From Acidocella sp. (GTDB lineage: Bacteria; Pseudomonadota; Alphaproteobacteria; Acetobacterales; Acetobacteraceae): 64,000 nucleotides of DNA. Below are positions 1 to 64,000 of the stretch, one piece after another. The notes under the pieces are model-generated. The model had not been told where the DNA came from. It saw only the letters and a list, made by a program, of their open reading frames with translations, and did not search any database. The position numbers were made by a program, and so were the translations under genes. The stretch spans positions 1 through 64,000 of the forward strand of contig JAQNCT010000003.1 in NCBI GenBank assembly GCA_029077825.1. The letters run 5' to 3'. Every line of letters starts with the position of its first letter. Position 1 is the stretch's first letter.

Positions 1-918
1 ATTTTGCATCCCGAGGGGCGCACCAGCGAGGTGCAGCGCCGCCAGATGACCACCGTGACAGCCAAGAACGTGTTGAATATCGCGGTGAAGGGCAATTTTG
101 ATGATTGCCAGGATTTGGTGAAGGCGATGTTTGGCGATGCGCCGTTTCGCAAGGAGATGGGATTATCCGCCGTCAACTCGATCAACTGGGCGCGCATTGC
201 CGGGCAGATACCATACTATGTGGCCTCTGCCCTGGCGCTGGGCGCACCTGACCGCGAAGTGGCGGTGTGTGTGCCCACCGGCAATTTTGGCAATGTGCTG
301 GCGGCCTGGGTGGCCAAACAAATGGGCGTGCCGATTGGCAAGTTCATTGTGGCGAGCAACCGTAATGATATTCTGACGCGGTTTCTGCGCGACAATGACA
401 TGAGCGTGCGGACCGTGGCGGAGAGTTTTTCACCCTCCATGGATATTGGGGTGAGTTCCAACTTTGAGCGGTTGTTGTACGCGCTGGTGGGCAGCAATGC
501 TGAGCAAACCGCTGCGATTATGGCGGATTTCAGGGGTTCCGGCAAAATGGCGGTGCCAGCGGCGGCGTGGCAGGCGGCACGGCAGAGCTTTACCGGCTTT
601 ACCCTGGATGATGCGGGTACCCTGGCAGAAATTGCCCGTACTTATCATGAATGTGGGTATCTGGCGGACCCGCATACGGCGGTGGGTTTGGCAGCGGTGC
701 GTGAATGCGCGCCGGTGGGCATGCCGGTGATTGTGGCGGCCACCGCGCACCCGGCGAAATTCCCGGATGCAATAGAAAAAGCGGTTGGTTTCCGGCCAGC
801 CCTACCGAAGCACCTGGCCGACCTATATGAGAGAGATGAGATTTTTACCCGTGCTCCGAATGATCTGGCCCATATCGAGGGGCTGGTGCGGGCTTTTGCA
901 CATAGGAACGCAACATGA
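1..918 (+). CDS. thrC: Threonine synthase (3' part, 5' end outside window)
   Basis: PLP enzyme that converts O-phosphohomoserine to threonine. The reading frame is open at base 1, so the listed TTG at base 4 is not the true start; about one third of the protein lies upstream. Visible family signatures are the EVQRRQM segment, the phosphate-binding loop PTGNFGNVLA, and the NRNDILTRF and SSNFERLL segments that are well conserved in proteobacterial ThrC. The stop overlaps the start of the M16 peptidase gene as ATGA, so the two genes are translationally coupled in an operon with pmbA. Confidence 0.96.
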   Translation: MLHPEGRTSEVQRRQMTTVTAKNVLNIAVKGNFDDCQDLVKAMFGDAPFRKEMGLSAVNSINWARIAGQIPYYVASALALGAPDREVAVCVPTGNFGNVLAAWVAKQMGVPIGKFIVASNRNDILTRFLRDNDMSVRTVAESFSPSMDIGVSSNFERLLYALVGSNAEQTAAIMADFRGSGKMAVPAAAWQAARQSFTGFTLDDAGTLAEIARTYHECGYLADPHTAVGLAAVRECAPVGMPVIVAATAHPAKFPDAIEKAVGFRPALPKHLADLYERDEIFTRAPNDLAHIEGLVRAFAHRNAT

Positions 919-2180
919 CTGAGAGTTATTCCATCACCACGCTGCCCTCGGGCCTGACGATTTTGACCGAGCGGATGGAGCGGGTGGAGACGGTATCGTT
1001 TGGGGCTTACGTGGGTGCCGGGACACGCCATGAGACGGCGGCGGAAAACGGCGTTGCGCATTTTCTGGAACATATGGCGTTCAAGGGGACGGCGTCACGC
1101 TCGGCCTTGGAGATTGCCGAGGCGGTGGAGAATGTTGGGGGGCATATTAATGCCTATACCTCGCGCGAGCAGACCGCTTATTATGTGAAAATGCTGAAGG
1201 AGGATTTGAGCTTAGGCGTGGATATCATCGGTGATATTCTGTGTCATTCGAGCTTTGAGCCTGAGGAATTAGAGCGCGAGCGCGGCGTGATTTTGCAGGA
1301 AATCGGCCAGGCGAATGATACGCCGGATGATATCGTGTTCGACCATTTTCAATCAGCGGCGTACCCGAGCCAGCCGATGGGGCGCCCGGTGCTGGGGACC
1401 GAGGCGATTATTCGCGGGATGAAGCGCGATGCGCTGCCAGGGTTTATGAACCAGCATTATACACCGGAGAATATGGTGATCGCGGCGTGCGGGAAGCTGG
1501 AGCACGGCCAGGTGGTGGATTTGGTGGCGCAGCATTTTGCTGATTTGCCGCATGCTGTGGCGGAAAGCCCGATGCCGTCAGATTATACTGGCGGCGAATA
1601 CCGCGAGGAACGCGATCTGGATCAGGCGCATATTGTGCTGGGGTTCTCGGCACCAGGGTATGGCGAGCCGGATTATTACCCGTCAATGCTGCTCTCGACG
1701 CTCTTGGGCGGTGGCATGTCATCAAGGCTGTTCCAGGAAATTCGGGAAAAGCGCGGGCTGGTTTATTCAATTTACAGCTTTACCGCACCCGCCAATGATG
1801 GCGGGTTGTTTGGCATTTACGCCGGTACCGGGGAGAGTGAGGCGGCTGAGCTGATGCCGGTGACATTGGAGGAGCTGGCCAAGGTGCAGTTGGATGTAAC
1901 TGCGGCGGAATTGAACCGGGCGCGGGCGCAGTTGAAGGCGGGGCTGTTGATGTCATTGGAATCAACCGGCAGCCGGTGCGAGCAACTGGCGCGCCAATGG
2001 CAGATTTTTGGCCGGGTGATACCAGCGACTGAAACGGTGGCGAAGATCGAGGCGGTGACCGAGGCGCAAATTCGCGCGGTGGCGGCGAAGATTTTTGCCA
2101 GCCGGCCGACGGTGGCGGCCATCGGGCCGATCGGGCAGGTGCCAAGGTTGGGGAATATTATGGATAGGCTCGCGGCATGA
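915..2180 (+). CDS. M16 family zinc metallopeptidase (processing-peptidase-like)
   Basis: A 421-residue single-unit M16 peptidase of the PqqF/mitochondrial processing peptidase type. The inverted zinc motif HFLEH is at residues 49-53 and the downstream glutamate region (ERERGVILQEI) is present, so it should be catalytically active. The C-terminal half has the usual substrate-clamping segment around GGGMSSRLFQEIREKRGLVYS. Alphaproteobacteria often carry this gene directly after thrC, as here. Start overlaps the thrC stop by 4 nt and the stop overlaps the pmbA start by 4 nt (ATGA both times). No signal peptide is evident, so a cytoplasmic location is likely. Confidence 0.93.
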   Translation: MTESYSITTLPSGLTILTERMERVETVSFGAYVGAGTRHETAAENGVAHFLEHMAFKGTASRSALEIAEAVENVGGHINAYTSREQTAYYVKMLKEDLSLGVDIIGDILCHSSFEPEELERERGVILQEIGQANDTPDDIVFDHFQSAAYPSQPMGRPVLGTEAIIRGMKRDALPGFMNQHYTPENMVIAACGKLEHGQVVDLVAQHFADLPHAVAESPMPSDYTGGEYREERDLDQAHIVLGFSAPGYGEPDYYPSMLLSTLLGGGMSSRLFQEIREKRGLVYSIYSFTAPANDGGLFGIYAGTGESEAAELMPVTLEELAKVQLDVTAAELNRARAQLKAGLLMSLESTGSRCEQLARQWQIFGRVIPATETVAKIEAVTEAQIRAVAAKIFASRPTVAAIGPIGQVPRLGNIMDRLAA

Positions 2181-3508
2181 GCGCGTTGCTGAACCAGGCG
2201 CAGGATTTGTTGAAGGCGGCGAAGGCGGCGGGGGCGGATAGCGCTGATATGGTGCTGGTAACCGGGACTTCGGTGGGGGTTCAACGGCGGCTGGGTAAGA
2301 CTGAGGAAACCGAACGGGCGGAATCGCGCGAGTTGGGCTTGCGGGTGTTTGTGGGCAAGCAATCCGCCATAGTTTCAGCAAGCTCGATTGATCCCACAGC
2401 GTTTGCCAGGCTGGCTGAGCAGGCGGTGGCGATGGCGAAGGTGGTGCCCGAGGATGAGTTTTCGGCGATCCCGCAAGCGCCGCCAGCTTTGGATGACAGC
2501 GCCTTGGATATGAACGACCCGGTTGAACCATCCATGGAGGTGCTGATTGCTCGCGCCGCGGCGGCTGAGGAGGCTGCGATGGCGGTGCCGGGAATTACCA
2601 ACTCCGAGGGTGGCTCGGCGGGGTGGAGCCAAAGTTCGGTGGTGCTGGCGACGTCGCTGGGGTTCATCGGGCATTATACCCGCTCCAGCCATAGTATTTC
2701 GGCGACCGCGATTGCCGGAACTGGGACCGGGATGCAGCGCGACTATGATTATAGCTCAGCGGTGCACGCGGCTGATTTGGCTGACCCGGCGAAGATTGGC
2801 GCCAAGGCGGCGGCACAGGCGCTGGCGCGCTTGAACCCCTCTCGCCCCAAAACCGCGCAACTGCCGGTGCTGTTTCATCCGCGTGTTTCGGGTGGGCTGG
2901 TGTCAGCTTTGGCATCCGCCATCAATGGTGGTTCGATTGCCAGAAAAACCTCATTTTTGAAGGAGAAAATGGGCGAAAAGATTTTTGGCGACGGCGTATT
3001 TATTTATGATGATCCGCTCCGGGTGCGGGGGTTTCGCAGCCGGATGTTTGATGGCGAGGGGCAGCGCGGCGAGAAACGCGCGTTGATTGAAAACGGCGTT
3101 CTGACGACATGGGTTTTGGATACACGTACGGCGCGGATGCTTGGTTTGAAAAGCACCGGCCATGCGTCGCGCGGCACTGGCGGGCCGCCTGGGCCGTCAG
3201 TGACGAACCTATATATGGCACCGGGCGAGCTGTCGCCGGATGATCTGATGGCCGATATTGCTGAAGGTTTGTTGGTGACCGAGCTGATGGGTGGTGGGGT
3301 AAATGGCATTACAGGTGATTATTCCCGCGGTGCCTCGGGCTTCATGATCAGGCATGGCAAAATTGCGGAGCCGGTGGCGGAGTTTACCATTGCCGGGCAC
3401 GCGCTGGCGATGTTTGCGAATTTGCGGCCGGCGAATGATTTGGTGTTCAAGCGCGGAACTGACGCGCCGACCATCCGGGTGGAGGGGCTGACGCTGGCGG
3501 GGGCTTGA
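2177..3508 (+). CDS. pmbA: TldD/PmbA family metalloprotease, PmbA-like
   Basis: A 443-residue protein of the TldD/PmbA (TldE) family, whose heterodimer in E. coli degrades CcdA and matures microcin B17. Supporting features are the N-terminal half (RRLGKTEETERAES, GLRVFVGKQSA), the conserved ALIENGVLTTW segment and the C-terminal GGGVNGITGDYSRGASGF block. PmbA subunits lack the HExxxH zinc site found in TldD, and none is seen here, which supports PmbA rather than TldD. No tldD partner lies in the window. Third gene of the thrC operon. A REP-like palindrome follows about 45 bp downstream. Confidence 0.92.
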   Translation: MSALLNQAQDLLKAAKAAGADSADMVLVTGTSVGVQRRLGKTEETERAESRELGLRVFVGKQSAIVSASSIDPTAFARLAEQAVAMAKVVPEDEFSAIPQAPPALDDSALDMNDPVEPSMEVLIARAAAAEEAAMAVPGITNSEGGSAGWSQSSVVLATSLGFIGHYTRSSHSISATAIAGTGTGMQRDYDYSSAVHAADLADPAKIGAKAAAQALARLNPSRPKTAQLPVLFHPRVSGGLVSALASAINGGSIARKTSFLKEKMGEKIFGDGVFIYDDPLRVRGFRSRMFDGEGQRGEKRALIENGVLTTWVLDTRTARMLGLKSTGHASRGTGGPPGPSVTNLYMAPGELSPDDLMADIAEGLLVTELMGGGVNGITGDYSRGASGFMIRHGKIAEPVAEFTIAGHALAMFANLRPANDLVFKRGTDAPTIRVEGLTLAGA

Positions 3509-3551
3509 AGTGGGCGCTTGATGAGGGTTTGGCTGGGTATCGGCCAAGCAG

Positions 3552-3575
3552 ATACCCGCCGACGCGGGTATGACG
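3552..3575. repeat. REP-like palindrome, copy 1
   Basis: ATACCCGC, 4-nt loop CGAC, GCGGGTAT, followed by GACG. Same architecture as the copies near 11722, 16574, 34124 and 36805. Confidence 0.75.
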
Positions 3576-3648
3576 TTGTGGCGCGTCGGCGCCAATAGCC
3601 TACCGGCAGATTAAAGTTTTTTGAGAACGCGGCGCTGCGGGGATTCCT

Positions 3649-3960
3649 TTGTATAAAGCTCTCAGGGCGGCGGGGGTCTCACGGGTGTCTGATGCGATGG
3701 AAGTGATCAGCGGGCTGGTTACAATGCTGCTGGGGTTTCTGGCGGCGACCGTTGGTACGGTGAATACCGCCGTTAGCGACATTCTTAACTCCGCAGGCAT
3801 TCAGCCGAATCTTCAGATCCTGCTGCTATGCATCGTGACGCTGGTTCTGATTTACTTTGTGTTTCGCTGGATTGGCATTGTGTTCGCTATGCTGGTGCTG
3901 GTGATGTTCATGCTGTTGATGGCGCAGGCGGTGGTGCCGGACGTGTTTGGGGTGCACTGA
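3649..3960 (+). CDS. Small two-segment membrane protein (paralogue A)
   Basis: Unrecognised. Up to 103 residues from the TTG at 3649 (preceded by GGGGAT), or 87 residues from the in-frame ATG at 3697. It has two strongly hydrophobic stretches separated by a short polar loop (NSAGIQPNLQ). The second half aligns by eye with the next gene (SAGIQPNLQILLL against SAGVPPRLQVVVL, then a long Leu/Val/Met helix), so the pair looks like a tandem duplication. The hydrophobic pattern suggests an inner-membrane protein; nothing points to a specific role. Confidence 0.6.
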   Translation: MYKALRAAGVSRVSDAMEVISGLVTMLLGFLAATVGTVNTAVSDILNSAGIQPNLQILLLCIVTLVLIYFVFRWIGIVFAMLVLVMFMLLMAQAVVPDVFGVH

Positions 3961-4038
3961 GCCGCTGTTATTAAGTTTTTGTGAGGGTTTGCGCCGCCGT
4001 TGGTGAATGCCCATATCCTGCTTTGAAATATAGGGGAT

Positions 4039-4350
4039 ATGCTGGTGACAAATGCGATAAATCTGGTGATGTCGGCGTTGCTGTTTTTGGCCGGTCTGGT
4101 CATGCAGGTGATCGGCTTTTTCGATGCGCTGCTGATGGGGCTGATGGTGTCGGCGGGGGTTCCGCCGCGTTTGCAGGTGGTGGTGCTGGTGCTGGTGGCA
4201 ATTGCGCTGGTGGTGGCGGCGTTCAGGCTGCTGGGCGGGGTGCTGGGGTTCCTGATCATTGTGTTGCTGGTGCTGCTGGTGGTGCATGCGGCGTTTCCGG
4301 GGATGCAGCTGCCGCATTATCATATGGCGATCCCGAAAGTGTCGAGCTGA
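4039..4350 (+). CDS. Small two-segment membrane protein (paralogue B)
   Basis: Unrecognised 103-residue, very hydrophobic protein with two long membrane segments and a short polar C-terminus (HYHMAIPKVSS). The ATG is preceded by AGGGGAT, a close ribosome-binding site. It is paralogous to the gene just upstream over the second half of both proteins. The end is convergent with the small gene that follows the Nramp transporter. Role unknown. Confidence 0.65.
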   Translation: MLVTNAINLVMSALLFLAGLVMQVIGFFDALLMGLMVSAGVPPRLQVVVLVLVAIALVVAAFRLLGGVLGFLIIVLLVLLVVHAAFPGMQLPHYHMAIPKVSS

Positions 4351-4353
4351 TGG

Positions 4354-4560
4354 TTATTTAGCACCTAACGCTAGGGCGTGGATGAAGGCGTAGGCGACCA
4401 CCGGGATGGCAAGGATAACATAAACCCGCAGCGCGATGAGCAGGGTCAGCGTTGCCGTACCGAAGTGCCGCCGCGGCAGCGGGCGGGTTTTGGCGCTGGC
4501 AAGCTGGGTTTGTTCCAGCAGGCCGATCAGGTCTTCATCTGAGAGCTGGTGGCGGCTCAT
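4354..4560 (-). CDS. Small single-pass membrane protein coupled to the Nramp transporter
   Basis: 68 residues starting at the ATG that overlaps the transporter stop as ATGA (the longer ORF-track start is not supported). The N-terminal third is polar and acidic (SRHQLSDEDLIGLLEQ), then comes a basic patch and one hydrophobic segment (LTLLIALRVYVILAIPVVAY). Translational coupling to the transporter suggests an accessory or stability role, but I do not recognise the family. Confidence 0.65.
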   Translation of the reverse strand: MSRHQLSDEDLIGLLEQTQLASAKTRPLPRRHFGTATLTLLIALRVYVILAIPVVAYAFIHALALGAK

Positions 4561-5885
4561 GCGCCCACCAGGTGCGGAAATACCGTAATGACGCCGTATA
4601 ATGTGCCCGCGATGCAAATGAAAATGACAATGGCGCCGCCTGCGAGATTGGCAAGCCAGCCGTTGTGTAGCCCGGCCATAATCGGGCGGTCATTCACCAA
4701 AAGCAATAATAGCAGCAAGGCCGGTGCCATCAACAAGGTGGCGATGACGTTGACCGTGAGGGTCATGGCCAAAAGCGGCGCGCCGGGGATCAACACGACG
4801 GCGGCGGCAAACAAGGTGGAAAAAATGGCAGCGCCATAGAACAGCCAGCCGGAGGCGAAGTCGAGGTTGAAGCTGTGTTTGGCGGCGAGTGCCTCAGCCA
4901 GTGCGTAGGATGACGAGGTTGAGATGGTCATGGCCGCCACCAGCCCGGCTTCGATGATGCCAAGCGCAAATAACGCAGCGCCGGTGCTGCCGATGAGAGG
5001 TTTCAGGGCGCTGGCGAAATCAGCGCCGGAAGCGAACTGCGAGATATTGGTGTGGGCGGCGAACAAGGGTGCCGCGGCAACCACGGTGGCGATGGCGGCG
5101 ATGGCGGCGAGGCAAGCACCCAGTGCGGTGTCGATGCGGCCTTGGGGTAGGTCAGCGCGGGTGAGGCCTTTATCGACCACGGCACTTTGCTGGAAAAAAA
5201 TCATCCACGGGGTGACGGTGGCGCCGATGTTGGCGAGGATGAGGGTGATGAAGGCGCTCCCCATGCCACCGGGCAGCGGGCCCCAGGAGGCCATGGCGTG
5301 GGCAATGGCGGCTGGGTTGGGGTGGGCCAGCAAGGCGGCGGGGATGAACAGCAGATTACCGGCGGCGAGGGTGAGGACCACCCGCTCCCAGGTGGCGTAG
5401 CGGCGCAACGCCAGTGAGGCGATAACAATGCACACCCCGCCGAGCACTGAAATTGCAGCGGGGATGCCGAAATACAAAGCGCCGGCCTGGATGGCGATGA
5501 ATTCGGTGACCAGGGTGAGCAGGTTGCCGAATACCAGATCCGCCATCGCAAAATACCCCCAGAACGCACCGAAGCGCTGGAAGATGAGTTCAGAATGGCC
5601 GCGATGGGTGGCAACGCCGAGACGGACGGTCATTTCCTGTACCACGAAGGCCATGATGAAGGTGAGCAGGATAAAGGGGATAAAGAAGCCAATGCCGTAA
5701 GTGGCGCCGGTGGTGGCGTAGGAGACCATGCTGGGGCCGTCATTTTCGCCGAGCATTACCAAAACACCGGGGCCGGCGAGCAGCCAGATTAACCGCAGCC
5801 AGTTTTTTGAGGCGCGGCTTTGCTGGACCCTTTGGCGGTCCTTGGCGCGTAAGTAATCCTCACGGGTGAAATTTTCATGGTTCAT
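4557..5885 (-). CDS. Nramp-family divalent metal transporter, non-canonical metal site
   Basis: A 442-residue protein with about 11 membrane helices. The Nramp fold is clear from AGPGVLVMLG in helix 1 and ANIGATV in helix 6. However, the helix-1 DPGN metal motif of canonical MntH reads ENDGPS here, and the helix-6 MPH motif reads TPW. That places it in a divergent branch of the family, so the transported ion (Mn2+, Mg2+ or other) cannot be assumed. The start at 5885 is chosen over the ORF-track start at 5933 because the latter would put the operator inside the coding region. Expression is probably controlled by the divergent mntR through the palindrome at 5898-5919. Confidence 0.88.
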   Translation of the reverse strand: MNHENFTREDYLRAKDRQRVQQSRASKNWLRLIWLLAGPGVLVMLGENDGPSMVSYATTGATYGIGFFIPFILLTFIMAFVVQEMTVRLGVATHRGHSELIFQRFGAFWGYFAMADLVFGNLLTLVTEFIAIQAGALYFGIPAAISVLGGVCIVIASLALRRYATWERVVLTLAAGNLLFIPAALLAHPNPAAIAHAMASWGPLPGGMGSAFITLILANIGATVTPWMIFFQQSAVVDKGLTRADLPQGRIDTALGACLAAIAAIATVVAAAPLFAAHTNISQFASGADFASALKPLIGSTGAALFALGIIEAGLVAAMTISTSSSYALAEALAAKHSFNLDFASGWLFYGAAIFSTLFAAAVVLIPGAPLLAMTLTVNVIATLLMAPALLLLLLLVNDRPIMAGLHNGWLANLAGGAIVIFICIAGTLYGVITVFPHLVGA

Positions 5886-5897
5886 GGTGCGTGGGAT

Positions 5898-5919
5898 AAA
5901 TGTAGCCAAGGCTACATTT
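5898..5919. promoter_or_regulatory. MntR operator (perfect 22-bp palindrome)
   Basis: Arms AAATGTAGCC and GGCTACATTT are exact reverse complements separated by AA. The site lies 12 bp before the transporter start and about 90 bp before mntR. It closely resembles known MntR boxes, which have an A/T-rich end and an internal TAGC/GCTA core. Strong candidate for Mn-dependent repression of one or both divergent genes. Confidence 0.88.
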
Positions 5920-6008
5920 AAGTCAAGAGACATATATTTGCTGGAAAGGCAAACTTATGGTTAGCTGAGCGGTTTGTGGGGGCGCTAATTGCGCGAGGAA
6001 AATTGCCA

Positions 6009-6470
6009 GTGACACAAAACGCAGATGAGATGGTGGCGGCGCCTAGTGATGAGATGCCCGCAGAGCCGACCCAAGCGCTGCGGTTTGGGCAGGCGCGGCT
6101 GGCGCGCTCGGCGGCGTTGGTCGAGGATTATGTCGAGCTGATCGCGGATTTGCTGGCGCGTGGGGGCGAGGCGCGCTCAACCGATGTGGCGAAGCGGCTG
6201 GGGGTGACGCACCCGACGGCGATTAAGAATATTGCCCGGCTGAAGCGTGAAGGTCTGGCGACCTCAAAGCCTTACCGGGGGATTTTTCTGACAGAGGCCG
6301 GGCAGGCGTTGGCGCACCGGGTGCGGGCGCGGCACCGGTTGATGGTGGAATTATTGCTGGCAATCGGTGTGCCGCTGGAGGCGGCGGAGGCGGATGCCGA
6401 AGGGATGGAGCACTATGCCTCGGCGGCGACGCTGGCGGCGTTTGCGGCGTTTTTGCGCGCTCACCAATAA
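6009..6470 (+). CDS. mntR: Manganese-responsive transcriptional regulator MntR
   Basis: DtxR/MntR-family repressor of 153 residues. The winged helix-turn-helix covers about residues 25-85 (ARSTDVAKRLGVTHPTAIKNI), and the dimerisation domain carries the metal-binding E/H pattern RARHRLMVELL and DAEGMEHYAS, as in E. coli MntR. The segment VEDYVELIADL aligns closely with the E. coli protein. The GTG at 6009 has GAGGA 9 nt upstream and is preferred to the GTG at 5976. Divergent from the Nramp transporter with an MntR-type operator between them. Confidence 0.92.
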   Translation: MTQNADEMVAAPSDEMPAEPTQALRFGQARLARSAALVEDYVELIADLLARGGEARSTDVAKRLGVTHPTAIKNIARLKREGLATSKPYRGIFLTEAGQALAHRVRARHRLMVELLLAIGVPLEAAEADAEGMEHYASAATLAAFAAFLRAHQ

Positions 6471-6554
6471 TATCAGTGCAGTGATGCTGCCATGGTGCTG
6501 GCCGAATGAGCCAAATTATACCTAAAATAGTCGTATGATAGAGGGTTTTGGGCG

Positions 6555-7763
6555 ATGAGTACGACGATTGCGGCGCCCGTGAAGGCTGGCCGGACGGTGG
6601 CGCCAGTGCTGGGCGCGATTAGTTTTTGCCATTTGTTGAATGACATGATGCAGTCGCTGCTGCCGGCGGTGTATCCGATTTTAAAGGGCGGGTTTAATCT
6701 TAACTTTGGTGAAATTGGCCTGCTGACGCTGGTTTATCAGATTACCGCATCACTGTTGCAGCCAATGATTGGGCTTTATACGGACAAAAAACCTCAGCCC
6801 TATTCGTTGCCGGTGGGGATGGGTTTTACGCTTAGCGGGCTGGTGATGCTGGCGTTGGCGCCAACTTACCTGATGCTGCTGGTGGGGGCGGCGATGCTGG
6901 GGGTTGGCTCCTCGATTTTTCATCCGGAGTCATCGCGGATTGCCCGGCTGGCCTCTGGTGGCCGCCATGGGCTGGCGCAGTCAGTGTTTCAGGTGGGTGG
7001 GAATTTTGGGCAGTCGCTCGGGCCATTGCTGGCGGCGTTTTTTATTCTGCCGCACGGGCGGGTGAGCATGGCCTGGTTTGCTTTTGCAGCCCTGGGGGGC
7101 ATGGGGATTCTCTCGGTGCTGGGGCGTTGGTATCAGGCCAACGGGCATGCCAAGCCGCCGGTTCGTAAAGCGCAGGCGAAGACGGGCTTGAGTGCTAAGC
7201 AGACCAAGACCGCGATGGCGGTGCTGGTGCTGCTGATGTTCTCGAAGTTTTTCTATTTATCGAGCATCACCAGCTATTATATTTTTTATCTGATTCAACG
7301 TTTTGGTTTGTCAGCGCCGGATGCGCAGGTTGATTTGTTCATCTTCCTGGCGGCCTCGGCGGCAGGGGTGTTTATCGGCGGGCCGGTGGGTGACCGGGTG
7401 GGGCGCAAGGCGGTGATATGGGGTTCCATTTTGGGCGTGCTGCCGTTTACGCTGGCGCTGCCTTATGTGGGGCTGGATGCGACCATTGTGCTGAGCGTGA
7501 TGATTGGTTTGGTGTTGTCATCAGCGTTTTCGGCGATTGTGGTTTATGCGCAAGAGCTAACCCCGGGGCGGGTTGGCGCGGTTTCAGGGTTGTTCTTTGG
7601 CCTCGCCTTCGGGCTGGGCGGGATAGGGGCGGCGGTGCTGGGGGAACTGGCGGACTGGACCAGCATTCAGTTTGTTTACCGGGTTTGCGCTTTTTTGCCG
7701 ATCATTGGCTTAGCGGCAGCGTTTTTGCCAAGCCGGGCGGAGATTGCGGGCAAAGTTGGGTAG
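6555..7763 (+). CDS. MFS transporter, fosmidomycin-resistance (Fsr) family
   Basis: A 402-residue, 12-helix major facilitator protein. The N-terminal ISFCHLLNDMMQSLLPAVYP and the GVGSSIFHPESSRIAR segment after helix 4 are signatures of the Fsr/arabinose-efflux-like branch. The central loop (residues about 200-220) is basic and helix 7 follows. It should act as an inner-membrane drug/proton antiporter, though the natural substrate is unknown. Single-gene unit; preceded by an 80-bp A/T-rich spacer likely to hold its promoter. Confidence 0.88.
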   Translation: MSTTIAAPVKAGRTVAPVLGAISFCHLLNDMMQSLLPAVYPILKGGFNLNFGEIGLLTLVYQITASLLQPMIGLYTDKKPQPYSLPVGMGFTLSGLVMLALAPTYLMLLVGAAMLGVGSSIFHPESSRIARLASGGRHGLAQSVFQVGGNFGQSLGPLLAAFFILPHGRVSMAWFAFAALGGMGILSVLGRWYQANGHAKPPVRKAQAKTGLSAKQTKTAMAVLVLLMFSKFFYLSSITSYYIFYLIQRFGLSAPDAQVDLFIFLAASAAGVFIGGPVGDRVGRKAVIWGSILGVLPFTLALPYVGLDATIVLSVMIGLVLSSAFSAIVVYAQELTPGRVGAVSGLFFGLAFGLGGIGAAVLGELADWTSIQFVYRVCAFLPIIGLAAAFLPSRAEIAGKVG

Positions 7764-7769
7764 CTTCGG

Positions 7770-8036
7770 CTAGAGCGGATAGTCGCGCACCGGGTCAACG
7801 CCCGCGGATTCCAGAAATTTGCGCAGCTCCACCACCTGGTCCTTTGAGAGAGTTGCGTGGGCGGCGTGGAAGCCGTGGGACTGGCCGTTCAGTTTGATGA
7901 CGGCATGGCCATGGCTGCTTTGGGTGATCTCGCCGCCGAGCCCCTCGATAATCGAGCGAACCATTTTATCGTTGATATTGCTGCTGATGGGGTGAGCAAA
8001 GAGGCTGTGCAATGTGGCGCGGTGTTTGTGATTCAT
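7770..8036 (-). CDS. Small HicA-like-fold hypothetical protein
   Basis: 88 residues from the ATG at 8036; the track start at 8315 is a spurious extension. The sequence (HRATLHSLFAHPISSNI, then a strand-rich centre with HGHAVIKLNG, ending in RKFLESAGVDPVRDYPL) matches a small alphaproteobacterial hypothetical family that resembles HicA toxins in its KLNG...FHAAH...SKDQVVELRKFL pattern. No HicB antitoxin gene is adjacent, so a toxin role is doubtful. Confidence 0.75.
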   Translation of the reverse strand: MNHKHRATLHSLFAHPISSNINDKMVRSIIEGLGGEITQSSHGHAVIKLNGQSHGFHAAHATLSKDQVVELRKFLESAGVDPVRDYPL

Positions 8037-8273
8037 GGGCGTGGTCCTGTTCGTTGAACATGCTGAACCAGAGCGCTGCGCTGCGTGGTTGTCGTTGATG
8101 TAGGTCAAGGAGGGGCGGGGTCGCAGCAAGAACAGCATCGAAGCAAAGCGCCGACTGGCAAAACCAGGGCACGACTTGCTGGGTTGTGCGCATTGGTGGT
8201 GAATGTGGTTGCGCGCTGGGGTTTCTGGCCGGGTGCGGGCGGGAATGTCTGGCGTGGGAAAGGTAGGCTGAGC

Positions 8274-8510
8274 GTGCAAAATCCTGAGCATTATTGGTTC
8301 CGTGCCAAGCGCCACGGTTGGGGGTGGGGGTTGCCGCTGACCTGGGAAGGCTGGGCGAGCTTGGCGGTTTTCATGGCGCTGGTGGTGGCGGCTGTGGTGG
8401 TGTTTCCGCCATATCGGGCATTGGTGCCGTTCGTTGTTTGCGTGGTGGCTCTCAACGGCCTGCTGGTGGCGGTTTGCTGGTTGAAAGGTGAGCCGCCGCG
8501 CTGGCGGTGA
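8274..8510 (+). CDS. Small two-helix membrane protein
   Basis: 78 residues if started at the GTG at 8274. It opens with HYWFRAKRHGWGWGLPLTWEGW, a motif seen at the start of many short uncharacterised proteobacterial membrane proteins, followed by two hydrophobic segments and a basic tail (KGEPPRWR). The longer track ORF from 8085 has an atypical N-terminus and is not supported. Function unknown. Lies in front of the aldolase gene, possibly co-transcribed. Confidence 0.6.
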   Translation: MQNPEHYWFRAKRHGWGWGLPLTWEGWASLAVFMALVVAAVVVFPPYRALVPFVVCVVALNGLLVAVCWLKGEPPRWR

Positions 8511-8558
8511 CGCGGGGCTGGCTTTCGGTTATGGCGGAACTTATCGAGGGGTGAAGCC

Positions 8559-9251
8559 ATGAGCCAGGAGCAGGAAGTTGTCGCGCAGATGCAAGCGCTG
8601 GTGGATGCGATTGCGATGCTGGAGCGTGCCGGGATTATTGATTTTAACGGGCATGTTTCAGCGCGGGTGCCGGGCAGTGATTATGTGATGATCAATTCCA
8701 GCGCCTCGGTGCGCAGCGCGGTGCGGCTTGCGGATATCATCATGATTGATATGGATGGCAAGCCGGTGGGCGGCGAAGTTAAGCCGCCGATGGAGTTTCA
8801 TATTCACACTGAAATTTATCGGGCGCGGCCGGATGTAAATGCCGTGGTGCATTCGCACCCGCTATGGTCAACGGTGTTGAGCATGGCCGGGCAGCCGGTG
8901 CTGCCGGTGATCATGCAGGCGGCGGTGCTGGGCGAGGTGAAGCGATTTGGCAAAATTGCCTCTATCAACAAAAAGATTCTGGGCGAGAAATTGGCGGCAG
9001 AGCTTGGTGATGCGCGGGTGGTGACGTTGAAGAGCCATGGCGCGGTGGCGGTGGGGGCAAATATTCTCGAAGCGTTTGTGCTTTCGGTATATTTGGAGGA
9101 AACCGCGCAGCGGCAGCATTTGGCGATGCAGGCTGGCAGTGTTGCGCAACTGAGCGAGGCTGAGATTGCGATCATCGGCCATAATTTATGGCAGCCGCAT
9201 TTGTTGCAGAAGGTTTGGGATTACCATTACGCCAAATTGCAGCACGGCTGA
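8559..9251 (+). CDS. Class II aldolase/adducin family protein
   Basis: 230 residues related to L-fuculose-phosphate aldolase and ribulose-5-phosphate 4-epimerase. Zinc ligands are visible as HSHP (about residue 100) and the histidine of LKSHGAVAVG (about 155), and the substrate-phosphate region FNGHVSARVPG lies near the N-terminus. The expected acid/base position is MEFHIHTEIYRARPDV. The exact substrate cannot be told from sequence. ATG with AGGGG about 8 nt upstream. Confidence 0.88.
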   Translation: MSQEQEVVAQMQALVDAIAMLERAGIIDFNGHVSARVPGSDYVMINSSASVRSAVRLADIIMIDMDGKPVGGEVKPPMEFHIHTEIYRARPDVNAVVHSHPLWSTVLSMAGQPVLPVIMQAAVLGEVKRFGKIASINKKILGEKLAAELGDARVVTLKSHGAVAVGANILEAFVLSVYLEETAQRQHLAMQAGSVAQLSEAEIAIIGHNLWQPHLLQKVWDYHYAKLQHG

Positions 9252-9352
9252 GGGATGGCGCTGCCGAAAGCGGCGGCGGCACCGTAAGGCCAGAGCGATT
9301 TGCCAGTAAACGCAAACGCTGATGCGGCAAACAGGTGATTGATTTCATCCGG

Positions 9353-10291
9353 TCAGCTTGGCTCGATTGAACCAACAGGGTCGGATATTGATCTGGGGTC
9401 CAGCAGTTTGGCGTAGCGTTGCAGCAGCCAGACGGTGCGTTCGTATAATGCGGTGGTGATGTAAACCGCGCGGTGGCTGGTGGCGTCATCGCTGGTGCGC
9501 GTGGCCAGCACGCGGGTGCGGATTTTTTCGACCTGTGGGCCGCGGTCGGAGGTCATGCGTAGGAGCAGGTTGATGTCCTCGGGTGTTGGGGTGGTGGCGG
9601 CGTTTTCGGCGATCAGCAAAATGGTGCCGAGGCCCTCGCGCAGGGTACTGGCCAGCCAGTCCGGAAGCGGGGCGGCGGCGTTGGTAAGGGTGGCGGCGAG
9701 GTGCCCAAGCGTTTCATGCAGGGCGCGCAGCACTTCGTTGCGGCTTTGTAAGGACGAGAGGTGGGCGGTTTGCGGGGCGGTGAGGCCGCCGCGGCCAGCC
9801 AGGGTGGCGAGGAACTGGTCAATGGCGTCCAGCAGCAAGGCGGCGGCGCGGCCGGTGGCGGCGGGGGCTGGTGTCTCGCTGTTGGGCAGGCGGGCGGCGA
9901 GGTGGCAGGCAACACGCAATTGTTCGCGCTCGGCCAGGCTGAGCGCGGTGGCGGGGTCCGCCAGGGCGGCGGGGCTGAGAAACGTTGGTTTGGCAAAGTT
10001 TGCGTCCGGGTCAGCGTTTTTGGTGAGCAGGCGCTGGCCTTCGCGGCGGGCGCGCAGAATTTGCCGCAATCGCAGCAGGTTCATCGGCAGCAAGCAGATG
10101 TGCAGAATAAGCACCGGGTAAACACCGGCCAGGACGGCGTAATAGATGAAGACGAAATTGCTGCTGATGGCGACAAGGCGCAGCCGGAGCATCGACTTCA
10201 TGCTGAAGGTGGTGAATACCAGCAGTGCCGCGACATAGCCCGCGATGTCACGCTCCCAGCCGGTTAGTAATAGCAGCCTTGCGAGCGACAA
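9353..10291 (-). CDS. YgjV-like membrane domain with a helical, PhoU-like C-terminal region
   Basis: 312 residues. The first 75 residues form about three membrane helices with the GYVAALLVFTTFSMKSMLRLR pattern of the YgjV-type inner-membrane domain, a module often joined to sensory or regulatory domains. Residues 95-312 are soluble and almost entirely helical, Ala/Leu-rich; the segment INLLLRMTSDRGPQVEKIR recalls the PhoU-like tail of Na/phosphate cotransporters. That second assignment is tentative. Stands alone between convergent and divergent neighbours. Confidence 0.6.
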   Translation of the reverse strand: MSLARLLLLTGWERDIAGYVAALLVFTTFSMKSMLRLRLVAISSNFVFIYYAVLAGVYPVLILHICLLPMNLLRLRQILRARREGQRLLTKNADPDANFAKPTFLSPAALADPATALSLAEREQLRVACHLAARLPNSETPAPAATGRAAALLLDAIDQFLATLAGRGGLTAPQTAHLSSLQSRNEVLRALHETLGHLAATLTNAAAPLPDWLASTLREGLGTILLIAENAATTPTPEDINLLLRMTSDRGPQVEKIRTRVLATRTSDDATSHRAVYITTALYERTVWLLQRYAKLLDPRSISDPVGSIEPS

Positions 10292-10333
10292 ATCCTGGAC
10301 CTTATCTTGATCTAGTCAAACGCCTGGCTGAAA

Positions 10334-10984
10334 TTATGACAAGCCGGCTCTCACGTCGAAGGCGGCTTCGGTCTGGGCGCGGACTTGCTCAACACTAACC
10401 TCGGGTGCGAGGTCAGTCAGGGTGAGGCCGGGGGATTTGTCCTTGTTGACTTCAAACACGCATAGGTCAGTGATGATGAGGGACACAACGCCCTTGCCGG
10501 TGAGCGGCAAATTGCATTGCTTCAAGATTTTGGGCTCACCTTTGGCGGTGTGTTCCATAATCACCACCACGCGTGGAATGCCTGCCACCATGTCCATGGC
10601 GCCGCCCATGCCTTTGACCATTTTGCCAGGGATCATCCAGTTGGCAAGGTCACCGTTTTCAGCCACTTGCAGCGCGCCCAGGATGGTGATGTCCAGGTGC
10701 CCGCCGCGCACCATGGCGAAGCTGGCGGCAGAATCGAAAAAGCTGGTGGTGGGAATTTGGGTGACGGTTTGTTTGCCCGCGTTGATCAGGTCAGCGTCTT
10801 CATCGCCCTCATAAGGGAACGGGCCGATGCCGAGCATGCCATTTTCAGAGTGCAGCTGTACCGAGATATTGGCCGGGATGTGGTTGGCAACCAGGGTGGG
10901 AATACCGATGCCGAGGTTAACATAAAAACCGTCTTGAATTTCAAGCGCGGCGCGGGCCGCCATTTGGTCACGTGTCCATGGCAT
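10334..10984 (-). CDS. scoB: 3-oxoacid CoA-transferase subunit B
   Basis: 216 residues from the ATG at 10984 ([13 protein letters not shown]), the usual SCOT-B start; the longer track ORF reads back into scoA. Catalytic glutamate is in [12 protein letters not shown]. The [14 protein letters not shown] and [10 protein letters not shown] segments are characteristic of SCOT-B rather than AtoA of other branches. With subunit A it moves CoA from succinyl-CoA to acetoacetate. Starts 1 nt after the scoA stop codon. Confidence 0.93.
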
Positions 10985-10985
10985 A

Positions 10986-11696
10986 TTATGCGGCCCTCTT
11001 GCGAACGGTGCGTTGTTCGATGCGTTTGTCGATGGAATTGAGTTTGACGATGCGTTTGACGAACACGCCAGGGGTGATGATGGCGTCAGCATCAAGCTCA
11101 CCGGGTTCAACCAGATGTTCCACCTGCACAACGGTCATTTTTGAGGCGGTGGCCATCATGGGGGAGAAGTTGCGGGCGGTTTTGCGGTAAACCAGATTGC
11201 CCTCGGTGTCAGCCTTCCAGGCGTGGATGATGGTGAGGTCAGCGGTCAGGCCACGTTCCATCACGTAATGGCGGCCGTCAAACTCACGGGTTTCTTTGCC
11301 CTCAGCGATGATGGTGCCGTAGCCGGTGGGGGTGAAAAACGCCGGGATGCCAGCGCCGCCGGCGCGGATGCGCTCTGCTAGTGTGCCTTGCGGGTTGAAT
11401 TCAATTTCGAGCTCACCGGCCAGATATTGTTTGGCGAAGGTGGCGTTTTCACCCACGTATGAGGAGATCATTTTTTTGATCTGGCGGGTTTGCAGCAGCA
11501 CGCCGAGGCCAGCATCATCAACGCCGGCGTTGTTGGAAATGAGAGTGAGGTTTTTCACGCCGGATTCGAGGATAGCGTCAATTAAGGCTTGCGGTACGCT
11601 GCACAGGCCAAAGCCGCCAGACATGATGGTCATGCCATCATGCAGGAGGCCAGCCAGGGCGGTTTTGGCATCGGGGTAGATTTTATTGATGGCCAT
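10986..11696 (-). CDS. scoA: 3-oxoacid CoA-transferase subunit A
   Basis: 236 residues from the ATG at 11696 ([17 protein letters not shown]), preceded by AGGAAA. The glycine-rich CoA-binding [16 protein letters not shown] and the [32 protein letters not shown] segments are typical SCOT-A. Together with subunit B and the thiolase upstream it links acetoacetate to acetyl-CoA, the precursor supply for polyhydroxybutyrate or ketone-body use. Confidence 0.94.
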
Positions 11697-11720
11697 GCTG
11701 GGGTGTTTCCTGGTGGGGAG

Positions 11721-11743
11721 GTCCCCGCTTGCGCGGGGATGAC
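11721..11743. repeat. REP-like palindrome, copy 2
   Basis: TCCCCGC, loop TTGC, GCGGGGA, then TGACG. A degenerate half-copy (GCGGGGATGACGGGA) follows at about 11755. Confidence 0.7.
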
Positions 11744-11780
11744 GAAAGAAAATGCGGGGATGACGGGAGGAGAGGTTTAG

Positions 11781-11844
11781 CGTTCCACGCACATAATTTT
11801 ACGTGCGTTCCACGCACATGAACTTACGTGCGTTCCACGCACAT
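11781..11844. repeat. Triplicated phaA 3' end (25-bp period)
   Basis: The 14-mer CGTTCCACGCACAT occurs at 11781, 11806 and 11831, exactly 25 bp apart. The third copy encodes the last codons of the thiolase (minus strand, MCVERT then stop). The two outer copies lie past the stop and repeat the same codons and stop. Each complete unit also contains a 6-bp inverted repeat (GTGCGT/ACGCAC). Confidence 0.85.
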
Positions 11845-12999
11845 GGCCACACCCATGCCGCCGCCGATGCAAAGGGTGGCGAGGCCTTTTTTGGCGGTGC
11901 TGCGCTGCATTTCGTGCAACAATGTGGTAAGGATGCGCGCCCCCGAGGCGCCGATCGGGTGGCCGATGGCGATGGCGCCGCCGTTGACATTCACCTTGGC
12001 GGGGTCAAGCTCCAGCACCTTGTTGACCGAGCAAGCCTGTGCCGCAAATGCTTCATTGGCCTCGATCAAATCCAGCTGGTTAGCTTTCCAGCCTGCCCGG
12101 GCTAGGGCTTTTTGTGAGGCCGGGATCGGCCCGGTGCCCATCAGCGCTGGGTCAACCCCGGCGGTGGCGAAGCTGGCGATGCGGGCCAGCGGGGTGAGGC
12201 CGCGTTTGGCAGCTTCCGCAGCGCTCATCACCACCAGGGCAGCAGCACCGTCATTGATGCCAGAGGCGTTGCCGGCGGTGACGCTGCCTTCCTTGTTGAA
12301 AGCCGGGCGTAGTTTGGCAAGCGCTTCGGCGGTGGTTTCGCCGCGGATATATTCGTCCTGGTCAACCACCACCTCACCTTTGCGGGTGGTAAGGGTGACG
12401 GGGACGATTTCAGCTTTGAACTTACCAGCTTTTTGGGCGGCGGCGGCTTTTTGCTGGCTGGCCAGGGCCAAAGCGTCCTGGTCGGCGCGGGTGATTTGGT
12501 ATTCCTTGGCGACGTTCTCGGCGGTGATGCCCATGTGGTAGCCGTTGAAGGCGTCCCACAAACCATCGCGGATCATGGTATCAATGAACGATAAATCGCC
12601 CATTTTTTGGCCAGCGCGCAGGTAAGCGGCGTGGGTGGAGAGGCTCATGCTCTCCTGGCCGCCGGCGATGACGATGTTGCTCTCACCGGTGCGGATTTGT
12701 TGCGCGGCCAGGGCCACGGCGCGGAGGCCGGAGCCGCACACCTGGTTGATGCCGAACGCGGTTTTGGAATCCGGGATGCCAGCGCCACGGGCGGCCTGGC
12801 GGGCGGGGTTTTGCCCCTGGGCGGCGGTGAGAACCTGGCCGAGGATGGCTTCGTCAATATCCTCACCGGTTAGGCCAGCGCGTTCAATGGCGGCCTTCAG
12901 GGCGGCGATGCCGAGGATATGGGCCGGGGTGGCGGCGAATACGCCGTTGAAACTGCCAACCGCGGTACGGGCGGCTGATACGATGACGATGTCTTCCAT
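11824..12999 (-). CDS. phaA: Acetyl-CoA acetyltransferase (biosynthetic-type thiolase)
   Basis: 391 residues. Active-site cysteine lies in [14 protein letters not shown] (about residue 89), the catalytic [10 protein letters not shown] histidine near 350 and the second cysteine in CIGGGMG near 380. Length and motifs match PhaA/AtoB, which condense two acetyl-CoA to acetoacetyl-CoA. Placement between a PHA synthase and scoAB supports a role in PHB and acetoacetate metabolism. The C-terminal codons are repeated downstream of the stop (see repeat). Confidence 0.93.
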
Positions 13000-13042
13000 G
13001 GCGAGGTTCCTTTTTTACGTTAAGATTATCTTTTGCGGCGCA

Positions 13043-14143
13043 TCATAGCTGCTGTAACCAATCCGCGAAAGGCTGCCATAGTGCGTTTTGTGCATTGGTG
13101 CCCGCGATCATGCCGATGTGGCCGGCAGCGGGTTCCAGATAGGTGCAAAACGGCAATGCGGTGGCCAGTGGGCGGACGCTGACGGGGGGGACGAGCTTGT
13201 CGCGTGCCGGGGCGGCAACGAAGCAGGGGATTTTGATGCTGGCGGGGTTGACCGGTATGCCCGCCACCCGCCAGGCCAAACGGGCGGGGGTGTTTTCGCC
13301 GTACCAGCCGCCCAGGGTTTCACGGGCCACCGGGGCGGCCAGGGGCACGCCGTCAGCCAGCCAGTCCTCCATGGCAACAAACCGGCGCGCGCGGGGTGAG
13401 GTTTTATCAACTGTGGCGAAGCTGCGGTATTTTTCGCCCACGCCGAACGGGTCGATCATGGTGAAAATGGTTTGCAGGGCGTCAATGGGTAGCGTGCCGG
13501 AAAAACTCATCATCGGCTCCAGCATGGCCAGGCTCTGGCTGAGAGATTTTGCCTGCGCCGGGTTATCAGCATGAAAGTCCCACGGGGTGGCGAGCAGGGC
13601 CAAAGCGGTGATTTTTTCGGGGTGACGCTGGGCGGCGGCCAGGGCCAGCAGGCCGCCCATACAGTAGCCAGCCAAAATGACCGGGCCGGGAATGAGGCCA
13701 AGAGCGCGTTCCAGGCGGCCGGCGATATAATCGGTGAGGGTGAAATGGCGTTCAATTTCGCCCGGCCAGCCCCAGTCCAGCAAGTACGGGTGGCTGCCGT
13801 GGGCGGCCAACCAGCGCAGCATCGAGGCTTCTGGCATTAAGTCCACGATATAGGCACGGTTGATCAGGCTGGGGACGAACAAAATGGCCGGGCCAGACCC
13901 GCCGTAATCGAGCAGCCGCGTTTCAGACTCCTCCCAAATGGCCGGCGGGTCAGCCAGGTCGCGGGTGTAGGGGGAGGCGCGGTAGGCGGCGATGCCGGCG
14001 ATCAGCGCGCGGTCTTGTTGTGAGACGGCGACGAACAGCGCGGCCAGTGCCTCTGGGTCAGGGGGTTGGGGGTTGGTTTCTCTCGAACTTGGCCAGACGT
14101 TGTTCCAGTTCGGTGATCCGGCGATTGAGGCGCTCGACCTCAT
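13043..14143 (-). CDS. phaC: Polyhydroxyalkanoate synthase, class III-like PhaC
   Basis: An alpha/beta-hydrolase with the PHA-synthase nucleophile box GYCMGG, where cysteine replaces serine, at about residue 155 from this start. The catalytic Asp region (APARDKLVPP) and His (PAAGHIGMIAG) follow in the expected order. The ATG at 14143 gives 366 residues, close to class III PhaC. The start is uncertain: it overlaps the PhaE-like gene by 86 bp and no better in-frame start exists downstream before conserved sequence. The longer 407-residue version would overlap even more. Confidence 0.8.
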   Translation of the reverse strand: MRSSASIAGSPNWNNVWPSSRETNPQPPDPEALAALFVAVSQQDRALIAGIAAYRASPYTRDLADPPAIWEESETRLLDYGGSGPAILFVPSLINRAYIVDLMPEASMLRWLAAHGSHPYLLDWGWPGEIERHFTLTDYIAGRLERALGLIPGPVILAGYCMGGLLALAAAQRHPEKITALALLATPWDFHADNPAQAKSLSQSLAMLEPMMSFSGTLPIDALQTIFTMIDPFGVGEKYRSFATVDKTSPRARRFVAMEDWLADGVPLAAPVARETLGGWYGENTPARLAWRVAGIPVNPASIKIPCFVAAPARDKLVPPVSVRPLATALPFCTYLEPAAGHIGMIAGTNAQNALWQPFADWLQQL

Positions 14144-14390
14144 CCAGGCGAGGTTGAGATGCAGGAGCAAGGGGCGGGGGCCCCGGCGGCTGAGCGGTGC
14201 TGGTTGTTCCGGGCGCTGGGGGCTGGGTGTGCTCATAAGGGGCGCGTAACAGGCCCAGGGCGGCATGGGCGGTGCTGGCCCAGAGCGCTACCATGGCGGC
14301 TATGGATTCCCGTAGCTCGCGGTCTGACGCCATGGCGGTCAGCTCGCTTTGCCACAAGGCCACCCAATCTTCGGCCAATCGCTCGCTCAT
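14058..14390 (-). CDS. Short PhaE-like subunit or phasin-like protein
   Basis: 110 residues. The N-terminal helix (LAEDWVALWQSELTAMASDRELRESIAA) is followed by a Pro-rich linker (residues 52-78) and a C-terminal coiled coil (LDEVERLNRRITELEQRLAKFE). This layout resembles the partner subunits of class III/IV PHA synthases, which end in a coiled coil, but it is about one third of a normal PhaE. It overlaps the start of phaC in another frame, so the two are probably translated together. Divergent from phaR. Confidence 0.65.
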   Translation of the reverse strand: MSERLAEDWVALWQSELTAMASDRELRESIAAMVALWASTAHAALGLLRAPYEHTQPPAPGTTSTAQPPGPPPLAPASQPRLDEVERLNRRITELEQRLAKFERNQPPTP

Positions 14391-14461
14391 GCAGCATCAT
14401 GTCCCCGGAAAACCCTACCCTGGGAGGGTAATACCCTAAAACAACCTAACCCCGCCATATG

Positions 14462-14493
14462 GCAATTGCGAAGATACGGTTTGCACTGCGCAA
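14462..14493. promoter_or_regulatory. Candidate PhaR operator(s)
   Basis: GCAATTGC (14462-14469) and TTGCACTGCGCAA (14481-14493) are two short inverted repeats with TGC/GCA cores in the divergent phaE-like/phaR space. PhaR proteins bind TGC...GCA repeats and repress their own gene. Match is short, so tentative. Confidence 0.35.
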
Positions 14494-14548
14494 TTACATG
14501 TGGGAGGCTTGAACTGAAAGTGTGGGCACCATGCTGGGGGATAAACCA

Positions 14549-15142
14549 ATGAGTGAAACAACCAACGAAACGCCAAATCCGGTCATTGTAAAAAAATACG
14601 CCAACCGGCGGTTGTATAACACTGAAAGTTCCAGTTACATCACATTAGACAATCTGGCTGAGATGGTGCGCGAGAACCGCGATTTTGTGGTGTATGACGC
14701 GAAATCCGGTGAGGATATCACCCGCAGCGTGCTGACCCAGATTATTGTGGAGGAGGAGAGCAAGGGTAAGGCCATGCTGCCGACCAATTTTTTGCGCCAG
14801 CTGATTGGGTTTTACGGCGATAATATGCAGAGCGTGGTGCCGAGGTATCTGGACCAGGCAATGAACAGCTTTGCCAAGCAGCAGGAAAACATGCGGGCGG
14901 CGATGCAGAAAACCGTTGGCGTGTTCATGCCGCCGGGGATGGAAGATGTGGGCCGCAAAAACATGGCGATGATGGAGCGGGCGATGACCCTGTTCACGCC
15001 ATTTTACCGCGAAGGTGAGCCCAAAGAGGGCGATGCGGTGGTGAATGAATATCAGGAAGAAATTATGAGCCTGCGGGCGGAAGTTGAACGGCTGCAACAG
15101 CAACTGGCGATGGCGCGGGCAAAACCAAAAAAAGCCGAATAG
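14549..15142 (+). CDS. phaR: Polyhydroxyalkanoate synthesis repressor PhaR
   Basis: 197 residues from the ATG at 14549, which has GGGGGA upstream; the track start at 14522 lacks this. The N-terminal PHB/PHA accumulation-regulator DNA-binding domain is clear (VIVKKYANRRLYNTESSSY, DFVVYDAKSGEDITRSVLTQII). The middle contains LLPTNFLRQLIGFYG-type sequence and the C-terminus is a coiled coil (EEIMSLRAEVERLQQQLAMA). PhaR senses PHB granules and represses phasin and its own gene. Context beside phaC supports this. Confidence 0.95.
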   Translation: MSETTNETPNPVIVKKYANRRLYNTESSSYITLDNLAEMVRENRDFVVYDAKSGEDITRSVLTQIIVEEESKGKAMLPTNFLRQLIGFYGDNMQSVVPRYLDQAMNSFAKQQENMRAAMQKTVGVFMPPGMEDVGRKNMAMMERAMTLFTPFYREGEPKEGDAVVNEYQEEIMSLRAEVERLQQQLAMARAKPKKAE

Positions 15143-15235
15143 GGGTTGCTGTTACAATTTTTTGCCGTCTGAGAAAATTAATCGGCGGGGTTTATGTGAA
15201 GGCTCAAGCTCCTTTGTGGGAACAGGAGATATGAG

Positions 15236-15388
15236 ATGAAAAAAATGCTGCTGGTTTTGCTGCTGGGCGCTACAATGGCCCCACTTGCAGGATGCGTGGT
15301 GGTGCCAGAGCGGCCTTATGCCGGGGCGGCATGGGTGCCGGGGCATTACGGCGCTGGCGGTTTTTGGATACGCGGCCATTATAACTGA
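15236..15388 (+). CDS. Very small lipoprotein with WVPGHY repeat
   Basis: Too short for the ORF track (50 residues). ATG preceded by AGGAG. It has a lysine-initiated signal sequence and lipobox LAGC at residues 17-20, and the mature part holds two related units, AAWVPGHYG and GFWIRGHYN, like the YXWVPGHW repeats found in small proteobacterial envelope lipoproteins. Predicted outer-membrane or periplasmic anchored peptide of unknown role. Ends 43 bp before tspO. Confidence 0.75.
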   Translation: MKKMLLVLLLGATMAPLAGCVVVPERPYAGAAWVPGHYGAGGFWIRGHYN

Positions 15389-15430
15389 AGAATTGTCGGT
15401 GGCTCTGGAGGAGGGTGTGTCTTTTTTAGT

Positions 15431-15934
15431 TTGAACGAAGACCATTATCGGGCTGCGCCCTGGACCCAGTTTTGGGTGCTGCTGGGGTTTTTGTGCTTGT
15501 GTCTGGGCGTGGGCGCCACTGCCGGCGTGCTGACCGTGGGACCGGCACTGCTATGGTATGCCAGTCTGGCCCGGCCGCTGCTGAGCCCGCCGAACTGGCT
15601 ATTCGGGCCGGTTTGGACCGTGATGTATGGCGCGATGGCGGTGGCAGCCTGGATGATCTGGCGGGAGCCGGGGATGCCGCGCAAGCGCCAGACGGCTTTG
15701 ACATTCTGGGGTGTGCAACTAGCGTTGAACGCCTCCTGGAGTCCGGTGTATTTTGGCTTGCACATGCTGGGTGCGGGGCTGGTTGTTATTTTGCTGCTGC
15801 TGGCGGCGGTGGCGGCGACAGGCAGGCGGTTTTACCAGCTGGATGTTCGGGCAGGGCTGCTGCTGGCGCCCTATCTGGCCTGGGTGGGATTTGCGACATA
15901 TTTGAACGCAGGGTTCTGGTGGCTGAACCGCTGA
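15431..15934 (+). CDS. tspO: TspO/MBR family tryptophan-rich sensory protein
   Basis: 167 residues with five membrane helices. Conserved signatures are LSPPNWLFGPVWTVMYGAMAVAAW and the LALNASWSPVYFGLHMLGAG segment, matching bacterial TspO, which binds porphyrins and affects tetrapyrrole and stress responses. The start is a TTG with only a distant AGGAGG, so the exact start is less certain. The C-terminus (APYLAWVGFATYLNAGFWWLN) is the usual W-rich fifth helix. Confidence 0.92.
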   Translation: MNEDHYRAAPWTQFWVLLGFLCLCLGVGATAGVLTVGPALLWYASLARPLLSPPNWLFGPVWTVMYGAMAVAAWMIWREPGMPRKRQTALTFWGVQLALNASWSPVYFGLHMLGAGLVVILLLLAAVAATGRRFYQLDVRAGLLLAPYLAWVGFATYLNAGFWWLNR

Positions 15935-15952
15935 TAGGCTAGAGATGTTCTT

Positions 15953-16570
15953 ATGAAAAAAATGATCCTCGTGGCCCCCTTCCTGTTGGCGGGCCTCTGC
16001 GTTTCTCCGGCCCTGGCACAAATGGCTCCTGGTGCATCCGCCTTGACCGGTGGCGGGGCGCCTAAGCCGCGTGATGCGGCCCCCTCTGACATTGCGCCGC
16101 CTGCCTTACCGGGTGCCGATGTAACCGGCGGAATTGCCACCGCGCCGAAGGTCAAGAAGGCCAATAGCGGTGACCCGACCGTGGATTTATTCGCCGCCAT
16201 TAATAAAAGTGATTATGCCGGGGCACAGGATGCGATTGGCCGCGGCGCTGATCTGACCGCGCATGACGCGTTGGGGGAGACGCCGCTCGATTTATCGATT
16301 GCGCTGAACCAAAATAATATCACCTTTTTGATTTTGGCGACTTCTGAGGAAGGTGGCGGCAACACATCAGGCCCGTCGGTGTCAGCCAGCAGCGCTACGG
16401 CGGCCAAGCCAGCGGTGAAGCCGAAGCCGCATACGGTGCAGGTGAAAGAACAAACCGCGCCGGTTGCGGCTGCGAAGCCCATGGCCCCGAAGGCCGCAGC
16501 GCCGGTGTATGGCAATGATTCTGGGCAGCCAAATGTTTCCGTAGGGTATTTGGGGTTCGGGCAGAAGTAA
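15953..16570 (+). CDS. Secreted ankyrin-repeat-like protein
   Basis: 205 residues. Signal peptide with cleavage after ALA (MKKMILVAPFLLAGLCVSPALA). The central part (VDLFAAINKSDYAGAQDAIGRGADLTAHDALGETPLDLSI) is about one and a half ankyrin repeats, followed by a long Ala/Pro/Lys-rich, probably disordered tail. Likely periplasmic. Start is 18 nt after the tspO stop. Partner unknown. Confidence 0.8.
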   Translation: MKKMILVAPFLLAGLCVSPALAQMAPGASALTGGGAPKPRDAAPSDIAPPALPGADVTGGIATAPKVKKANSGDPTVDLFAAINKSDYAGAQDAIGRGADLTAHDALGETPLDLSIALNQNNITFLILATSEEGGGNTSGPSVSASSATAAKPAVKPKPHTVQVKEQTAPVAAAKPMAPKAAAPVYGNDSGQPNVSVGYLGFGQK

Positions 16571-16573
16571 TAG

Positions 16574-16597
16574 ATACCCGCCTACGCGGGTATGACG
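16574..16597. repeat. REP-like palindrome, copy 3
   Basis: ATACCCGC, loop CTAC, GCGGGTAT, then GACG; nearly identical to copy 1. Sits between the converging ankyrin-like gene and polA. Confidence 0.75.
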
Positions 16598-16726
16598 GTG
16601 TGGGTGCCTGCGTGGGCATGGTGCCGCGAATGCGGCAGGGCGGGTATGGCGGCGCGACTTTGAAGGCGCGGCTTTGGTTGCGCGGGTAAAACGGCGTGTG
16701 GTTGCGATAACCACAAAAAACCAGCG

Positions 16727-19453
16727 CTAGTGGGCCGCCCCCCAGTTTTGGCCGATGCCGGTTTCAACAATCAATGGCACTGAAATTTGGGCGGCGTTTT
16801 GCATAACGCTTTGGGCCAGGACGGCGGTGGCCTCGGCCTCGTGCGTGGGGGCTTCAAACAACAATTCATCATGCACTTGCAACAACAGCCGAGCTGAAAG
16901 ATTGGCGGCTTTTAGAGCGGCGGGGAGTTTGACCATGGCATATTTGATAATGTCAGCCGCACCGCCTTGCAGCGGCGCGTTGATGGCCTGGCGCTCAGCG
17001 TAGGCGCGCAGTTGCGGCAATTTATCCGTGATGCGGGGCACCCAGCAGCGCCGCCCGAACGGAGTTAACACAAACCCATCACGGCGGGCTTGTTCCTTGG
17101 TATGGTCCATATAGGTGCGAATTTGCGGGTAGCGTTTGAAATACGCATCGATATAGGTTTTAGCCTCACCTGCGGAAATGCCAAGCTGGCGGGCTAAACC
17201 GAAGGCGGAGATGCCGTAGATGATGCCGAAATTGATGGCCTTGGCGCGCCGGCGGGTGGCTGAATCCATGCCTTGCATCGGCACATCAAACACTTCCGAG
17301 GCGGTGCGGGCGTGAATATCCTCACCGGCGGCGAAACTTTGTTTCAAAGCCGGAATATCAGCCACATGGGCCAGCAGGCGCAGTTCAATTTGGGAATAAT
17401 CAGCCGAGATAAGCTGGTGGCCGGGGGCGGCAATAAAGGCTTTGCGGATGCGCGCCCCCTCAAGCGTGCGAATGGGGATGTTTTGCAAATTTGGGTCGAT
17501 GGAGGAGAGCCGACCGGTGGTGGTGGCTGCCATGGCGAAGTTGGTGTGGACCCGCCCGGTGGTAGGGTCGATCTGGTTGATCAGCGCATCAGCGTAGGTG
17601 GATTTTAATTTTGAAAGCTGCCGCCAGTCAGTGACGGCTTGGGCGATCTCGTGGCCCGCTTCCGCGAGGGTTTCCAAAACGGAGGAGTCAGTGCCCCAGG
17701 CACCGAGTTTGCTTTTTTTGCCGCCGGGGAGTTTGAGCGTGTCAAACAAAATTTCACCCAACTGCTTGGGGCTGCCAACATTGAAGGGCTGGCCTGCAAG
17801 TTTATGGATTTGAGCTTCATAGTCTGCCATGCGGCTGGCAAATTCCAGCGACATTGATTGCAAATCATCACGGTCCACCATGATGCCGGCGGCTTCCATG
17901 GCGGCCAGGATGGGGATGAGTTTTTTCTCGGTAAGTTCATACAGTGCGAGTGATTTATTGGCGCGTAAACGGCGTTTTAATAACGCCCAGAGCCGCAGCG
18001 TGATGTCAGCCGCTTCAGCGGCGTAGGCGGTGGCGCGCGCCAGGGGGATGCTGGCGAAGGGCAGGCGGTTGCGGCCGGTGCCGGAGATGGAATCATAAGT
18101 TTGGGCGGTGTGGTTGAGGTGCAGCAGGGCCAGCTCATCGCGGTCATGGCCGTGCAGGCCGGCGTCCATGGCGTAGGAGATCAGCATAGTGTCATCGAGC
18201 GGGTCGATGTGGGTGAGTTGCAGTTTGGCGAGGACTTCGGTGCCGTATTTGGCATCGTGAAAAATTTTCAAAACCGCAGGGTCAGCCAGCAGATTTTTGA
18301 GAGCGCCGATAACATCATTACGGCTCAACTGCGGCGCATCATCAAGAGCCAGGTTGTGGCCCAGCGGAATGTAGCAGGCGCAGCCGGGGGCGGTGGCCAA
18401 AGCAATACCGACGAGATTGCCGTGCAATGAGTTATGGTCATCAGTTTGCACATCGAGTGCCAAGCACCCGGCTGCAGCGGCGGCGGCGATGACGGCGTTT
18501 AATCCATCAAGGCTGGTGATGGTGGTGTAGCCCGAAAATGCGGCGGTGTGGGCGGGCGGGCTTGCCACGGTGGCGGCAGGCGCGGTTGATTTTGATCCGA
18601 TAATATCAAGCCGCTGTTTGATGCTTTTGAAATTTTGGGCATCCAGAAAAGCGCTGAGCGTGGCGTCATCCCAATGTTTGACCACGAAATTTTCAATTGG
18701 TTCGGGCAACGGCGCGTCATCACGCAGGATGACCAGTTGTTTGGAAATACGGGCGGCATCAGCATGTTCGATCAACGCGTCACGGCGCTTGCTGGGCTTC
18801 ATGCTGGCGGCAGCATCAAGCACCGCTTCCAGGGTGCCATATTCAGTGATGAGCTGTGCCGCCCCTTTGGGGCCAATGCCGGGCACGCCTGGCACATTGT
18901 CAGTTGAATCGCCGATCAGGGCTTGCACTTCGATGACTTTATCAGGCGCAACGCCGAATTTGGCGGCAACCTCAGCCAGGCCGATGGTGGTGTTTTTCAT
19001 GGGGTCCAGCATGGTAACCTGGGGCCCGAGCAGCTGCATGAGGTCTTTGTCAGATGAGACGATGACAGCCTCACCGCCGGTGGCTTTCACGGCTTTGGCG
19101 TAGGCTGCGATCAGATCATCAGCCTCCCAGTCCGCCAGTTCGATGCTGGGCAGGCCAAAGGCGCGCGTGGCCTCACGGATCAAAGCGAATTGCGGAATAA
19201 GTTCTGGTGGCGGTGCGGGGCGGTGGGCTTTGTAGGCCGGGTAGAGCCGGTTGCGAAAGGTTTGGCTGCCGGCATCAAAAATCACGGCGATATGGCTGCC
19301 GGTGTGGTCTTTGATCAACCGCGAGATCATGTTGCAGAAGCCAAACACCGCATTGACATGGGTGCCATCAGCGCGGGTCATCGGCGGGATGGCGTGGAAG
19401 GCGCGGAAGATGAAGCCTGAGCCGTCAACCAGAACGAGGCGGGGTTGGCTCAA
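16727..19453 (-). CDS. polA: DNA polymerase I, with degraded 3'-5' exonuclease motifs
   Basis: 908 residues, normal length. Domain order: 5'-3' exonuclease (residues 1-300; DGSGFIFRAFHA, SSDKDLMQLL), 3'-5' exonuclease-like (about 310-500), polymerase (510-908; DYSQIELRLLAHV, RAKAINFGIIYGISAFG, QVHDELLFE). The polymerase and 5' nuclease look intact. In the proofreading domain the DxE of motif I reads DVQ (near 333), the KYD of motif II reads KYG (near 400), and YAAEDAD of motif III reads YAAEAAD (near 478). Three catalytic carboxylates are therefore missing and proofreading is probably absent. Its start overlaps the end of the upstream zinc-finger gene by 4 nt. Confidence 0.96.
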   Translation of the reverse strand: MSQPRLVLVDGSGFIFRAFHAIPPMTRADGTHVNAVFGFCNMISRLIKDHTGSHIAVIFDAGSQTFRNRLYPAYKAHRPAPPPELIPQFALIREATRAFGLPSIELADWEADDLIAAYAKAVKATGGEAVIVSSDKDLMQLLGPQVTMLDPMKNTTIGLAEVAAKFGVAPDKVIEVQALIGDSTDNVPGVPGIGPKGAAQLITEYGTLEAVLDAAASMKPSKRRDALIEHADAARISKQLVILRDDAPLPEPIENFVVKHWDDATLSAFLDAQNFKSIKQRLDIIGSKSTAPAATVASPPAHTAAFSGYTTITSLDGLNAVIAAAAAAGCLALDVQTDDHNSLHGNLVGIALATAPGCACYIPLGHNLALDDAPQLSRNDVIGALKNLLADPAVLKIFHDAKYGTEVLAKLQLTHIDPLDDTMLISYAMDAGLHGHDRDELALLHLNHTAQTYDSISGTGRNRLPFASIPLARATAYAAEAADITLRLWALLKRRLRANKSLALYELTEKKLIPILAAMEAAGIMVDRDDLQSMSLEFASRMADYEAQIHKLAGQPFNVGSPKQLGEILFDTLKLPGGKKSKLGAWGTDSSVLETLAEAGHEIAQAVTDWRQLSKLKSTYADALINQIDPTTGRVHTNFAMAATTTGRLSSIDPNLQNIPIRTLEGARIRKAFIAAPGHQLISADYSQIELRLLAHVADIPALKQSFAAGEDIHARTASEVFDVPMQGMDSATRRRAKAINFGIIYGISAFGLARQLGISAGEAKTYIDAYFKRYPQIRTYMDHTKEQARRDGFVLTPFGRRCWVPRITDKLPQLRAYAERQAINAPLQGGAADIIKYAMVKLPAALKAANLSARLLLQVHDELLFEAPTHEAEATAVLAQSVMQNAAQISVPLIVETGIGQNWGAAH

Positions 19454-19638
19454 TGGCTGTGGTCCACGCTGCCGGGTTCAAGGATGAAGCATTTTGAACA
19501 ATAGGGGCATACCACCTGGGTGCCGGTGATGTTGAGGAACACTTTTGGGTGACCCAGCACTTCAGCATCACCATCACAGGAGACGGAACGGGTTTTGACG
19601 CGGATAATCTCAGACGTGGTTGCTGTGCGCTCGGGCAT
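19450..19638 (-). CDS. Zinc-finger domain protein (zf-CHCC type)
   Basis: 62 residues. Matches the short CHCC zinc-finger family related to the NDUFS6 accessory subunit of complex I: VSCDGDAEVLGHPKVFLNI followed by VVCPYCSKCFILE. Ligands are the first Cys, the His of LGHP and the CPYC pair. Common in alphaproteobacteria. Located upstream of polA, with a 4-nt overlap. Confidence 0.88.
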   Translation of the reverse strand: MPERTATTSEIIRVKTRSVSCDGDAEVLGHPKVFLNITGTQVVCPYCSKCFILEPGSVDHSH

Positions 19639-19667
19639 GGTGGGGGCTCGCTGTTAGGGTTGGGGGT

Positions 19668-20717
19668 ATGATAGCGCTAATGCGGATGGGTTCAAAATTT
19701 TGCGCTTTGCCAAAGGCGTTATTAAAGGCGTGGCTGTTGATGTTGGGGCTGGCAGGGTTTGGGCTGGCGGGGTGTACGGCGATTTCGTTTGGCGTGCCGA
19801 AGGCTTACCCAGGCCACCCGATTATCACCAGCGGGGCGTTTGCGCTGGCCGGTGGGGTGCGGTTGCCCTACCGGCTGTATCCGGCGGCGGGCAAACTGCG
19901 GGCGGTGGTGCTGGCGCTGCATGGTTATACCGATAGCCGGGACGCCTGGGTGCTGCTTGCCGAGGTGCTGAACCGCCAAGGGATTGCGCTGTATGCGCCG
20001 GATCAATCAGGGTTTGGGGCCACCGCCAACCGTGGCACCTGGCCAGGGACGGCGGTGCTGGTGGATGAGGCACGCCAGATGGCGGGGCAGTTGCGGGCGC
20101 AATACCCGCAGACCAAACTGGTGTTGATGGGTGAGAGCATGGGCGGGGCCGAGGCGATTTTGCTGGGGGCATCGGTCAACCCGCCGCCAGTGGATGCTTA
20201 CGTGATTTCGGCCCCCGCCGTGTGGGGGGCCGATGCGTTGAACCCGGCATACCAGGAGGCGCTGCGGGTGGCGGCATTTTTGGCACCCCAGAAGCGGCTG
20301 ACCGGCGGTGCGGTGCATGTGCAGGCCAGTGACAATAAGGCCGCATTGATTGCGTTTGGTAAGGACCCGTTGACGATTCATGCGCCGCGCCTGGATAATC
20401 TGGCGGGACTGGTGCGGATGATGGGGGACGCGCAAATTGCCTGCGCGCGGTTTGAAAAACCGGCGCTGATTTTATATGGCGGGCATGACGCGTTGATCCC
20501 CAAGGCAGCGATGCGCCGGTGCTGGCAGGCGATCCCTGCCGGGGCGCCAACCGGGGCGCCGGTGGTGCTGGCGTATTACCCGGCGGATTACCATTTAATT
20601 GAGCGCGATTTGGAGCGGGCAACCCCGAGCGCTGACATTGCGGGGTTTATTTTGGATGAGGGTGTGCTCTCAGACGCACCAAGTGAGGCGACGGTGTTTT
20701 TGGCGGGCGGCGGTTAG
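19668..20717 (+). CDS. Alpha/beta-hydrolase lipoprotein (monoacylglycerol-lipase-like)
   Basis: 349 residues from the ATG at 19668. The N-terminus ends in a lipobox (GFGLAGC), so the enzyme is probably lipid-anchored on the periplasmic side. The serine nucleophile lies in GESMGG (about residue 160), with the oxyanion region LHGYTDSRDAW, and the acid/histidine pair in GGHDALIPK and YPADYHLIERD. Resembles PldB/monoglyceride lipases. Substrate not predictable in detail. Confidence 0.88.
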   Translation: MIALMRMGSKFCALPKALLKAWLLMLGLAGFGLAGCTAISFGVPKAYPGHPIITSGAFALAGGVRLPYRLYPAAGKLRAVVLALHGYTDSRDAWVLLAEVLNRQGIALYAPDQSGFGATANRGTWPGTAVLVDEARQMAGQLRAQYPQTKLVLMGESMGGAEAILLGASVNPPPVDAYVISAPAVWGADALNPAYQEALRVAAFLAPQKRLTGGAVHVQASDNKAALIAFGKDPLTIHAPRLDNLAGLVRMMGDAQIACARFEKPALILYGGHDALIPKAAMRRCWQAIPAGAPTGAPVVLAYYPADYHLIERDLERATPSADIAGFILDEGVLSDAPSEATVFLAGGG

Positions 20718-20795
20718 GTGGGAGCTGGCAAGGCGGGGGTTTACCGAGTGACATTTGAGACCATATAAAATGTGGTCAATCATCAGGTAAAAAAA

Positions 20796-22250
20796 ATGCA
20801 AATCTCACGACGGAATGTTTTAAGCGGCGCGGCCTCATTAGGCACCGTGTTGGGGGCCACGCCGGGAACGATTACCAGGGCGCGGGCTTCTGCTACCCAG
20901 CGACTTACCGCGGGCACCCGCGTTTTAGAGGTAAACGGCAAGGCGGCCAAGGTGTTTGGGCTGGTGGGCCCGAACGGGCTGCCGGGGATAACATTGGCAC
21001 CCGGTGAGCGGTTTGCGGTGACTTTGGATAACCAGGCCGGTATTGAAACGATTGTGCATTGGCACGGCCAGTTGCCAGATTGGCGCCAAGACGGGGTGCC
21101 CTGGCCGCAGACGCCGCCGCTCGCCCCTGGTGCTCAGAGGGTGTATGATTACACCCCCATTCCCGGCACGTTCTGGATGCATTCCCACCAAGGGATGCAG
21201 GAGCAACAATTGATGGCAGCGCCTTTGATTGTGCATGACACCGCCAGCGCCAACGCGCAGGAGGTGGTGATGATGCTGCATGATTTCAGCTTTAAAACCC
21301 CTGATGAGCTGATGGCCGGGCTGACCAAAAAAGGCGGCATGATGGGTGGCATGGGTTCAGGCGGCATGGGCGGCATGAGTGGCATGAACATGAGCTCAGG
21401 TGGCATGGGCGGTATGGGCGGTATGGGCGGCATGATGGGCGGTGACCTGAATGATGTTGCTTATGATGCTTATTTGACCAACGAGCGTACCTTGGATGAC
21501 CCGCACGTGAGCCGTGTGGCAGTGGGGCAGGAAATTCGACTGCGGATTATCAATGGCTCCAGCTCAACCAACTACTGGATTGACCTGGGCGCATTGGCCG
21601 GCAAGGTGGTTGCTGTTGACGGCCATGATGTTGTGCCGGTGGCAGGGACATTGTTCCCGATTGCGATGGCGCAGCGTTTGGATGTTTTGGTGACATTGCC
21701 AGCCGCCGGGGCTTACCCGGTATTTGCCCAGGTAGAAGGCAAAACCAGCCGCACCGGCCTGGTGCTGGCAACACCTGGGGCCAGCATTACCAAGTTGGGC
21801 GATGCCGCCAGCGCCGCCAACGCGGTTGATTTATCATTGGAAATGCAGCTACGCGCTGCCCAGCCGCTGGCGGTACGCGCAGCTGATGTTGTGATTCCAT
21901 TAAAGCTTGGTGGCGATATGAGCCAGTATGCATGGTCATTGAACAACCGCGCCTGGCCAAACCCGGAGGTGCTGATGGTTAAGGCCGGCCAGCGGGTGGC
22001 GATAGAGATGAACAATCATTCCATGATGTCACATCCGATGCATCTGCATGGTCATACGTTCCAGGTTGAAGCGATTAACGGCCAGCCCCAGATTGGCGCG
22101 ATGCGCGATACCGTGCTGGTGCCCCCCATGGGTGCGGTACGCATTGCCTTTGATGCCAACAACCCTGGGCGTTGGCTGATGCATTGCCATAATTTGTATC
22201 ATATGATGTCAGGGATGATGACCGAAGTCAGGTATCCTGGAATCGTTTAG
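20796..22250 (+). CDS. Tat-exported multicopper oxidase with Met-rich insert
   Basis: 484 residues from the ATG at 20796. Twin-arginine signal SRRNVLSGAA at the N-terminus. All four copper-binding blocks are present: HWHG, HSHQ, HPMHLHGHTF and HCHNLYHMMSGM, the last with a methionine in the axial type-1 position. Residues about 185-220 are a Gly/Met run with over a dozen Met, similar to the Met-rich segment that guards the copper site in CueO. Probable periplasmic cuprous oxidase/copper tolerance protein. No cue/cop neighbours in the window. Confidence 0.93.
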   Translation: MQISRRNVLSGAASLGTVLGATPGTITRARASATQRLTAGTRVLEVNGKAAKVFGLVGPNGLPGITLAPGERFAVTLDNQAGIETIVHWHGQLPDWRQDGVPWPQTPPLAPGAQRVYDYTPIPGTFWMHSHQGMQEQQLMAAPLIVHDTASANAQEVVMMLHDFSFKTPDELMAGLTKKGGMMGGMGSGGMGGMSGMNMSSGGMGGMGGMGGMMGGDLNDVAYDAYLTNERTLDDPHVSRVAVGQEIRLRIINGSSSTNYWIDLGALAGKVVAVDGHDVVPVAGTLFPIAMAQRLDVLVTLPAAGAYPVFAQVEGKTSRTGLVLATPGASITKLGDAASAANAVDLSLEMQLRAAQPLAVRAADVVIPLKLGGDMSQYAWSLNNRAWPNPEVLMVKAGQRVAIEMNNHSMMSHPMHLHGHTFQVEAINGQPQIGAMRDTVLVPPMGAVRIAFDANNPGRWLMHCHNLYHMMSGMMTEVRYPGIV

Positions 22251-22512
22251 CGGCAAATTCCGGCGCGGTTTTCGTTTTGTTAAGTTATAGAGTTGATTTA
22301 ACGTTATTTGCCGTTACCGCGGTGGATGACTTAGCTGCATTACGTGCTGTTAACCTTGGCATTTGTGCGTGGTCGAGACCGTCTGGACCAGACAAGTTAA
22401 AGCAACTAATGCAACCAATATGCAAAGAATTCGGCATTGGATTAGATTTTGTTCGTGAACCACCGGCCAGCTTCCCAAAGTTTGCTGGCTGGCTGGCTGG
22501 ACATCTGAAAAG
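22251..22512. other. Spacer before GT25 gene, no supported gene
   Basis: 262 bp. A TTG-started 87-codon ORF (22277-22540) crosses it and runs into the next gene; it lacks a ribosome-binding site and recognisable family. The run GCTGGCTGGCTGGCTGGAC near 22486 is a short 4-nt tandem repeat. May be the decayed end of a former gene. Confidence 0.5.
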
Positions 22513-23322
22513 ATGCTGTCGGTTTTTATTATCACGCTAGCGCAGGAAACTGAGCGGCAAGCCAAAATCGCGGCGCGGCTTGAAAAATTCGGCATGGCTT
22601 ATGAATTTTTCCCCGCCGTGCACAAGGATATGATGAGCCCGGCGGACCGGCGCTTTTATAATTCACGCCGCCGCCGTCTGGCTTTGGGCAAGGATTTATA
22701 TGACGGCGAAATTGCCTGCCTGCTGAGCCATAAGCGTTTGATAGAAAAGATTGCGCGCGAAAAAATCGCCCATGCGATTATCCTCGAAGATGATTGCGTG
22801 ATGTGCGATGAATTCCCCAGCATTATTGGTGCGCTGTTGGCGAGAACGGATTTATGGCATCTGGTGCGGTTTTTCGGCAATGAGAAGCATGAGCAGCGTC
22901 CGCATCGCAAACTGACAAGGTTGGTGGGCGGGTTTTCACTGGTGCGGATCGCGACGTCACCGGGGGAGGCGCATTGCTATGTGCTTGACCAATTCGCAGC
23001 GCAGAAAATAGCGCACGTCCTTAACAATACATCGACGCCGATTGATATTTTGTTGGGGCAACCGTGGAAGACGCACCTGGGTGTGCTAACCGTGTACCCC
23101 AAAGTGGCATGGCAGGATGCGGGCCATTTGTCAGCCATCGGCGATGAGAGGTTTTCTGGCAAATTGCATGTTACCGGCGCGGAGAAATTTGCCTTCCGCA
23201 TCGTTCATCCATTTTACGTTCTGCGTAATACCGTCTTCAAAAAGCTATGGTATTTCGCCATGGCAATTCATGACTGGCAAGTGGCGCACCGCGCGCGGCG
23301 GGACGCCAGCGCCGGGCGGTGA
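22513..23322 (+). CDS. Glycosyltransferase family 25 (LPS-type)
   Basis: 269 residues. GT25 signatures: VFIITLAQETERQAKIAARLEKFG at the N-terminus, GEIACLLSHKRLIEKI, and the metal/donor motif AIILEDDC at about residue 92. The family adds galactose or glucose to lipopolysaccharide core or collagen-like acceptors. Single gene without other LPS genes nearby, so acceptor unknown. The C-terminus is basic. Confidence 0.88.
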   Translation: MLSVFIITLAQETERQAKIAARLEKFGMAYEFFPAVHKDMMSPADRRFYNSRRRRLALGKDLYDGEIACLLSHKRLIEKIAREKIAHAIILEDDCVMCDEFPSIIGALLARTDLWHLVRFFGNEKHEQRPHRKLTRLVGGFSLVRIATSPGEAHCYVLDQFAAQKIAHVLNNTSTPIDILLGQPWKTHLGVLTVYPKVAWQDAGHLSAIGDERFSGKLHVTGAEKFAFRIVHPFYVLRNTVFKKLWYFAMAIHDWQVAHRARRDASAGR

Positions 23323-23396
23323 GGTGGGGCCGCGGTTACACCACCCCGGCACATTGGTGCGTGGTGGTTGCGCGTGATGGTTGGGCGTGGTGGTAG

Positions 23397-24776
23397 TTAG
23401 AACGCGGCTTCCATGAAGATTTTGGTAATATTGCGGTCCCAGTTGTTATGATAGCGGTTTAGCCAGTGTTCAGCCTGGGTTGGCGCACCTGCGGCGATGT
23501 GGTGCAGCGGCGAGAGATAGATGCGCTCATCGAGCCCCTCGGCGTTGACGTAACCACGGGCGCGCAGGCCCTGGTCGGCGATCACCACGGCGTCACGCGC
23601 CAGGCTGCGCAGGGTGGCGTCGCGGTAGGGGGTGTGGATGCCCGACTTTGGAACTTCCGCGCGGAGTTCCATGAGTTTTTCATAACTGATATTGGCGGCC
23701 AGCGCGGCGGCGGCGGCTAGCGAGTCAGCATCATAGAACAGGCCGGTCCAGAAGGCGGATTGTGCCAGCATCATGGCGGGAGAGCCGGAGTCCGCGCCGC
23801 GCGTTTCAATGTAGCGCTTCAGGCGCACATCCGGGAAGGCGGTGGTCATGTGGTCGGCAAAGTCACCGATGGTGGCTTGGATGCCGGCGAGATCCCCGGG
23901 CAGGCGGCCGGCCATGAAGTCACGGAAGGAAGCCCCGGCGACGTCATGGTAGATGCCATCGCGATAGACGAAATACATCGGCACATCGAGCAGCCATTCA
24001 ACATAGGCCTCGAAGCCGAAGCTACGGCTGAAAAAGACCGGCGGAATGCCGGCGCGGGATTTGTCAGTGTCGGTCCAGATTTGGGCGCGGTTCGAGAGGT
24101 AGCCGGTGGGGCGGCCCTCCATAAAGGGGGAGTTGGCAAACATGGCGGTGGCGAGCGGCTGCAGCGTGGCGGCGACGCGCATTTTGGTGATCATGTCGGC
24201 TTCGGAGCAGAAGTCGAGATTAACTTGCACGGTACAGGTGCGCAGCATCATGTCGAGGCCGAGGCTGCCGACCTTGGGCATATAGCCGCGCATGATTTTG
24301 TAGCGGCCCTTGGGCATGAAGGGCATCTCGGCGCGGGTGGCGGTGGGGTGGAAGCCGAGCGGCATGAAGCCGAGGCCAAGTGCCGGGCCAAGACGCTTGA
24401 GCCGCGCGATGTGATGGTCAAGCTCAGCTTTGGTTTCATGCAGGGTGGCGAACGTATCACCGGAGAGTTCAAACTGCCCGCCGGGTTCAAGCGAGAGTGA
24501 GGCGCCACCGGATTTCAGCCCGATGATATTGCCGTTATCGAGGATGGGGGTTTGGTGTTCCAGGTCCTCGATGACGCGCAGCAGCGCCTTGATGCCGGGT
24601 TTGCCGCCAATGGTCTCGTAGGCAGGCGGTGCCAGCGTATCACGGTGGAAGCCAAACGCCTCATGCTCGGTGCCAATGCGGTAGTCGGCGGGCAGCTTGC
24701 AGCCGGCGGCCAGATAGTCGGCAAGCTCCTGGGTGCCAGTAATAGGGGTGGTGTCGGCGTCTCCGGGGTTCGACAA
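23397..24776 (-). CDS. gshA: Glutamate-cysteine ligase, plant/alphaproteobacterial type
   Basis: 459 residues, first step of glutathione synthesis (gamma-glutamylcysteine). Recognised by YRIGTEHEAFGF, GGASLSLEPGGQFELSG, MPKGRYKIMRGYMPKVG and the TCTVQVNLDF block, all typical of the redox-regulated class shared by plants and alphaproteobacteria rather than the E. coli class. Start lies 3 bp after the rsmE stop, so the two genes form an operon. Confidence 0.94.
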   Translation of the reverse strand: MSNPGDADTTPITGTQELADYLAAGCKLPADYRIGTEHEAFGFHRDTLAPPAYETIGGKPGIKALLRVIEDLEHQTPILDNGNIIGLKSGGASLSLEPGGQFELSGDTFATLHETKAELDHHIARLKRLGPALGLGFMPLGFHPTATRAEMPFMPKGRYKIMRGYMPKVGSLGLDMMLRTCTVQVNLDFCSEADMITKMRVAATLQPLATAMFANSPFMEGRPTGYLSNRAQIWTDTDKSRAGIPPVFFSRSFGFEAYVEWLLDVPMYFVYRDGIYHDVAGASFRDFMAGRLPGDLAGIQATIGDFADHMTTAFPDVRLKRYIETRGADSGSPAMMLAQSAFWTGLFYDADSLAAAAALAANISYEKLMELRAEVPKSGIHTPYRDATLRSLARDAVVIADQGLRARGYVNAEGLDERIYLSPLHHIAAGAPTQAEHWLNRYHNNWDRNITKIFMEAAF

Positions 24777-24779
24777 AGG

Positions 24780-25496
24780 CTACTCCTGTGGCGGGTCCGT
24801 TGCGAGGAGCAAGGCAAGCCCGGCGATGGCGGCGGTTTCGGCACGTAGAATATGTGCCCCAAGTGACACGCGTTTCACTTGGGGATGCGTGTCGATACTG
24901 ACAAGCTCGGCATCGGTAAAGCCACCCTCGGGGCCGACCAGCAGTGCGCTTGGTGCGGCGGTGTGGCGGACCAGGGGGGCCTTACGGCGCTCATCGGCGA
25001 CAAATAATTGGCGGTTTTCTGGCCATTTTGCCATCAAAGCGGGCAAAGTGAGGGGGGCCATGATCTCGGGGATGGCGAGCCGCTCACATTGTTCGGCAGC
25101 CTCAATGGCGATGGCGCGCAAACGCTCAAGATTCACATGGTCGGCCTGGGTGCGCAGGGTGATGACGGGCTGGATGCACGCGATGCCGAGTTCGGTGGCC
25201 TTTTCCACCACCAGGTCAGTTTTGGTGCGCTTGAGCAGGGCAAAGCACAGCCAACTGTCAGGTTCAGGGGTTTGGCTGCGGGTAAGGGTGAGGGGCGCGA
25301 AGGTGACTTTTTTGCGGGTAAGCTCGGTGATGGTGGCGTGCCATTCACCATCCTGGCCGTTGAACAGCAAAACAGGGTCCCCCACGCTGCGACGCATGAC
25401 ATTTGCAAGATAATGCGCCTGCGCCTCGCTGCCGGGGGCGGGCAGGCCCTGGGCGAGGGGGACGGTTACAAAAAGCCTGATTGACGAATTGCTCAT
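24780..25496 (-). CDS. rsmE: 16S rRNA (uracil-1498-N3)-methyltransferase
   Basis: 238 residues from the ATG at 25496 (MSNSSIRLFV). SPOUT methyltransferase with N-terminal PUA-like region (HYLANVMRRSVGDPVLLFNG), the central KRTKTDLVVEKATELG, and the knot motifs LLVGPEGGFTDAE and SLGAHILRAETA. Methylates U1498 of 16S rRNA. Its gene order before gshA is common in alphaproteobacteria. Divergent from ubiA with about 20 bp between starts. Confidence 0.95.
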   Translation of the reverse strand: MSNSSIRLFVTVPLAQGLPAPGSEAQAHYLANVMRRSVGDPVLLFNGQDGEWHATITELTRKKVTFAPLTLTRSQTPEPDSWLCFALLKRTKTDLVVEKATELGIACIQPVITLRTQADHVNLERLRAIAIEAAEQCERLAIPEIMAPLTLPALMAKWPENRQLFVADERRKAPLVRHTAAPSALLVGPEGGFTDAELVSIDTHPQVKRVSLGAHILRAETAAIAGLALLLATDPPQE

Positions 25497-25515
25497 AGGG
25501 GGTGGATTAGCAGGC

Positions 25516-26418
25516 ATGGATGGATTTACCGATATCCGCGCGGGTGGTTGGGTGCGGCTTTTACCGCGGCGCTGGATTCCCTATGCGATTTTGGCGCGGT
25601 TTGACCGGCCGGTGGGGGCATGGCTGCTGTTTTTGCCAGGGTTGTGGGCCATCTGCCTGGCAGCAGGGGGCTTCTGGCTGGGGGTGTGGCTGACCGTGCT
25701 GTTCGGCGTGGGGTCAGTGGTGATGCGCGGCGCCGGGTGCGTGGTGAATGATTTGTGGGACCGCGATATGGACCGGCTGGTGACCCGCACGGCCGGGCGG
25801 CCGCTGGCATCAGGGATATTAAAGCCGATTGATGCGATGGCGTTTTTAGCGCTGCTGCTGGCGCTGGGGCTGCTGATTTTGGTGCAGCTGGATAATATCG
25901 CCCGCTGGCTGGGGGTGATTTCACTGCTGCCAGTGGCGCTGTATCCGCTGGCGAAGCGGGTGACCTGGTGGCCGCAGATTGTGCTGGGGTTCACCTTCGG
26001 CTGGGGTGCGTTGCAGGGCTATGCGGCGGCGGCGGGTGCGCTGCATTGGCCGGTGGTGCCGCTGTATGCAGCGGCGATTTTTTGGATCCTGGGGTATGAC
26101 ACGATCTACGCGCATCAGGACCGTGAGGATGATGCGCTGATCGGGGTGAAATCCACCGCCCGCTTGTTTGGCGCCAACACCAAGCCGTTTTTGCTGGTGT
26201 GCTATGGGGCGATGATGCTGTTGCTGGCGGTGGCAATGGCAATGTCCAAAGCTTCGGTGTTTGGCATTGCAGCACTGTTGTTGCCGGCGGCGTTGTTGCT
26301 GCGGCAGATTTTGTTGCTGGATATCAACAACCCTGAATTATGCTTAAAGTTATTTAAGTCAAACCGGGAGGTTGGGCTGGCCGTCGCAGCGGCGATATTG
26401 ATCGGTCAGGTGTTCTGA
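25516..26418 (+). CDS. ubiA: 4-hydroxybenzoate polyprenyltransferase
   Basis: 300 residues, about nine membrane helices. The two Asp-rich prenyl-diphosphate sites are NDLWDRDMDRLV (about residue 80) and YAHQDREDD (about 200). The DRPVGAWLLFLPGLWAI opening and GYDTIYAHQD are specific to UbiA of the ubiquinone pathway. Start at ATG 25516 is chosen over the track start because it avoids overlap with rsmE. Contrast with the MenA-like paralogue at 51211. Confidence 0.94.
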   Translation: MDGFTDIRAGGWVRLLPRRWIPYAILARFDRPVGAWLLFLPGLWAICLAAGGFWLGVWLTVLFGVGSVVMRGAGCVVNDLWDRDMDRLVTRTAGRPLASGILKPIDAMAFLALLLALGLLILVQLDNIARWLGVISLLPVALYPLAKRVTWWPQIVLGFTFGWGALQGYAAAAGALHWPVVPLYAAAIFWILGYDTIYAHQDREDDALIGVKSTARLFGANTKPFLLVCYGAMMLLLAVAMAMSKASVFGIAALLLPAALLLRQILLLDINNPELCLKLFKSNREVGLAVAAAILIGQVF

Positions 26419-26444
26419 TCCCCCGGGTTGGTGCCCGAGGGATC
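26417..26444. terminator. Strong hairpin between convergent ubiA and Spy-like gene
   Basis: GATCCCCCGGG, 6-nt loop, CCCGAGGGATC: 10 of 11 stem positions pair. No long T-run follows, so it may be a stabilising or rho-linked 3' hairpin rather than a classic intrinsic terminator. Confidence 0.5.
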
Positions 26445-26457
26445 AAATAGCGGCAGG

Positions 26458-26994
26458 TTAGAGTTTCTTTTTACCGGGCTTGCCGGCGTGGTCTTGGAAT
26501 AACTTATCGGCGATTTTCTGCTGGGCCTCAGGGAAGGTCGCGTAGAGAGCGCTGAAAGCGTCACTAAGTTTTTTGACACCGTCAGCATGGGCCTGCGCGA
26601 GAGAAGCGTAGGATTGCATGTTTTCCGGCGCGGTCAGGGTGGCGATGTCAGCGCGGCTGTGGAAAGCGGCGTCCATCTGGATGGCGTTTTCGCGCATGAC
26701 TTGGGCGAATTGCTTCCAGGCTGGTTCCTCGGTGGCGGTGATTTTTAATTGTGCGTGTAGTGTATTGATATGTTGGTCAACCTTGGCGGCCGCGGCTTTC
26801 GAAAATGCCGGGGTGGTTGCGGCTGTAGCGGCGGGTGCTGCCATGGGCGTCATCGGGGCCGCGGGCGTTACGGATGGGCTGGTTGGGGCACTCATCGGTG
26901 TGGCTTGGGCGAATGCCGCCATGGGGATGAAAGACGCCGGTAGCGCGAGGGCGGCCACGCTGGCGGCAACGCGAACGAATGCTGTTGGTTTCAT
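26458..26994 (-). CDS. Spy/CpxP-like LTXXQ-family periplasmic protein
   Basis: 178 residues. Signal peptide with cleavage near AAFA-QA, a low-complexity Ala/Pro/Thr/Met stretch (30-65), then a helical domain (VDQHINTLHAQLKITATEEPAWKQFAQVMRENA) that fits the LTXXQ family of periplasmic chaperone-like proteins. A second helix contains FPEAQQKIADKLFQDH. Probably an envelope-stress or metal-stress factor. The C-terminus is very basic (KPGKKKL). Confidence 0.8.
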   Translation of the reverse strand: MKPTAFVRVAASVAALALPASFIPMAAFAQATPMSAPTSPSVTPAAPMTPMAAPAATAATTPAFSKAAAAKVDQHINTLHAQLKITATEEPAWKQFAQVMRENAIQMDAAFHSRADIATLTAPENMQSYASLAQAHADGVKKLSDAFSALYATFPEAQQKIADKLFQDHAGKPGKKKL

Positions 26995-27033
26995 CAGGTG
27001 TCTCCGTTAAATTTTTTAAGCTGTAAGGCGTTG

Positions 27034-27363
27034 TTAATCATCATCGCCTGACCGGTAGGGTGCATAATAAACCGGTGGTGGGGGGGCGTAATAAGCCGGT
27101 GGTGGCGGGGCGTAATAAACCGGCGGCGGTGGCGCGTAATATTGTTGCTGTTGCGACACGATAGCGCCGCCGAGCAGCGCACCGATACCGATGCCAAGCA
27201 GAGCGCCGCCGACCGCATCACCACCGCCACCGCCACCGCGATAATCGCCGCGATCGCCGCCATAATAATGATGGTCATCAGCGTGGGCGGCCAGTGGGGC
27301 CAGAGAGATGGCGGCGGCAAAGACCGCTGTGGTGATAAATTTGAAGTTGTTGGCGATGCTCAT
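27034..27363 (-). CDS. Secreted Gly-rich protein with YYAPPPP repeats
   Basis: 109 residues from the ATG at 27363 (MSIANNFKF). Signal peptide ending AAHA-DD, then a Gly/Asp-rich stretch, a glycine-zipper helix (GGALLGIGIGALLGGAIV) and a C-terminal repeat of YYAPPPPVYYAPPPPAYY type ending in acidic residues. This pattern is common in small proteobacterial envelope proteins with membrane-inserting glycine zippers. Function unknown. The DNA of the repeat is nearly identical in each unit and could expand or contract. Confidence 0.75.
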   Translation of the reverse strand: MSIANNFKFITTAVFAAAISLAPLAAHADDHHYYGGDRGDYRGGGGGGDAVGGALLGIGIGALLGGAIVSQQQQYYAPPPPVYYAPPPPAYYAPPPPVYYAPYRSGDDD

Positions 27364-27493
27364 GGGTTCCGTCCTTTCGAGAAGAGACAAATCAGGCGTG
27401 CCAAGTTTTATAGCGCTGGATTTTGTTGAAATCGCGGCGGCGAATTGTCAGGATTTAGCCGCCGAGATCACAAGCTGGTGATTATTTCGGGCT

Positions 27494-27709
27494 TTAGTGC
27501 GTAACCCCACCCGCGACAGCGCCAACGCCGGCGCCAATGGCGGCACCAGCCAAAACCGGGCCGCCGACAACGGCGGTGATGGCTGCACCGCCAACCGCGC
27601 CAATAGCACCACCGGAGAGCATGCGCTGCTGCTGGTGGTTCATATGGTCACAGCCGGCCAAAGATACGGCACAAAGTGCTACAACGATTAAACGAGGATA
27701 TGCAGACAT
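27494..27709 (-). CDS. Glycine-zipper lipoprotein
   Basis: 71 residues. Signal peptide with lipobox SLAGC at about residue 20, followed by a polar spacer (DHMNHQQQRM) and a glycine-zipper helix (LSGGAIGAVGGAAITAVVGG...GAGVGAVAGG). Related to the osmotically inducible/SlyB-like small lipoproteins. Likely outer-membrane anchored. Preceded on its strand by AGGAATTAGGTC as the ribosome-binding region. Confidence 0.8.
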   Translation of the reverse strand: MSAYPRLIVVALCAVSLAGCDHMNHQQQRMLSGGAIGAVGGAAITAVVGGPVLAGAAIGAGVGAVAGGVTH

Positions 27710-27872
27710 GACCTAATTCCTTTATTGATGACGTACATTGCGGAATAATTGTCATATGGGGGTGTGTCGGGGAAACCCCAAGTTTATTACGAAATTTTAC
27801 GGTTTTGGAGAGGTGAAATCCTGGATGCCCCACCGCTTACGCCGGAAACGGCGCTGCGGCACCCTGGAGATT

Positions 27873-29087
<1,215 letters not shown>

Positions 29088-29239
29088 TTACCAGGGGGGG
29101 GAATAGCTTTACCCATAATCCTGCAGTGGGCCCGCCGCAACCGCGGCTAAAGGTTCCGCCGCAACTGCGGCTGGATGTTAGGGTTTTGTGAGCGGCGTGT
29201 GAATTGCGTATTAAAGCTGCAGTGGGGCGGCTTGGTTTG

Positions 29240-29259
29240 GTAATTGGCTTAACAATTAC
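29240..29259. promoter_or_regulatory. Perfect inverted repeat GTAATTG-6-CAATTAC
   Basis: Seven-bp exact arms with a 6-bp spacer (GCTTAA) upstream of aatA on one side and the secreted-protein gene on the other. Size suits a dimeric regulator; no known regulator is implied. Confidence 0.4.
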
Positions 29260-29309
29260 GCTTGCAAACAAGGCTAAATCATCCTACCGCCAGTCGCATT
29301 CGGATCACA

Positions 29310-29332
29310 GCTCTAAAACTAAGGTTTAGAGC
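29310..29332. promoter_or_regulatory. Inverted repeat GCTCTAAA-7-TTTAGAGC
   Basis: Eight-bp exact arms, about 85 bp before the ATG at 29417. Could be an operator or a 5'-leader hairpin. No T-run, so not a clear terminator. Confidence 0.4.
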
Positions 29333-29416
29333 CGGGTTTAGTACGGCTGCGGCACCGAATAATCATTACGGCCTGCACCTAAGATAAGGTGTGGGTTATT
29401 CAGGAGAGTTTTTACC

Positions 29417-29833
29417 ATGACATCATTAAAATCAGCAGCTTTGGCTGCAATGTTTGCTTTTGGCGTTGCTGCCCCGGCGTTTGCGCAGTCTGCAATGTCC
29501 CCCATGTCTGCACCAACGTCTGCACCAATGGCAGCTCCGGCCGCTTCAACCGCAGCACCAGCCGCAGCTGCCACAACCTCAGCCATGAAGCCGACCAAGA
29601 CAAAGAAGACCAAGGCTGAGAATACCGCTGCAACAACCAAGACCACAGTCGGGCGTTTCAAGACCGAAGCTGAAGCCAAGGCAAGCTGCCCGATGGACAG
29701 CGTTGTGTGGGCCAGCTCCAAGAGCAAGGCTTACCATGTGTCCACCTCCAAGCTGTATGGCAAAACCAAGTCCGGCGCTTATGAGTGCCAGAAGACCGCT
29801 GATGCGGCTGGTTACCACGCTGCCAAGAACTAA
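29417..29833 (+). CDS. Secreted Ala-rich protein, PDF-free periplasmic family
   Basis: 138 residues. Signal peptide cleaved after AFA-QS, an Ala/Pro/Thr/Met low-complexity segment (residues 25-55), a Lys/Thr patch, then a compact C-terminal domain with VWASSKSKAYHVSTSKLYGKTKSGAYECQKTADAAGYHAAKN. That last block recurs in many small secreted proteins of acetic-acid and related bacteria; it has two Cys (residues about 91 and 123) that may pair. Function unknown. Good ribosome-binding site (CAGGAGAG). Confidence 0.8.
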   Translation: MTSLKSAALAAMFAFGVAAPAFAQSAMSPMSAPTSAPMAAPAASTAAPAAAATTSAMKPTKTKKTKAENTAATTKTTVGRFKTEAEAKASCPMDSVVWASSKSKAYHVSTSKLYGKTKSGAYECQKTADAAGYHAAKN

Positions 29834-29949
29834 CATTTGACCGGCATTGTTGGGTGGCGAAAGCTGCCCAACAACTGCGGGTATGATGGCTTGCCTGACA
29901 AATTTAAGTGACCACGGGCTGATGATAAGTTTCACCAGGAGAGAAAACG

Positions 29950-30312
29950 ATGGGTTTATTTGACGGCGTAGCGGGGATTATTTCGGGCGCCATGGCAGGC
30001 GGCAATACCGGCCAGGTGTCTGACATGCTGATGGGGGCTCTCTCGGAGCATGGTATCAGCGATGTTGGCGGGTTGGTATCAAAGTTTCAGAGTGCCGGGT
30101 TGGGTGAGCATGCCGCCTCCTGGGTTGGCAATGGCAGCAATATGCCGATTGACGCGAGCTCAGTTGAGCAGGCGCTCGGCAGCCATGTGGTGGCCTCGAT
30201 TGCGGCAAAGCTGGGGGTTGACCCGGCGATGGCGAGCCAGTTGTTGGCGCAGCATCTGCCGGCGGTGGTTAGCCACATGACCCCCGATGGCCAAGTGCCG
30301 GACGCTTCCTGA
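29950..30312 (+). CDS. YidB-like DUF937 protein
   Basis: 120 residues with the YidB-family pattern: short N-terminal GLFDGVAGIISGAM, then GLVSKFQSAGLGEHAASWVGNGSN and SVEQALGSHVVASIAAKLGVDPAMASQLLAQHLPAVVSHMTPDGQVP. The family is widespread in Gram-negatives, soluble and helical, without a settled function. AGGAGAG upstream. Followed by a clear intrinsic terminator. Confidence 0.88.
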   Translation: MGLFDGVAGIISGAMAGGNTGQVSDMLMGALSEHGISDVGGLVSKFQSAGLGEHAASWVGNGSNMPIDASSVEQALGSHVVASIAAKLGVDPAMASQLLAQHLPAVVSHMTPDGQVPDAS

Positions 30313-30331
30313 GAGGCTTTAGACGTGACGT

Positions 30332-30359
30332 AAAAGGCGCCCACCAGGCGCCTTTTTTA
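30332..30359 (+). terminator. Intrinsic terminator after the YidB-like gene
   Basis: AAAAGGCGCC, loop CACCA, GGCGCCTTTTTT: 10-bp stem ending in a T-run. Confidence 0.9.
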
Positions 30360-30390
30360 TGGCTGGTGGCACAGCCGAGGGCCGCGACAA

Positions 30391-30413
30391 AAAAGCGCCA
30401 CGAGGGCGCTTTT
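30391..30413 (-). terminator. Intrinsic terminator after rpsU
   Basis: Read on the minus strand: AAAAGCGCC, 5-nt loop, GGCGCTTTT with a further T-run. It lies 48 bp past the rpsU stop. Confidence 0.8.
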
Positions 30414-30460
30414 AGAAAACTAAAAATGGCTTAAACGACGCGGGCTTAGAAAGCGAAGAT

Positions 30461-30664
30461 TTAGAAGCCTTCGCGCTCAATGCGTTTACGCTCCATTTTG
30501 CGGGCGCGACGAACTGCTTCGGCGGCCTCACGGGCGCGGCGTTCGCACGGCTTTTCATAGTGCCGGCGCAGTTTCATTTCGCGGAAAACACCCTCACGCT
30601 GGAGTTTCTTTTTGAGCGCCTTGAGGGCTTGATCGACGTTATTGTCGCGAACGAGAACTTGCAC
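30461..30664 (-). CDS. rpsU: 30S ribosomal protein S21
   Basis: 67 residues from a GTG start (first residue before [21 protein letters not shown]), matching the standard S21 N-terminus; AGGAG lies 11 nt upstream. The track ORF extends falsely to 30829. The C-terminus is basic ([16 protein letters not shown]). Divergent from def and COQ9, a conserved association in alphaproteobacteria. Confidence 0.96.
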
Positions 30665-30796
30665 TTGGCAGACAACTCCTGAAACCGAAAAAACAGAAAG
30701 ACGCCGCAGCAAGATTGCCGCGATCGCCGGATTTTGAGGTCTATAGCACAAAAAACGCTCTCGCCAAATCATTTCTGAGGGGGCATCTATGCAGGC

Positions 30797-31360
30797 ATGG
30801 CGATCCTCAAAATAGCCCGGATGGGGCACCCGGTTTTACTCACCCGCGCTGCGCATGTGGCTGACCCAACGGCGGCTGAAATTGCGCAACTCATTGAAAA
30901 CATGACGGAAACTCTGGAGGATGCCGGCGGGGTAGGGCTGGCGGCACCGCAGGTGCATGTCAGCCTGCGGTTGTTTATTTATAAAGTGCCGGGCGAGCGG
31001 GCGGGGGTTGAGGGCGCCGAGGTGCCGCTCCGTGCTGTGATCAACCCGCTGATTACGCCGCTCTCACCCGAGGTGACGATGGGGTGGGAGGGGTGTTTAT
31101 CGATCCCCGGCTTGCGGGCGGCGGTGCCGCGTTTTGAGCGGATCCGCCTCACCGGGCTGGATGCCGCAGGTGCTGCGATTGACCATGAGCTATCGGGCTT
31201 TCATGCGCGAGTGGTACAGCATGAGGCAGACCATCTGGATGGGATATTATATCCGATGCGGATGCATGATTTCAGGTATTTTGGGTTTCAAGAGGAAACC
31301 GTGAAATATGATTTTCCGTTGCCGAAAATCGAGTTGCAGCAGGAGCAAGGCCATGAGTGA
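30797..31360 (+). CDS. def: Peptide deformylase
   Basis: 187 residues. All three zinc-site motifs are seen: GVGLAAPQV (about 45), WEGCLSIPG (Cys about 100) and QHEADHLDG (HExxH about 140). Removes the N-formyl group from nascent proteins. The C-terminus is longer than minimal PDF and the SRLR/YKVP variant region suggests a type I-b-like form. Overlaps the COQ9 start by 8 nt. Confidence 0.95.
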
Positions 31361-31964
31361 GGACGCGAAGCGTGACGAGTTGGTGGAGGCGCTGCTGGCG
31401 CAGGTGCCGTTTGACGGTTGGACCAGCCAGGCTTTGCGCCACGCCCTGATCAGCATGGGAGAGCCGGCGGATGATGGGCCGATCTATTTTCCCGGTGGTG
31501 CGGGAGAGATGATCTCGGCGTTCTGCGCCTTGGCCGACGAGCGGATGGTTGCCGCGGCCCAAGCAGCGGATTTGGCGGCTTACCGGGTGCCGGCCAGGGT
31601 GCGGGCGATCATCGCGCTGCGGTTTGAACAAAACCGGCCGCATAAGGAAGCGATCCGGCGGGCGATGTCATGGCTGGCGGTGCCGACGCATCTGCCGCTG
31701 GCGGTGAAACTGACGGCCGATACGGTGGATGCTGTCTGGCATGCGGCGGGGGACACTTCGGCGGATTTCAACTGGTACACCAAGCGCGGCCTGCTGGCGG
31801 CGATTTACACGCCCACATTGCTGTATTGGCTACGCGACCAATCTGACGAGGATGCGCAGAGCCTGGCGTTTCTGGACCGGCGGTTGGCGGGAACGGGGCG
31901 GATAACCAAACTGCGGCGCAAGATCGAGGGCGGGCTGCGGGGGCTGGCGCCGAAGCGGGCTTGA
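31353..31964 (+). CDS. COQ9 family protein (ubiquinone biosynthesis)
   Basis: 203 residues from the ATG at 31353. This is the family named for divergent transcription from rpsU (TIGR02396), which is the case here with def in between. Visible traits: GWTSQALRHALISMGEP (TetR-like N-terminal helices), RVRAIIALRFEQNRPHKEAIRRAM, and the lipid-binding C-terminal region with DFNWYTKRGLLAAIYTPTLLYWLRD. COQ9 binds and presents ubiquinone intermediates to COQ7-type hydroxylases. Confidence 0.92.
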   Translation: MSEDAKRDELVEALLAQVPFDGWTSQALRHALISMGEPADDGPIYFPGGAGEMISAFCALADERMVAAAQAADLAAYRVPARVRAIIALRFEQNRPHKEAIRRAMSWLAVPTHLPLAVKLTADTVDAVWHAAGDTSADFNWYTKRGLLAAIYTPTLLYWLRDQSDEDAQSLAFLDRRLAGTGRITKLRRKIEGGLRGLAPKRA

Positions 31965-31984
31965 GAGGCCGCTGCGGCGTGCGG

Positions 31985-32395
31985 TTATTTCAGCAGCCCT
32001 AGCCGTGGGATATCGATGGCGGGGCAGCGGTTTATGACAACTTCCAAGCCAGCGGCGCGGGCGGTTTCAGCGGCTTCCTCATTGATCACGCCCAATTGCA
32101 TCCAGATGGTTTTGGCACCCAGGCGGATGGCATCGGCCACCGGAGCGGCAACTTCGGCGCTGTTACGGAACAAATCGACCATCTCGAGCGGTGTTGCGTC
32201 ATCCAGGCTGGCCACCACAAGGCGGCCCAGGATGCTCTGGCCGGCGAGGCCGGGGTTGACCGGGGTGACGTCATAACCTTGGGATAGCAGGAATTGCATG
32301 ACCTCGTAGGACGGGCGCGAGGGTTTGTTGGAGGCGCCGACCAGGGCGATCCGCCTGGTGGTGGTAAGGATGCGGGTTAAATCATGGTCGGTCAT
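31985..32395 (-). CDS. CoA-binding domain protein (YccU-like)
   Basis: 136 residues forming a single Rossmann-type CoA-binding domain: RRIALVGASNKPSRPSYEVMQFL at the N-terminus, VTPVNPGLAG and the KTIWMQLGVINEEAAETARAAGLEVVINRCPAID ending. The family is widespread, with no defined reaction. Convergent with the COQ9 gene. Confidence 0.9.
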   Translation of the reverse strand: MTDHDLTRILTTTRRIALVGASNKPSRPSYEVMQFLLSQGYDVTPVNPGLAGQSILGRLVVASLDDATPLEMVDLFRNSAEVAAPVADAIRLGAKTIWMQLGVINEEAAETARAAGLEVVINRCPAIDIPRLGLLK

Positions 32396-32451
32396 GTGAT
32401 CTTCCTTACAACTGCCTTCCTTTAAGTCTCGGGGCCGGTTACAGCCAATCC

Positions 32452-34050
32452 ATGAAAAAGGGTATTTTTGGTTGCGTGGTGTTGAGCCTGCTGGGCTTTG
32501 TGATGTGGAGCATGCCCAATAAGCCGCAGGGTGGGGATGTAACCATGCCGGCTGGCAAGTTCAATTCCGTATCGTATGCGCCGTACCGGGCCGGGCAGTC
32601 ACCTTTGGATAAAACGGTCCCGACCGGGGCGCAGGTGGCGCAGGATTTGGCGCTGGTGGCAACGCAAGCGGATGGGATCCGAACCTATTCCTCCAGCGAA
32701 GGCAATTACGATATCGGCGCACTGGCCAAGCAGGCCGGGCTGAAAGTTTCGGTTGGGATCTGGCTAGGTGGTGACGTGCGGCATAATGCCAAAGAAATGG
32801 CCGCTGGGATTGCCGAGGCTAACGCGCACCCCAATACCGTCACGCGGGTGATTGTGGGCAATGAGGTGCTGCTGCGGCGGGATCTTTCAGTGGATGATCT
32901 GATCAAGGACATTGATTACGTGAAGTCGCAGGTGAAGCAGCCGATTGCGTATGCCGACGTGACAGATTTCTGGCGGCAGTTTCCGCAGGTGGCGTCGCAT
33001 GTGGATGTGGTGATGATTCATGTTCTACCGTACTGGGAAGATACGCCGCTGAATGTGGATAAGGCGATTGCCGCGCTTAAAACCACCATTGAGGGTTTTA
33101 AATATATGTATCCGGGCAAAACCATCGCCATTGGGGAAACCGGCTGGCCAAGCCGCGGGCGCTGGCGGGCGGATGCCGCACCATCCAGGGTAAATGAGGC
33201 GGTGTATTTGCGGAAGTTTGTGACGCTGGCTGACCAGGAGCACGTGGATTATAATTTGATCGAAGCGTTCGATCAGGATTGGAAATTCGAGGACGAGGGC
33301 GTGGCCGGTGCCAATTGGGGTATATGGAATGCCGCGCGTGCGCCGAAATTTCCGTTGAATGGCGGGGTGGTCGAGCATCCGCACTGGCCTTGGTACGCAG
33401 CGCTTGGCGCGATTTGCGGTAGTTTGCTGTTTGCCAGTGTGGGGTTTAGGAATTTGCGGCTGGCGGTACCCTCATTTGCGTTAGGCAATGCGTATGCGAT
33501 TGCCTGCGCGGGTACGCTGCCGATGCTGTATGATGACTGGCAGGTTGTTGATGCGGTGGTGAATCTGGCTTTGCAGGCCGCCTTTGCGCTGATGATCATT
33601 CGCCGGGCTGATGCGATTTTGGCGGGTAAGATGTTGCCGCCGCGGGTAAGTGCTGGTGCAACCTTGGCGGCGTTGCGGCGTGGGCGGCTGTTATTTAACT
33701 ATGATTCGTTCAGCTTTTTATTCCTGGTCAGTGCTGCGATTTTTCAGATGATGCTGGTATTGCCGCCAGATTTTGGGCGCTACCGGGAGGCGCCATTGGC
33801 GGTGTTTATCATTCCGGTGCTGGGCGCGTTGTTGCGGTTTTGGACCAAGGACAAACCGAAAAACCTGACATGGGAGGATATTCTGGCGGCCAATGTGCTG
33901 GCCCTGGCGGCGATTGCGAGCGCGGTGATTGAGGGTGGGAATAATTTGGATTTCATCACCTGGAGCATGGCGGCTTTGGCGATGGCCGCACCGATAATTT
34001 TGGCAACCGAGGGCAAGCGCGGCGGGCGTAAAGTGAAGCGGCAAAAGTAG
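32452..34050 (+). CDS. GH17 endo-beta-1,3-glucanase-like protein with membrane C-terminus
   Basis: 532 residues. N-terminal membrane anchor (residues 1-22), a GH17 TIM barrel (about 35-310) and seven or so membrane helices (315-525). Catalytic glutamates are in VIVGNEVL (about 140) and IGETGWPSRG (about 228). The layout matches bacterial glucan-processing proteins such as NdvC-type membrane GH17 enzymes that remodel periplasmic beta-glucans. No glucan synthase gene is adjacent. Basic C-terminal tail. Confidence 0.88.
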   Translation: MKKGIFGCVVLSLLGFVMWSMPNKPQGGDVTMPAGKFNSVSYAPYRAGQSPLDKTVPTGAQVAQDLALVATQADGIRTYSSSEGNYDIGALAKQAGLKVSVGIWLGGDVRHNAKEMAAGIAEANAHPNTVTRVIVGNEVLLRRDLSVDDLIKDIDYVKSQVKQPIAYADVTDFWRQFPQVASHVDVVMIHVLPYWEDTPLNVDKAIAALKTTIEGFKYMYPGKTIAIGETGWPSRGRWRADAAPSRVNEAVYLRKFVTLADQEHVDYNLIEAFDQDWKFEDEGVAGANWGIWNAARAPKFPLNGGVVEHPHWPWYAALGAICGSLLFASVGFRNLRLAVPSFALGNAYAIACAGTLPMLYDDWQVVDAVVNLALQAAFALMIIRRADAILAGKMLPPRVSAGATLAALRRGRLLFNYDSFSFLFLVSAAIFQMMLVLPPDFGRYREAPLAVFIIPVLGALLRFWTKDKPKNLTWEDILAANVLALAAIASAVIEGGNNLDFITWSMAALAMAAPIILATEGKRGGRKVKRQK

Positions 34051-34123
34051 ATTTTCGCGCCCGCTGTTTGCGCTTGTGTGTCTGCGCTTGCGTGTCAGCA
34101 CTTGCGTGTTCGCGCTTTACGTC

Positions 34124-34147
34124 AGTCCCGCGCAGGCGGGACTCTGT
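34124..34147. repeat. REP-like palindrome, copy 4 (inverted)
   Basis: AGTCCCGC, loop GCAG, GCGGGACT; the GACG tag is on the minus-strand side (CGTC at about 34119). Preceded by imperfect repeats of GCGCTTGYGTGT at 34071-34110. Confidence 0.7.
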
Positions 34148-34215
34148 TGTTTGGCCGGTCGCTCGCAACGGTGGTAACACGCGCCATTGCGTGTATCACC
34201 GCCGGATGTGAGGTT

Positions 34216-34905
34216 TTACTTACCGTGTGTGCCTTCGCCAAGGACGAAGACGTCCTGGGCGGCGGGGGCGGGGGCCGGGTTGTTGAGCATTTCGATGCGG
34301 CCGGTGATTTGGCCGCCATCTTCCACTTGCAGGCGACGGCAACGCGCGACTCCCAGCACGCGGCCGGTGGCGCGCACGACCAGTGTGTTGCGGGCGGTCA
34401 ACGTGCCGTCCACAGTGCCGGCGACTTCGGCTTCATCAACCTCAACCTCGCCTTTGAAGACGCCGCCCTGGGTGATGATCAGCTCGATCAGCCCGTTGAT
34501 CATGGTGGCTTCCATGGTGCCTTCAACCACCAGACGTTCGGCCTCCTGGACGGTGCCCTGCACGCTGATGCCGCGGCCTACAACGAGAGTGCGGCGGTCG
34601 GATGGCTCGGCGTAGGGGGCGGGTGCTGCGGCGGTAGGGGGAGCCGGGATGTGGGCGGGCCGCATTGGCGCGTTAGGGGGCATGGGCGGGGCAAACGGGG
34701 AACGGGCCATTGAGGTCTCCTGAGGAACGGCGGTGGGTGGAACGGTCATGCGCATTGCGGCGCTGGGTTGGTCATCAAGCGGGTGGCGAAGAAACTCCGG
34801 TGGTGGTGGGTTGCCCAGAAAATCAGGCTGTTCCTGCGGCGCAGGCGACTGGGGCAGAGCGATCACTTCGGGTTTAGCGTCATTTGCTTTACGAAAAATT
34901 GACAC
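34216..34905 (-). CDS. Bactofilin (polymer-forming cytoskeletal protein)
   Basis: 229 residues from the GTG at 34905, which has GGAGG five bases upstream; the 429-residue track ORF runs through the neighbouring kinase gene and is not credible. Residues 1-110 are Pro-rich and disordered. The C-terminal half is a bactofilin beta-helix (VVGRGISVQGTVQEAERLVVEGTMEATM, GEVEVDEAEVAGTVDGTLTARNTLVV). Bactofilins polymerise without nucleotide and organise envelope growth or stalks. Divergent from the adenosine kinase gene. Confidence 0.88.
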   Translation of the reverse strand: MSIFRKANDAKPEVIALPQSPAPQEQPDFLGNPPPPEFLRHPLDDQPSAAMRMTVPPTAVPQETSMARSPFAPPMPPNAPMRPAHIPAPPTAAAPAPYAEPSDRRTLVVGRGISVQGTVQEAERLVVEGTMEATMINGLIELIITQGGVFKGEVEVDEAEVAGTVDGTLTARNTLVVRATGRVLGVARCRRLQVEDGGQITGRIEMLNNPAPAPAAQDVFVLGEGTHGK

Positions 34906-35066
34906 GTGGCCTCCGGCATTGATGACGAGTTGATAAGCAGAGTCTGTGGCTAGCACGCGGGTTCGTGCCGGAACAATGCTGAGTTTGGTGAAAATACGGA
35001 CATGGTGGTAGGCGCGAACCATGCGCGTGCGATGGCACAAGCTGGACCCATGCAATGGAGAGTAAG

Positions 35067-36047
35067 ATGTCAGTGGTGCGTTTTGATATGACCGGGATTG
35101 GCAATGCGATCGTGGATTTGCTGGTGCGCACCGATGATGCGTTCCTCTCACACCATGACATGCCCAAAGGTGGGATGACGCTGATTGATGCCGATACCGC
35201 CACCAGGCTGACCGGGCTGATGGTGGGCGGGCAGACGGCGGCGGGAGGTTCAGTTGCGAATTCCTGCGCGGTGGCGGCGTCCCTGGGGGCGCATGTGGCG
35301 TTTTTGGGCAAGGTGGCGGCGGATGATATGGGTGCTGCGTTTGCCGCTGGTTTGGCTGAAATTGGGGTGCATTACCCAACCAAGCCGCTGCATAATGACG
35401 CGCCGACGGCGCGGTGTTTGATTTTTGTAACCCCGGATGGGCAGCGTACCATGAACACTTATTTAGGTGCGGGTGGCGAGTTTTCGCTGGGGGATTTGGA
35501 TGCAACCGTGATTGCGGAGTCCGCGATTACCTATCTTGAAGGCTATTTGTTTGACCCGCCGGCGGCGCAGGCGGCGTTTGCGGAGGCCGCCAAAATTGCC
35601 CGGTCGGCGGGGCGGCTGACAGCATTGTCATTATCAGACCCGTTTTGCGTGGACCGGCATCGGGATGGGTTCCGGCGGTTGATCAAGCAGGGCGTGGATA
35701 TTTTATTCGCCAATGAGGCCGAAATTTGTAGCCTGTACGAATGCAATGAGTTTGCAGATGCCAAGGCGTTGGTGGCGGCGGATGTGAAGCTGGCGGTGCT
35801 GACCCGCTCTGAGGCCGGGAGCGTGATCGTGCAGGATGTAAACGTGACCGAAATCGAGGCGGCGCCGACCAATGTGGTGGATACCACCGGGGCTGGCGAT
35901 GCTTATGCGGCGGGGTTCATGACCGCTTATGCGCAAGGGCGCTCCGTGCATGAGGCAGGTAAACTGGGGGCGAAGGCGGCGGCTTTGGCGATCAGCCAGA
36001 TTGGGGCGCGGCCATCAAGGGAGATGCTGCGAGGCCTAGTGGGGTGA
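35067..36047 (+). CDS. PfkB-family adenosine kinase-like sugar kinase
   Basis: 326 residues from the ATG at 35067 (GGAG just upstream). PfkB signatures: GNAIVDLLVRTDD, GGSVANSCAVAASLGA near residue 65 and the anion-hole motif NVVDTTGAGDAYAAGF near 280 with the catalytic Asp. NEAEICSLY is also typical. Closest in style to alphaproteobacterial adenosine kinase; substrate not certain. The next gene begins at the GTG overlapping its stop. Confidence 0.87.
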   Translation: MSVVRFDMTGIGNAIVDLLVRTDDAFLSHHDMPKGGMTLIDADTATRLTGLMVGGQTAAGGSVANSCAVAASLGAHVAFLGKVAADDMGAAFAAGLAEIGVHYPTKPLHNDAPTARCLIFVTPDGQRTMNTYLGAGGEFSLGDLDATVIAESAITYLEGYLFDPPAAQAAFAEAAKIARSAGRLTALSLSDPFCVDRHRDGFRRLIKQGVDILFANEAEICSLYECNEFADAKALVAADVKLAVLTRSEAGSVIVQDVNVTEIEAAPTNVVDTTGAGDAYAAGFMTAYAQGRSVHEAGKLGAKAAALAISQIGARPSREMLRGLVG

Positions 36048-36793
36048 ATTTCACTGATATTGTGCTGGTGGCGGTGGCGTTTTTTGCCGGGGCACAGAAC
36101 GCGCTGGCGGGTGGAGGCTCATTTTTGACGTTTCCGGCGTTGTTATATGCCGGGTTGGACCCAAGGGCGGCTAATATAACCTCAGCGATCGCGCTGTTTC
36201 CGGGCCAGGTAACCACCGGCTTGGCTGGGCGCAGCATGGTGATGGGGGTGTCCGGGCTGTCCGTGCGGGCGTTGGTTATCATCTCGCTGGCTGGCGGCGG
36301 GGTGGGGGCGGTGTTGCTGCTGGCAACGCCGGTTGCGGTATTTGTTCATCTGGTGCCGTATCTGGTGCTGTTTGCAACCGCGGTGTTTGCCTGGGGCAGC
36401 TTTTTCAAAAAGCCGCGCGCGCAAGATGCCAAGCCGGAATTATCGCCGCGCATGGCAGGCTTGTTGCAGTTTTTCATTGCGGTGTACGGCGGCTATTTCG
36501 GCGGTGGCATCGGCATTTTGATGCTGGCAGCACTTACCGCGGCGGGGCTGCTGGTGCGCCATGCCGGGGCCACTAAGAACGTGTTGGCCGGGGTGTGTAA
36601 CGCCGCCGCGGTGGCACTGTTTTTGGCCGAAACCAAGGTGGATTGGAAGATTGTGCTGCTGCTGGGGGTGGCGGCCATTATGGGTGGCCAGTTGGGGGTT
36701 TATTGGCTGCGGCGGATTAATGAGACGCTGCTGCGGGTGGGGATAACCGCCATTGGGGTCATGCTCACCGTGGGGTTGTTGATGCGGGCGTGA
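36044..36793 (+). CDS. TauE/SafE family sulfite/anion exporter
   Basis: 249 residues with about eight membrane helices. Family signatures are AGAQNALAGGGSFLTFPALLYAGLDPRAANITSAIALFPGQ near the N-terminus and FFIAVYGGYFGGGIGILMLAAL in the second half, the two-fold repeat of TauE/SafE. GTG start overlaps the kinase stop (GGGGTGA). Exports sulfite, organosulfonate or similar anions in known cases; substrate here unknown. Confidence 0.9.
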   Translation: MNFTDIVLVAVAFFAGAQNALAGGGSFLTFPALLYAGLDPRAANITSAIALFPGQVTTGLAGRSMVMGVSGLSVRALVIISLAGGGVGAVLLLATPVAVFVHLVPYLVLFATAVFAWGSFFKKPRAQDAKPELSPRMAGLLQFFIAVYGGYFGGGIGILMLAALTAAGLLVRHAGATKNVLAGVCNAAAVALFLAETKVDWKIVLLLGVAAIMGGQLGVYWLRRINETLLRVGITAIGVMLTVGLLMRA

Positions 36794-37109
36794 GGTATGA
36801 GAGGATTCCCGCCTGCGCGGGAATGACGGGTGGGAAGGCCGTCATCCTCGCGAAAGCGAGGATCTTCTCATGGTGTGTTGGCAGTGGGGGAGGTTCCCGC
36901 CTTCGCGGGAATGACGGGTGGGGCGGGTAAAACGGGTGGGGCGGGAATGACGGGTGGGAAAACCGTTATCCTCGCCTTCGTCGTCATCCTTGCCACCCTC
37001 GCCGTCATCCTCGCGAAGGCGAGGATCTTCTCATGGTGTGTTGGCAGCGGGGGAGGTTCCCGCCTGCGCGGGAATGACGGGTGGGGCGGGAATGACCAAT
37101 GGTGGGGAT
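36794..37109. repeat. Composite cluster of palindromic repeats
   Basis: 316 bp without a gene, filled with REP-like palindromes. One simple copy at 36805-36828 (ATTCCCGC-CTGC-GCGGGAAT-GACG). Two 87-bp composite units, 36841-36927 and 37004-37090, differ at only about three positions; each joins a CCTCGCGAAARGCGAGG palindrome, the tract TCTTCTCATGGTGTGTTGGCAG, and a TTCCCGCC..GGGAATGACG palindrome. Between them are partial copies (GGCGGGAATGACGGGTGGG). Confidence 0.85.
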
Positions 37110-37712
37110 TTAGTCGCGCAGGGTGATCGCGCCGTCGCGGCGGTGGGCCATGTGCCATAGGCTCCAGGCCATCAACACGCCGATGATGCCGTAAGAAATG
37201 ATGGGGGCCATGAGCAGGTAGCGGCTGATCGGCCAGATGATCGCCAGCCAGCACATGATGGCGGTTTGCACCACCAGCCCTGCACCCCAGACGAGGGTGA
37301 GCAGGCGGAACAGTTGCTGCACGCCCTCGCGCGCCCAAAGAGCCTCGAATCGGGCGGCACCTTGCGCGGTGTTGCGGGCCATGGTGGCGCGGGCGAGGTA
37401 GAAAATCATCGGACGTTTGAGGCCAAGTGAGGCCAGAAACATCACGCCCACCAGGCCGGTGACCAGGGCCTCACGGATTTGAATGAGCCGCGCCGAGCCG
37501 CCCATGAAGGTGGCGCCGACGGTGAACAGAATGCTGGCGATGATCAGGACTGACAGCGCATCAACCCGGCGGGTTTTTGCCAGCTCGTACAAGCTCCAGA
37601 GCAGCGGTGGGAGTGCTGAGGCGATGAGTGCCACTACATCACCGTGTTGGTTGTGCAACCATTGATACACAGCCCAGGGGGCGAGGAAATTGGCGCATAG
37701 CTCGGGCGCCAT
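37110..37712 (-). CDS. VC0807-family membrane protein
   Basis: 200 residues, six hydrophobic segments. Matches the VC0807-type family: FLAPWAVYQWLHNQHGDVVALIASALPPLLWSLYELAKTRRVDALSVL, then GGSARLIQIREALVTGLVGVMFLAS and RPMIFYLARA. Function unknown. It starts 14 bp after thiG on the same strand, so likely co-transcribed with thiSG. Confidence 0.8.
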   Translation of the reverse strand: MAPELCANFLAPWAVYQWLHNQHGDVVALIASALPPLLWSLYELAKTRRVDALSVLIIASILFTVGATFMGGSARLIQIREALVTGLVGVMFLASLGLKRPMIFYLARATMARNTAQGAARFEALWAREGVQQLFRLLTLVWGAGLVVQTAIMCWLAIIWPISRYLLMAPIISYGIIGVLMAWSLWHMAHRRDGAITLRD

Positions 37713-37726
37713 ACGCAGCAGTTTGA

Positions 37727-38518
37727 TCAGCTGATCAGCCCGGAGGTGGGGCTGGAGGGGTTGGCCGAGGCGCGTTTAGGGATGCGCCCGGCGCGGAAGG
37801 CCAGGCGGCCGGCTGCAACCCCGGCCTTCATGGCGCGGGCCATCAGGATGGGATTTTGCGCGCCAGCGATGGCGGAATTCACCAGCACGGCATCGCAGCC
37901 TAGCTCCATCGCGAAGGTGGCATCGTAGGCAGTGCCGACCCCGGCATCGACCAACACCGGGACTTTGGCATTCTCGATAATCATCTGGATCATCAGCGGG
38001 TTTTGCACGCCCAGGCCAGAGCCGATGGGGGCACCAAGCGGCATGATGGCCACACAGCCCATATCCTCCAGGCGTTTGGCGGCGATTGGGTCATCAGAGC
38101 AATATACCATCACCTCAAAACCATCTTTGATGAGGGCGGCGGCGGCTTCAAAGGTGGCTGGCATGTCAGGGTAGAGGGTAGGCGGCGGGCCAAGGACTTC
38201 GAGTTTGACCAGGTTCCAGCCGCCGGCTTCGCGGGCCAGGCGCAGGGTGCGCACGGCATCATCAGCGGTGAAACAGCCGGCGGTGTTGGGCAAATAGGTA
38301 TAGTGCTTCGGCGAGACATAGTCCTGCAGCATCGGGGCTTTGGGGTCTGATAAATTCACTCGGCGGACGGCGACGGTGACCATTTCAGCGCCGGAGGCTT
38401 CAATGGCGGCGGCGGTGGTGGGAAGGTCAATATATTTGCCGGTGCCAACAATCAGGCGGGAGTTAAAGCTGCGGCCTGCGACGGTCCAGGGGTCGGTGGT
38501 GGGGGTAAGGGCGTCCAT
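37727..38518 (-). CDS. thiG: Thiazole synthase
   Basis: 263 residues. TIM-barrel enzyme that joins DXP, ThiS-thiocarboxylate and dehydroglycine to make the thiamine thiazole. Signatures: [22 protein letters not shown], the Schiff-base lysine in [24 protein letters not shown] and [11 protein letters not shown]. Preceded by thiS with a 3-bp gap. thiC lies about 8 kb away under a TPP riboswitch. Confidence 0.96.
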
Positions 38519-38521
38519 GGC

Positions 38522-38743
38522 TTAGCCGCCGCCGATAAAATGGACGATTTCGAGCACATCGCCATCAACCAGCAAGGTGGCGGCGTAGGTGGAGCGCGGC
38601 ACTATCTCGCGGTTGCGTTCGACAGCGACTTTGCGAACATCGAGGCCGAGGTGAGCAACCAGAGCCGCGACATCATGCGGGCCAGGCAGGGCCAAGGGTT
38701 CGCCGTTAATGGTGAGGGTGATGATTCGCGTTAGGACATCCAT
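38522..38743 (-). CDS. thiS: Sulfur carrier protein ThiS
   Basis: 73 residues from the ATG at 38743. Ubiquitin-like fold with the required C-terminal Gly-Gly (IVHFIGGG), the [11 protein letters not shown] start and [13 protein letters not shown] centre. The C-terminus is thiocarboxylated and passes sulfur to ThiG. Immediately precedes thiG. Confidence 0.94.
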
Positions 38744-38823
38744 GATGATATTATCGGCTGGGCCGCGGTGGTTCGCAAGGGCGGTGCTTGGCCCCAAACG
38801 GGGGCTTGTGCTAGCGCAGGGGC

Positions 38824-39270
38824 ATGACCTCTATCATTACCATCTTGAATGGGCCGAATTTGAACCTGCTGGGGACGCGGGAGCCGCAGACGTACGGCAC
38901 TGGGACCCTGGATGATTTGGAAACATTATGCGCCGAGACCGCTGAGGGGTTGGGCCTCGCGATTGATTTCCGGCAATCCAACACCGAGGGTGAATTGATC
39001 TCCTGGGTGCATGAGGCAGGTGCCCGGGCGGCAGGGCTTATTATCAATCCGGCGGGCTATTCCCATACTTCGGTGGCGCTGATGGATGCGCTGCTGGCGG
39101 TGGATATTCCGGTGCTGGAGGTGCATCTCTCCAATATTCATAAGCGCGAGAGTTTCCGGCATCAGTCTTATGTCTCACGGGCGGCGCAGGGTGTTATTTG
39201 CGGGTTGGGGTTTGCGGGCTATAGGCTGGCGCTGATTGCCCTCTCGGATATTTTGGAGGAAGATTTATGA
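38824..39270 (+). CDS. aroQ: 3-dehydroquinate dehydratase, type II
   Basis: 148 residues. [51 protein letters not shown] and [18 protein letters not shown] are the standard active-site segments (Tyr in the QTYG region, His of SNIHKRE). Shikimate pathway step 3. Stop overlaps the accB start by 4 nt (ATGA); the aroQ-accB-accC order is a well-known proteobacterial operon. Confidence 0.96.
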
Positions 39271-39740
39271 GCCTTTCGTTTGACCCTGATGCGCTGCGCG
39301 TGCTGGCGGAAATCCTCAATAAATCGGGCCTTTCCGAGATCGAGCTTGAGGAGGGTGACCGCAAGGTGCGCCTGGCCCGGGCGGTGGCACCGCTGGCCAT
39401 GATGGCACCAGCGCCAGTGGCGGGGCCCCAAGTGGCAGTACCAGCGCCGGTTGCGGCGGCAGCGCCCCCGGCGGTTGATACAATAGCAACTGATCTGGCC
39501 AAGCACCCGGGCTTGGTAAAAAGCCCGATGGTGGGGGTGGCTTATCTTTCAGCTGAGCCAGGGGCGGCCCCTTATGTGACGCTGGGCGCCCAGGTGGCGG
39601 CGGGGGCGACGTTATTGCTGATCGAGGCGATGAAGACGTTTAACCAGATCAAGGCGCCGCAGGCCGGCACCGTGACGCGGATTCTGGTGGCAGCCGGGGC
39701 GCCGGTTGAATATGACGAACCGCTGCTGATTATCGAATAG
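39267..39740 (+). CDS. accB: Biotin carboxyl carrier protein of acetyl-CoA carboxylase
   Basis: 157 residues. N-terminal helix ([21 protein letters not shown]), a mobile Ala/Pro linker (residues 45-80), then the biotinyl domain with [15 protein letters not shown]; the biotinylated lysine is about residue 123. Followed 4 bp later by accC. Confidence 0.96.
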
Positions 39741-39744
39741 ACTG

Positions 39745-41088
39745 ATGTTTAAAAAAATCCTGATCGCCAATCGCGGTGAAATTGCGCTGCGGGTGCAGCG
39801 GGCCTGCCGGGAGCTTGGCATTGCCACGGTGGCGGTACATTCCACCGCCGATGCTGATGCCATGCATGTGCGCCTGGCTGATGAGAGCGTGTGCATTGGG
39901 CCGCCGCTGGCGCGCGATTCCTACCTCAATATGCCGGCGATTATTTCAGCGGCGTTGATTACGGGTGCTGAGGCGATTCATCCGGGTTATGGATTTCTGT
40001 CAGAAAATGCTGACTTTGCCGATATGGTGGAGGCGCATAAATTGGTGTTCATCGGGCCGAGTGCGCAGCATATCCGGATGATGGGCGATAAAATCACCGC
40101 CAAGACCACGATGCTGGAATTGGGCGTGCCGCTGGTGCCAGGCTCACCAGGGGAATTGGCAACGCTTGACGAGGCCTATGCGGTGGCTGAGCGCATTAAA
40201 TACCCGGTGTTGATTAAAGCCGCTGCTGGTGGCGGCGGGCGCGGCATGAAGGTGGCGCAAAACCGCGCGGCGCTGGAGGCAGCGTTTCGTGAAGCGCGCG
40301 CCGAAGCGGGGGCGGCGTTTGGCAATAATGCTGTGTATATGGAGAAATATCTCGATAAGCCACGACATATTGAATTGCAGATTTTAGCTGATACCCACGG
40401 CAATGTGGTGCATTTTGGCGAGCGTGACTGCTCATTGCAGCGGCGCCACCAGAAGGTGTTGGAAGAAGCGGGGTCACCGGCCATTACCACGGCGCAGCGC
40501 GATGCGCTGGGGGTTGTGGTGACCGATGCGTTGAAGAAAATTGGCTACCGCAATGCCGGGACTTTGGAGTTTTTATATCAAGATGAGCAGTTCTCATTCA
40601 TTGAAATGAACACCAGGCTGCAGGTGGAGCACCCGATTTCTGAGATGATCTCGCGCATGGATTTGGTGCATGAACAAATTCGCATCGCGGCCGGCGAGGC
40701 TTTGGGGTATGAACAAAGTGATATTGAACTAAGCGGCCATGCGATTGAATGCCGGATTGCTGCCGAGGACCCTGAGACATTTGCGCCCTGCCCTGGGCTG
40801 GTGAGCGTGTATCATCCACCGGGCGGGTTGGGTGTGCGGGTGGATTCAGCTTTATATGCTGGCTACCGAGTGCCGCCGCATTATGATTCACTAATTGCGA
40901 AGTTGATAACATTTGGCAAAACCCGCGATGAAGCGATTGCGCGGATGAAGCGCGCCCTGCGGGAGTTTGTGATACAAGGGATTAAAACAACCATCCCGTT
41001 ACACCAGCGGATATTGGAAAACCCTGAGTTTATTGCTGGGGATTATACCATTCATTGGTTGGAAAAATTTGTCGGGCAGGAGCATTAG
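39745..41088 (+). CDS. accC: Biotin carboxylase subunit of acetyl-CoA carboxylase
   Basis: 447 residues, standard length. ATP-grasp fold: MFKKILIANRGEIALRVQRAC at the N-terminus, AAAGGGGRGMKVA glycine loop, GERDCSLQRRHQKVLEEAGSP, and the catalytic EMNTRLQVEHPISEMI. Carboxylates biotin on AccB using bicarbonate and ATP. Third gene of the aroQ operon. Confidence 0.97.
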   Translation: MFKKILIANRGEIALRVQRACRELGIATVAVHSTADADAMHVRLADESVCIGPPLARDSYLNMPAIISAALITGAEAIHPGYGFLSENADFADMVEAHKLVFIGPSAQHIRMMGDKITAKTTMLELGVPLVPGSPGELATLDEAYAVAERIKYPVLIKAAAGGGGRGMKVAQNRAALEAAFREARAEAGAAFGNNAVYMEKYLDKPRHIELQILADTHGNVVHFGERDCSLQRRHQKVLEEAGSPAITTAQRDALGVVVTDALKKIGYRNAGTLEFLYQDEQFSFIEMNTRLQVEHPISEMISRMDLVHEQIRIAAGEALGYEQSDIELSGHAIECRIAAEDPETFAPCPGLVSVYHPPGGLGVRVDSALYAGYRVPPHYDSLIAKLITFGKTRDEAIARMKRALREFVIQGIKTTIPLHQRILENPEFIAGDYTIHWLEKFVGQEH

Positions 41089-41128
41089 CCGCTTATCTTG
41101 CCGGGGTTATTGCGGGTAAGATTGGGTT

Positions 41129-42397
41129 TTAAATAATGCCATCGTGCTGCCATGCGGCAAGCTCAGTTTCGGTGGCGTTAAGGGTGTTTATTAAAATATC
41201 GCGCGTGTGTTGGCCAAGCTGCGGGGGGGCGGTGTTGTCATGCGTGGCGCTGCGCGAGAAACGCATGGGGCTGGCGACGGTACGCATGGTGCCACCGGGC
41301 ATGGTACCATTGGGCAGCGTGCCGCCGCTGGGGTGCGGGATGGTTTTGAAAATACCCCGGGCGGCGATTTGTTCGTTGGTGTCAAGATCTGGTAGTTGGT
41401 TGATGGGGCCGCACGGGACGGAAGCTGGCTCCAGTTGCGAAATCCATACAGCGGTGCTGCGGGTTTGCATGATGGCTTGCAGCAGCGGCACCAAAATATC
41501 GCGGTGCTGCACCCGTGCTGGGTTGCTGGCGTAAGCGGGGTTTTGGGCGAGTTCGGAGGCGTCAGCTATGGCGCAAAAGCGGCGAAATTGCTCATCGTTG
41601 CCGATGGCGAGGATGGCGTAGCCGTCTGCTGTTTTGAACACCTGATAGGGCACGATGCTGGGATGCGCGTTGCCGTGGCGGGGTGGTTGCGCGCCGGAGA
41701 CGAGGTAGGAGCTGATCTGGTTGGCCAGGGTGGCGATTTGAACGTCAAACAACGCAATATCAATATGCTGGCCAAGGCCGCTGCTGTGGCGCTCATGCAA
41801 AGCGGCCAGAATGGCGGTGGTGGTGTACATGCCGGTGAAAACATCGGTGACCGCGACGCCCACCTTCATCGGTTCGCCGGTTGGTTCACCGGTGAGGCTC
41901 ATTAGCCCGCCCATGCCCTGCATCAAAAAATCATAACCGGCGCGGGCGGCGTAGGGGCCGGTTTGGCCGAAGCCGGTGATGGAGGCATAAATTAAACGCG
42001 GGTTGAGCGCATGGAGTTGGGCAAAGCCGAGGCCGAGTTTGGCAAGGCCACCCAGTTTGAAATTTTCAAGCAGAATATCAGACTGCGCGGCGAGCCGTTG
42101 GATGAGGGCCTGGCCGGCTGGTTTGGCAAAATCAATGGTGATGGATTTTTTGCCGCGGTTGGCGGCCAGGTAATAAGCGCTCTCACCACGGTGTGCGGGG
42201 TTTTGCGCATCAGGCAGGAAGGGCGGGCCCCAGGCGCGGGTGTCATCGCCGGTGCCGGGGCGTTCAACTTTGATGACTTCGGCGCCAAGGTCTGCCAGGG
42301 TTTGGCCCGCCCAGGGGCCAGCGAGAACGCGGCTAAGGTCAAGCACGCGGATGCCGTGCAGGGGGGCTTTGGGCGGCGTTATGGGCGGTAGTGTCAT
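41129..42397 (-). CDS. Class III CoA-transferase (CaiB/BaiF family)
   Basis: 422 residues from the ATG at 42397; the 538-residue track ORF is an N-terminal artefact. Family marks: GIRVLDLSRVLAGPWAGQTLADLGAEVIKVERP, SITIDFAKPAGQ, GYDFLMQGMGGLMSLTGEP and GQHIDIALFDVQ (catalytic Asp near 175). Moves CoA between carboxylic acids; substrate unknown. Not linked to an obvious pathway here. Confidence 0.9.
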   Translation of the reverse strand: MTLPPITPPKAPLHGIRVLDLSRVLAGPWAGQTLADLGAEVIKVERPGTGDDTRAWGPPFLPDAQNPAHRGESAYYLAANRGKKSITIDFAKPAGQALIQRLAAQSDILLENFKLGGLAKLGLGFAQLHALNPRLIYASITGFGQTGPYAARAGYDFLMQGMGGLMSLTGEPTGEPMKVGVAVTDVFTGMYTTTAILAALHERHSSGLGQHIDIALFDVQIATLANQISSYLVSGAQPPRHGNAHPSIVPYQVFKTADGYAILAIGNDEQFRRFCAIADASELAQNPAYASNPARVQHRDILVPLLQAIMQTRSTAVWISQLEPASVPCGPINQLPDLDTNEQIAARGIFKTIPHPSGGTLPNGTMPGGTMRTVASPMRFSRSATHDNTAPPQLGQHTRDILINTLNATETELAAWQHDGII

Positions 42398-42446
42398 GCG
42401 CTTGGTTTGGTACAATTGCAGCGCGCTGAGAAGTGTTGGGGTTGGG

Positions 42447-43535
42447 CTAAAACAGCAACCCAACTTCCATGGTGGTTTGCAGCGCCAGCGGTTTTGCACC
42501 ACCCGCCGTAACATGCGCATGCAGCAGCCCCAGGTCAGCCCGGGCAAACAGATTGCCCTTTTGCCACGCAGGGGCAATGGAGACCCCGTAGAAGGAGCTA
42601 TTGGGGCCGGTGCCGAAAAAGTCAGCTGTGGTGGTGGCGGCTTTGTTGCTGGCCTGGGTAGCGTATTCGACGAAACCGCCAAGCGAGTAATTGGTGCCGC
42701 TGAATTGATACAATGCGAAAACGGCCGCTGACAGGTTGCGGGCATAGCCGCCCAGGCCCAATGCGGCGTTTGGGTTGGCGTATTGCACCTGCACTTCTGG
42801 TGTGATGCTTAAGCCGCCCTGGGTTCGGGTATAAAAGGCCCCCAGCAAAGTGGAATTATTTAGCAGCACATTGCCGCTGCCCAGCGCGTTAACCCCGGTG
42901 CGGCCAAGATTACCACCGCCATACACCGAGAGAGAGTTCTGCTCATTGGGGGCCCAACTGCCGATGCCTTGCAGGTAATTTACCACCCCGGTGTAGTAAC
43001 CATCAGTTAATGAGAGGCTGGCGCTGAGTGTGCCTTGTGTGAGCGCAATTTGGACGCCGCGCCCCTGGCCTGGTTGGGTGGCGGCAATGGCTGAAAAAAA
43101 CTCACCGGTGTTGAGCCAATCCTGCGCGCCTTCATACCCCACAAGCGGGTTTAACTGCCCTGCTGAAACGCTGACATTGTCGTTAGGGGCAATGGTGATG
43201 TACCCGGCAAAAAGCGGGGAGACGCTGAAGTAGTTATTAACAACGGGTGCTGCGCCAAGGGTTTGGGCTGAATAAGCGCCAATTTCTATGGTGAACTGCA
43301 CAATGCCGGTGGTTTTTTGCAACTCAACCAGTGCGTTACCCAAGGCGGCGCCATAGGTTTTGGTATTTTTGGGCGCGTTGGATTGGGCGTAAAACCCGCC
43401 GTCCACACCACCTGAAAAAACAATTTGCCCAAGCGGTCCCCCGTCAATAGCAATATTTTGCGGGGGGTTTAAGGCGCGTGCCTTACTTGGCAAGGCGATG
43501 ACGGCAAGTGCCGCGACCAGGGAGCGTAAAACCAT
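42447..43535 (-). CDS. Outer-membrane beta-barrel protein (BBP2/porin-like)
   Basis: 362 residues with a signal peptide (cleavage near ARA-LN) and alternating aromatic/hydrophobic strands, ending in a terminal Phe (MEVGLLF) as expected for BamA-assembled barrels. The central pattern (GQLNPLVGYEGAQDWLNTGEFFS) matches the putative beta-barrel porin-2 family. Possibly co-transcribed with tonB and the receptor upstream. Confidence 0.8.
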   Translation of the reverse strand: MVLRSLVAALAVIALPSKARALNPPQNIAIDGGPLGQIVFSGGVDGGFYAQSNAPKNTKTYGAALGNALVELQKTTGIVQFTIEIGAYSAQTLGAAPVVNNYFSVSPLFAGYITIAPNDNVSVSAGQLNPLVGYEGAQDWLNTGEFFSAIAATQPGQGRGVQIALTQGTLSASLSLTDGYYTGVVNYLQGIGSWAPNEQNSLSVYGGGNLGRTGVNALGSGNVLLNNSTLLGAFYTRTQGGLSITPEVQVQYANPNAALGLGGYARNLSAAVFALYQFSGTNYSLGGFVEYATQASNKAATTTADFFGTGPNSSFYGVSIAPAWQKGNLFARADLGLLHAHVTAGGAKPLALQTTMEVGLLF

Positions 43536-43593
43536 TTTTTACCCGCCAATAAACCAATAAGCGCGACGTAGCATTAGGCTGGCAAACTGTCAT

Positions 43594-44286
43594 CTAGCCG
43601 CCGCTTTCATGTACCGGCAACGTGAAGCTCATGGGGGTTTGGTTCATGCCCGGTAGGAAGGCTGGTAGATGTGAGGCGCGCAAAGCATCAAGTGCGGCTT
43701 CATTAACAGGTTGAATGCTGCTCGGGGTGAGGATATGGGCGGACAGTAACGTGCCTTCAGGGCTGATGGTAAAGGCCAAAATACAATCACCCGAATTTTC
43801 CGAATCAATAATTTCCTGCGGCACCACCAAGTTTGAATCAACAATGGCGCGCACTTGCCCGATGTAGCGCGCCAGCAGGCTTTGCTGCGTTACCGCTGCG
43901 GGCGGCGGGGCCGCGGTGAGGGGGGTAACGGGTAGCTGGGGTGATGTGGTTGGTGGCGGTGGTGGTGCCACATGTTGGATGACATGATGTTGAATGGCGC
44001 TATGTTTAAGTGGTGGCGGTGGGGTTACCACCGGCATGGGCACCACCGGCGGCGGCTTAGGTGCGGGTGGCTGGGGTACCGGCGGTGGTGGCTTGACCGC
44101 CACGGGTAACGGCGCGGGCGGTAGAATTTTTAGCTGCACGGTGGCCGGGGTAACTACCGGGGCTGGCCGTGTTGTGTGCAGCATGAATAGAATGCACACA
44201 GCCTCAATTAACGCGGCGATTAAAAGTGCTCGCCCGAACCGGTTTGGTTCGGGCGAGATGAAATGTGACGGCTGAACAACACTCAT
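43594..44286 (-). CDS. TonB-type energy transducer
   Basis: 230 residues. One N-terminal membrane helix (LLIAALIEAVCILFML), a long Pro-rich periplasmic spacer (residues 40-135) and a C-terminal TonB domain (YIGQVRAIVDSNLVVPQEII...GDCILAFTISPEGTLLSAHI). Starts 2 bp after the receptor gene, so it is likely dedicated to that receptor. No exbB/exbD is in the window. Confidence 0.9.
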   Translation of the reverse strand: MSVVQPSHFISPEPNRFGRALLIAALIEAVCILFMLHTTRPAPVVTPATVQLKILPPAPLPVAVKPPPPVPQPPAPKPPPVVPMPVVTPPPPLKHSAIQHHVIQHVAPPPPPTTSPQLPVTPLTAAPPPAAVTQQSLLARYIGQVRAIVDSNLVVPQEIIDSENSGDCILAFTISPEGTLLSAHILTPSSIQPVNEAALDALRASHLPAFLPGMNQTPMSFTLPVHESGG

Positions 44287-44288
44287 AT

Positions 44289-46529
44289 TCAGAATTTGGC
44301 GGTAATATTTCCGTACACGCCCAAGGGGGCGCCAACGATGCCTTCTTTGTAGTTTTGGTTGTTAGAATCTACGTTAATGTCAGACTGTGCATAATAGCGC
44401 ACGTTGAAAAGATTATCCACGTTGAGAGAAAATTTCAGGGCTTTTACAATGCCCAGTTTCACCGGAACAGTATCAGATAGAGAGAGATTGGTGATGAAAT
44501 AAGCCCCTTGGCGATAGCTGCTGGAGACATTTGTGTTGGCCAGATTAAGGTAGGTTTTGCCGATATAATGCGCATCAACCCCCACAAAATATTGGCCATT
44601 GGTCCATGCGCCACCAAGCGAGACTAAATAATCTGGCACGTTGCCAAGTGGCTGGCCTTTGGTAACAGCAGAACCTGAAGCTTGGTCAGTGAAGTTGGAG
44701 GCGTAAATACCATGGTTATATGAGGCATTTATATAACCGCTGAAGTCACCCGGTATGGCTGCAAAAGGTGAGGGAATTGAATCGCCGGCTTGTAGCTCCA
44801 CACCGTCATAAGCTTCTTTACCGCCATTACGGGTGGTGGATAGGCCGGTTACGGGGTCAGTGAAGCTGTTAAAAATATTGCTAAAATCTTCGCGGTAATA
44901 ATTGGCCCCCAGAGCCAAGCTGCCGCTGACATAGCGAATGCCCGCCTCATAATCAGTTACGTGTTCTGGTTGAGCGGTAACGGGAACATTGACGGTGACG
45001 TTGTTTGTGCCGGTTTGGCTGTCATTACTGTAATAAGCGGTGATATCAGGGAATTTTATGTTTTGGCCGTAGGATGCATAAGCATCAAGACCGGTAAAAA
45101 GCTCATAGCTTGCACTTAATGTTGGGGATGAATAATGCGCGTAATTTGAGACGCTGCCGGGGATGGAATAGTAATATGCAGCTTGATCATTATTTTTTGT
45201 TTCAGCCCAAAGATATTTGGCACCAGGGATGATTTTTAAGCGGTCATCCATCAGGCTGATTGTGTCTTGAATATAAGCAGACCCTTCAGTGCGGAGCATA
45301 TGCTCGTTCCAAAAATCATTACCAGACCCATCAGCCTGGGGGTTTGGCACAACAGGGGATGTGCTTGAAAAATACTCGCGCGAATGCTCATGACTGAAGG
45401 TGAGGTTGCTGCCAATTTGGATGGTATTATGTGGCAAATTCCATGTCAGGCTTGGCTGTACGCCAAATGTGTTGGTGTAATAGGCATATAAATGATAGGG
45501 CCGGTGCGAACCGTCAACCAGTGAATAGATGCCGAAGGTTTTGGTTGAAAACGAATTGCGTACATAGTCATTCTCACCCACAAAAGCTTTGAGATCCAAG
45601 CTTAAGTCAGGTGTGATTTCCTGGGCGATGCCGCCAATAGCCAGGAAATTAGTTGAGTTGTTTTGCTTATAATAACTTGATGTGGGGAATTGGTATGAGG
45701 TGCCAAATTGGTCAAGCAAGGCGACGGGTGTTAACTGGTTCACATCGCCAGCGCTTTGGCTGTAAATAAAACTGCCGTAGATTTTGGTTTTGGAATTGTT
45801 CAAGGGCGCTTCAAATGAATAAAACAGGTTTGAGTTGGCGTTTTTATCGTTTTGAGTCCAGCCGTTGCTGGTATTACGCTCAAATGAGAAAAGCTGCTTT
45901 ACCCCAGCCACCAGACCGGTGTTGAGGGTTACGTGATAATTAAAACTATCAAAGCTGCCAAAGCCGGCGCCAGCCTCGCCATTGAAATTATCAGTTGGTT
46001 TGCGGGAGTTAAAATTAATCGTGCCACCCAGAGAATTATACGAATTAGTGGCTGGGTTGTTGATGCCGCGGTAAATATCAATGGAGTCAAAGTCATTTTT
46101 GGTTATGAGTGTGTTATTATCATTGTCAGCCTGTGAAACGACACCAGCGGTGAAGGGGTCGTTCAGGGGAATCCCATCATAGGTTTCTGAAAATTCACCG
46201 TCAGAAAATGCGCGGAAAGTAACTTTTTGGTTGACCCCGCTGGGGCCGTTATTGGTGACATAGATTGATGGTTCACGCGCCAAAATATCTTGCGCGGTGG
46301 TGGCAGGGGAGGTGTTTTCAATGACTTGCTTGCTGATGACGCTCACAGTGTAGGTGGATTTGAGCGGGATTTTAACAGGCGCTTTGGCGGCGGCGGTGGC
46401 AGCCGAGGCTGATTTGCTAATGCCCAATATTGGAGTTGCAGAATTTGTGTCTGTTTGCGCAATCGCGCCACCCGATAAGGCCAGAAATGATCCGCAGGCT
46501 GTGCCTAGTAACAAAAATGACTTTTTCAT
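44289..46529 (-). CDS. TonB-dependent outer-membrane receptor
   Basis: 746 residues. Signal peptide (MKKSFLLLGTACGSFLALSGGAIAQ), plug domain (TYTVSVISKQVIENTSPATTAQDILAREPS, then GVNQKVTFRAFSDGEFSETYDGIPL) and a C-terminal barrel ending in Phe (GNITAKF). The DNA is visibly richer in A/T than neighbouring genes, which hints at horizontal origin. Imports a siderophore, vitamin or other large nutrient; which one is unknown, though a downstream porin and TonB accompany it. Confidence 0.92.
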   Translation of the reverse strand: MKKSFLLLGTACGSFLALSGGAIAQTDTNSATPILGISKSASAATAAAKAPVKIPLKSTYTVSVISKQVIENTSPATTAQDILAREPSIYVTNNGPSGVNQKVTFRAFSDGEFSETYDGIPLNDPFTAGVVSQADNDNNTLITKNDFDSIDIYRGINNPATNSYNSLGGTINFNSRKPTDNFNGEAGAGFGSFDSFNYHVTLNTGLVAGVKQLFSFERNTSNGWTQNDKNANSNLFYSFEAPLNNSKTKIYGSFIYSQSAGDVNQLTPVALLDQFGTSYQFPTSSYYKQNNSTNFLAIGGIAQEITPDLSLDLKAFVGENDYVRNSFSTKTFGIYSLVDGSHRPYHLYAYYTNTFGVQPSLTWNLPHNTIQIGSNLTFSHEHSREYFSSTSPVVPNPQADGSGNDFWNEHMLRTEGSAYIQDTISLMDDRLKIIPGAKYLWAETKNNDQAAYYYSIPGSVSNYAHYSSPTLSASYELFTGLDAYASYGQNIKFPDITAYYSNDSQTGTNNVTVNVPVTAQPEHVTDYEAGIRYVSGSLALGANYYREDFSNIFNSFTDPVTGLSTTRNGGKEAYDGVELQAGDSIPSPFAAIPGDFSGYINASYNHGIYASNFTDQASGSAVTKGQPLGNVPDYLVSLGGAWTNGQYFVGVDAHYIGKTYLNLANTNVSSSYRQGAYFITNLSLSDTVPVKLGIVKALKFSLNVDNLFNVRYYAQSDINVDSNNQNYKEGIVGAPLGVYGNITAKF

Positions 46530-46874
46530 GTGAGGCCCCTATTTTGATGGGCCACCTATAGTTACGATGTGTAACAGATACATGACAAAAATATTGTTAA
46601 ATTATGAAACAAAAAATTACATTGGGAATGATGCCTTGGCGTTTGAACAAAATGAAATTTACCAACATCACATTCAATCGTGCAATTCAAATCAGACGAA
46701 ACAGGTCCTCACCCATCTGGCAAACAGCGCAAATAAGTTTGAATCAGTAGTGGATCATGAGTGAAAACAGGTTCGATTTCATTATGCAGGAAGTCGGTGA
46801 GTGAATGTTCAAGTCATACAGCTGCCAGAATGCGAATCGCCACAGCCGCACGCGGTAATTTCGTGCAGCCGTAT
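46530..46874. other. A/T-rich intergenic region between receptor and thiC
   Basis: 345 bp, clearly A/T-richer than the genome. Contains the receptor promoter region, with the short inverted repeat GTTAC-5-GTAAC (46561-46575). The plus-strand ORF at 46567-46764 has no ribosome-binding site or recognisable protein and is not called. Confidence 0.55.
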
Positions 46875-48713
<1,839 letters not shown>

Positions 48714-48744
48714 AGCCGGGTGTTGTGGTTTTGGTGAAACCCCC

Positions 48745-48843
48745 GTCCCTCCGCCGGTATGATCCGGATCAGGTTCAAAGGGTTTGCCGTGGTGGGTTTC
48801 CCCCTAGCGACATCTCAGTTCCTTCCGGAACACCCCTCGGTGA
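48745..48843 (-). promoter_or_regulatory. TPP riboswitch (THI element)
   Basis: Reading on the minus strand: GGGGTG, a variable hairpin, ACTGAGAT, then ACCCTTTGAACCTGATCC and GGATCATACCGGCG, the two conserved halves of the thiamine-pyrophosphate aptamer in correct order. It lies about 60 nt before the SD hairpin and thiC. Confidence 0.93.
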
Positions 48844-49075
48844 AGCCAACAGATGCCATTGAGTGGGATTTGTCAAACGACGAATGGGTTGGGCGGGTGA
48901 AGATGGCGGGCGTACGCATCAACAAGGATGGTGCTGTCTATGGGTTGCAGGGACTGTTCGCGGCTGGCGAGGCGTCGTGCCGTCATTTGCGGGGCATGTT
49001 GCGCAGAAAGATGGCATTCGGTGCCGTTCACCACCTGCTGCCGAAATTTCTAAAACCCGCAGAGTGATCCGCCGC
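48844..49075 (+). pseudogene. Fragment of an FAD-dependent oxidoreductase
   Basis: The plus-strand frame through 48860-49066 reads MAGVRINKDGAVYGLQGLF then AAGEAS, which resembles the C-terminal FAD-contact region of fumarate-reductase/flavocytochrome-c type flavoproteins (GGVRVN..., GLYAAGE). Preceding codons run into the riboswitch and no N-terminal domain exists, so this looks like a leftover fragment. The ORF-track version (48759-49067) includes riboswitch sequence and is not a gene. Confidence 0.4.
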
Positions 49076-49084
49076 TCGTCCGGT

Positions 49085-49112
49085 AAAACCGCCCGAGGGG
49101 TTGCAGGCGGTG
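49085..49112 (-). terminator. Terminator of the radical SAM/peptide operon
   Basis: Minus strand: CCGCC, loop, GGGCGG then TTTT, directly past the stop of the last radical SAM gene. Short imperfect stem but correctly placed. Confidence 0.6.
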
Positions 49113-49116
49113 GTTT

Positions 49117-50079
49117 TTATAACCCGGTTTCTGCCATATCCCAGGTTTTATTGGCGTGCTTGAGCAAATCAGGATTGCTTTGGCAATTGACCACGAAGTC
49201 CCGCACGGTTTGGGTACGCCAGGCGTTTTGGTAAGCTTGCCAGGCTTCGAGCAATGATTGCCGTTTCAAATCGGCGGGGGCGAAGGGCAGGGCATTCAGG
49301 AGCTTTACCTTGCCGTTAGGAACCACCAGCAACATGGCCTGAGGGGACTCCAGACGGCGCTCAAGCTCGCTCACTATATCCCAGGGATAGATCGACAGCG
49401 CGATATCTGACGGCACGGCTGCCGCACGCGCGCGTAATGATATTTCGGCTTGCTGCCATGTAGTGTCATCACAGGCCAGAGTGTCCCACGCCGCCGCGGC
49501 GCGGCCAAGCCGCATTAGCGGCCCGGTGACGAAAGCGCTGCAACCATGCTGTATCGCCAGGTCAAAAGCCGGAACAATGTCATGGATATTCAGCCGGGTC
49601 GGAACAAATACCAGTTGCGGTTTTGTGCCAAGTGCGACCAGCCGGTCGATGGCCGCTAACGCTGCCGTGAAACTGCTGCCGGGCCGGCCGCGCGCATGGG
49701 TTGCGGATGTGGCGCCATCAACCGAAATTTGCACGCAATTGACCCCCATCGCGTGCAGCCGCGCTGCCGCCGCATCATCGATCAGGCTGCCGTTGGTCTC
49801 AAGCTTAATGGCAATGCCGGCGGCTGCCAGCGCTTCAAAAATATCCCAGCAATGGGCCACCGCCAGCGGTTCACCACCGCCGAATGCGACGTAAGGGATA
49901 CCAAGGTCAATGATTTGCCGGACAATGCCCATGGCATCATCACGCCCTAATTCGTCAGGCCAAGCATGGCCGGGGCCGGATTCCTCGCAACACGCCAAAC
50001 AACGGGCTTCACACCCGTTGGTTAGCTGCCAAGCGAGGAACAACGGCGATCGATAGGAGTCAAACGACCGCCCAGACAT
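49117..50079 (-). CDS. Radical SAM protein C of the peptide cluster
   Basis: 320 residues. CxxxCxxC cluster motif CEARCLAC at residues 23-30, GGEP-type motif AFGGGEPLAVA, LETNGSL and QISVDGA, i.e. a complete radical SAM core. The C-terminal region (LLVVPNGKVKLLNALPFAPADL) aligns with that of the two sibling proteins and sits where a SPASM domain would be, but contains none of the cysteines needed for auxiliary clusters. Starts 17 nt after the precursor-peptide stop; no clear ribosome-binding site, so probably coupled. Exact modification unknown. Confidence 0.85.
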   Translation of the reverse strand: MSGRSFDSYRSPLFLAWQLTNGCEARCLACCEESGPGHAWPDELGRDDAMGIVRQIIDLGIPYVAFGGGEPLAVAHCWDIFEALAAAGIAIKLETNGSLIDDAAAARLHAMGVNCVQISVDGATSATHARGRPGSSFTAALAAIDRLVALGTKPQLVFVPTRLNIHDIVPAFDLAIQHGCSAFVTGPLMRLGRAAAAWDTLACDDTTWQQAEISLRARAAAVPSDIALSIYPWDIVSELERRLESPQAMLLVVPNGKVKLLNALPFAPADLKRQSLLEAWQAYQNAWRTQTVRDFVVNCQSNPDLLKHANKTWDMAETGL

Positions 50080-50096
50080 AGCTAGTTCAGACGATA

Positions 50097-50255
50097 CTAT
50101 GTGAAACGAATGTAGGGCTGCGCCATGACCTGTTCAGACACATCTTCCAGCAGCGGGGTTTCCAACATCGGCGACTTTGCCGGCTGTGTCTTGTTTTCCA
50201 GTAGGTCTTCAGTCTTTTTTGTTTCGCCAGGAATCTTCGAAATCATGTCGGGCAT
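50097..50255 (-). CDS. Candidate RiPP precursor peptide, 52 residues
   Basis: Below the ORF-track length limit; found by reading between the radical SAM genes. ATG at 50255 has GGAGAG eight nt upstream; a second in-frame ATG (50246) overlaps the stop of radical SAM gene B as ATGA. The leader-like part is charged (SKIPGETKKTEDLLEN), the middle is acidic with LETPLLEDV, and the C-terminus is EQVMAQPYIRFT with one Tyr (48) and one Phe (51). No Cys or Trp. No homologue is recognised. Position inside a PqqD/radical SAM operon makes it the natural substrate. Confidence 0.75.
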   Translation of the reverse strand: MPDMISKIPGETKKTEDLLENKTQPAKSPMLETPLLEDVSEQVMAQPYIRFT

Positions 50256-51214
50256 TTTTCAAACTCTCCGCTAGAAATTAATGACAAAGCATTCGCCGCA
50301 GCATGCACGGCGCTATCAATAATCGCCCGCTCAATCGCCGCGATGACGCCGTCATCATGCCACGCGGCGCAATAGTTTTCCCAAGCTTTGGCAAAACTTA
50401 TACGCCGAAGATCAGCACAAATACAACCAATTGCTGCGACGACTTTGACCATGCCGTTCGGTAGGATCAGCATGGTGGCCGGGGGCGTTGCAAGGCTCAA
50501 TTGCAGCCCGGCCTCCACTGTGAACGGATTGTAACAAATTTCAAGTGAATCAGCCAAAAGCGGGGCCTGGATATCCAGCATTTGTTTGAAATTTTGGTAC
50601 GCCGCTGGGGTGGCGGCGATTTTTGGCCATAGCTTGGCGGCGCGGCCGATGTTCATCAGCATGCCGGTGTTACAGCGAAAGGCCCCAAGGGCGCGCGCCT
50701 GCGCGATAACGGCCTTTGCCTCGTGCAGGTTCAGCCGGGTCGGGGCGAAAGTAACCTCAAGCGGCAGGCCGGCTGCGCGCACGGCACGGCACGCGGCATG
50801 CGCCTTGGCGAGCGACGCACCGGGACGTTGGCGTTCATAGGTATTCTGCGTATCGCCATCGAGGCTGATCTGCACCGAGCGGATCGGCAGCTTGGCCAAT
50901 CGTTTCGCCACCGCGGCATCAAACAACTGTCCATTGGTCTCGATTTTAAGCTGAATCCCGGCCCGGCCCAGAAATTCCGCCACCTCAAAAAAATGCGGCA
51001 TAATCAGCGGTTCGCCGCCGCAGAGCATCACATAGGGGACGCCGTTGGCCACGATGTCAGATGCGAGGCGCATCGCCTCATCGGCGGTCAGCTCATTTGG
51101 CAATGGTTTGCCGGGGGCGGAATCCGTACAGCAATGCAAACAGGCCAGATCACAGGCGCGGGTCATCTGCCAGGAGACAAACAGCGGTGCGCGCAATGTA
51201 TCGATCAGGTTCAT
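50243..51214 (-). CDS. Radical SAM protein B of the peptide cluster
   Basis: 323 residues from the ATG at 51214, which overlaps the prenyltransferase stop (ATGA). Cluster motif CDLACLHC at residues 21-28, MLCGGEPLIM, IETNGQL, QISLDGD: a full radical SAM core paralogous to proteins A and C. The C-terminal part carries IGCICADLRR with two Cys where sibling A has one and C has none; too few for a normal SPASM site. Its stop overlaps the precursor peptide gene. Confidence 0.88.
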   Translation of the reverse strand: MNLIDTLRAPLFVSWQMTRACDLACLHCCTDSAPGKPLPNELTADEAMRLASDIVANGVPYVMLCGGEPLIMPHFFEVAEFLGRAGIQLKIETNGQLFDAAVAKRLAKLPIRSVQISLDGDTQNTYERQRPGASLAKAHAACRAVRAAGLPLEVTFAPTRLNLHEAKAVIAQARALGAFRCNTGMLMNIGRAAKLWPKIAATPAAYQNFKQMLDIQAPLLADSLEICYNPFTVEAGLQLSLATPPATMLILPNGMVKVVAAIGCICADLRRISFAKAWENYCAAWHDDGVIAAIERAIIDSAVHAAANALSLISSGEFEKCPT

Positions 51215-52164
51215 TGCCGATGGATTAACCAGGCTTGTAGCGCGATCGTTACGGTGAACACCGCCGCCGTCACCAGATAGCACGCCACAATGCGCCGGAT
51301 GGCCGGAACAAACAGCCGGGGTGCGGTGAAGGTGCCGAGCGCGCTGCGTCCGCTAGAGATGAGCAACGGCAGCGCAGCCAAGGTGGCCAGGCTGAGCACC
51401 GGGAATACCCCGGCGATGACGCCCGCCGCCACCACCAGCAGGGCCAGAGCGGCAAGACCCAAATAGAGCCAGACCGCACGTTCACGGCCGACGCGAACTA
51501 CCAGGTTACGTTTCCCGACCAGCCGGTCCTGATGAAAGTCCGGGATGGCATTCACCACCGCCAATGACATGATCATGAACCCCGGAACCAGCGAGGCCCA
51601 AAGTGCGCCCCAGGCAAACAGCCTGGAATGTAAGTACAGGCTGCCGAGCACCATCCAAGGGCCGTAGGAAAGGGCTATGACCGTTTCGCCCAAACCGCGA
51701 TAGGCCCAGCGAATCGGCGGGGCCACATAAAATACCGCCGCCAGACCGCCCAATCCGGCGAACGCCAGGATCGGCCAGCCAGCGCTGAGGGTGAGATAAA
51801 TCCCGACACCCAAAGCTCCGGCGAAGCCCGCGATGCCCAACCAAAGCACCGCATCGGACATCGGCGGTAAATCCTGCGGGTTGAACACCCGGTCGGTTCC
51901 CATCCGCGCGTCAAAATACTCGTTGAAGGCCTCGACTCCGACGACCGCCAGCCCGACGCCGGCGAGGCCGCTCCAGAAAATCGCGGCGTCCAGATGGCCG
52001 GTGATAAGGTAGGCCCATGCCGCACCCAGCACATAAGGCAGCAGGCCGGCGTAGAGAAAGAACCGGTAGCGCACCAGGCTCATCACCAGGAACAGCCGGC
52101 GCAGCATGCTCGGCGCCGCCGCCGGGGTTTGCCGCATATGCGGCGGCGTTACAGATAGACCCAT
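51211..52164 (-). CDS. MenA/UbiA-superfamily membrane prenyltransferase in the peptide cluster
   Basis: 317 residues, about nine membrane helices. First Asp motif FNEYFDARMGTDRV and second motif NAIPDFHQDRLVGKRNLVVRVG, both of the MenA type (NDYFD..GTD; NNIPD...GKRTLAVRLG) rather than the UbiA type seen at 25516. Such enzymes attach polyprenyl chains to aromatic rings at the membrane. The start overlaps radical SAM gene A by 16 nt and the stop overlaps gene B by 4 nt, so it is an integral part of the operon. In this context I infer prenylation of a modified peptide or its aromatic product. Confidence 0.9.
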   Translation of the reverse strand: MGLSVTPPHMRQTPAAAPSMLRRLFLVMSLVRYRFFLYAGLLPYVLGAAWAYLITGHLDAAIFWSGLAGVGLAVVGVEAFNEYFDARMGTDRVFNPQDLPPMSDAVLWLGIAGFAGALGVGIYLTLSAGWPILAFAGLGGLAAVFYVAPPIRWAYRGLGETVIALSYGPWMVLGSLYLHSRLFAWGALWASLVPGFMIMSLAVVNAIPDFHQDRLVGKRNLVVRVGRERAVWLYLGLAALALLVVAAGVIAGVFPVLSLATLAALPLLISSGRSALGTFTAPRLFVPAIRRIVACYLVTAAVFTVTIALQAWLIHRQ

Positions 52165-53150
52165 TTGTGCAGCAATGAGGTTGTTCCAGGCTCCCGCGCC
52201 AGGGTGTCAACAAATTCAGAAACCTGCGGGTCCTGCCAGGCGCGCTGAAAATTCGCCCAGATTTCACCTAAGCTGTCTTTGCGCAAATCGCCGCAGACAA
52301 ACGGCAAGGCGTTGATCAGCTTGACCAGACCGTTGGGCAATACAATCAGCAGGGCGGCTGGATGATGCAGCCGGTAGCGAAGCTCGTCGAGCAAGCCCAT
52401 CTCATGAAAATGCACTCGCATGCGGCCATGATAAGCGGCGGTTTTTTGATGCAGCGTTTTGAAGACTTCATCATACTGCGGCTCGCTCGGCGCCAAATGC
52501 CGCCAGGCTTTAACCGCGTTGCCGGTGTACATGGTGCGCCCGGTATAAAAACTCTGGGCGCCGAGATCATAAGCCAGATCAATCGCCGTGCCGATTTCAT
52601 GGGCGTTGAAGCTGGTGGGGGAATAATTGATCTCAATCGGCACGCCGGCGGTTTGCAGGTTGCGAATGCCTTCGACGACCAGATCAAAATTGCCACGCAC
52701 CCGCATCCGGTTGAATGATTCGGCCGTTGCGCCATCAAGGCTCACCTGCACCGCCTTGACCCCCAGCTCCTTCAGCCGCGCACAAGCCTCCGGGGTGAGG
52801 TAATGGCCATTGGTCTCGACTTTAAGCTCAATGCCCCGGCTGCAAACATACTCAACCATTTTGAAAAAATGCGGATGGATCATCGGCTCGCCGCCCGAAA
52901 ACGACAAATACGGGACGTCATACTCAACCAGTTGGCGCAGCACATCGAATGTCTGCTGTTCGCTCAGCTCGTCGGGGAAGGCTTTGCCGGGTCCGCTCTC
53001 CTCGATGCAGTGCAGGCATGCCAGATTACATTCGTTGGTGATCTGCCACGCCACATAAAGCGGGGCACGCAGGCTGCCAGAGGTGGTGGTGGCGGGCGTG
53101 GTGGCCGGGATGGCTATTGCGGGGCCTGGGGCGGTTGGCGCCTCGCTCAT
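52149..53150 (-). CDS. Radical SAM protein A of the peptide cluster
   Basis: 333 residues. A flexible Ala/Pro/Thr-rich N-terminus (1-25), then CNLACLHC at 41-48, SFSGGEPMIH, VETNGHYL and QVSLDGA. The C-terminal region (LLIVLPNGLVKLINALPFVCGDLRKDSLGEIW) is shaped like a SPASM domain but has a single Cys. Of the three siblings it is the most canonical and lies directly behind the PqqD gene (4-nt overlap), as MftC follows MftB in mycofactocin. Probably the first enzyme to act on the leader-bound peptide (inference). Confidence 0.9.
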   Translation of the reverse strand: MSEAPTAPGPAIAIPATTPATTTSGSLRAPLYVAWQITNECNLACLHCIEESGPGKAFPDELSEQQTFDVLRQLVEYDVPYLSFSGGEPMIHPHFFKMVEYVCSRGIELKVETNGHYLTPEACARLKELGVKAVQVSLDGATAESFNRMRVRGNFDLVVEGIRNLQTAGVPIEINYSPTSFNAHEIGTAIDLAYDLGAQSFYTGRTMYTGNAVKAWRHLAPSEPQYDEVFKTLHQKTAAYHGRMRVHFHEMGLLDELRYRLHHPAALLIVLPNGLVKLINALPFVCGDLRKDSLGEIWANFQRAWQDPQVSEFVDTLAREPGTTSLLHKWVYL

Positions 53151-53407
53151 TGCGCATCGTCCGTCAGCAGGCCTTTTTGTTGAAGCGAAACGATCAGCGC
53201 AGCAACATCCTGTTCGATTTTTCCGGTAGGATCCTGGAAACTATGCCGCAGTTTAGCGGCAATTTGCGCACTGTCACAGCCGGGTTTGATTTCGCGTATC
53301 ACCGCCGCCGCTGCCGCATTTAACGTGTAGACCTTTTCCGATTGGGTTTCGAACAAAACGCCACCGAATTTTTCCTCGCGAAATTTTACATGCTTGGCCA
53401 GTTGCAT
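53147..53407 (-). CDS. PqqD-family RiPP recognition protein
   Basis: 86 residues from the ATG at 53407, preceded by AGGAGAGAGG. The winged-helix PqqD/RRE pattern is visible: N-terminal strands (VKFREEKFGGVLFET), KVYTLNAAAAAVIREIKPGCDSAQIAAKL and the C-terminal helix DVAALIVSLQQKGLL. PqqD and MftB bind the leader of their precursor peptide and deliver it to a radical SAM enzyme. The stop overlaps radical SAM gene A (ATGA). Confidence 0.9.
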   Translation of the reverse strand: MQLAKHVKFREEKFGGVLFETQSEKVYTLNAAAAAVIREIKPGCDSAQIAAKLRHSFQDPTGKIEQDVAALIVSLQQKGLLTDDAQ

Positions 53408-53421
53408 AACGACCTCTCTCC

Positions 53422-53484
53422 TTAAAACACTGAGCAATAAGGCAGAACAACACCTTCGAATGATGATCCAAACTTTTGTTCCAT
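53422..53484 (-). CDS. Possible 20-residue peptide between membrane protein and PqqD
   Basis: A tiny ORF starting at the ATG right after the stop of the 98-residue gene: MEQKFGSSFEGVVLPYCSVF. Ends just before the PqqD ribosome-binding site. Its V-x-x-PY-x-x tail loosely resembles the VMAQPYIRF tail of the 52-residue peptide. No ribosome-binding site is visible, and a TATAAT-like box overlaps its upstream side. May be chance. Confidence 0.3.
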   Translation of the reverse strand: MEQKFGSSFEGVVLPYCSVF

Positions 53485-53781
53485 CTATATTATAACGCAA
53501 ACTTGCGGACGAAAGAAGAGCAAAGTCACAGCTATCAGAATTGCCAAAATCGCCAGAACTGCGATGTTCAGCCGCAATGGCAGCCCTGCATTGTCAGGGG
53601 GACGAGTGGGATTGGTCGGTGGCGTAACGTTAATCAAGGTGGCGGGGGGTGTTGCGGTCAACGCCACGCCCAAAGTCAACGGCTTCAGGGTGGAACCAGG
53701 CGGGCGCAGCGTGAACGCGCGCAAGGCCGTTTGGCTGCCCCGCTGGCGGAGATAGCGCAGGATGTCATCTACACGGGACAT
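53485..53781 (-). CDS. Small protein with C-terminal membrane anchor
   Basis: 98 residues, unrecognised. Starts with a basic helix (MSRVDDILRYLRQRGSQTALRAF), has a Pro/Thr-rich middle (LTATPPATLINVTPPTNPTRPPDN) and one hydrophobic segment near the end (LNIAVLAILAILIAVTLLFF). It is the first sizeable gene of the peptide operon, 77 bp before PqqD. The tail-anchored layout would place its N-terminus in the cytoplasm or periplasm depending on insertion. Could be an anchor or export helper; this is speculation. Confidence 0.6.
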   Translation of the reverse strand: MSRVDDILRYLRQRGSQTALRAFTLRPPGSTLKPLTLGVALTATPPATLINVTPPTNPTRPPDNAGLPLRLNIAVLAILAILIAVTLLFFRPQVCVII

Positions 53782-53855
53782 TATTTTATGAATTCAAATT
53801 TCTGGTCTGGCGGCTCGGCAAGCTGCCAGATGGATATGAGCCAGCAGTAGATCAT
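53781..53855 (-). CDS. Possible 24-residue leader peptide
   Basis: Short ORF beginning MIYCWLISIWQLAEPP, whose TAA overlaps the next ATG as TAATG. Hydrophobic, two Trp. No ribosome-binding site is visible and it may be accidental, but the stop/start overlap fits translational coupling. Confidence 0.25.
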   Translation of the reverse strand: MIYCWLISIWQLAEPPDQKFEFIK

Positions 53856-53856
53856 G

Positions 53857-53885
53857 ACGTGACAACAGTTTAATTGTTGTTACGT
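53857..53885. promoter_or_regulatory. 29-bp inverted repeat upstream of the peptide operon
   Basis: ACGTGACAACA, 7-bp spacer, TGTTGTTACGT: arms match in 10 of 11 positions. Located between the operon and the divergent broken acyltransferase gene. Candidate operator for the cluster. Confidence 0.55.
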
Positions 53886-53898
53886 AGGAAGCCGGTTC

Positions 53899-54345
53899 AT
53901 GAATGTCCAATTAACACGGATGCGAGACTGCGAATCGCCACCGCCGCTCGCGGTGATCAAGCGTGGCCGGATTACGTTTCTGGATGGTTTTCGCGGCTTC
54001 GGCGCTATGCATGTCATGTTCGCTCATTACGCTTTGGCTTTTTATCCGGCGGGCTTTTGGCAATTAGGTTTTTTTACGAATAGTTTCATATCATTTTGCC
54101 TGTTCTTGCTGCTTTCGGGGTATGTGCTGCATTTCGCCATCATGATTTCGTTGGGCTATGCGGTATATTTGCTGACCGCGAAATTTGGCGCAGGCATCGC
54201 CATGCTGCTGGCCTGGTTGGCTGGGCAGTGCGTGACGATGCCGGCTGCGTTGTTGTTTCAGCGTTTGTGCGATGAACCGGCAATCAGGCTGAGCAAAAAA
54301 ATCGGGCGCAAAAACTCCCGGGCAAACCCTCAATCGCTTCACAAG
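53899..54345 (+). pseudogene. Acyltransferase-3 (OafA-like) gene with large internal deletion
   Basis: The first 75 residues are a typical acyltransferase-3 start (ITFLDGFRGFGAMHVMFAHYAL with the catalytic His region, then LFLLLSGYVLHF). The next residues jump to the last helices (SLGYAVYLLTAKFGAGIAMLLAW and RLCDEPAIRLSKKIGR). About 200-270 residues between them are missing, so the enzyme cannot work. The track ORF continues to 54666 only by reading through antisense sequence of the next relic. Confidence 0.8.
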
Positions 54346-54624
54346 GATGATTTGCCGCTGCAAGAAGCGCCAAGGATAATCATAAGGCGCGGCGGCGCCA
54401 ATTCACGCAGGCCGCGCTGCGCATCCAGCGTATCGACGATTGGCGCCTCGCGGCCAAAGAAAATGCCGGCGTTCTCAGCTTCCAGCGGCTTCAGCCCAGG
54501 GTGGGTTGAGCGGTCAGGGTCAGCAGTGGGGGCCATGCGAAGAACCGTGGGTCGAGCCCGGTTCCCGTACAGCGACCGCGGATGCGTTGTCGATGCTCGC
54601 ATGGCTGATGAAAAGGCGAGACAC
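54339..54624 (-). pseudogene. TIR-STAND NTPase gene relic
   Basis: From a GTG at 54624 the frame reads SRLFISHASIDNASAVAV, the start of a TIR domain. It then jumps, with loss of most of the TIR domain, to GLDPRFFAWPP; after a frame shift at the CCCCC tract it continues as LEAENAGIFFGREAPIVDTL and ends in the P-loop ILGASCSGKSSL followed by a stop. The parts match the start of TIR plus nSTAND/WD40 proteins, some of which act in phage defence. Truncated at both the middle and the end. Confidence 0.75.
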
Positions 54625-54684
54625 GGCAGGGGCTGCTCCGGCGTGAGAGAGGCGGACTTTTTGTGATACAGGTCGGCTTGGCCG

Positions 54685-54699
54685 ATAGGGGCTGCCTAT
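54685..54699. promoter_or_regulatory. OxyR-like half-site upstream of katG
   Basis: ATAG, 7 bp, CTAT (also part of the perfect repeat GATAGG-5-CCTATC), matching the spacing of an OxyR half-site. About 92 bp before the katG start. A second half-site is not obvious. Confidence 0.5.
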
Positions 54700-54733
54700 C
54701 ACTTTATTTCGTAAAATCAATTTGAGTTATTGA

Positions 54734-56989
<2,256 letters not shown>

Positions 56990-57007
56990 CCAGCCTCGTT
57001 TTAACAA

Positions 57008-57042
57008 CAAAAACCCCCCGGTGTACGCCGGGGGGTTTTTTA
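57008..57042. terminator. Bidirectional terminator between katG and acs
   Basis: AAAACCCCCCGG, loop TGTACG, CCGGGGGGTTTTTT: long GC stem with A- and T-runs on both sides, serving the converging genes. Confidence 0.93.
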
Positions 57043-57061
57043 TGCGCTATAGAAGCGGTTT

Positions 57062-58996
57062 TTAGCCGGCCCGGTTGTCTACCAAATCTGTCACCACGCC
57101 GGGGTCAGCCAGGGTGGAAGTGTCACCCAGACTGTCAGTTTCATTGGCGGCGATTTTGCGCAGAATGCGGCGCATGATTTTGCCAGAACGGGTTTTTGGC
57201 AATCCAGGCGCCCATTGGATAACATCCGGTGCTGCGATGGGGCCGATTTCCTTGCGGACCCAGGCCACCAGTTCCTTGCGTAATTCCTCGCTGGGCGTGG
57301 CATCAGCAATGAGTGTAACATAGGCGTAAATGCCCTGGCCCTTAATGTCATGCGGGTAGCCCACCACGGCGGCCTCAGCTACCAGAGTATGCGCAACCAG
57401 AGCGGATTCAACTTCCGCGGTGCCCATGCGGTGGCCTGATACGTTGATCACATCATCAACCCGGCCAGTGATCCAGTAATACCCATCAGCATCGCGCCGC
57501 GCACCATCACCGGTGAAATACAGACCCTTGAAGGTGGAAAAATAGGTTTGGGCAAAGCGCGCATGGTCACCATAAATTGAGCGCATCTGGCCGGGCCAAC
57601 TATCAGAGATACATAAATTACCCTCAGTGGCGCCGTGTAATTCATGGCCTTCAGCATCAACCAGCATGGGTTTTACACCCGGCAGTGGGAGCGTGGCGGA
57701 GCCTGGTTTTTGCGCAATGGCACCCACCAGCGGTGAGATTAAAATGCCGCCGGTTTCAGTTTGCCACCAAGTGTCTACAATCGGGCAACGGCTATCACCC
57801 ACCACGCGGTAGTACCAGTTCCAGGCTTCCGGGTTAATGGGTTCTCCCACTGAGCCCAGTACGCGCAGTGACTTGCGTGAGGTTTTTTTCACTGGGCCCT
57901 CACCATCGCGCATCAATGCGCGGATGGCGGTGGGGGCGGTGTAGAAAATATTGACCTGGTGCTTATCAATCACCTGCCAGAAGCGTGAGGTGTCTGGGTA
58001 GTTGGGAATGCCCTCAAACATCAATGTGGTGGCGCCATTGGCGAGCGGGCCGTACACGATGTAGGTGTGGCCAGTAACCCAGCCGACATCAGCGGTGCAC
58101 CAGTAAACCTCACCGGGGTGATAATCAAACACATATTGGTGGGTGAAGCTGGCCCACACCATGTAGCCGCCGGTGGTGTGCAAAACGCCCTTGGGTTTGC
58201 CAGTGGAACCGGAGGTGTAGAGAATAAACAGCGGGTCTTCGGCGTTCATTTCCGCCGGGGTGTGGATGGGGGAGGCTTTGGCCGTTACATCCTCGTACCA
58301 AACATCGCGGCCGGCTTGCATGTTCACATCACCGCCGGTGGCTTTTACCACAATCACGTTGCGTACCGATGGGCAAGCTTTCAATGCGGCATCAGCATTT
58401 ACTTTCAGCGCCACTTTGCGGCCACCACGGCGGCCTTCATCCGCGGTGATCAAAGCCACGGAATTACAATCCTCGATACGGTTGGCGAGGCTGTCAGGTG
58501 AGAAGCCGCCAAACACCACGGAGTGAATGGCGCCGATGCGTGCACAGGCCAGCAGGGCCACGGCAGCTTCCACGATCATGGGCAGATAGATGGTAACAAC
58601 ATCACCTTTTTTGATACCCAGATCAGTCATGGCATTGGCCATGCGGCAAACTTTTTCATGCAGCTGGCGGTAGGTTACTTTGAGTGAGGTGTTCGGGTCA
58701 TCGCCTTCCCAGATGATGGCCACTTGGTCACCGCGTTCGGCCAGATGCCGGTCAAGGCAGTTGGCGGAAGCATTGAGCGTGCCATCCTCGAACCATTTGA
58801 TTGAGACATCACCGGTGTAGCTTGTGTTTTTGATTTTGGTGGGGGCTTTCATCCAGGTAATGCGTTTGCATTCCTCAGCCCAAAACGCGTCCGGCTGGGT
58901 CGCGGCCCGTTCGTACATATCCTGGTACTGAGCCGTGGTAATTAGCGCATGCTCAGCAATTTCGGGCTTAATCGCAACAATATCAGCGTCAGACAT
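57062..58996 (-). CDS. acs: Acetyl-CoA synthetase
   Basis: 644 residues, standard. AMP-forming ligase: [22 protein letters not shown] (P-loop), [31 protein letters not shown], and the C-terminal acetylation site in [18 protein letters not shown] (lysine after RSG). N-terminal [13 protein letters not shown] is typical. Ribosome-binding site GAGGAG. Supplies acetyl-CoA from acetate. Confidence 0.97.
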
Positions 58997-59325
58997 TAAT
59001 CGGCTCCTCGTGTGTTTATTTGTATTGAAGGTGGTTATGGCGCGGATTTGGCAAGACGGGAAGTGCAGGGGCGCTGTAATAAATGCGCCAAATATTGATG
59101 CCGCATAACGTAATAAAATCCGCCAGATTGAGGCTGACAGTGGGGGTTTTCAAGTTATCGTTGACATTCCGATGCGTTTCTGCGTCACTTTGCGGGCAAT
59201 CGATTTTGGCTTGACTTGGCTCGCAATCCTGGTGACGGGTAGCACACAAGACCTCCAATCACCGGTTGCCCCTGTTAAACGTGCGGCGGGCGCGCGGTGG
59301 GTATGATAAGGAGCGACGACTAAGA
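58997..59325. other. Intergenic region upstream of acs and csp
   Basis: 329 bp; the minus-strand 80-codon ORF at 59016-59258 has no recognisable protein. Probably holds the acs promoter and a long 5' leader for the cold-shock gene, as such leaders are common. No clear hairpin or operator was picked out. Confidence 0.5.
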
Positions 59326-59529
59326 ATGGCTACCGGGACAGTAAAATGGTTTAACACCACAAAAGGCTTTGGGTTCATCGTGCCGGCGGATGGCGGCAAG
59401 GATGTATTTGTTCATATCACAGCAGTGCAATCGGCTGGGTTGCGTGGGCTGAACGAAGGCCAGAAGGTCACGTTCGACATCGCGATGGAGCGTGGCAAGG
59501 CAGCGGCAATCAATTTAAAAGCCGTCTGA
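59326..59529 (+). CDS. Cold-shock domain protein
   Basis: 67 residues from the ATG at 59326 (AAGGAG 12 nt upstream); the track extension to 59266 is not needed. One CSD with RNP1 KGFGFI and RNP2 [32 protein letters not shown] is standard. RNA chaperone. Followed by a strong terminator. Confidence 0.96.
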
Positions 59530-59560
59530 TCAAGCCAATACCTCAGGTTGTTTAACCCAG

Positions 59561-59585
59561 CGGGGCCTATTGGCCCCGTTTTTTT
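59561..59585 (+). terminator. Intrinsic terminator after csp
   Basis: CGGGGCC, loop TATT, GGCCCCG, then a T7 run. Confidence 0.93.
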
Positions 59586-59638
59586 GATCAACTATGCTAT
59601 CATGCTTCCTTGCACGCAGGCTGCGAACCGGTTAGTAT

Positions 59639-59653
59639 AACGTTAACGTTAAC
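59639..59653. promoter_or_regulatory. Candidate operator AACGTTAACGTTAAC before the acyl-CoA ligase gene
   Basis: Repeated ACGTTA units with a palindromic TTAACGTTAA core, 50 bp before the ATG. Resembles the ACGTAAACGTAAA-type sites bound by MerR-family LiuR regulators; a MerR gene follows downstream. Confidence 0.4.
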
Positions 59654-59702
59654 TAATTACGTCATTGGTGCAGCCAACACGAACGCCGAGCCGGAGGAAA
59701 CT

Positions 59703-61388
59703 ATGGATGGCATAAGCCAGCGGTCCGCCGCCGCAGAGTTCCAGTTCACCCCAATGCCAGCCTATGAAATGCTGGATCATGCGGTGCAGCGCTTTGGCAG
59801 CCGGCCAGCCATCGATTTTTTGGGCAGGCGCTATAATTGGGCTGACATCGGCGGGTTGGCGAACCGTGCGGCGGCGGGTTTACAGAAAATCGGCGTCGGG
59901 CCGGGGGTGAAGGTAGGGCTGTGCTTGCCCAACACGCCATACTTTGTGGTCATGTATTTCGCCATTTTGAAGGCCGGCGGTACGGTGGTGAATTTCAACC
60001 CGCTCTATACCGAGCGCGAGATTGAGAACCAGGCGCGCGATGCCGGGGTGGAGATTATTGTCTCGCTGGATTTGACGCTGATCCAGGATAAAATCGGCAG
60101 GCTGGCGGCCAGTGGTTTGTTCAAGCGGGTGATCATGTGCTCAATGGTGGGCGCCCTTCCGCCGTTAAAGGGGCTGCTGTTCAGGCTTATCAAAGGCGGG
60201 CAACTGGCCAGGATACCAAGCCATGCGCCGTACATGCGTTATGAGGCGCTGCTGGCGGTGGCAGCACAACCAGCACCGGTAGTGATCGACCCGCTGAACG
60301 ACATCGCCACCCTGCAATTTACCGGCGGCACCACCGGCTTTCCGAAGGCGGCGATGCTGACGCATGCCAATATCACCACCAATGTCCAGCAGATTCTGGC
60401 CTCCGGCCCGGATTTGGTGCTGGGGCAGGAGCGAATTCTGGGGGTGCTGCCGCTGTTTCATGTGTTCGCCATGACCGGCGTGATGAATCTGGGCGTGACC
60501 ATCGGGGCTGAGCTTTTGCTGATGCCGAGGCTGGATATGAAGCAGTTGATGCAGGTGATCCGCCGCCGCCGCCCCACCGTGATGCCGGGCGTGCCGACAT
60601 TATACACCGCCATCACCAACGCCGCCCAGGGCAAGAACGGCGCGCCAGACCAGGACCTCAGCTTTATCAAATTCTGCATCTCCGGGGGCGCGCCGATTGC
60701 CATTGAAGCAGCGGACCGGTTTGAGAGAATTTCCAGGTGCAGCGTGCTGGAAGGCTATGGTCTATCTGAGACCTCGCCGGTGGTAACCGCAACGCCGGTG
60801 GGCGGCGTGCGGCGCGGTTCGGTGGGGATTGCGCTGCCGGGCACGGTGGTCGAGATTCGCGACCCCGAGCACCCAACCAGCATCATGCCGCAAGGTGAGC
60901 GCGGCGAGATTTGCGTGCGCGGGCCGCAAGTGATGAAGGGCTATTACAACCGCCCAGCCGATACCGATGCCGTGTTTATCGACGGTGCGCTGCGCACCGG
61001 CGATATCGGGTACCTTGATGCTGACGGGTACTTATTCATCGTGGACCGGATCAAGGATTTGATCCTGTGCGGGGGCTATAATGTGTATCCGCGCGTCATC
61101 GAGGAGGCCGCTTATCAGCACCCCGCCGTGCAAGATGCGATTGCCATTGGGGTGCCGGATGCCTACCGCGGCCAGGCGCCTAAGCTGTTTGTCACCTTGC
61201 AGCCGGATGCCAGCGCCACCGCGGCTGAAATCAAGGAGTTTTTGGTCCAGCATTTGAACAAAATTGAGCAGCCGAGGGAGGTTGAAATCCGCGCCACTCT
61301 GCCGAGGACCATGGTCGGTAAGCTCTCCAAGAAGGAGCTGGTGGCGGAAGAGATGGCGAAAGCCCTTGAAAAATCATCGATAAGATAA
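59703..61388 (+). CDS. Long-chain acyl-CoA synthetase
   Basis: 561 residues from the ATG at 59703, which follows GGAGGAAAC. AMP-forming ligase with LQFTGGTTGFPKAAMLTHANI (P-loop), LEGYGLSETSPVV, RTGDIGYLDADGYLFIVDRIKDLI and the catalytic lysine region LPRTMVGKLSKKEL. The conserved core fits FadD-like enzymes. First gene of a fatty-acid degradation block with a MerR regulator, thiolase and hydroxyacyl-CoA dehydrogenase. Confidence 0.9.
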   Translation: MDGISQRSAAAEFQFTPMPAYEMLDHAVQRFGSRPAIDFLGRRYNWADIGGLANRAAAGLQKIGVGPGVKVGLCLPNTPYFVVMYFAILKAGGTVVNFNPLYTEREIENQARDAGVEIIVSLDLTLIQDKIGRLAASGLFKRVIMCSMVGALPPLKGLLFRLIKGGQLARIPSHAPYMRYEALLAVAAQPAPVVIDPLNDIATLQFTGGTTGFPKAAMLTHANITTNVQQILASGPDLVLGQERILGVLPLFHVFAMTGVMNLGVTIGAELLLMPRLDMKQLMQVIRRRRPTVMPGVPTLYTAITNAAQGKNGAPDQDLSFIKFCISGGAPIAIEAADRFERISRCSVLEGYGLSETSPVVTATPVGGVRRGSVGIALPGTVVEIRDPEHPTSIMPQGERGEICVRGPQVMKGYYNRPADTDAVFIDGALRTGDIGYLDADGYLFIVDRIKDLILCGGYNVYPRVIEEAAYQHPAVQDAIAIGVPDAYRGQAPKLFVTLQPDASATAAEIKEFLVQHLNKIEQPREVEIRATLPRTMVGKLSKKELVAEEMAKALEKSSIR

Positions 61389-61427
61389 TTTTTTGCGCTA
61401 GGGAGATGACAAACGACAGGGGATAAC

Positions 61428-61464
61428 CTATACGTTATAGTCAGTCTCTTTGCGTTAAATAACG
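61428..61464. promoter_or_regulatory. Two inverted repeats upstream of the MerR gene
   Basis: CTATACGTTATAG (61428-61440; CTATA/TATAG arms) and CGTTAAATAACG (61453-61464; CGTTA/TAACG arms with AA spacer). Plausible autoregulatory site. Confidence 0.4.
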
Positions 61465-61524
61465 GAAGCGTTCATGTTGATCTCGATAATGCAACCTAAC
61501 CCGGTCAAGGAGCAAGGCGAGACG

Positions 61525-61953
61525 ATGAGTGCAGATGTTGAAACGATGAGTGAACAGGAAGCGGCGGCGGATTCCGTGGCGCTGTTTTCGGTTAGTCAGT
61601 TGGCGCGGCAGTTGGGGGTTACTGCCCGGACCATCAGGTTTTATGAAGACAAAGACCTGGTCTCACCGCAGCGGGCCGGTACCACCCGGGTTTATACCCA
61701 CCGGGACCGGGCGCGCTTGATGTTGATTTTGCGTGGTAAGCGGCTTGGCTTTTCACTGCGGGAAATAAAGGAATTTTTAGATTTATATGATGTTGACCCG
61801 GCGCACCACGTGCAATTGCGCCAGCTTTTGGCGGCGGTTCGCAAACGGATGGCTAAATTATCTGAACAGCGTGCCGCGATTGATGAGAGCCTGTCTGAGT
61901 TGACCGAAATTGAACGCCAGTCACTGGCGATTCTGGCCAGCCGGAAAACCTAA
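61525..61953 (+). CDS. MerR-family regulator of the acyl-CoA degradation block
   Basis: 142 residues from the ATG at 61525 (AAGGAG upstream; the track start at 61474 is possible). MerR HTH: SVSQLARQLGVTARTIRFYEDKDLVSPQRAGTTRVYTHRDRARL, then RLGFSLREIKEFLDLYDVD and a coiled-coil dimerisation helix. No effector-binding domain and no metal-binding Cys. It sits between the ligase and fadA genes, like the LiuR-type regulators of branched-chain and fatty-acid catabolism (inference). Confidence 0.88.
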   Translation: MSADVETMSEQEAAADSVALFSVSQLARQLGVTARTIRFYEDKDLVSPQRAGTTRVYTHRDRARLMLILRGKRLGFSLREIKEFLDLYDVDPAHHVQLRQLLAAVRKRMAKLSEQRAAIDESLSELTEIERQSLAILASRKT

Positions 61954-61978
61954 TTTTTTGAGCAAACTGGAGCGTTAA

Positions 61979-63115
61979 ATGACCAATGTTGTGATCGTGG
62001 GCTACGCCCGTTCAGCTTTCGTGCCGGCCAAAAAAGGCAGCTTTGCCAGGGTTCGTCCGGATGAGCTGGCGGCCGAGGTGGTACGGGCTTTGATCACACG
62101 GACCGGCGTCAAGCCGGAGGATATTGAAGATGTCATCACCGGCTGCGCGTTTCCGGAAGCCGAGCAGGGCTTCAACGTGGCGCGGCTGATTAGCTTGCTG
62201 GCGGATTTGCCGATCTCGGCGGCGGGGCAGACGGTAAACCGGTTTTGCGGCTCCTCGATGTCGTCGATCCATATTGCCGCCGGCGCGATTGGAATGAACG
62301 CGGGTGAGGTGTTCGTGTGCGTTGGCATTGAAAGCATGAGCCGGATTCCAATGGGCGGTTATAACCCGATGCCGTCACCGGCGTTATATGCAAAATTTCC
62401 GGCGGCTTACATGGGTATGGGTGACACGGCTGAAAACGTCGCGACGCGCTGGCAGATTACCCGCGCTGAACAGGAAGCGTTTGCAGTGGCAAGCCACCAG
62501 AAGGCTGCCGCCGCGCAGAAAGCCGGCCGGCTGGCGGATGAAATTGTGCCGGTTTCAAACGGCAAGATGATGGTGACGCAGGATGAGTGCATCCGGGCTG
62601 ATACTTCAGCGGAGGCTTTGGCCGGGCTGAAACCGGCGTTCAGCCAGAACGGCACGGTAACAGCGGGAACATCATCGCCGTTGACCGACGGTGCATCGGC
62701 GGTGCTGGTGTGCGCTGAGGATTACGCGGTGAAGCACGGGCTGCCGATGCTGGCGCGGATTAAATCCATCGCGGTGGCGGGTTGCGCGCCTGATATCATG
62801 GGCATCGGGCCGGTAGCGGCATCACGCAAGGCGATGGCGCGGGCGGGGATTACCTCGAAGGATTTGAGTGTGGTCGAGTTGAACGAGGCGTTCGCCAGCC
62901 AAGCGATGGCTTGTATGAAAGACCTGGAACTTGACCCGGCGATTGTGAATTTTGATGGCGGCGCCATTGCTTTGGGGCACCCGCTGGGGGCTACAGGGGC
63001 GCGTATTACCGGTAAGGCGGCGGCGGTGTTGCAGCGCGAGGGTGGTAAATACGCGCTGGCCACGCAGTGCATTGGCGGTGGCCAAGGTATCGCGACGGTG
63101 CTGGAGGCGATCTGA
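61979..63115 (+). CDS. fadA: Acetyl-CoA acyltransferase (degradative thiolase)
   Basis: 378 residues. Active-site Cys in NRFCGSSMSSIHIAAGAI (about 89), GHPLGATGARITGKAAAVLQRE with the catalytic His and CIGGGQGIATVLEA at the C-terminus. Closer to FadA-type than to the PhaA at 11824 (residues PMGGYNPMP). Cleaves 3-ketoacyl-CoA. GGAG precedes the ATG. Stop overlaps the next start (TGATG). Confidence 0.92.
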   Translation: MTNVVIVGYARSAFVPAKKGSFARVRPDELAAEVVRALITRTGVKPEDIEDVITGCAFPEAEQGFNVARLISLLADLPISAAGQTVNRFCGSSMSSIHIAAGAIGMNAGEVFVCVGIESMSRIPMGGYNPMPSPALYAKFPAAYMGMGDTAENVATRWQITRAEQEAFAVASHQKAAAAQKAGRLADEIVPVSNGKMMVTQDECIRADTSAEALAGLKPAFSQNGTVTAGTSSPLTDGASAVLVCAEDYAVKHGLPMLARIKSIAVAGCAPDIMGIGPVAASRKAMARAGITSKDLSVVELNEAFASQAMACMKDLELDPAIVNFDGGAIALGHPLGATGARITGKAAAVLQREGGKYALATQCIGGGQGIATVLEAI

Positions 63116-64000
63116 TGGCGATTAAATCTGTCGCCGTGATTGGCGCCGGGGTGATGGGGGCGAGCATTGCCGCCCATGTTGCCAATGCGGGCTGTAAGGT
63201 GCTGCTGCTGGATATTGTGAAGCCAGGTGCTGCCAACCGCAACGCCATTGCTGAGGGTGCCATTGAGAAACTCCGCAAGATGGACCCGGCACCCTTGATG
63301 GGCAGCAAGGCGGTACGGTTGATAACGCCCGGCAACATTGAAGATGACCTGGGCAAACTGGCTGAAGTGGACTGGATTGTCGAGGCGGTGATTGAACGGC
63401 TTGATATCAAGCAGGATTTGTACCGCAAGCTTGATGCGGTGCGTAAAGCCGGGTCGGTGCTGTCCTCGAATACCTCGACGATTCCGCTAAAGGAGTTGAC
63501 TGCCGGATTGCCGGATTCCATCTGCCAGGATTTCTGTATCACGCATTTTTTCAATCCGCCGCGCTACATGCGGCTGCTGGAAGTTGTCGGCGGGCCAAAA
63601 ACCAGGCCGGAAGCGTTGGCTGCGATTTCGAAATTCGCTGACCTGGCACTGGGTAAATCAGTGGTGATGTGCAACGATACACCGGGCTTCATCGCTAACC
63701 GAATCGGCTCCTATTGGATTCAATCCGCGATGGTGCTGGCACTGGAGCATGGGTTGGAGATTGAGGAAGCCGATGTGATTATGGGCAAGCCGCTGGGCTT
63801 TCCCTCAACCGGTATTTTCGGCTTATTGGATTTGGTGGGCATCGATTTAGGCCCGCATGTGAATGCCTCGCTGGCGCGGCTGCTGCCCTCAACGGATGCA
63901 TTCCACGCGATGAACCGCGATACCGCGATGATCAATACGATGATCGCGCAAGGCTATACCGGCAACAAAGGCAAGGGCGGGTTTTATCGCTCGGCGCGTG
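63115..64000 (+). CDS. 3-hydroxyacyl-CoA dehydrogenase, 5' part (3' end outside window)
   Basis: The ORF is open at the window end, so it is missing from the ORF track. It starts at the ATG overlapping the fadA stop (TGATG). The first 295 residues contain the NAD-binding VAVIGAGVMGASIAAHVANAG, LSSNTSTIPLKEL, ITHFFNPPRYMRLLEVV and KSVVMCNDTPGFIANRIG, the dehydrogenase core. The remaining part may include an enoyl-CoA hydratase domain, as in alphaproteobacterial fused enzymes, but this is not visible. Confidence 0.92.
   Translation, partial: MAIKSVAVIGAGVMGASIAAHVANAGCKVLLLDIVKPGAANRNAIAEGAIEKLRKMDPAPLMGSKAVRLITPGNIEDDLGKLAEVDWIVEAVIERLDIKQDLYRKLDAVRKAGSVLSSNTSTIPLKELTAGLPDSICQDFCITHFFNPPRYMRLLEVVGGPKTRPEALAAISKFADLALGKSVVMCNDTPGFIANRIGSYWIQSAMVLALEHGLEIEEADVIMGKPLGFPSTGIFGLLDLVGIDLGPHVNASLARLLPSTDAFHAMNRDTAMINTMIAQGYTGNKGKGGFYRSAR

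What the first reader, a model, noticed from the sequence alone, without database searches (positions are those of the whole stretch)
49085..53885. Unrecognised RiPP-like operon: PqqD + three radical SAM + MenA-type prenyltransferase + 52-residue peptide
Seen: six genes on one strand in the order PqqD, radical SAM A, prenyltransferase, radical SAM B, small peptide, radical SAM C, chained by ATGA or longer overlaps, closed by a terminator-like hairpin and preceded by an inverted repeat. Known: PqqD/RRE proteins hand precursor peptides to radical SAM enzymes in PQQ and mycofactocin synthesis. Inferred: a peptide is oxidatively or otherwise modified and an aromatic part receives a polyprenyl tail, giving a membrane-held cofactor or quinone-like molecule. 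No PqqB/C/E or Mft partner is present, so it is neither of those systems, and I know of no described pathway with this set.
Basis: partly seen in the sequence, partly recalled or inferred. Interest (0 to 1): 0.95.

Follow-up and report, generated by a model that had tools for sequence, protein, structure and literature searches.

The report
Peptide-derived quinone pathway candidate
A six-gene block that appears to turn the tail of a tiny, almost unchanging gene-encoded peptide into a fat-tailed electron carrier (a menaquinone-like quinone) is shared by several proteobacteria and by respiring Elusimicrobia in which no known quinone pathway was found; if confirmed it would be a new way for cells to make a respiratory quinone.

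Summary
The six genes are real: PqqD, radical SAM A, UbiA-fold prenyltransferase, radical SAM B, 52-aa peptide, radical SAM C, on one strand. The block is complete and in the same order in all 43 fetched loci not cut by a contig end, from alpha-, beta- and gammaproteobacteria and Elusimicrobiota. The peptide's last ten residues, VMAQPYIRFT, are invariant (one M-to-T exception) while their codons vary. A distant variant has one radical SAM and the same tail. In 22 Elusimicrobia loci a polyprenyl diphosphate synthase gene precedes pqqD. No host tested has MenD (0 of 29) or MqnA/D (0 of 28). In 150 Elusimicrobiota genomes the block and the futalosine pathway never co-occur; 14 of 16 genomes with a haem-copper oxidase have exactly one of them. 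Rhodopila globiformis, a host without MenD or Mqn, contains menaquinone-9, seen at its reaction-centre QA site. Best reading: a peptide-derived polyprenyl quinone pathway serving electron transport, possibly a third route to menaquinone. The chemistry is inferred, and UbiE/MenG is missing from 9 of 10 Elusimicrobia hosts, so their product may be unmethylated or another quinone. No existing family or paper found describes it.

The parts
53147..53407 (-). PqqD-family peptide chaperone (RRE), 86 aa
   Evidence: Pfam PF05402 42.8 bits (cut-off 23.4); below every NCBIfam equivalog cut-off; conserved as MxLAKxVKFREEKFGGVLFET in 21 aligned members. Start set at the ATG shared with homologues.
52149..53150 (-). 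radical SAM enzyme A (rsA), 333 aa, CX3CX2C motif, no SPASM domain detected
   Evidence: Radical_SAM 90.6 bits; C41, C45, C48 and C286 are its only invariant Cys in 21 members; model pLDDT 85, nearest solved folds SkfB and PqqE.
51211..52164 (-). UbiA-superfamily integral-membrane prenyltransferase, MenA-like, 317 aa
   Evidence: PF01040 70.6 bits; best NCBIfam hits are MenA models, all below cut-off; both Asp-rich motifs present (NEYFDxxxGTDR and PDFHQDRLVGK); nearest solved structure UBIAD1 by sequence and fold.
50243..51214 (-). radical SAM enzyme B (rsB), 323 aa, CX3CX2CC
   Evidence: Radical_SAM 80.3 bits; invariant C21, C25, C28, C29; own clade in tree, support 100/100.
50097..50255 (-). 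52-aa precursor-like peptide; variable N-terminus, leader motif WxxPxxExVS, invariant C-terminal core VMAQPYIRFT
   Evidence: tblastn in 43 loci; core invariant in 43 distinct sequences except one M-to-T, with synonymous codon variation.
49117..50079 (-). radical SAM enzyme C (rsC), 320 aa, CX3CX2CC
   Evidence: Radical_SAM 73.1 bits; alignment; own clade in tree, support 100/100.
49085..49117 (-). terminator-like hairpin closing the block
   Evidence: 9-nt arms, 15-nt loop, T-run on the minus strand.
53857..53885 (.). inverted repeat upstream of the block; function unknown
   Evidence: 14-nt arms, 86% complementary, 1-nt spacer.

Best explanation
The block is a biosynthetic pathway for a polyprenylated quinone-type electron carrier built from a ribosomal peptide. 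Proposed steps: (1) PqqD binds the leader motif WxxPxxExVS of the peptide; (2) radical SAM enzymes (one in the minimal variant, three paralogues in most) oxidatively remodel the invariant C-terminal core VMAQPYIRFT, most likely at Tyr(-5) and/or Phe(-2), into a hydroxylated aromatic head; (3) the head is freed by a host peptidase not encoded in the block; (4) the MenA/UBIAD1-like prenyltransferase attaches a long polyprenyl chain, supplied by a polyprenyl diphosphate synthase that is part of the operon in Elusimicrobia; (5) in proteobacteria, which own UbiE for ubiquinone, the product may be methylated to menaquinone. In Elusimicrobia it is the only quinone pathway found and would feed the cytochrome bc/oxidase chain; in proteobacteria it would add a low-potential quinone beside ubiquinone. 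Shown: the genes, their conservation and order, family assignments, absence of MenD/Mqn, the distribution pattern, and published menaquinone in host species. Inferred: every chemical step and the exact product.
For: Synteny of six genes in 43/43 uncut loci across two phyla. Core VMAQPYIRFT invariant with synonymous codon change, also in the divergent one-radical-SAM variant whose PqqD, rSAM and UbiA are only 35-42% identical. Polyprenyl diphosphate synthase directly upstream in 22 Elusimicrobia loci. UbiA is nearest to MenA and UBIAD1. 0/28 hosts have MqnA/D, 0/29 have MenD over cut-off; no Elusimicrobia host has a TIGR01475-like UbiA match, and where checked their other UbiA-family gene is haem o synthase beside COX1. 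In 150 Elusimicrobiota: block 10 genomes, Mqn 8, overlap 0; 14/16 COX1 genomes have exactly one; block x COX1 Fisher p 1e-7. Rieske, cytochrome b, cytochrome c, CtaB and COX1 lie together in host G053. Rhodopila globiformis (host L006) has MK-9 (PMC12542754) with MQ at QA in cryo-EM (PMC9640540); MK-10 reported for Rhodovibrio (PMC7179689; host L015).
Against: No chemistry is shown. UbiE/MenG is absent from 9 of 10 block-bearing Elusimicrobia but present in 8 of 8 Mqn-bearing ones, so plain menaquinone is unlikely there unless another methylase acts. Menaquinone has no extra ring oxygen, so deriving it from Tyr is not obvious. Most Elusimicrobia genomes are MAGs and the genomes are not phylogenetically independent. 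Two COX1-bearing Elusimicrobia (G142, G177) have neither the block nor a known pathway. No peptidase is in the block.
Confidence: 0.68

Rival explanations
1. The block makes a peptide-derived, membrane-anchored redox cofactor (mycofactocin-like) for particular dehydrogenases, not a diffusible quinone of the respiratory pool.
For: PqqD, peptide and a MftC-like radical SAM resemble mycofactocin logic; MftC is the top NCBIfam hit of all three radical SAMs.
Against: Mutual exclusion with the futalosine pathway among oxidase-bearing Elusimicrobia, polyprenyl synthase in the operon, and menaquinone in hosts lacking MenD and Mqn are not predicted. No conserved dehydrogenase gene accompanies the block.
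Confidence: 0.15
2. The block makes a quinone, but the radical SAM enzymes act on a small metabolite (as MqnE and MqnC do); the peptide is only a carrier or activator and gives no ring atoms.
For: Radical SAM enzymes build the naphthalene ring in the futalosine pathway (established knowledge); the radical SAMs are about equally close to AhbD/NirJ, which act on tetrapyrroles.
Against: The PqqD partner, leader-like motif, ten invariant C-terminal residues and SkfB/PqqE-like fold are hallmarks of peptide substrates.
Confidence: 0.12
3. It is a prenylated peptide natural product (antimicrobial or signal).
For: Small peptide plus radical SAM enzymes and a prenyltransferase; patchy distribution (2 of 38 genomes of the genus).
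Against: No transporter, protease or immunity gene recurs; such peptides diversify, but this core is identical across phyla; does not explain the link to oxidases and missing quinone genes.
Confidence: 0.04
4. Menaquinone in Rhodopila and Rhodovibrio, and the quinone of these Elusimicrobia, come from another undiscovered pathway; the block merely co-occurs.
For: Only MenD, MqnA/D, UbiA-type and UbiE/MenG genes were tested; G142 and G177 have COX1 with neither pathway nor block.
Against: The block is the only candidate holding a non-CtaB UbiA-family enzyme in several respiring Elusimicrobia, including the complete chromosome G075.
Confidence: 0.1

Closest known systems
Futalosine (Mqn) menaquinone pathway
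   Same: Radical SAM enzymes build the head group, a UbiA-fold enzyme adds the chain; occupies the same niche in Elusimicrobiota (mutually exclusive).
   Different: No MqnA/D in any of 28 hosts; has a PqqD and a peptide; its prenyltransferase resembles MenA, not MqnP.
Classical Men pathway (MenA step)
   Same: Prenyltransferase nearest to MenA models and to UBIAD1.
   Different: MenA scores below all cut-offs; MenD absent from all hosts.
Pyrroloquinoline quinone (PQQ) biosynthesis
   Same: PqqD-type chaperone, radical SAM, short precursor with a WxxP leader; peptide to quinone logic (PqqA motif from memory).
   Different: PqqD and PqqE models not reached; no Glu-X3-Tyr in the core; has a prenyltransferase.
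Mycofactocin biosynthesis
   Same: MftC is the best radical SAM hit; substrate residues at the very C-terminus.
   Different: 135 of 265 bits needed for MftC and 21 of 33 for MftB; no glycosyltransferase; core differs (VMAQPYIRFT).
Methyl-plastoquinone pathway of Nitrospirota (Elling et al. 2025, cited in PMC13386864)
   Same: Recent example of an unexpected bacterial quinone.
   Different: Described there as built from homologues of UQ, PQ and MK enzymes; not compared by sequence here.

Membership tests
PQQ biosynthesis | PqqD equivalog score (TIGR03859, 46 bits) | tested here: not met
   32.8 bits
PQQ biosynthesis | PqqA Glu-X3-Tyr pair in the core | tested here: not met
   Residue four before the invariant Tyr is Met (one Thr), never Glu
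Mycofactocin | MftC score (TIGR03962, 265 bits) | tested here: not met
   134.9, 113.5 and 104.7 bits
SPASM radical SAM maturases | SPASM domain with its auxiliary-cluster cysteines | tested here: not met
   No SPASM Pfam hit at E<=1; beyond the radical SAM motif rsA keeps one invariant Cys (C286) and rsB and rsC keep none apart from the adjacent CC
Radical SAM superfamily | CX3CX2C motif and Radical_SAM Pfam score | tested here: met
   All three enzymes
UbiA prenyltransferase superfamily | PF01040 score and two Asp-rich motifs | tested here: met
   70.6 bits; NEYFDxxxGTDR and PDFHQDRLVGK conserved
MenA (DHNA polyprenyltransferase) | Equivalog cut-off (TIGR00751, 102 bits) | tested here: not met
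   56.5 bits
Classical menaquinone pathway | MenD present in the genome | tested here: not met
   0 of 29 over cut-off
Futalosine pathway | MqnA/MqnD (PF02621) present in the genome | tested here: not met
   0 of 28 hosts; never with the block in 150 Elusimicrobiota
RiPP pathway | Gene-encoded precursor beside RRE/PqqD and maturase, conserved together | tested here: met
   43 of 43 uncut loci
RiPP pathway | Demonstrated post-translational modification of the peptide | not testable with these tools
   needs mass spectrometry
Isoprenoid quinone pathway | Product is a polyprenyl quinone | not testable with these tools
   genomic inference only; MK in Rhodopila from PMC12542754 and PMC9640540

The most novel reading that the evidence does not exclude
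This is a third, chorismate-independent route to menaquinone (or demethylmenaquinone), in which the naphthoquinone head is cut out of a genetically encoded peptide, VMAQPYIRFT.
Probability: 0.42. Interest if true: 0.98.

Novelty: categorically new. Interest (0 to 1): 0.93.

Why it matters
Isoprenoid quinones are central to respiration and photosynthesis, and all bacterial routes known to me start from small metabolites. A route that starts from a gene-encoded peptide would be a new kind of lipid and cofactor biosynthesis. It would explain how oxygen-respiring Elusimicrobia with no known quinone genes run a bc-type/oxidase chain, and where Rhodopila globiformis gets the menaquinone seen at its QA site. 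A 2026 survey of quinone pathways across Bacteria notes that many lineages look devoid of quinone genes and that other quinones may be yet to be discovered (PMC13386864). The claim is directly testable in culturable type strains (Rhodopila globiformis, Rhodothalassium salexigens, Rhodovibrio sodomensis).

Tried and rejected
Filing as PQQ or mycofactocin: rejected on scores and core motif. SPASM maturase: no SPASM domain found. ORF 53485-53781 (98 aa) as a seventh gene: no tblastn hit even in sister locus L002 at 94% identity, so left out. Plasmid-borne copies: no match in 72,556 plasmids. Radical SAM acting on tetrapyrroles (AhbD/NirJ relatives): disfavoured by the conserved peptide and PqqD. 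Other Elusimicrobia UbiA-family hits as quinone enzymes: those I checked lie 1-4 kb from COX1 (8 hits in 7 genomes) and the two scanned are haem o synthase over cut-off. A lower-similarity copy of the block in the two odd COX1 genomes G142 and G177: none found by the UbiA profile. Literature searches for the peptide motif and for combinations of RiPP, UbiA, PqqD, menaquinone and Elusimicrobia returned nothing relevant. Menaquinone in Rhodothalassium salexigens is from memory (classical chemotaxonomy) and was not confirmed in a held paper.
Full report
WHAT IS THERE. On the minus strand, 53407 down to 49117, six ORFs run without room for another gene: PqqD (86 aa from the conserved ATG), radical SAM A (333 aa), a UbiA-fold membrane prenyltransferase (317 aa), radical SAM B (323 aa), a 52-aa peptide and radical SAM C (320 aa). 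Four junctions overlap (4, 16, 4, 13 nt); the last has a 17-nt gap. Pfam confirms every large gene over its cut-off. A hairpin at 49085-49117 closes the block and an inverted repeat lies at 53857-53885. None of the genes reaches an NCBIfam equivalog cut-off, so the June 2026 library does not know this system.

IT IS A CONSERVED SYSTEM. A scan of 84,980 species with radical SAM A gave 49 loci: Rhodopila (including R. globiformis DSM 161), Acidiphilium, Acidocella, Rhodothalassium salexigens, Rhodovibrio sodomensis, beta- and gammaproteobacteria, and many Elusimicrobiota. All 43 loci not cut by a contig end carry all six genes in the same order. Within the window's own genus only 2 of 38 genomes have it, so it is an accessory trait with patchy inheritance. 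The radical SAMs are paralogues: B and C form clades of 100/100 support, with A outside them.

THE PEPTIDE. Its N-terminus varies, its C-terminus does not: WxxPxxExVS followed by VMAQPYIRFT-stop. In 43 distinct sequences nine of the last ten residues are invariant and the tenth has one exception (M to T), while nearly every codon that can vary synonymously does. This is selection on the peptide itself. An Elusimicrobia genome (G187, L087) has a minimal version: peptide, PqqD, a single radical SAM and the prenyltransferase, with the same VMAQPYIRFT although the PqqD, radical SAM and prenyltransferase are only 35, 42 and 42% identical to the window's. The lasting core is therefore peptide + PqqD + one radical SAM + prenyltransferase.

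THE ENZYMES. All three radical SAMs have CX3CX2C but no SPASM domain and no SPASM cysteine set. The AlphaFold model of A (pLDDT 85) is nearest to the peptide maturases SkfB and PqqE, and sequence profiles agree. The prenyltransferase keeps both Asp-rich motifs. Its best family hits are MenA models; its only sequence match in the PDB at E<=0.01 and its best structural match is UBIAD1, the animal menaquinone-4 synthase. In 22 Elusimicrobia loci the gene just upstream of pqqD is a polyprenyl diphosphate synthase, which points to a long-chain prenyl product.

LINK TO RESPIRATION. No host genome tested has MqnA/D (0 of 28) or MenD over cut-off (0 of 29). Proteobacterial hosts have a UbiA match; the Elusimicrobia hosts tested do not. 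In the respiring Elusimicrobia checked, the other UbiA-family gene lies 1-4 kb from COX1, and the two examples scanned are haem o synthase over cut-off. In 150 Elusimicrobiota genomes the block is in 10, Mqn in 8, true MenD in 2, and these sets never overlap. Of 16 genomes with COX1, 8 have the block, 6 have Mqn, none has both and 2 have neither; the block is strongly linked with COX1 (Fisher p 1e-7, not corrected for phylogeny). One host, G053, has Rieske, cytochrome b, cytochrome c, CtaB and COX1 side by side, a chain that needs quinol. One host, G075, is a complete chromosome, so absence there is not a matter of draft assembly. This is what a pathway that replaces the futalosine pathway would look like.

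LINK TO MENAQUINONE. Rhodopila globiformis carries the block (L006) but no MenD or Mqn, yet contains menaquinone-9 with ubiquinone-9 and rhodoquinone (PMC12542754), and its 2.24 A reaction-centre structure has a menaquinone at QA (PMC9640540). MK-10 is reported for Rhodovibrio (PMC7179689), another host (L015) without MenD or Mqn. So at least two host genera make a menaquinone whose known genes were not found. Against plain menaquinone in Elusimicrobia: the final methylase UbiE/MenG is found in all 8 Mqn genomes but in only 1 of 10 block genomes. The Elusimicrobia product may be a demethyl form or a different quinone.

MECHANISM PROPOSED. PqqD holds the leader; radical SAMs reshape the core, probably at the invariant Tyr and/or Phe; a host peptidase frees the head; the membrane prenyltransferase adds the chain; UbiE methylates where present. 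Shown: genes, conservation, family membership, absence of MenD and Mqn, distribution. Inferred: every chemical step. Confidence that the block makes a peptide-derived quinone-type electron carrier is about 0.68; that it is a new menaquinone route about 0.42.

LIMITS. Most Elusimicrobia genomes are drafts, the sample is not phylogenetically independent, and two COX1 genomes (G142, G177) remain unexplained. Only marker genes of the known pathways were tested. No published description was found in the held library, but that library lacks most subscription papers and preprints.

Noticed in passing
48729-48847 (-): TPP riboswitch (RF00059, 76 bits) in front of thiC (46875-48689), immediately beside the block; ordinary.
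   Followed up: yes
25633-26415 (+): A 4-hydroxybenzoate-type UbiA match elsewhere in the window: the host also has a ubiquinone-type prenyltransferase.
   Followed up: partly
53485-53781 (-): 98-aa ORF with a transmembrane C-terminus upstream of pqqD; no tblastn hit in any related locus including the sister locus L002, so probably not part of the system.
   Followed up: partly
L087:4263-6869: Minimal variant of the system in an Elusimicrobia genome: peptide, PqqD, one radical SAM, UbiA, between unrelated genes. Good model for biochemistry.
   Followed up: partly
genomes G142 and G177 (Elusimicrobiota): COX1 present but no Mqn, no MenD over cut-off, no UbiE and no block found; their quinone, if any, is unexplained.
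   Followed up: partly
genomes G091 and G132 (Elusimicrobiota): True MenD hits (280 and 274 bits) in small genomes without COX1.
   Followed up: no
L049:10963-12606: About 1.6 kb separates the peptide gene from rsC in this locus, unlike all others.
   Followed up: no
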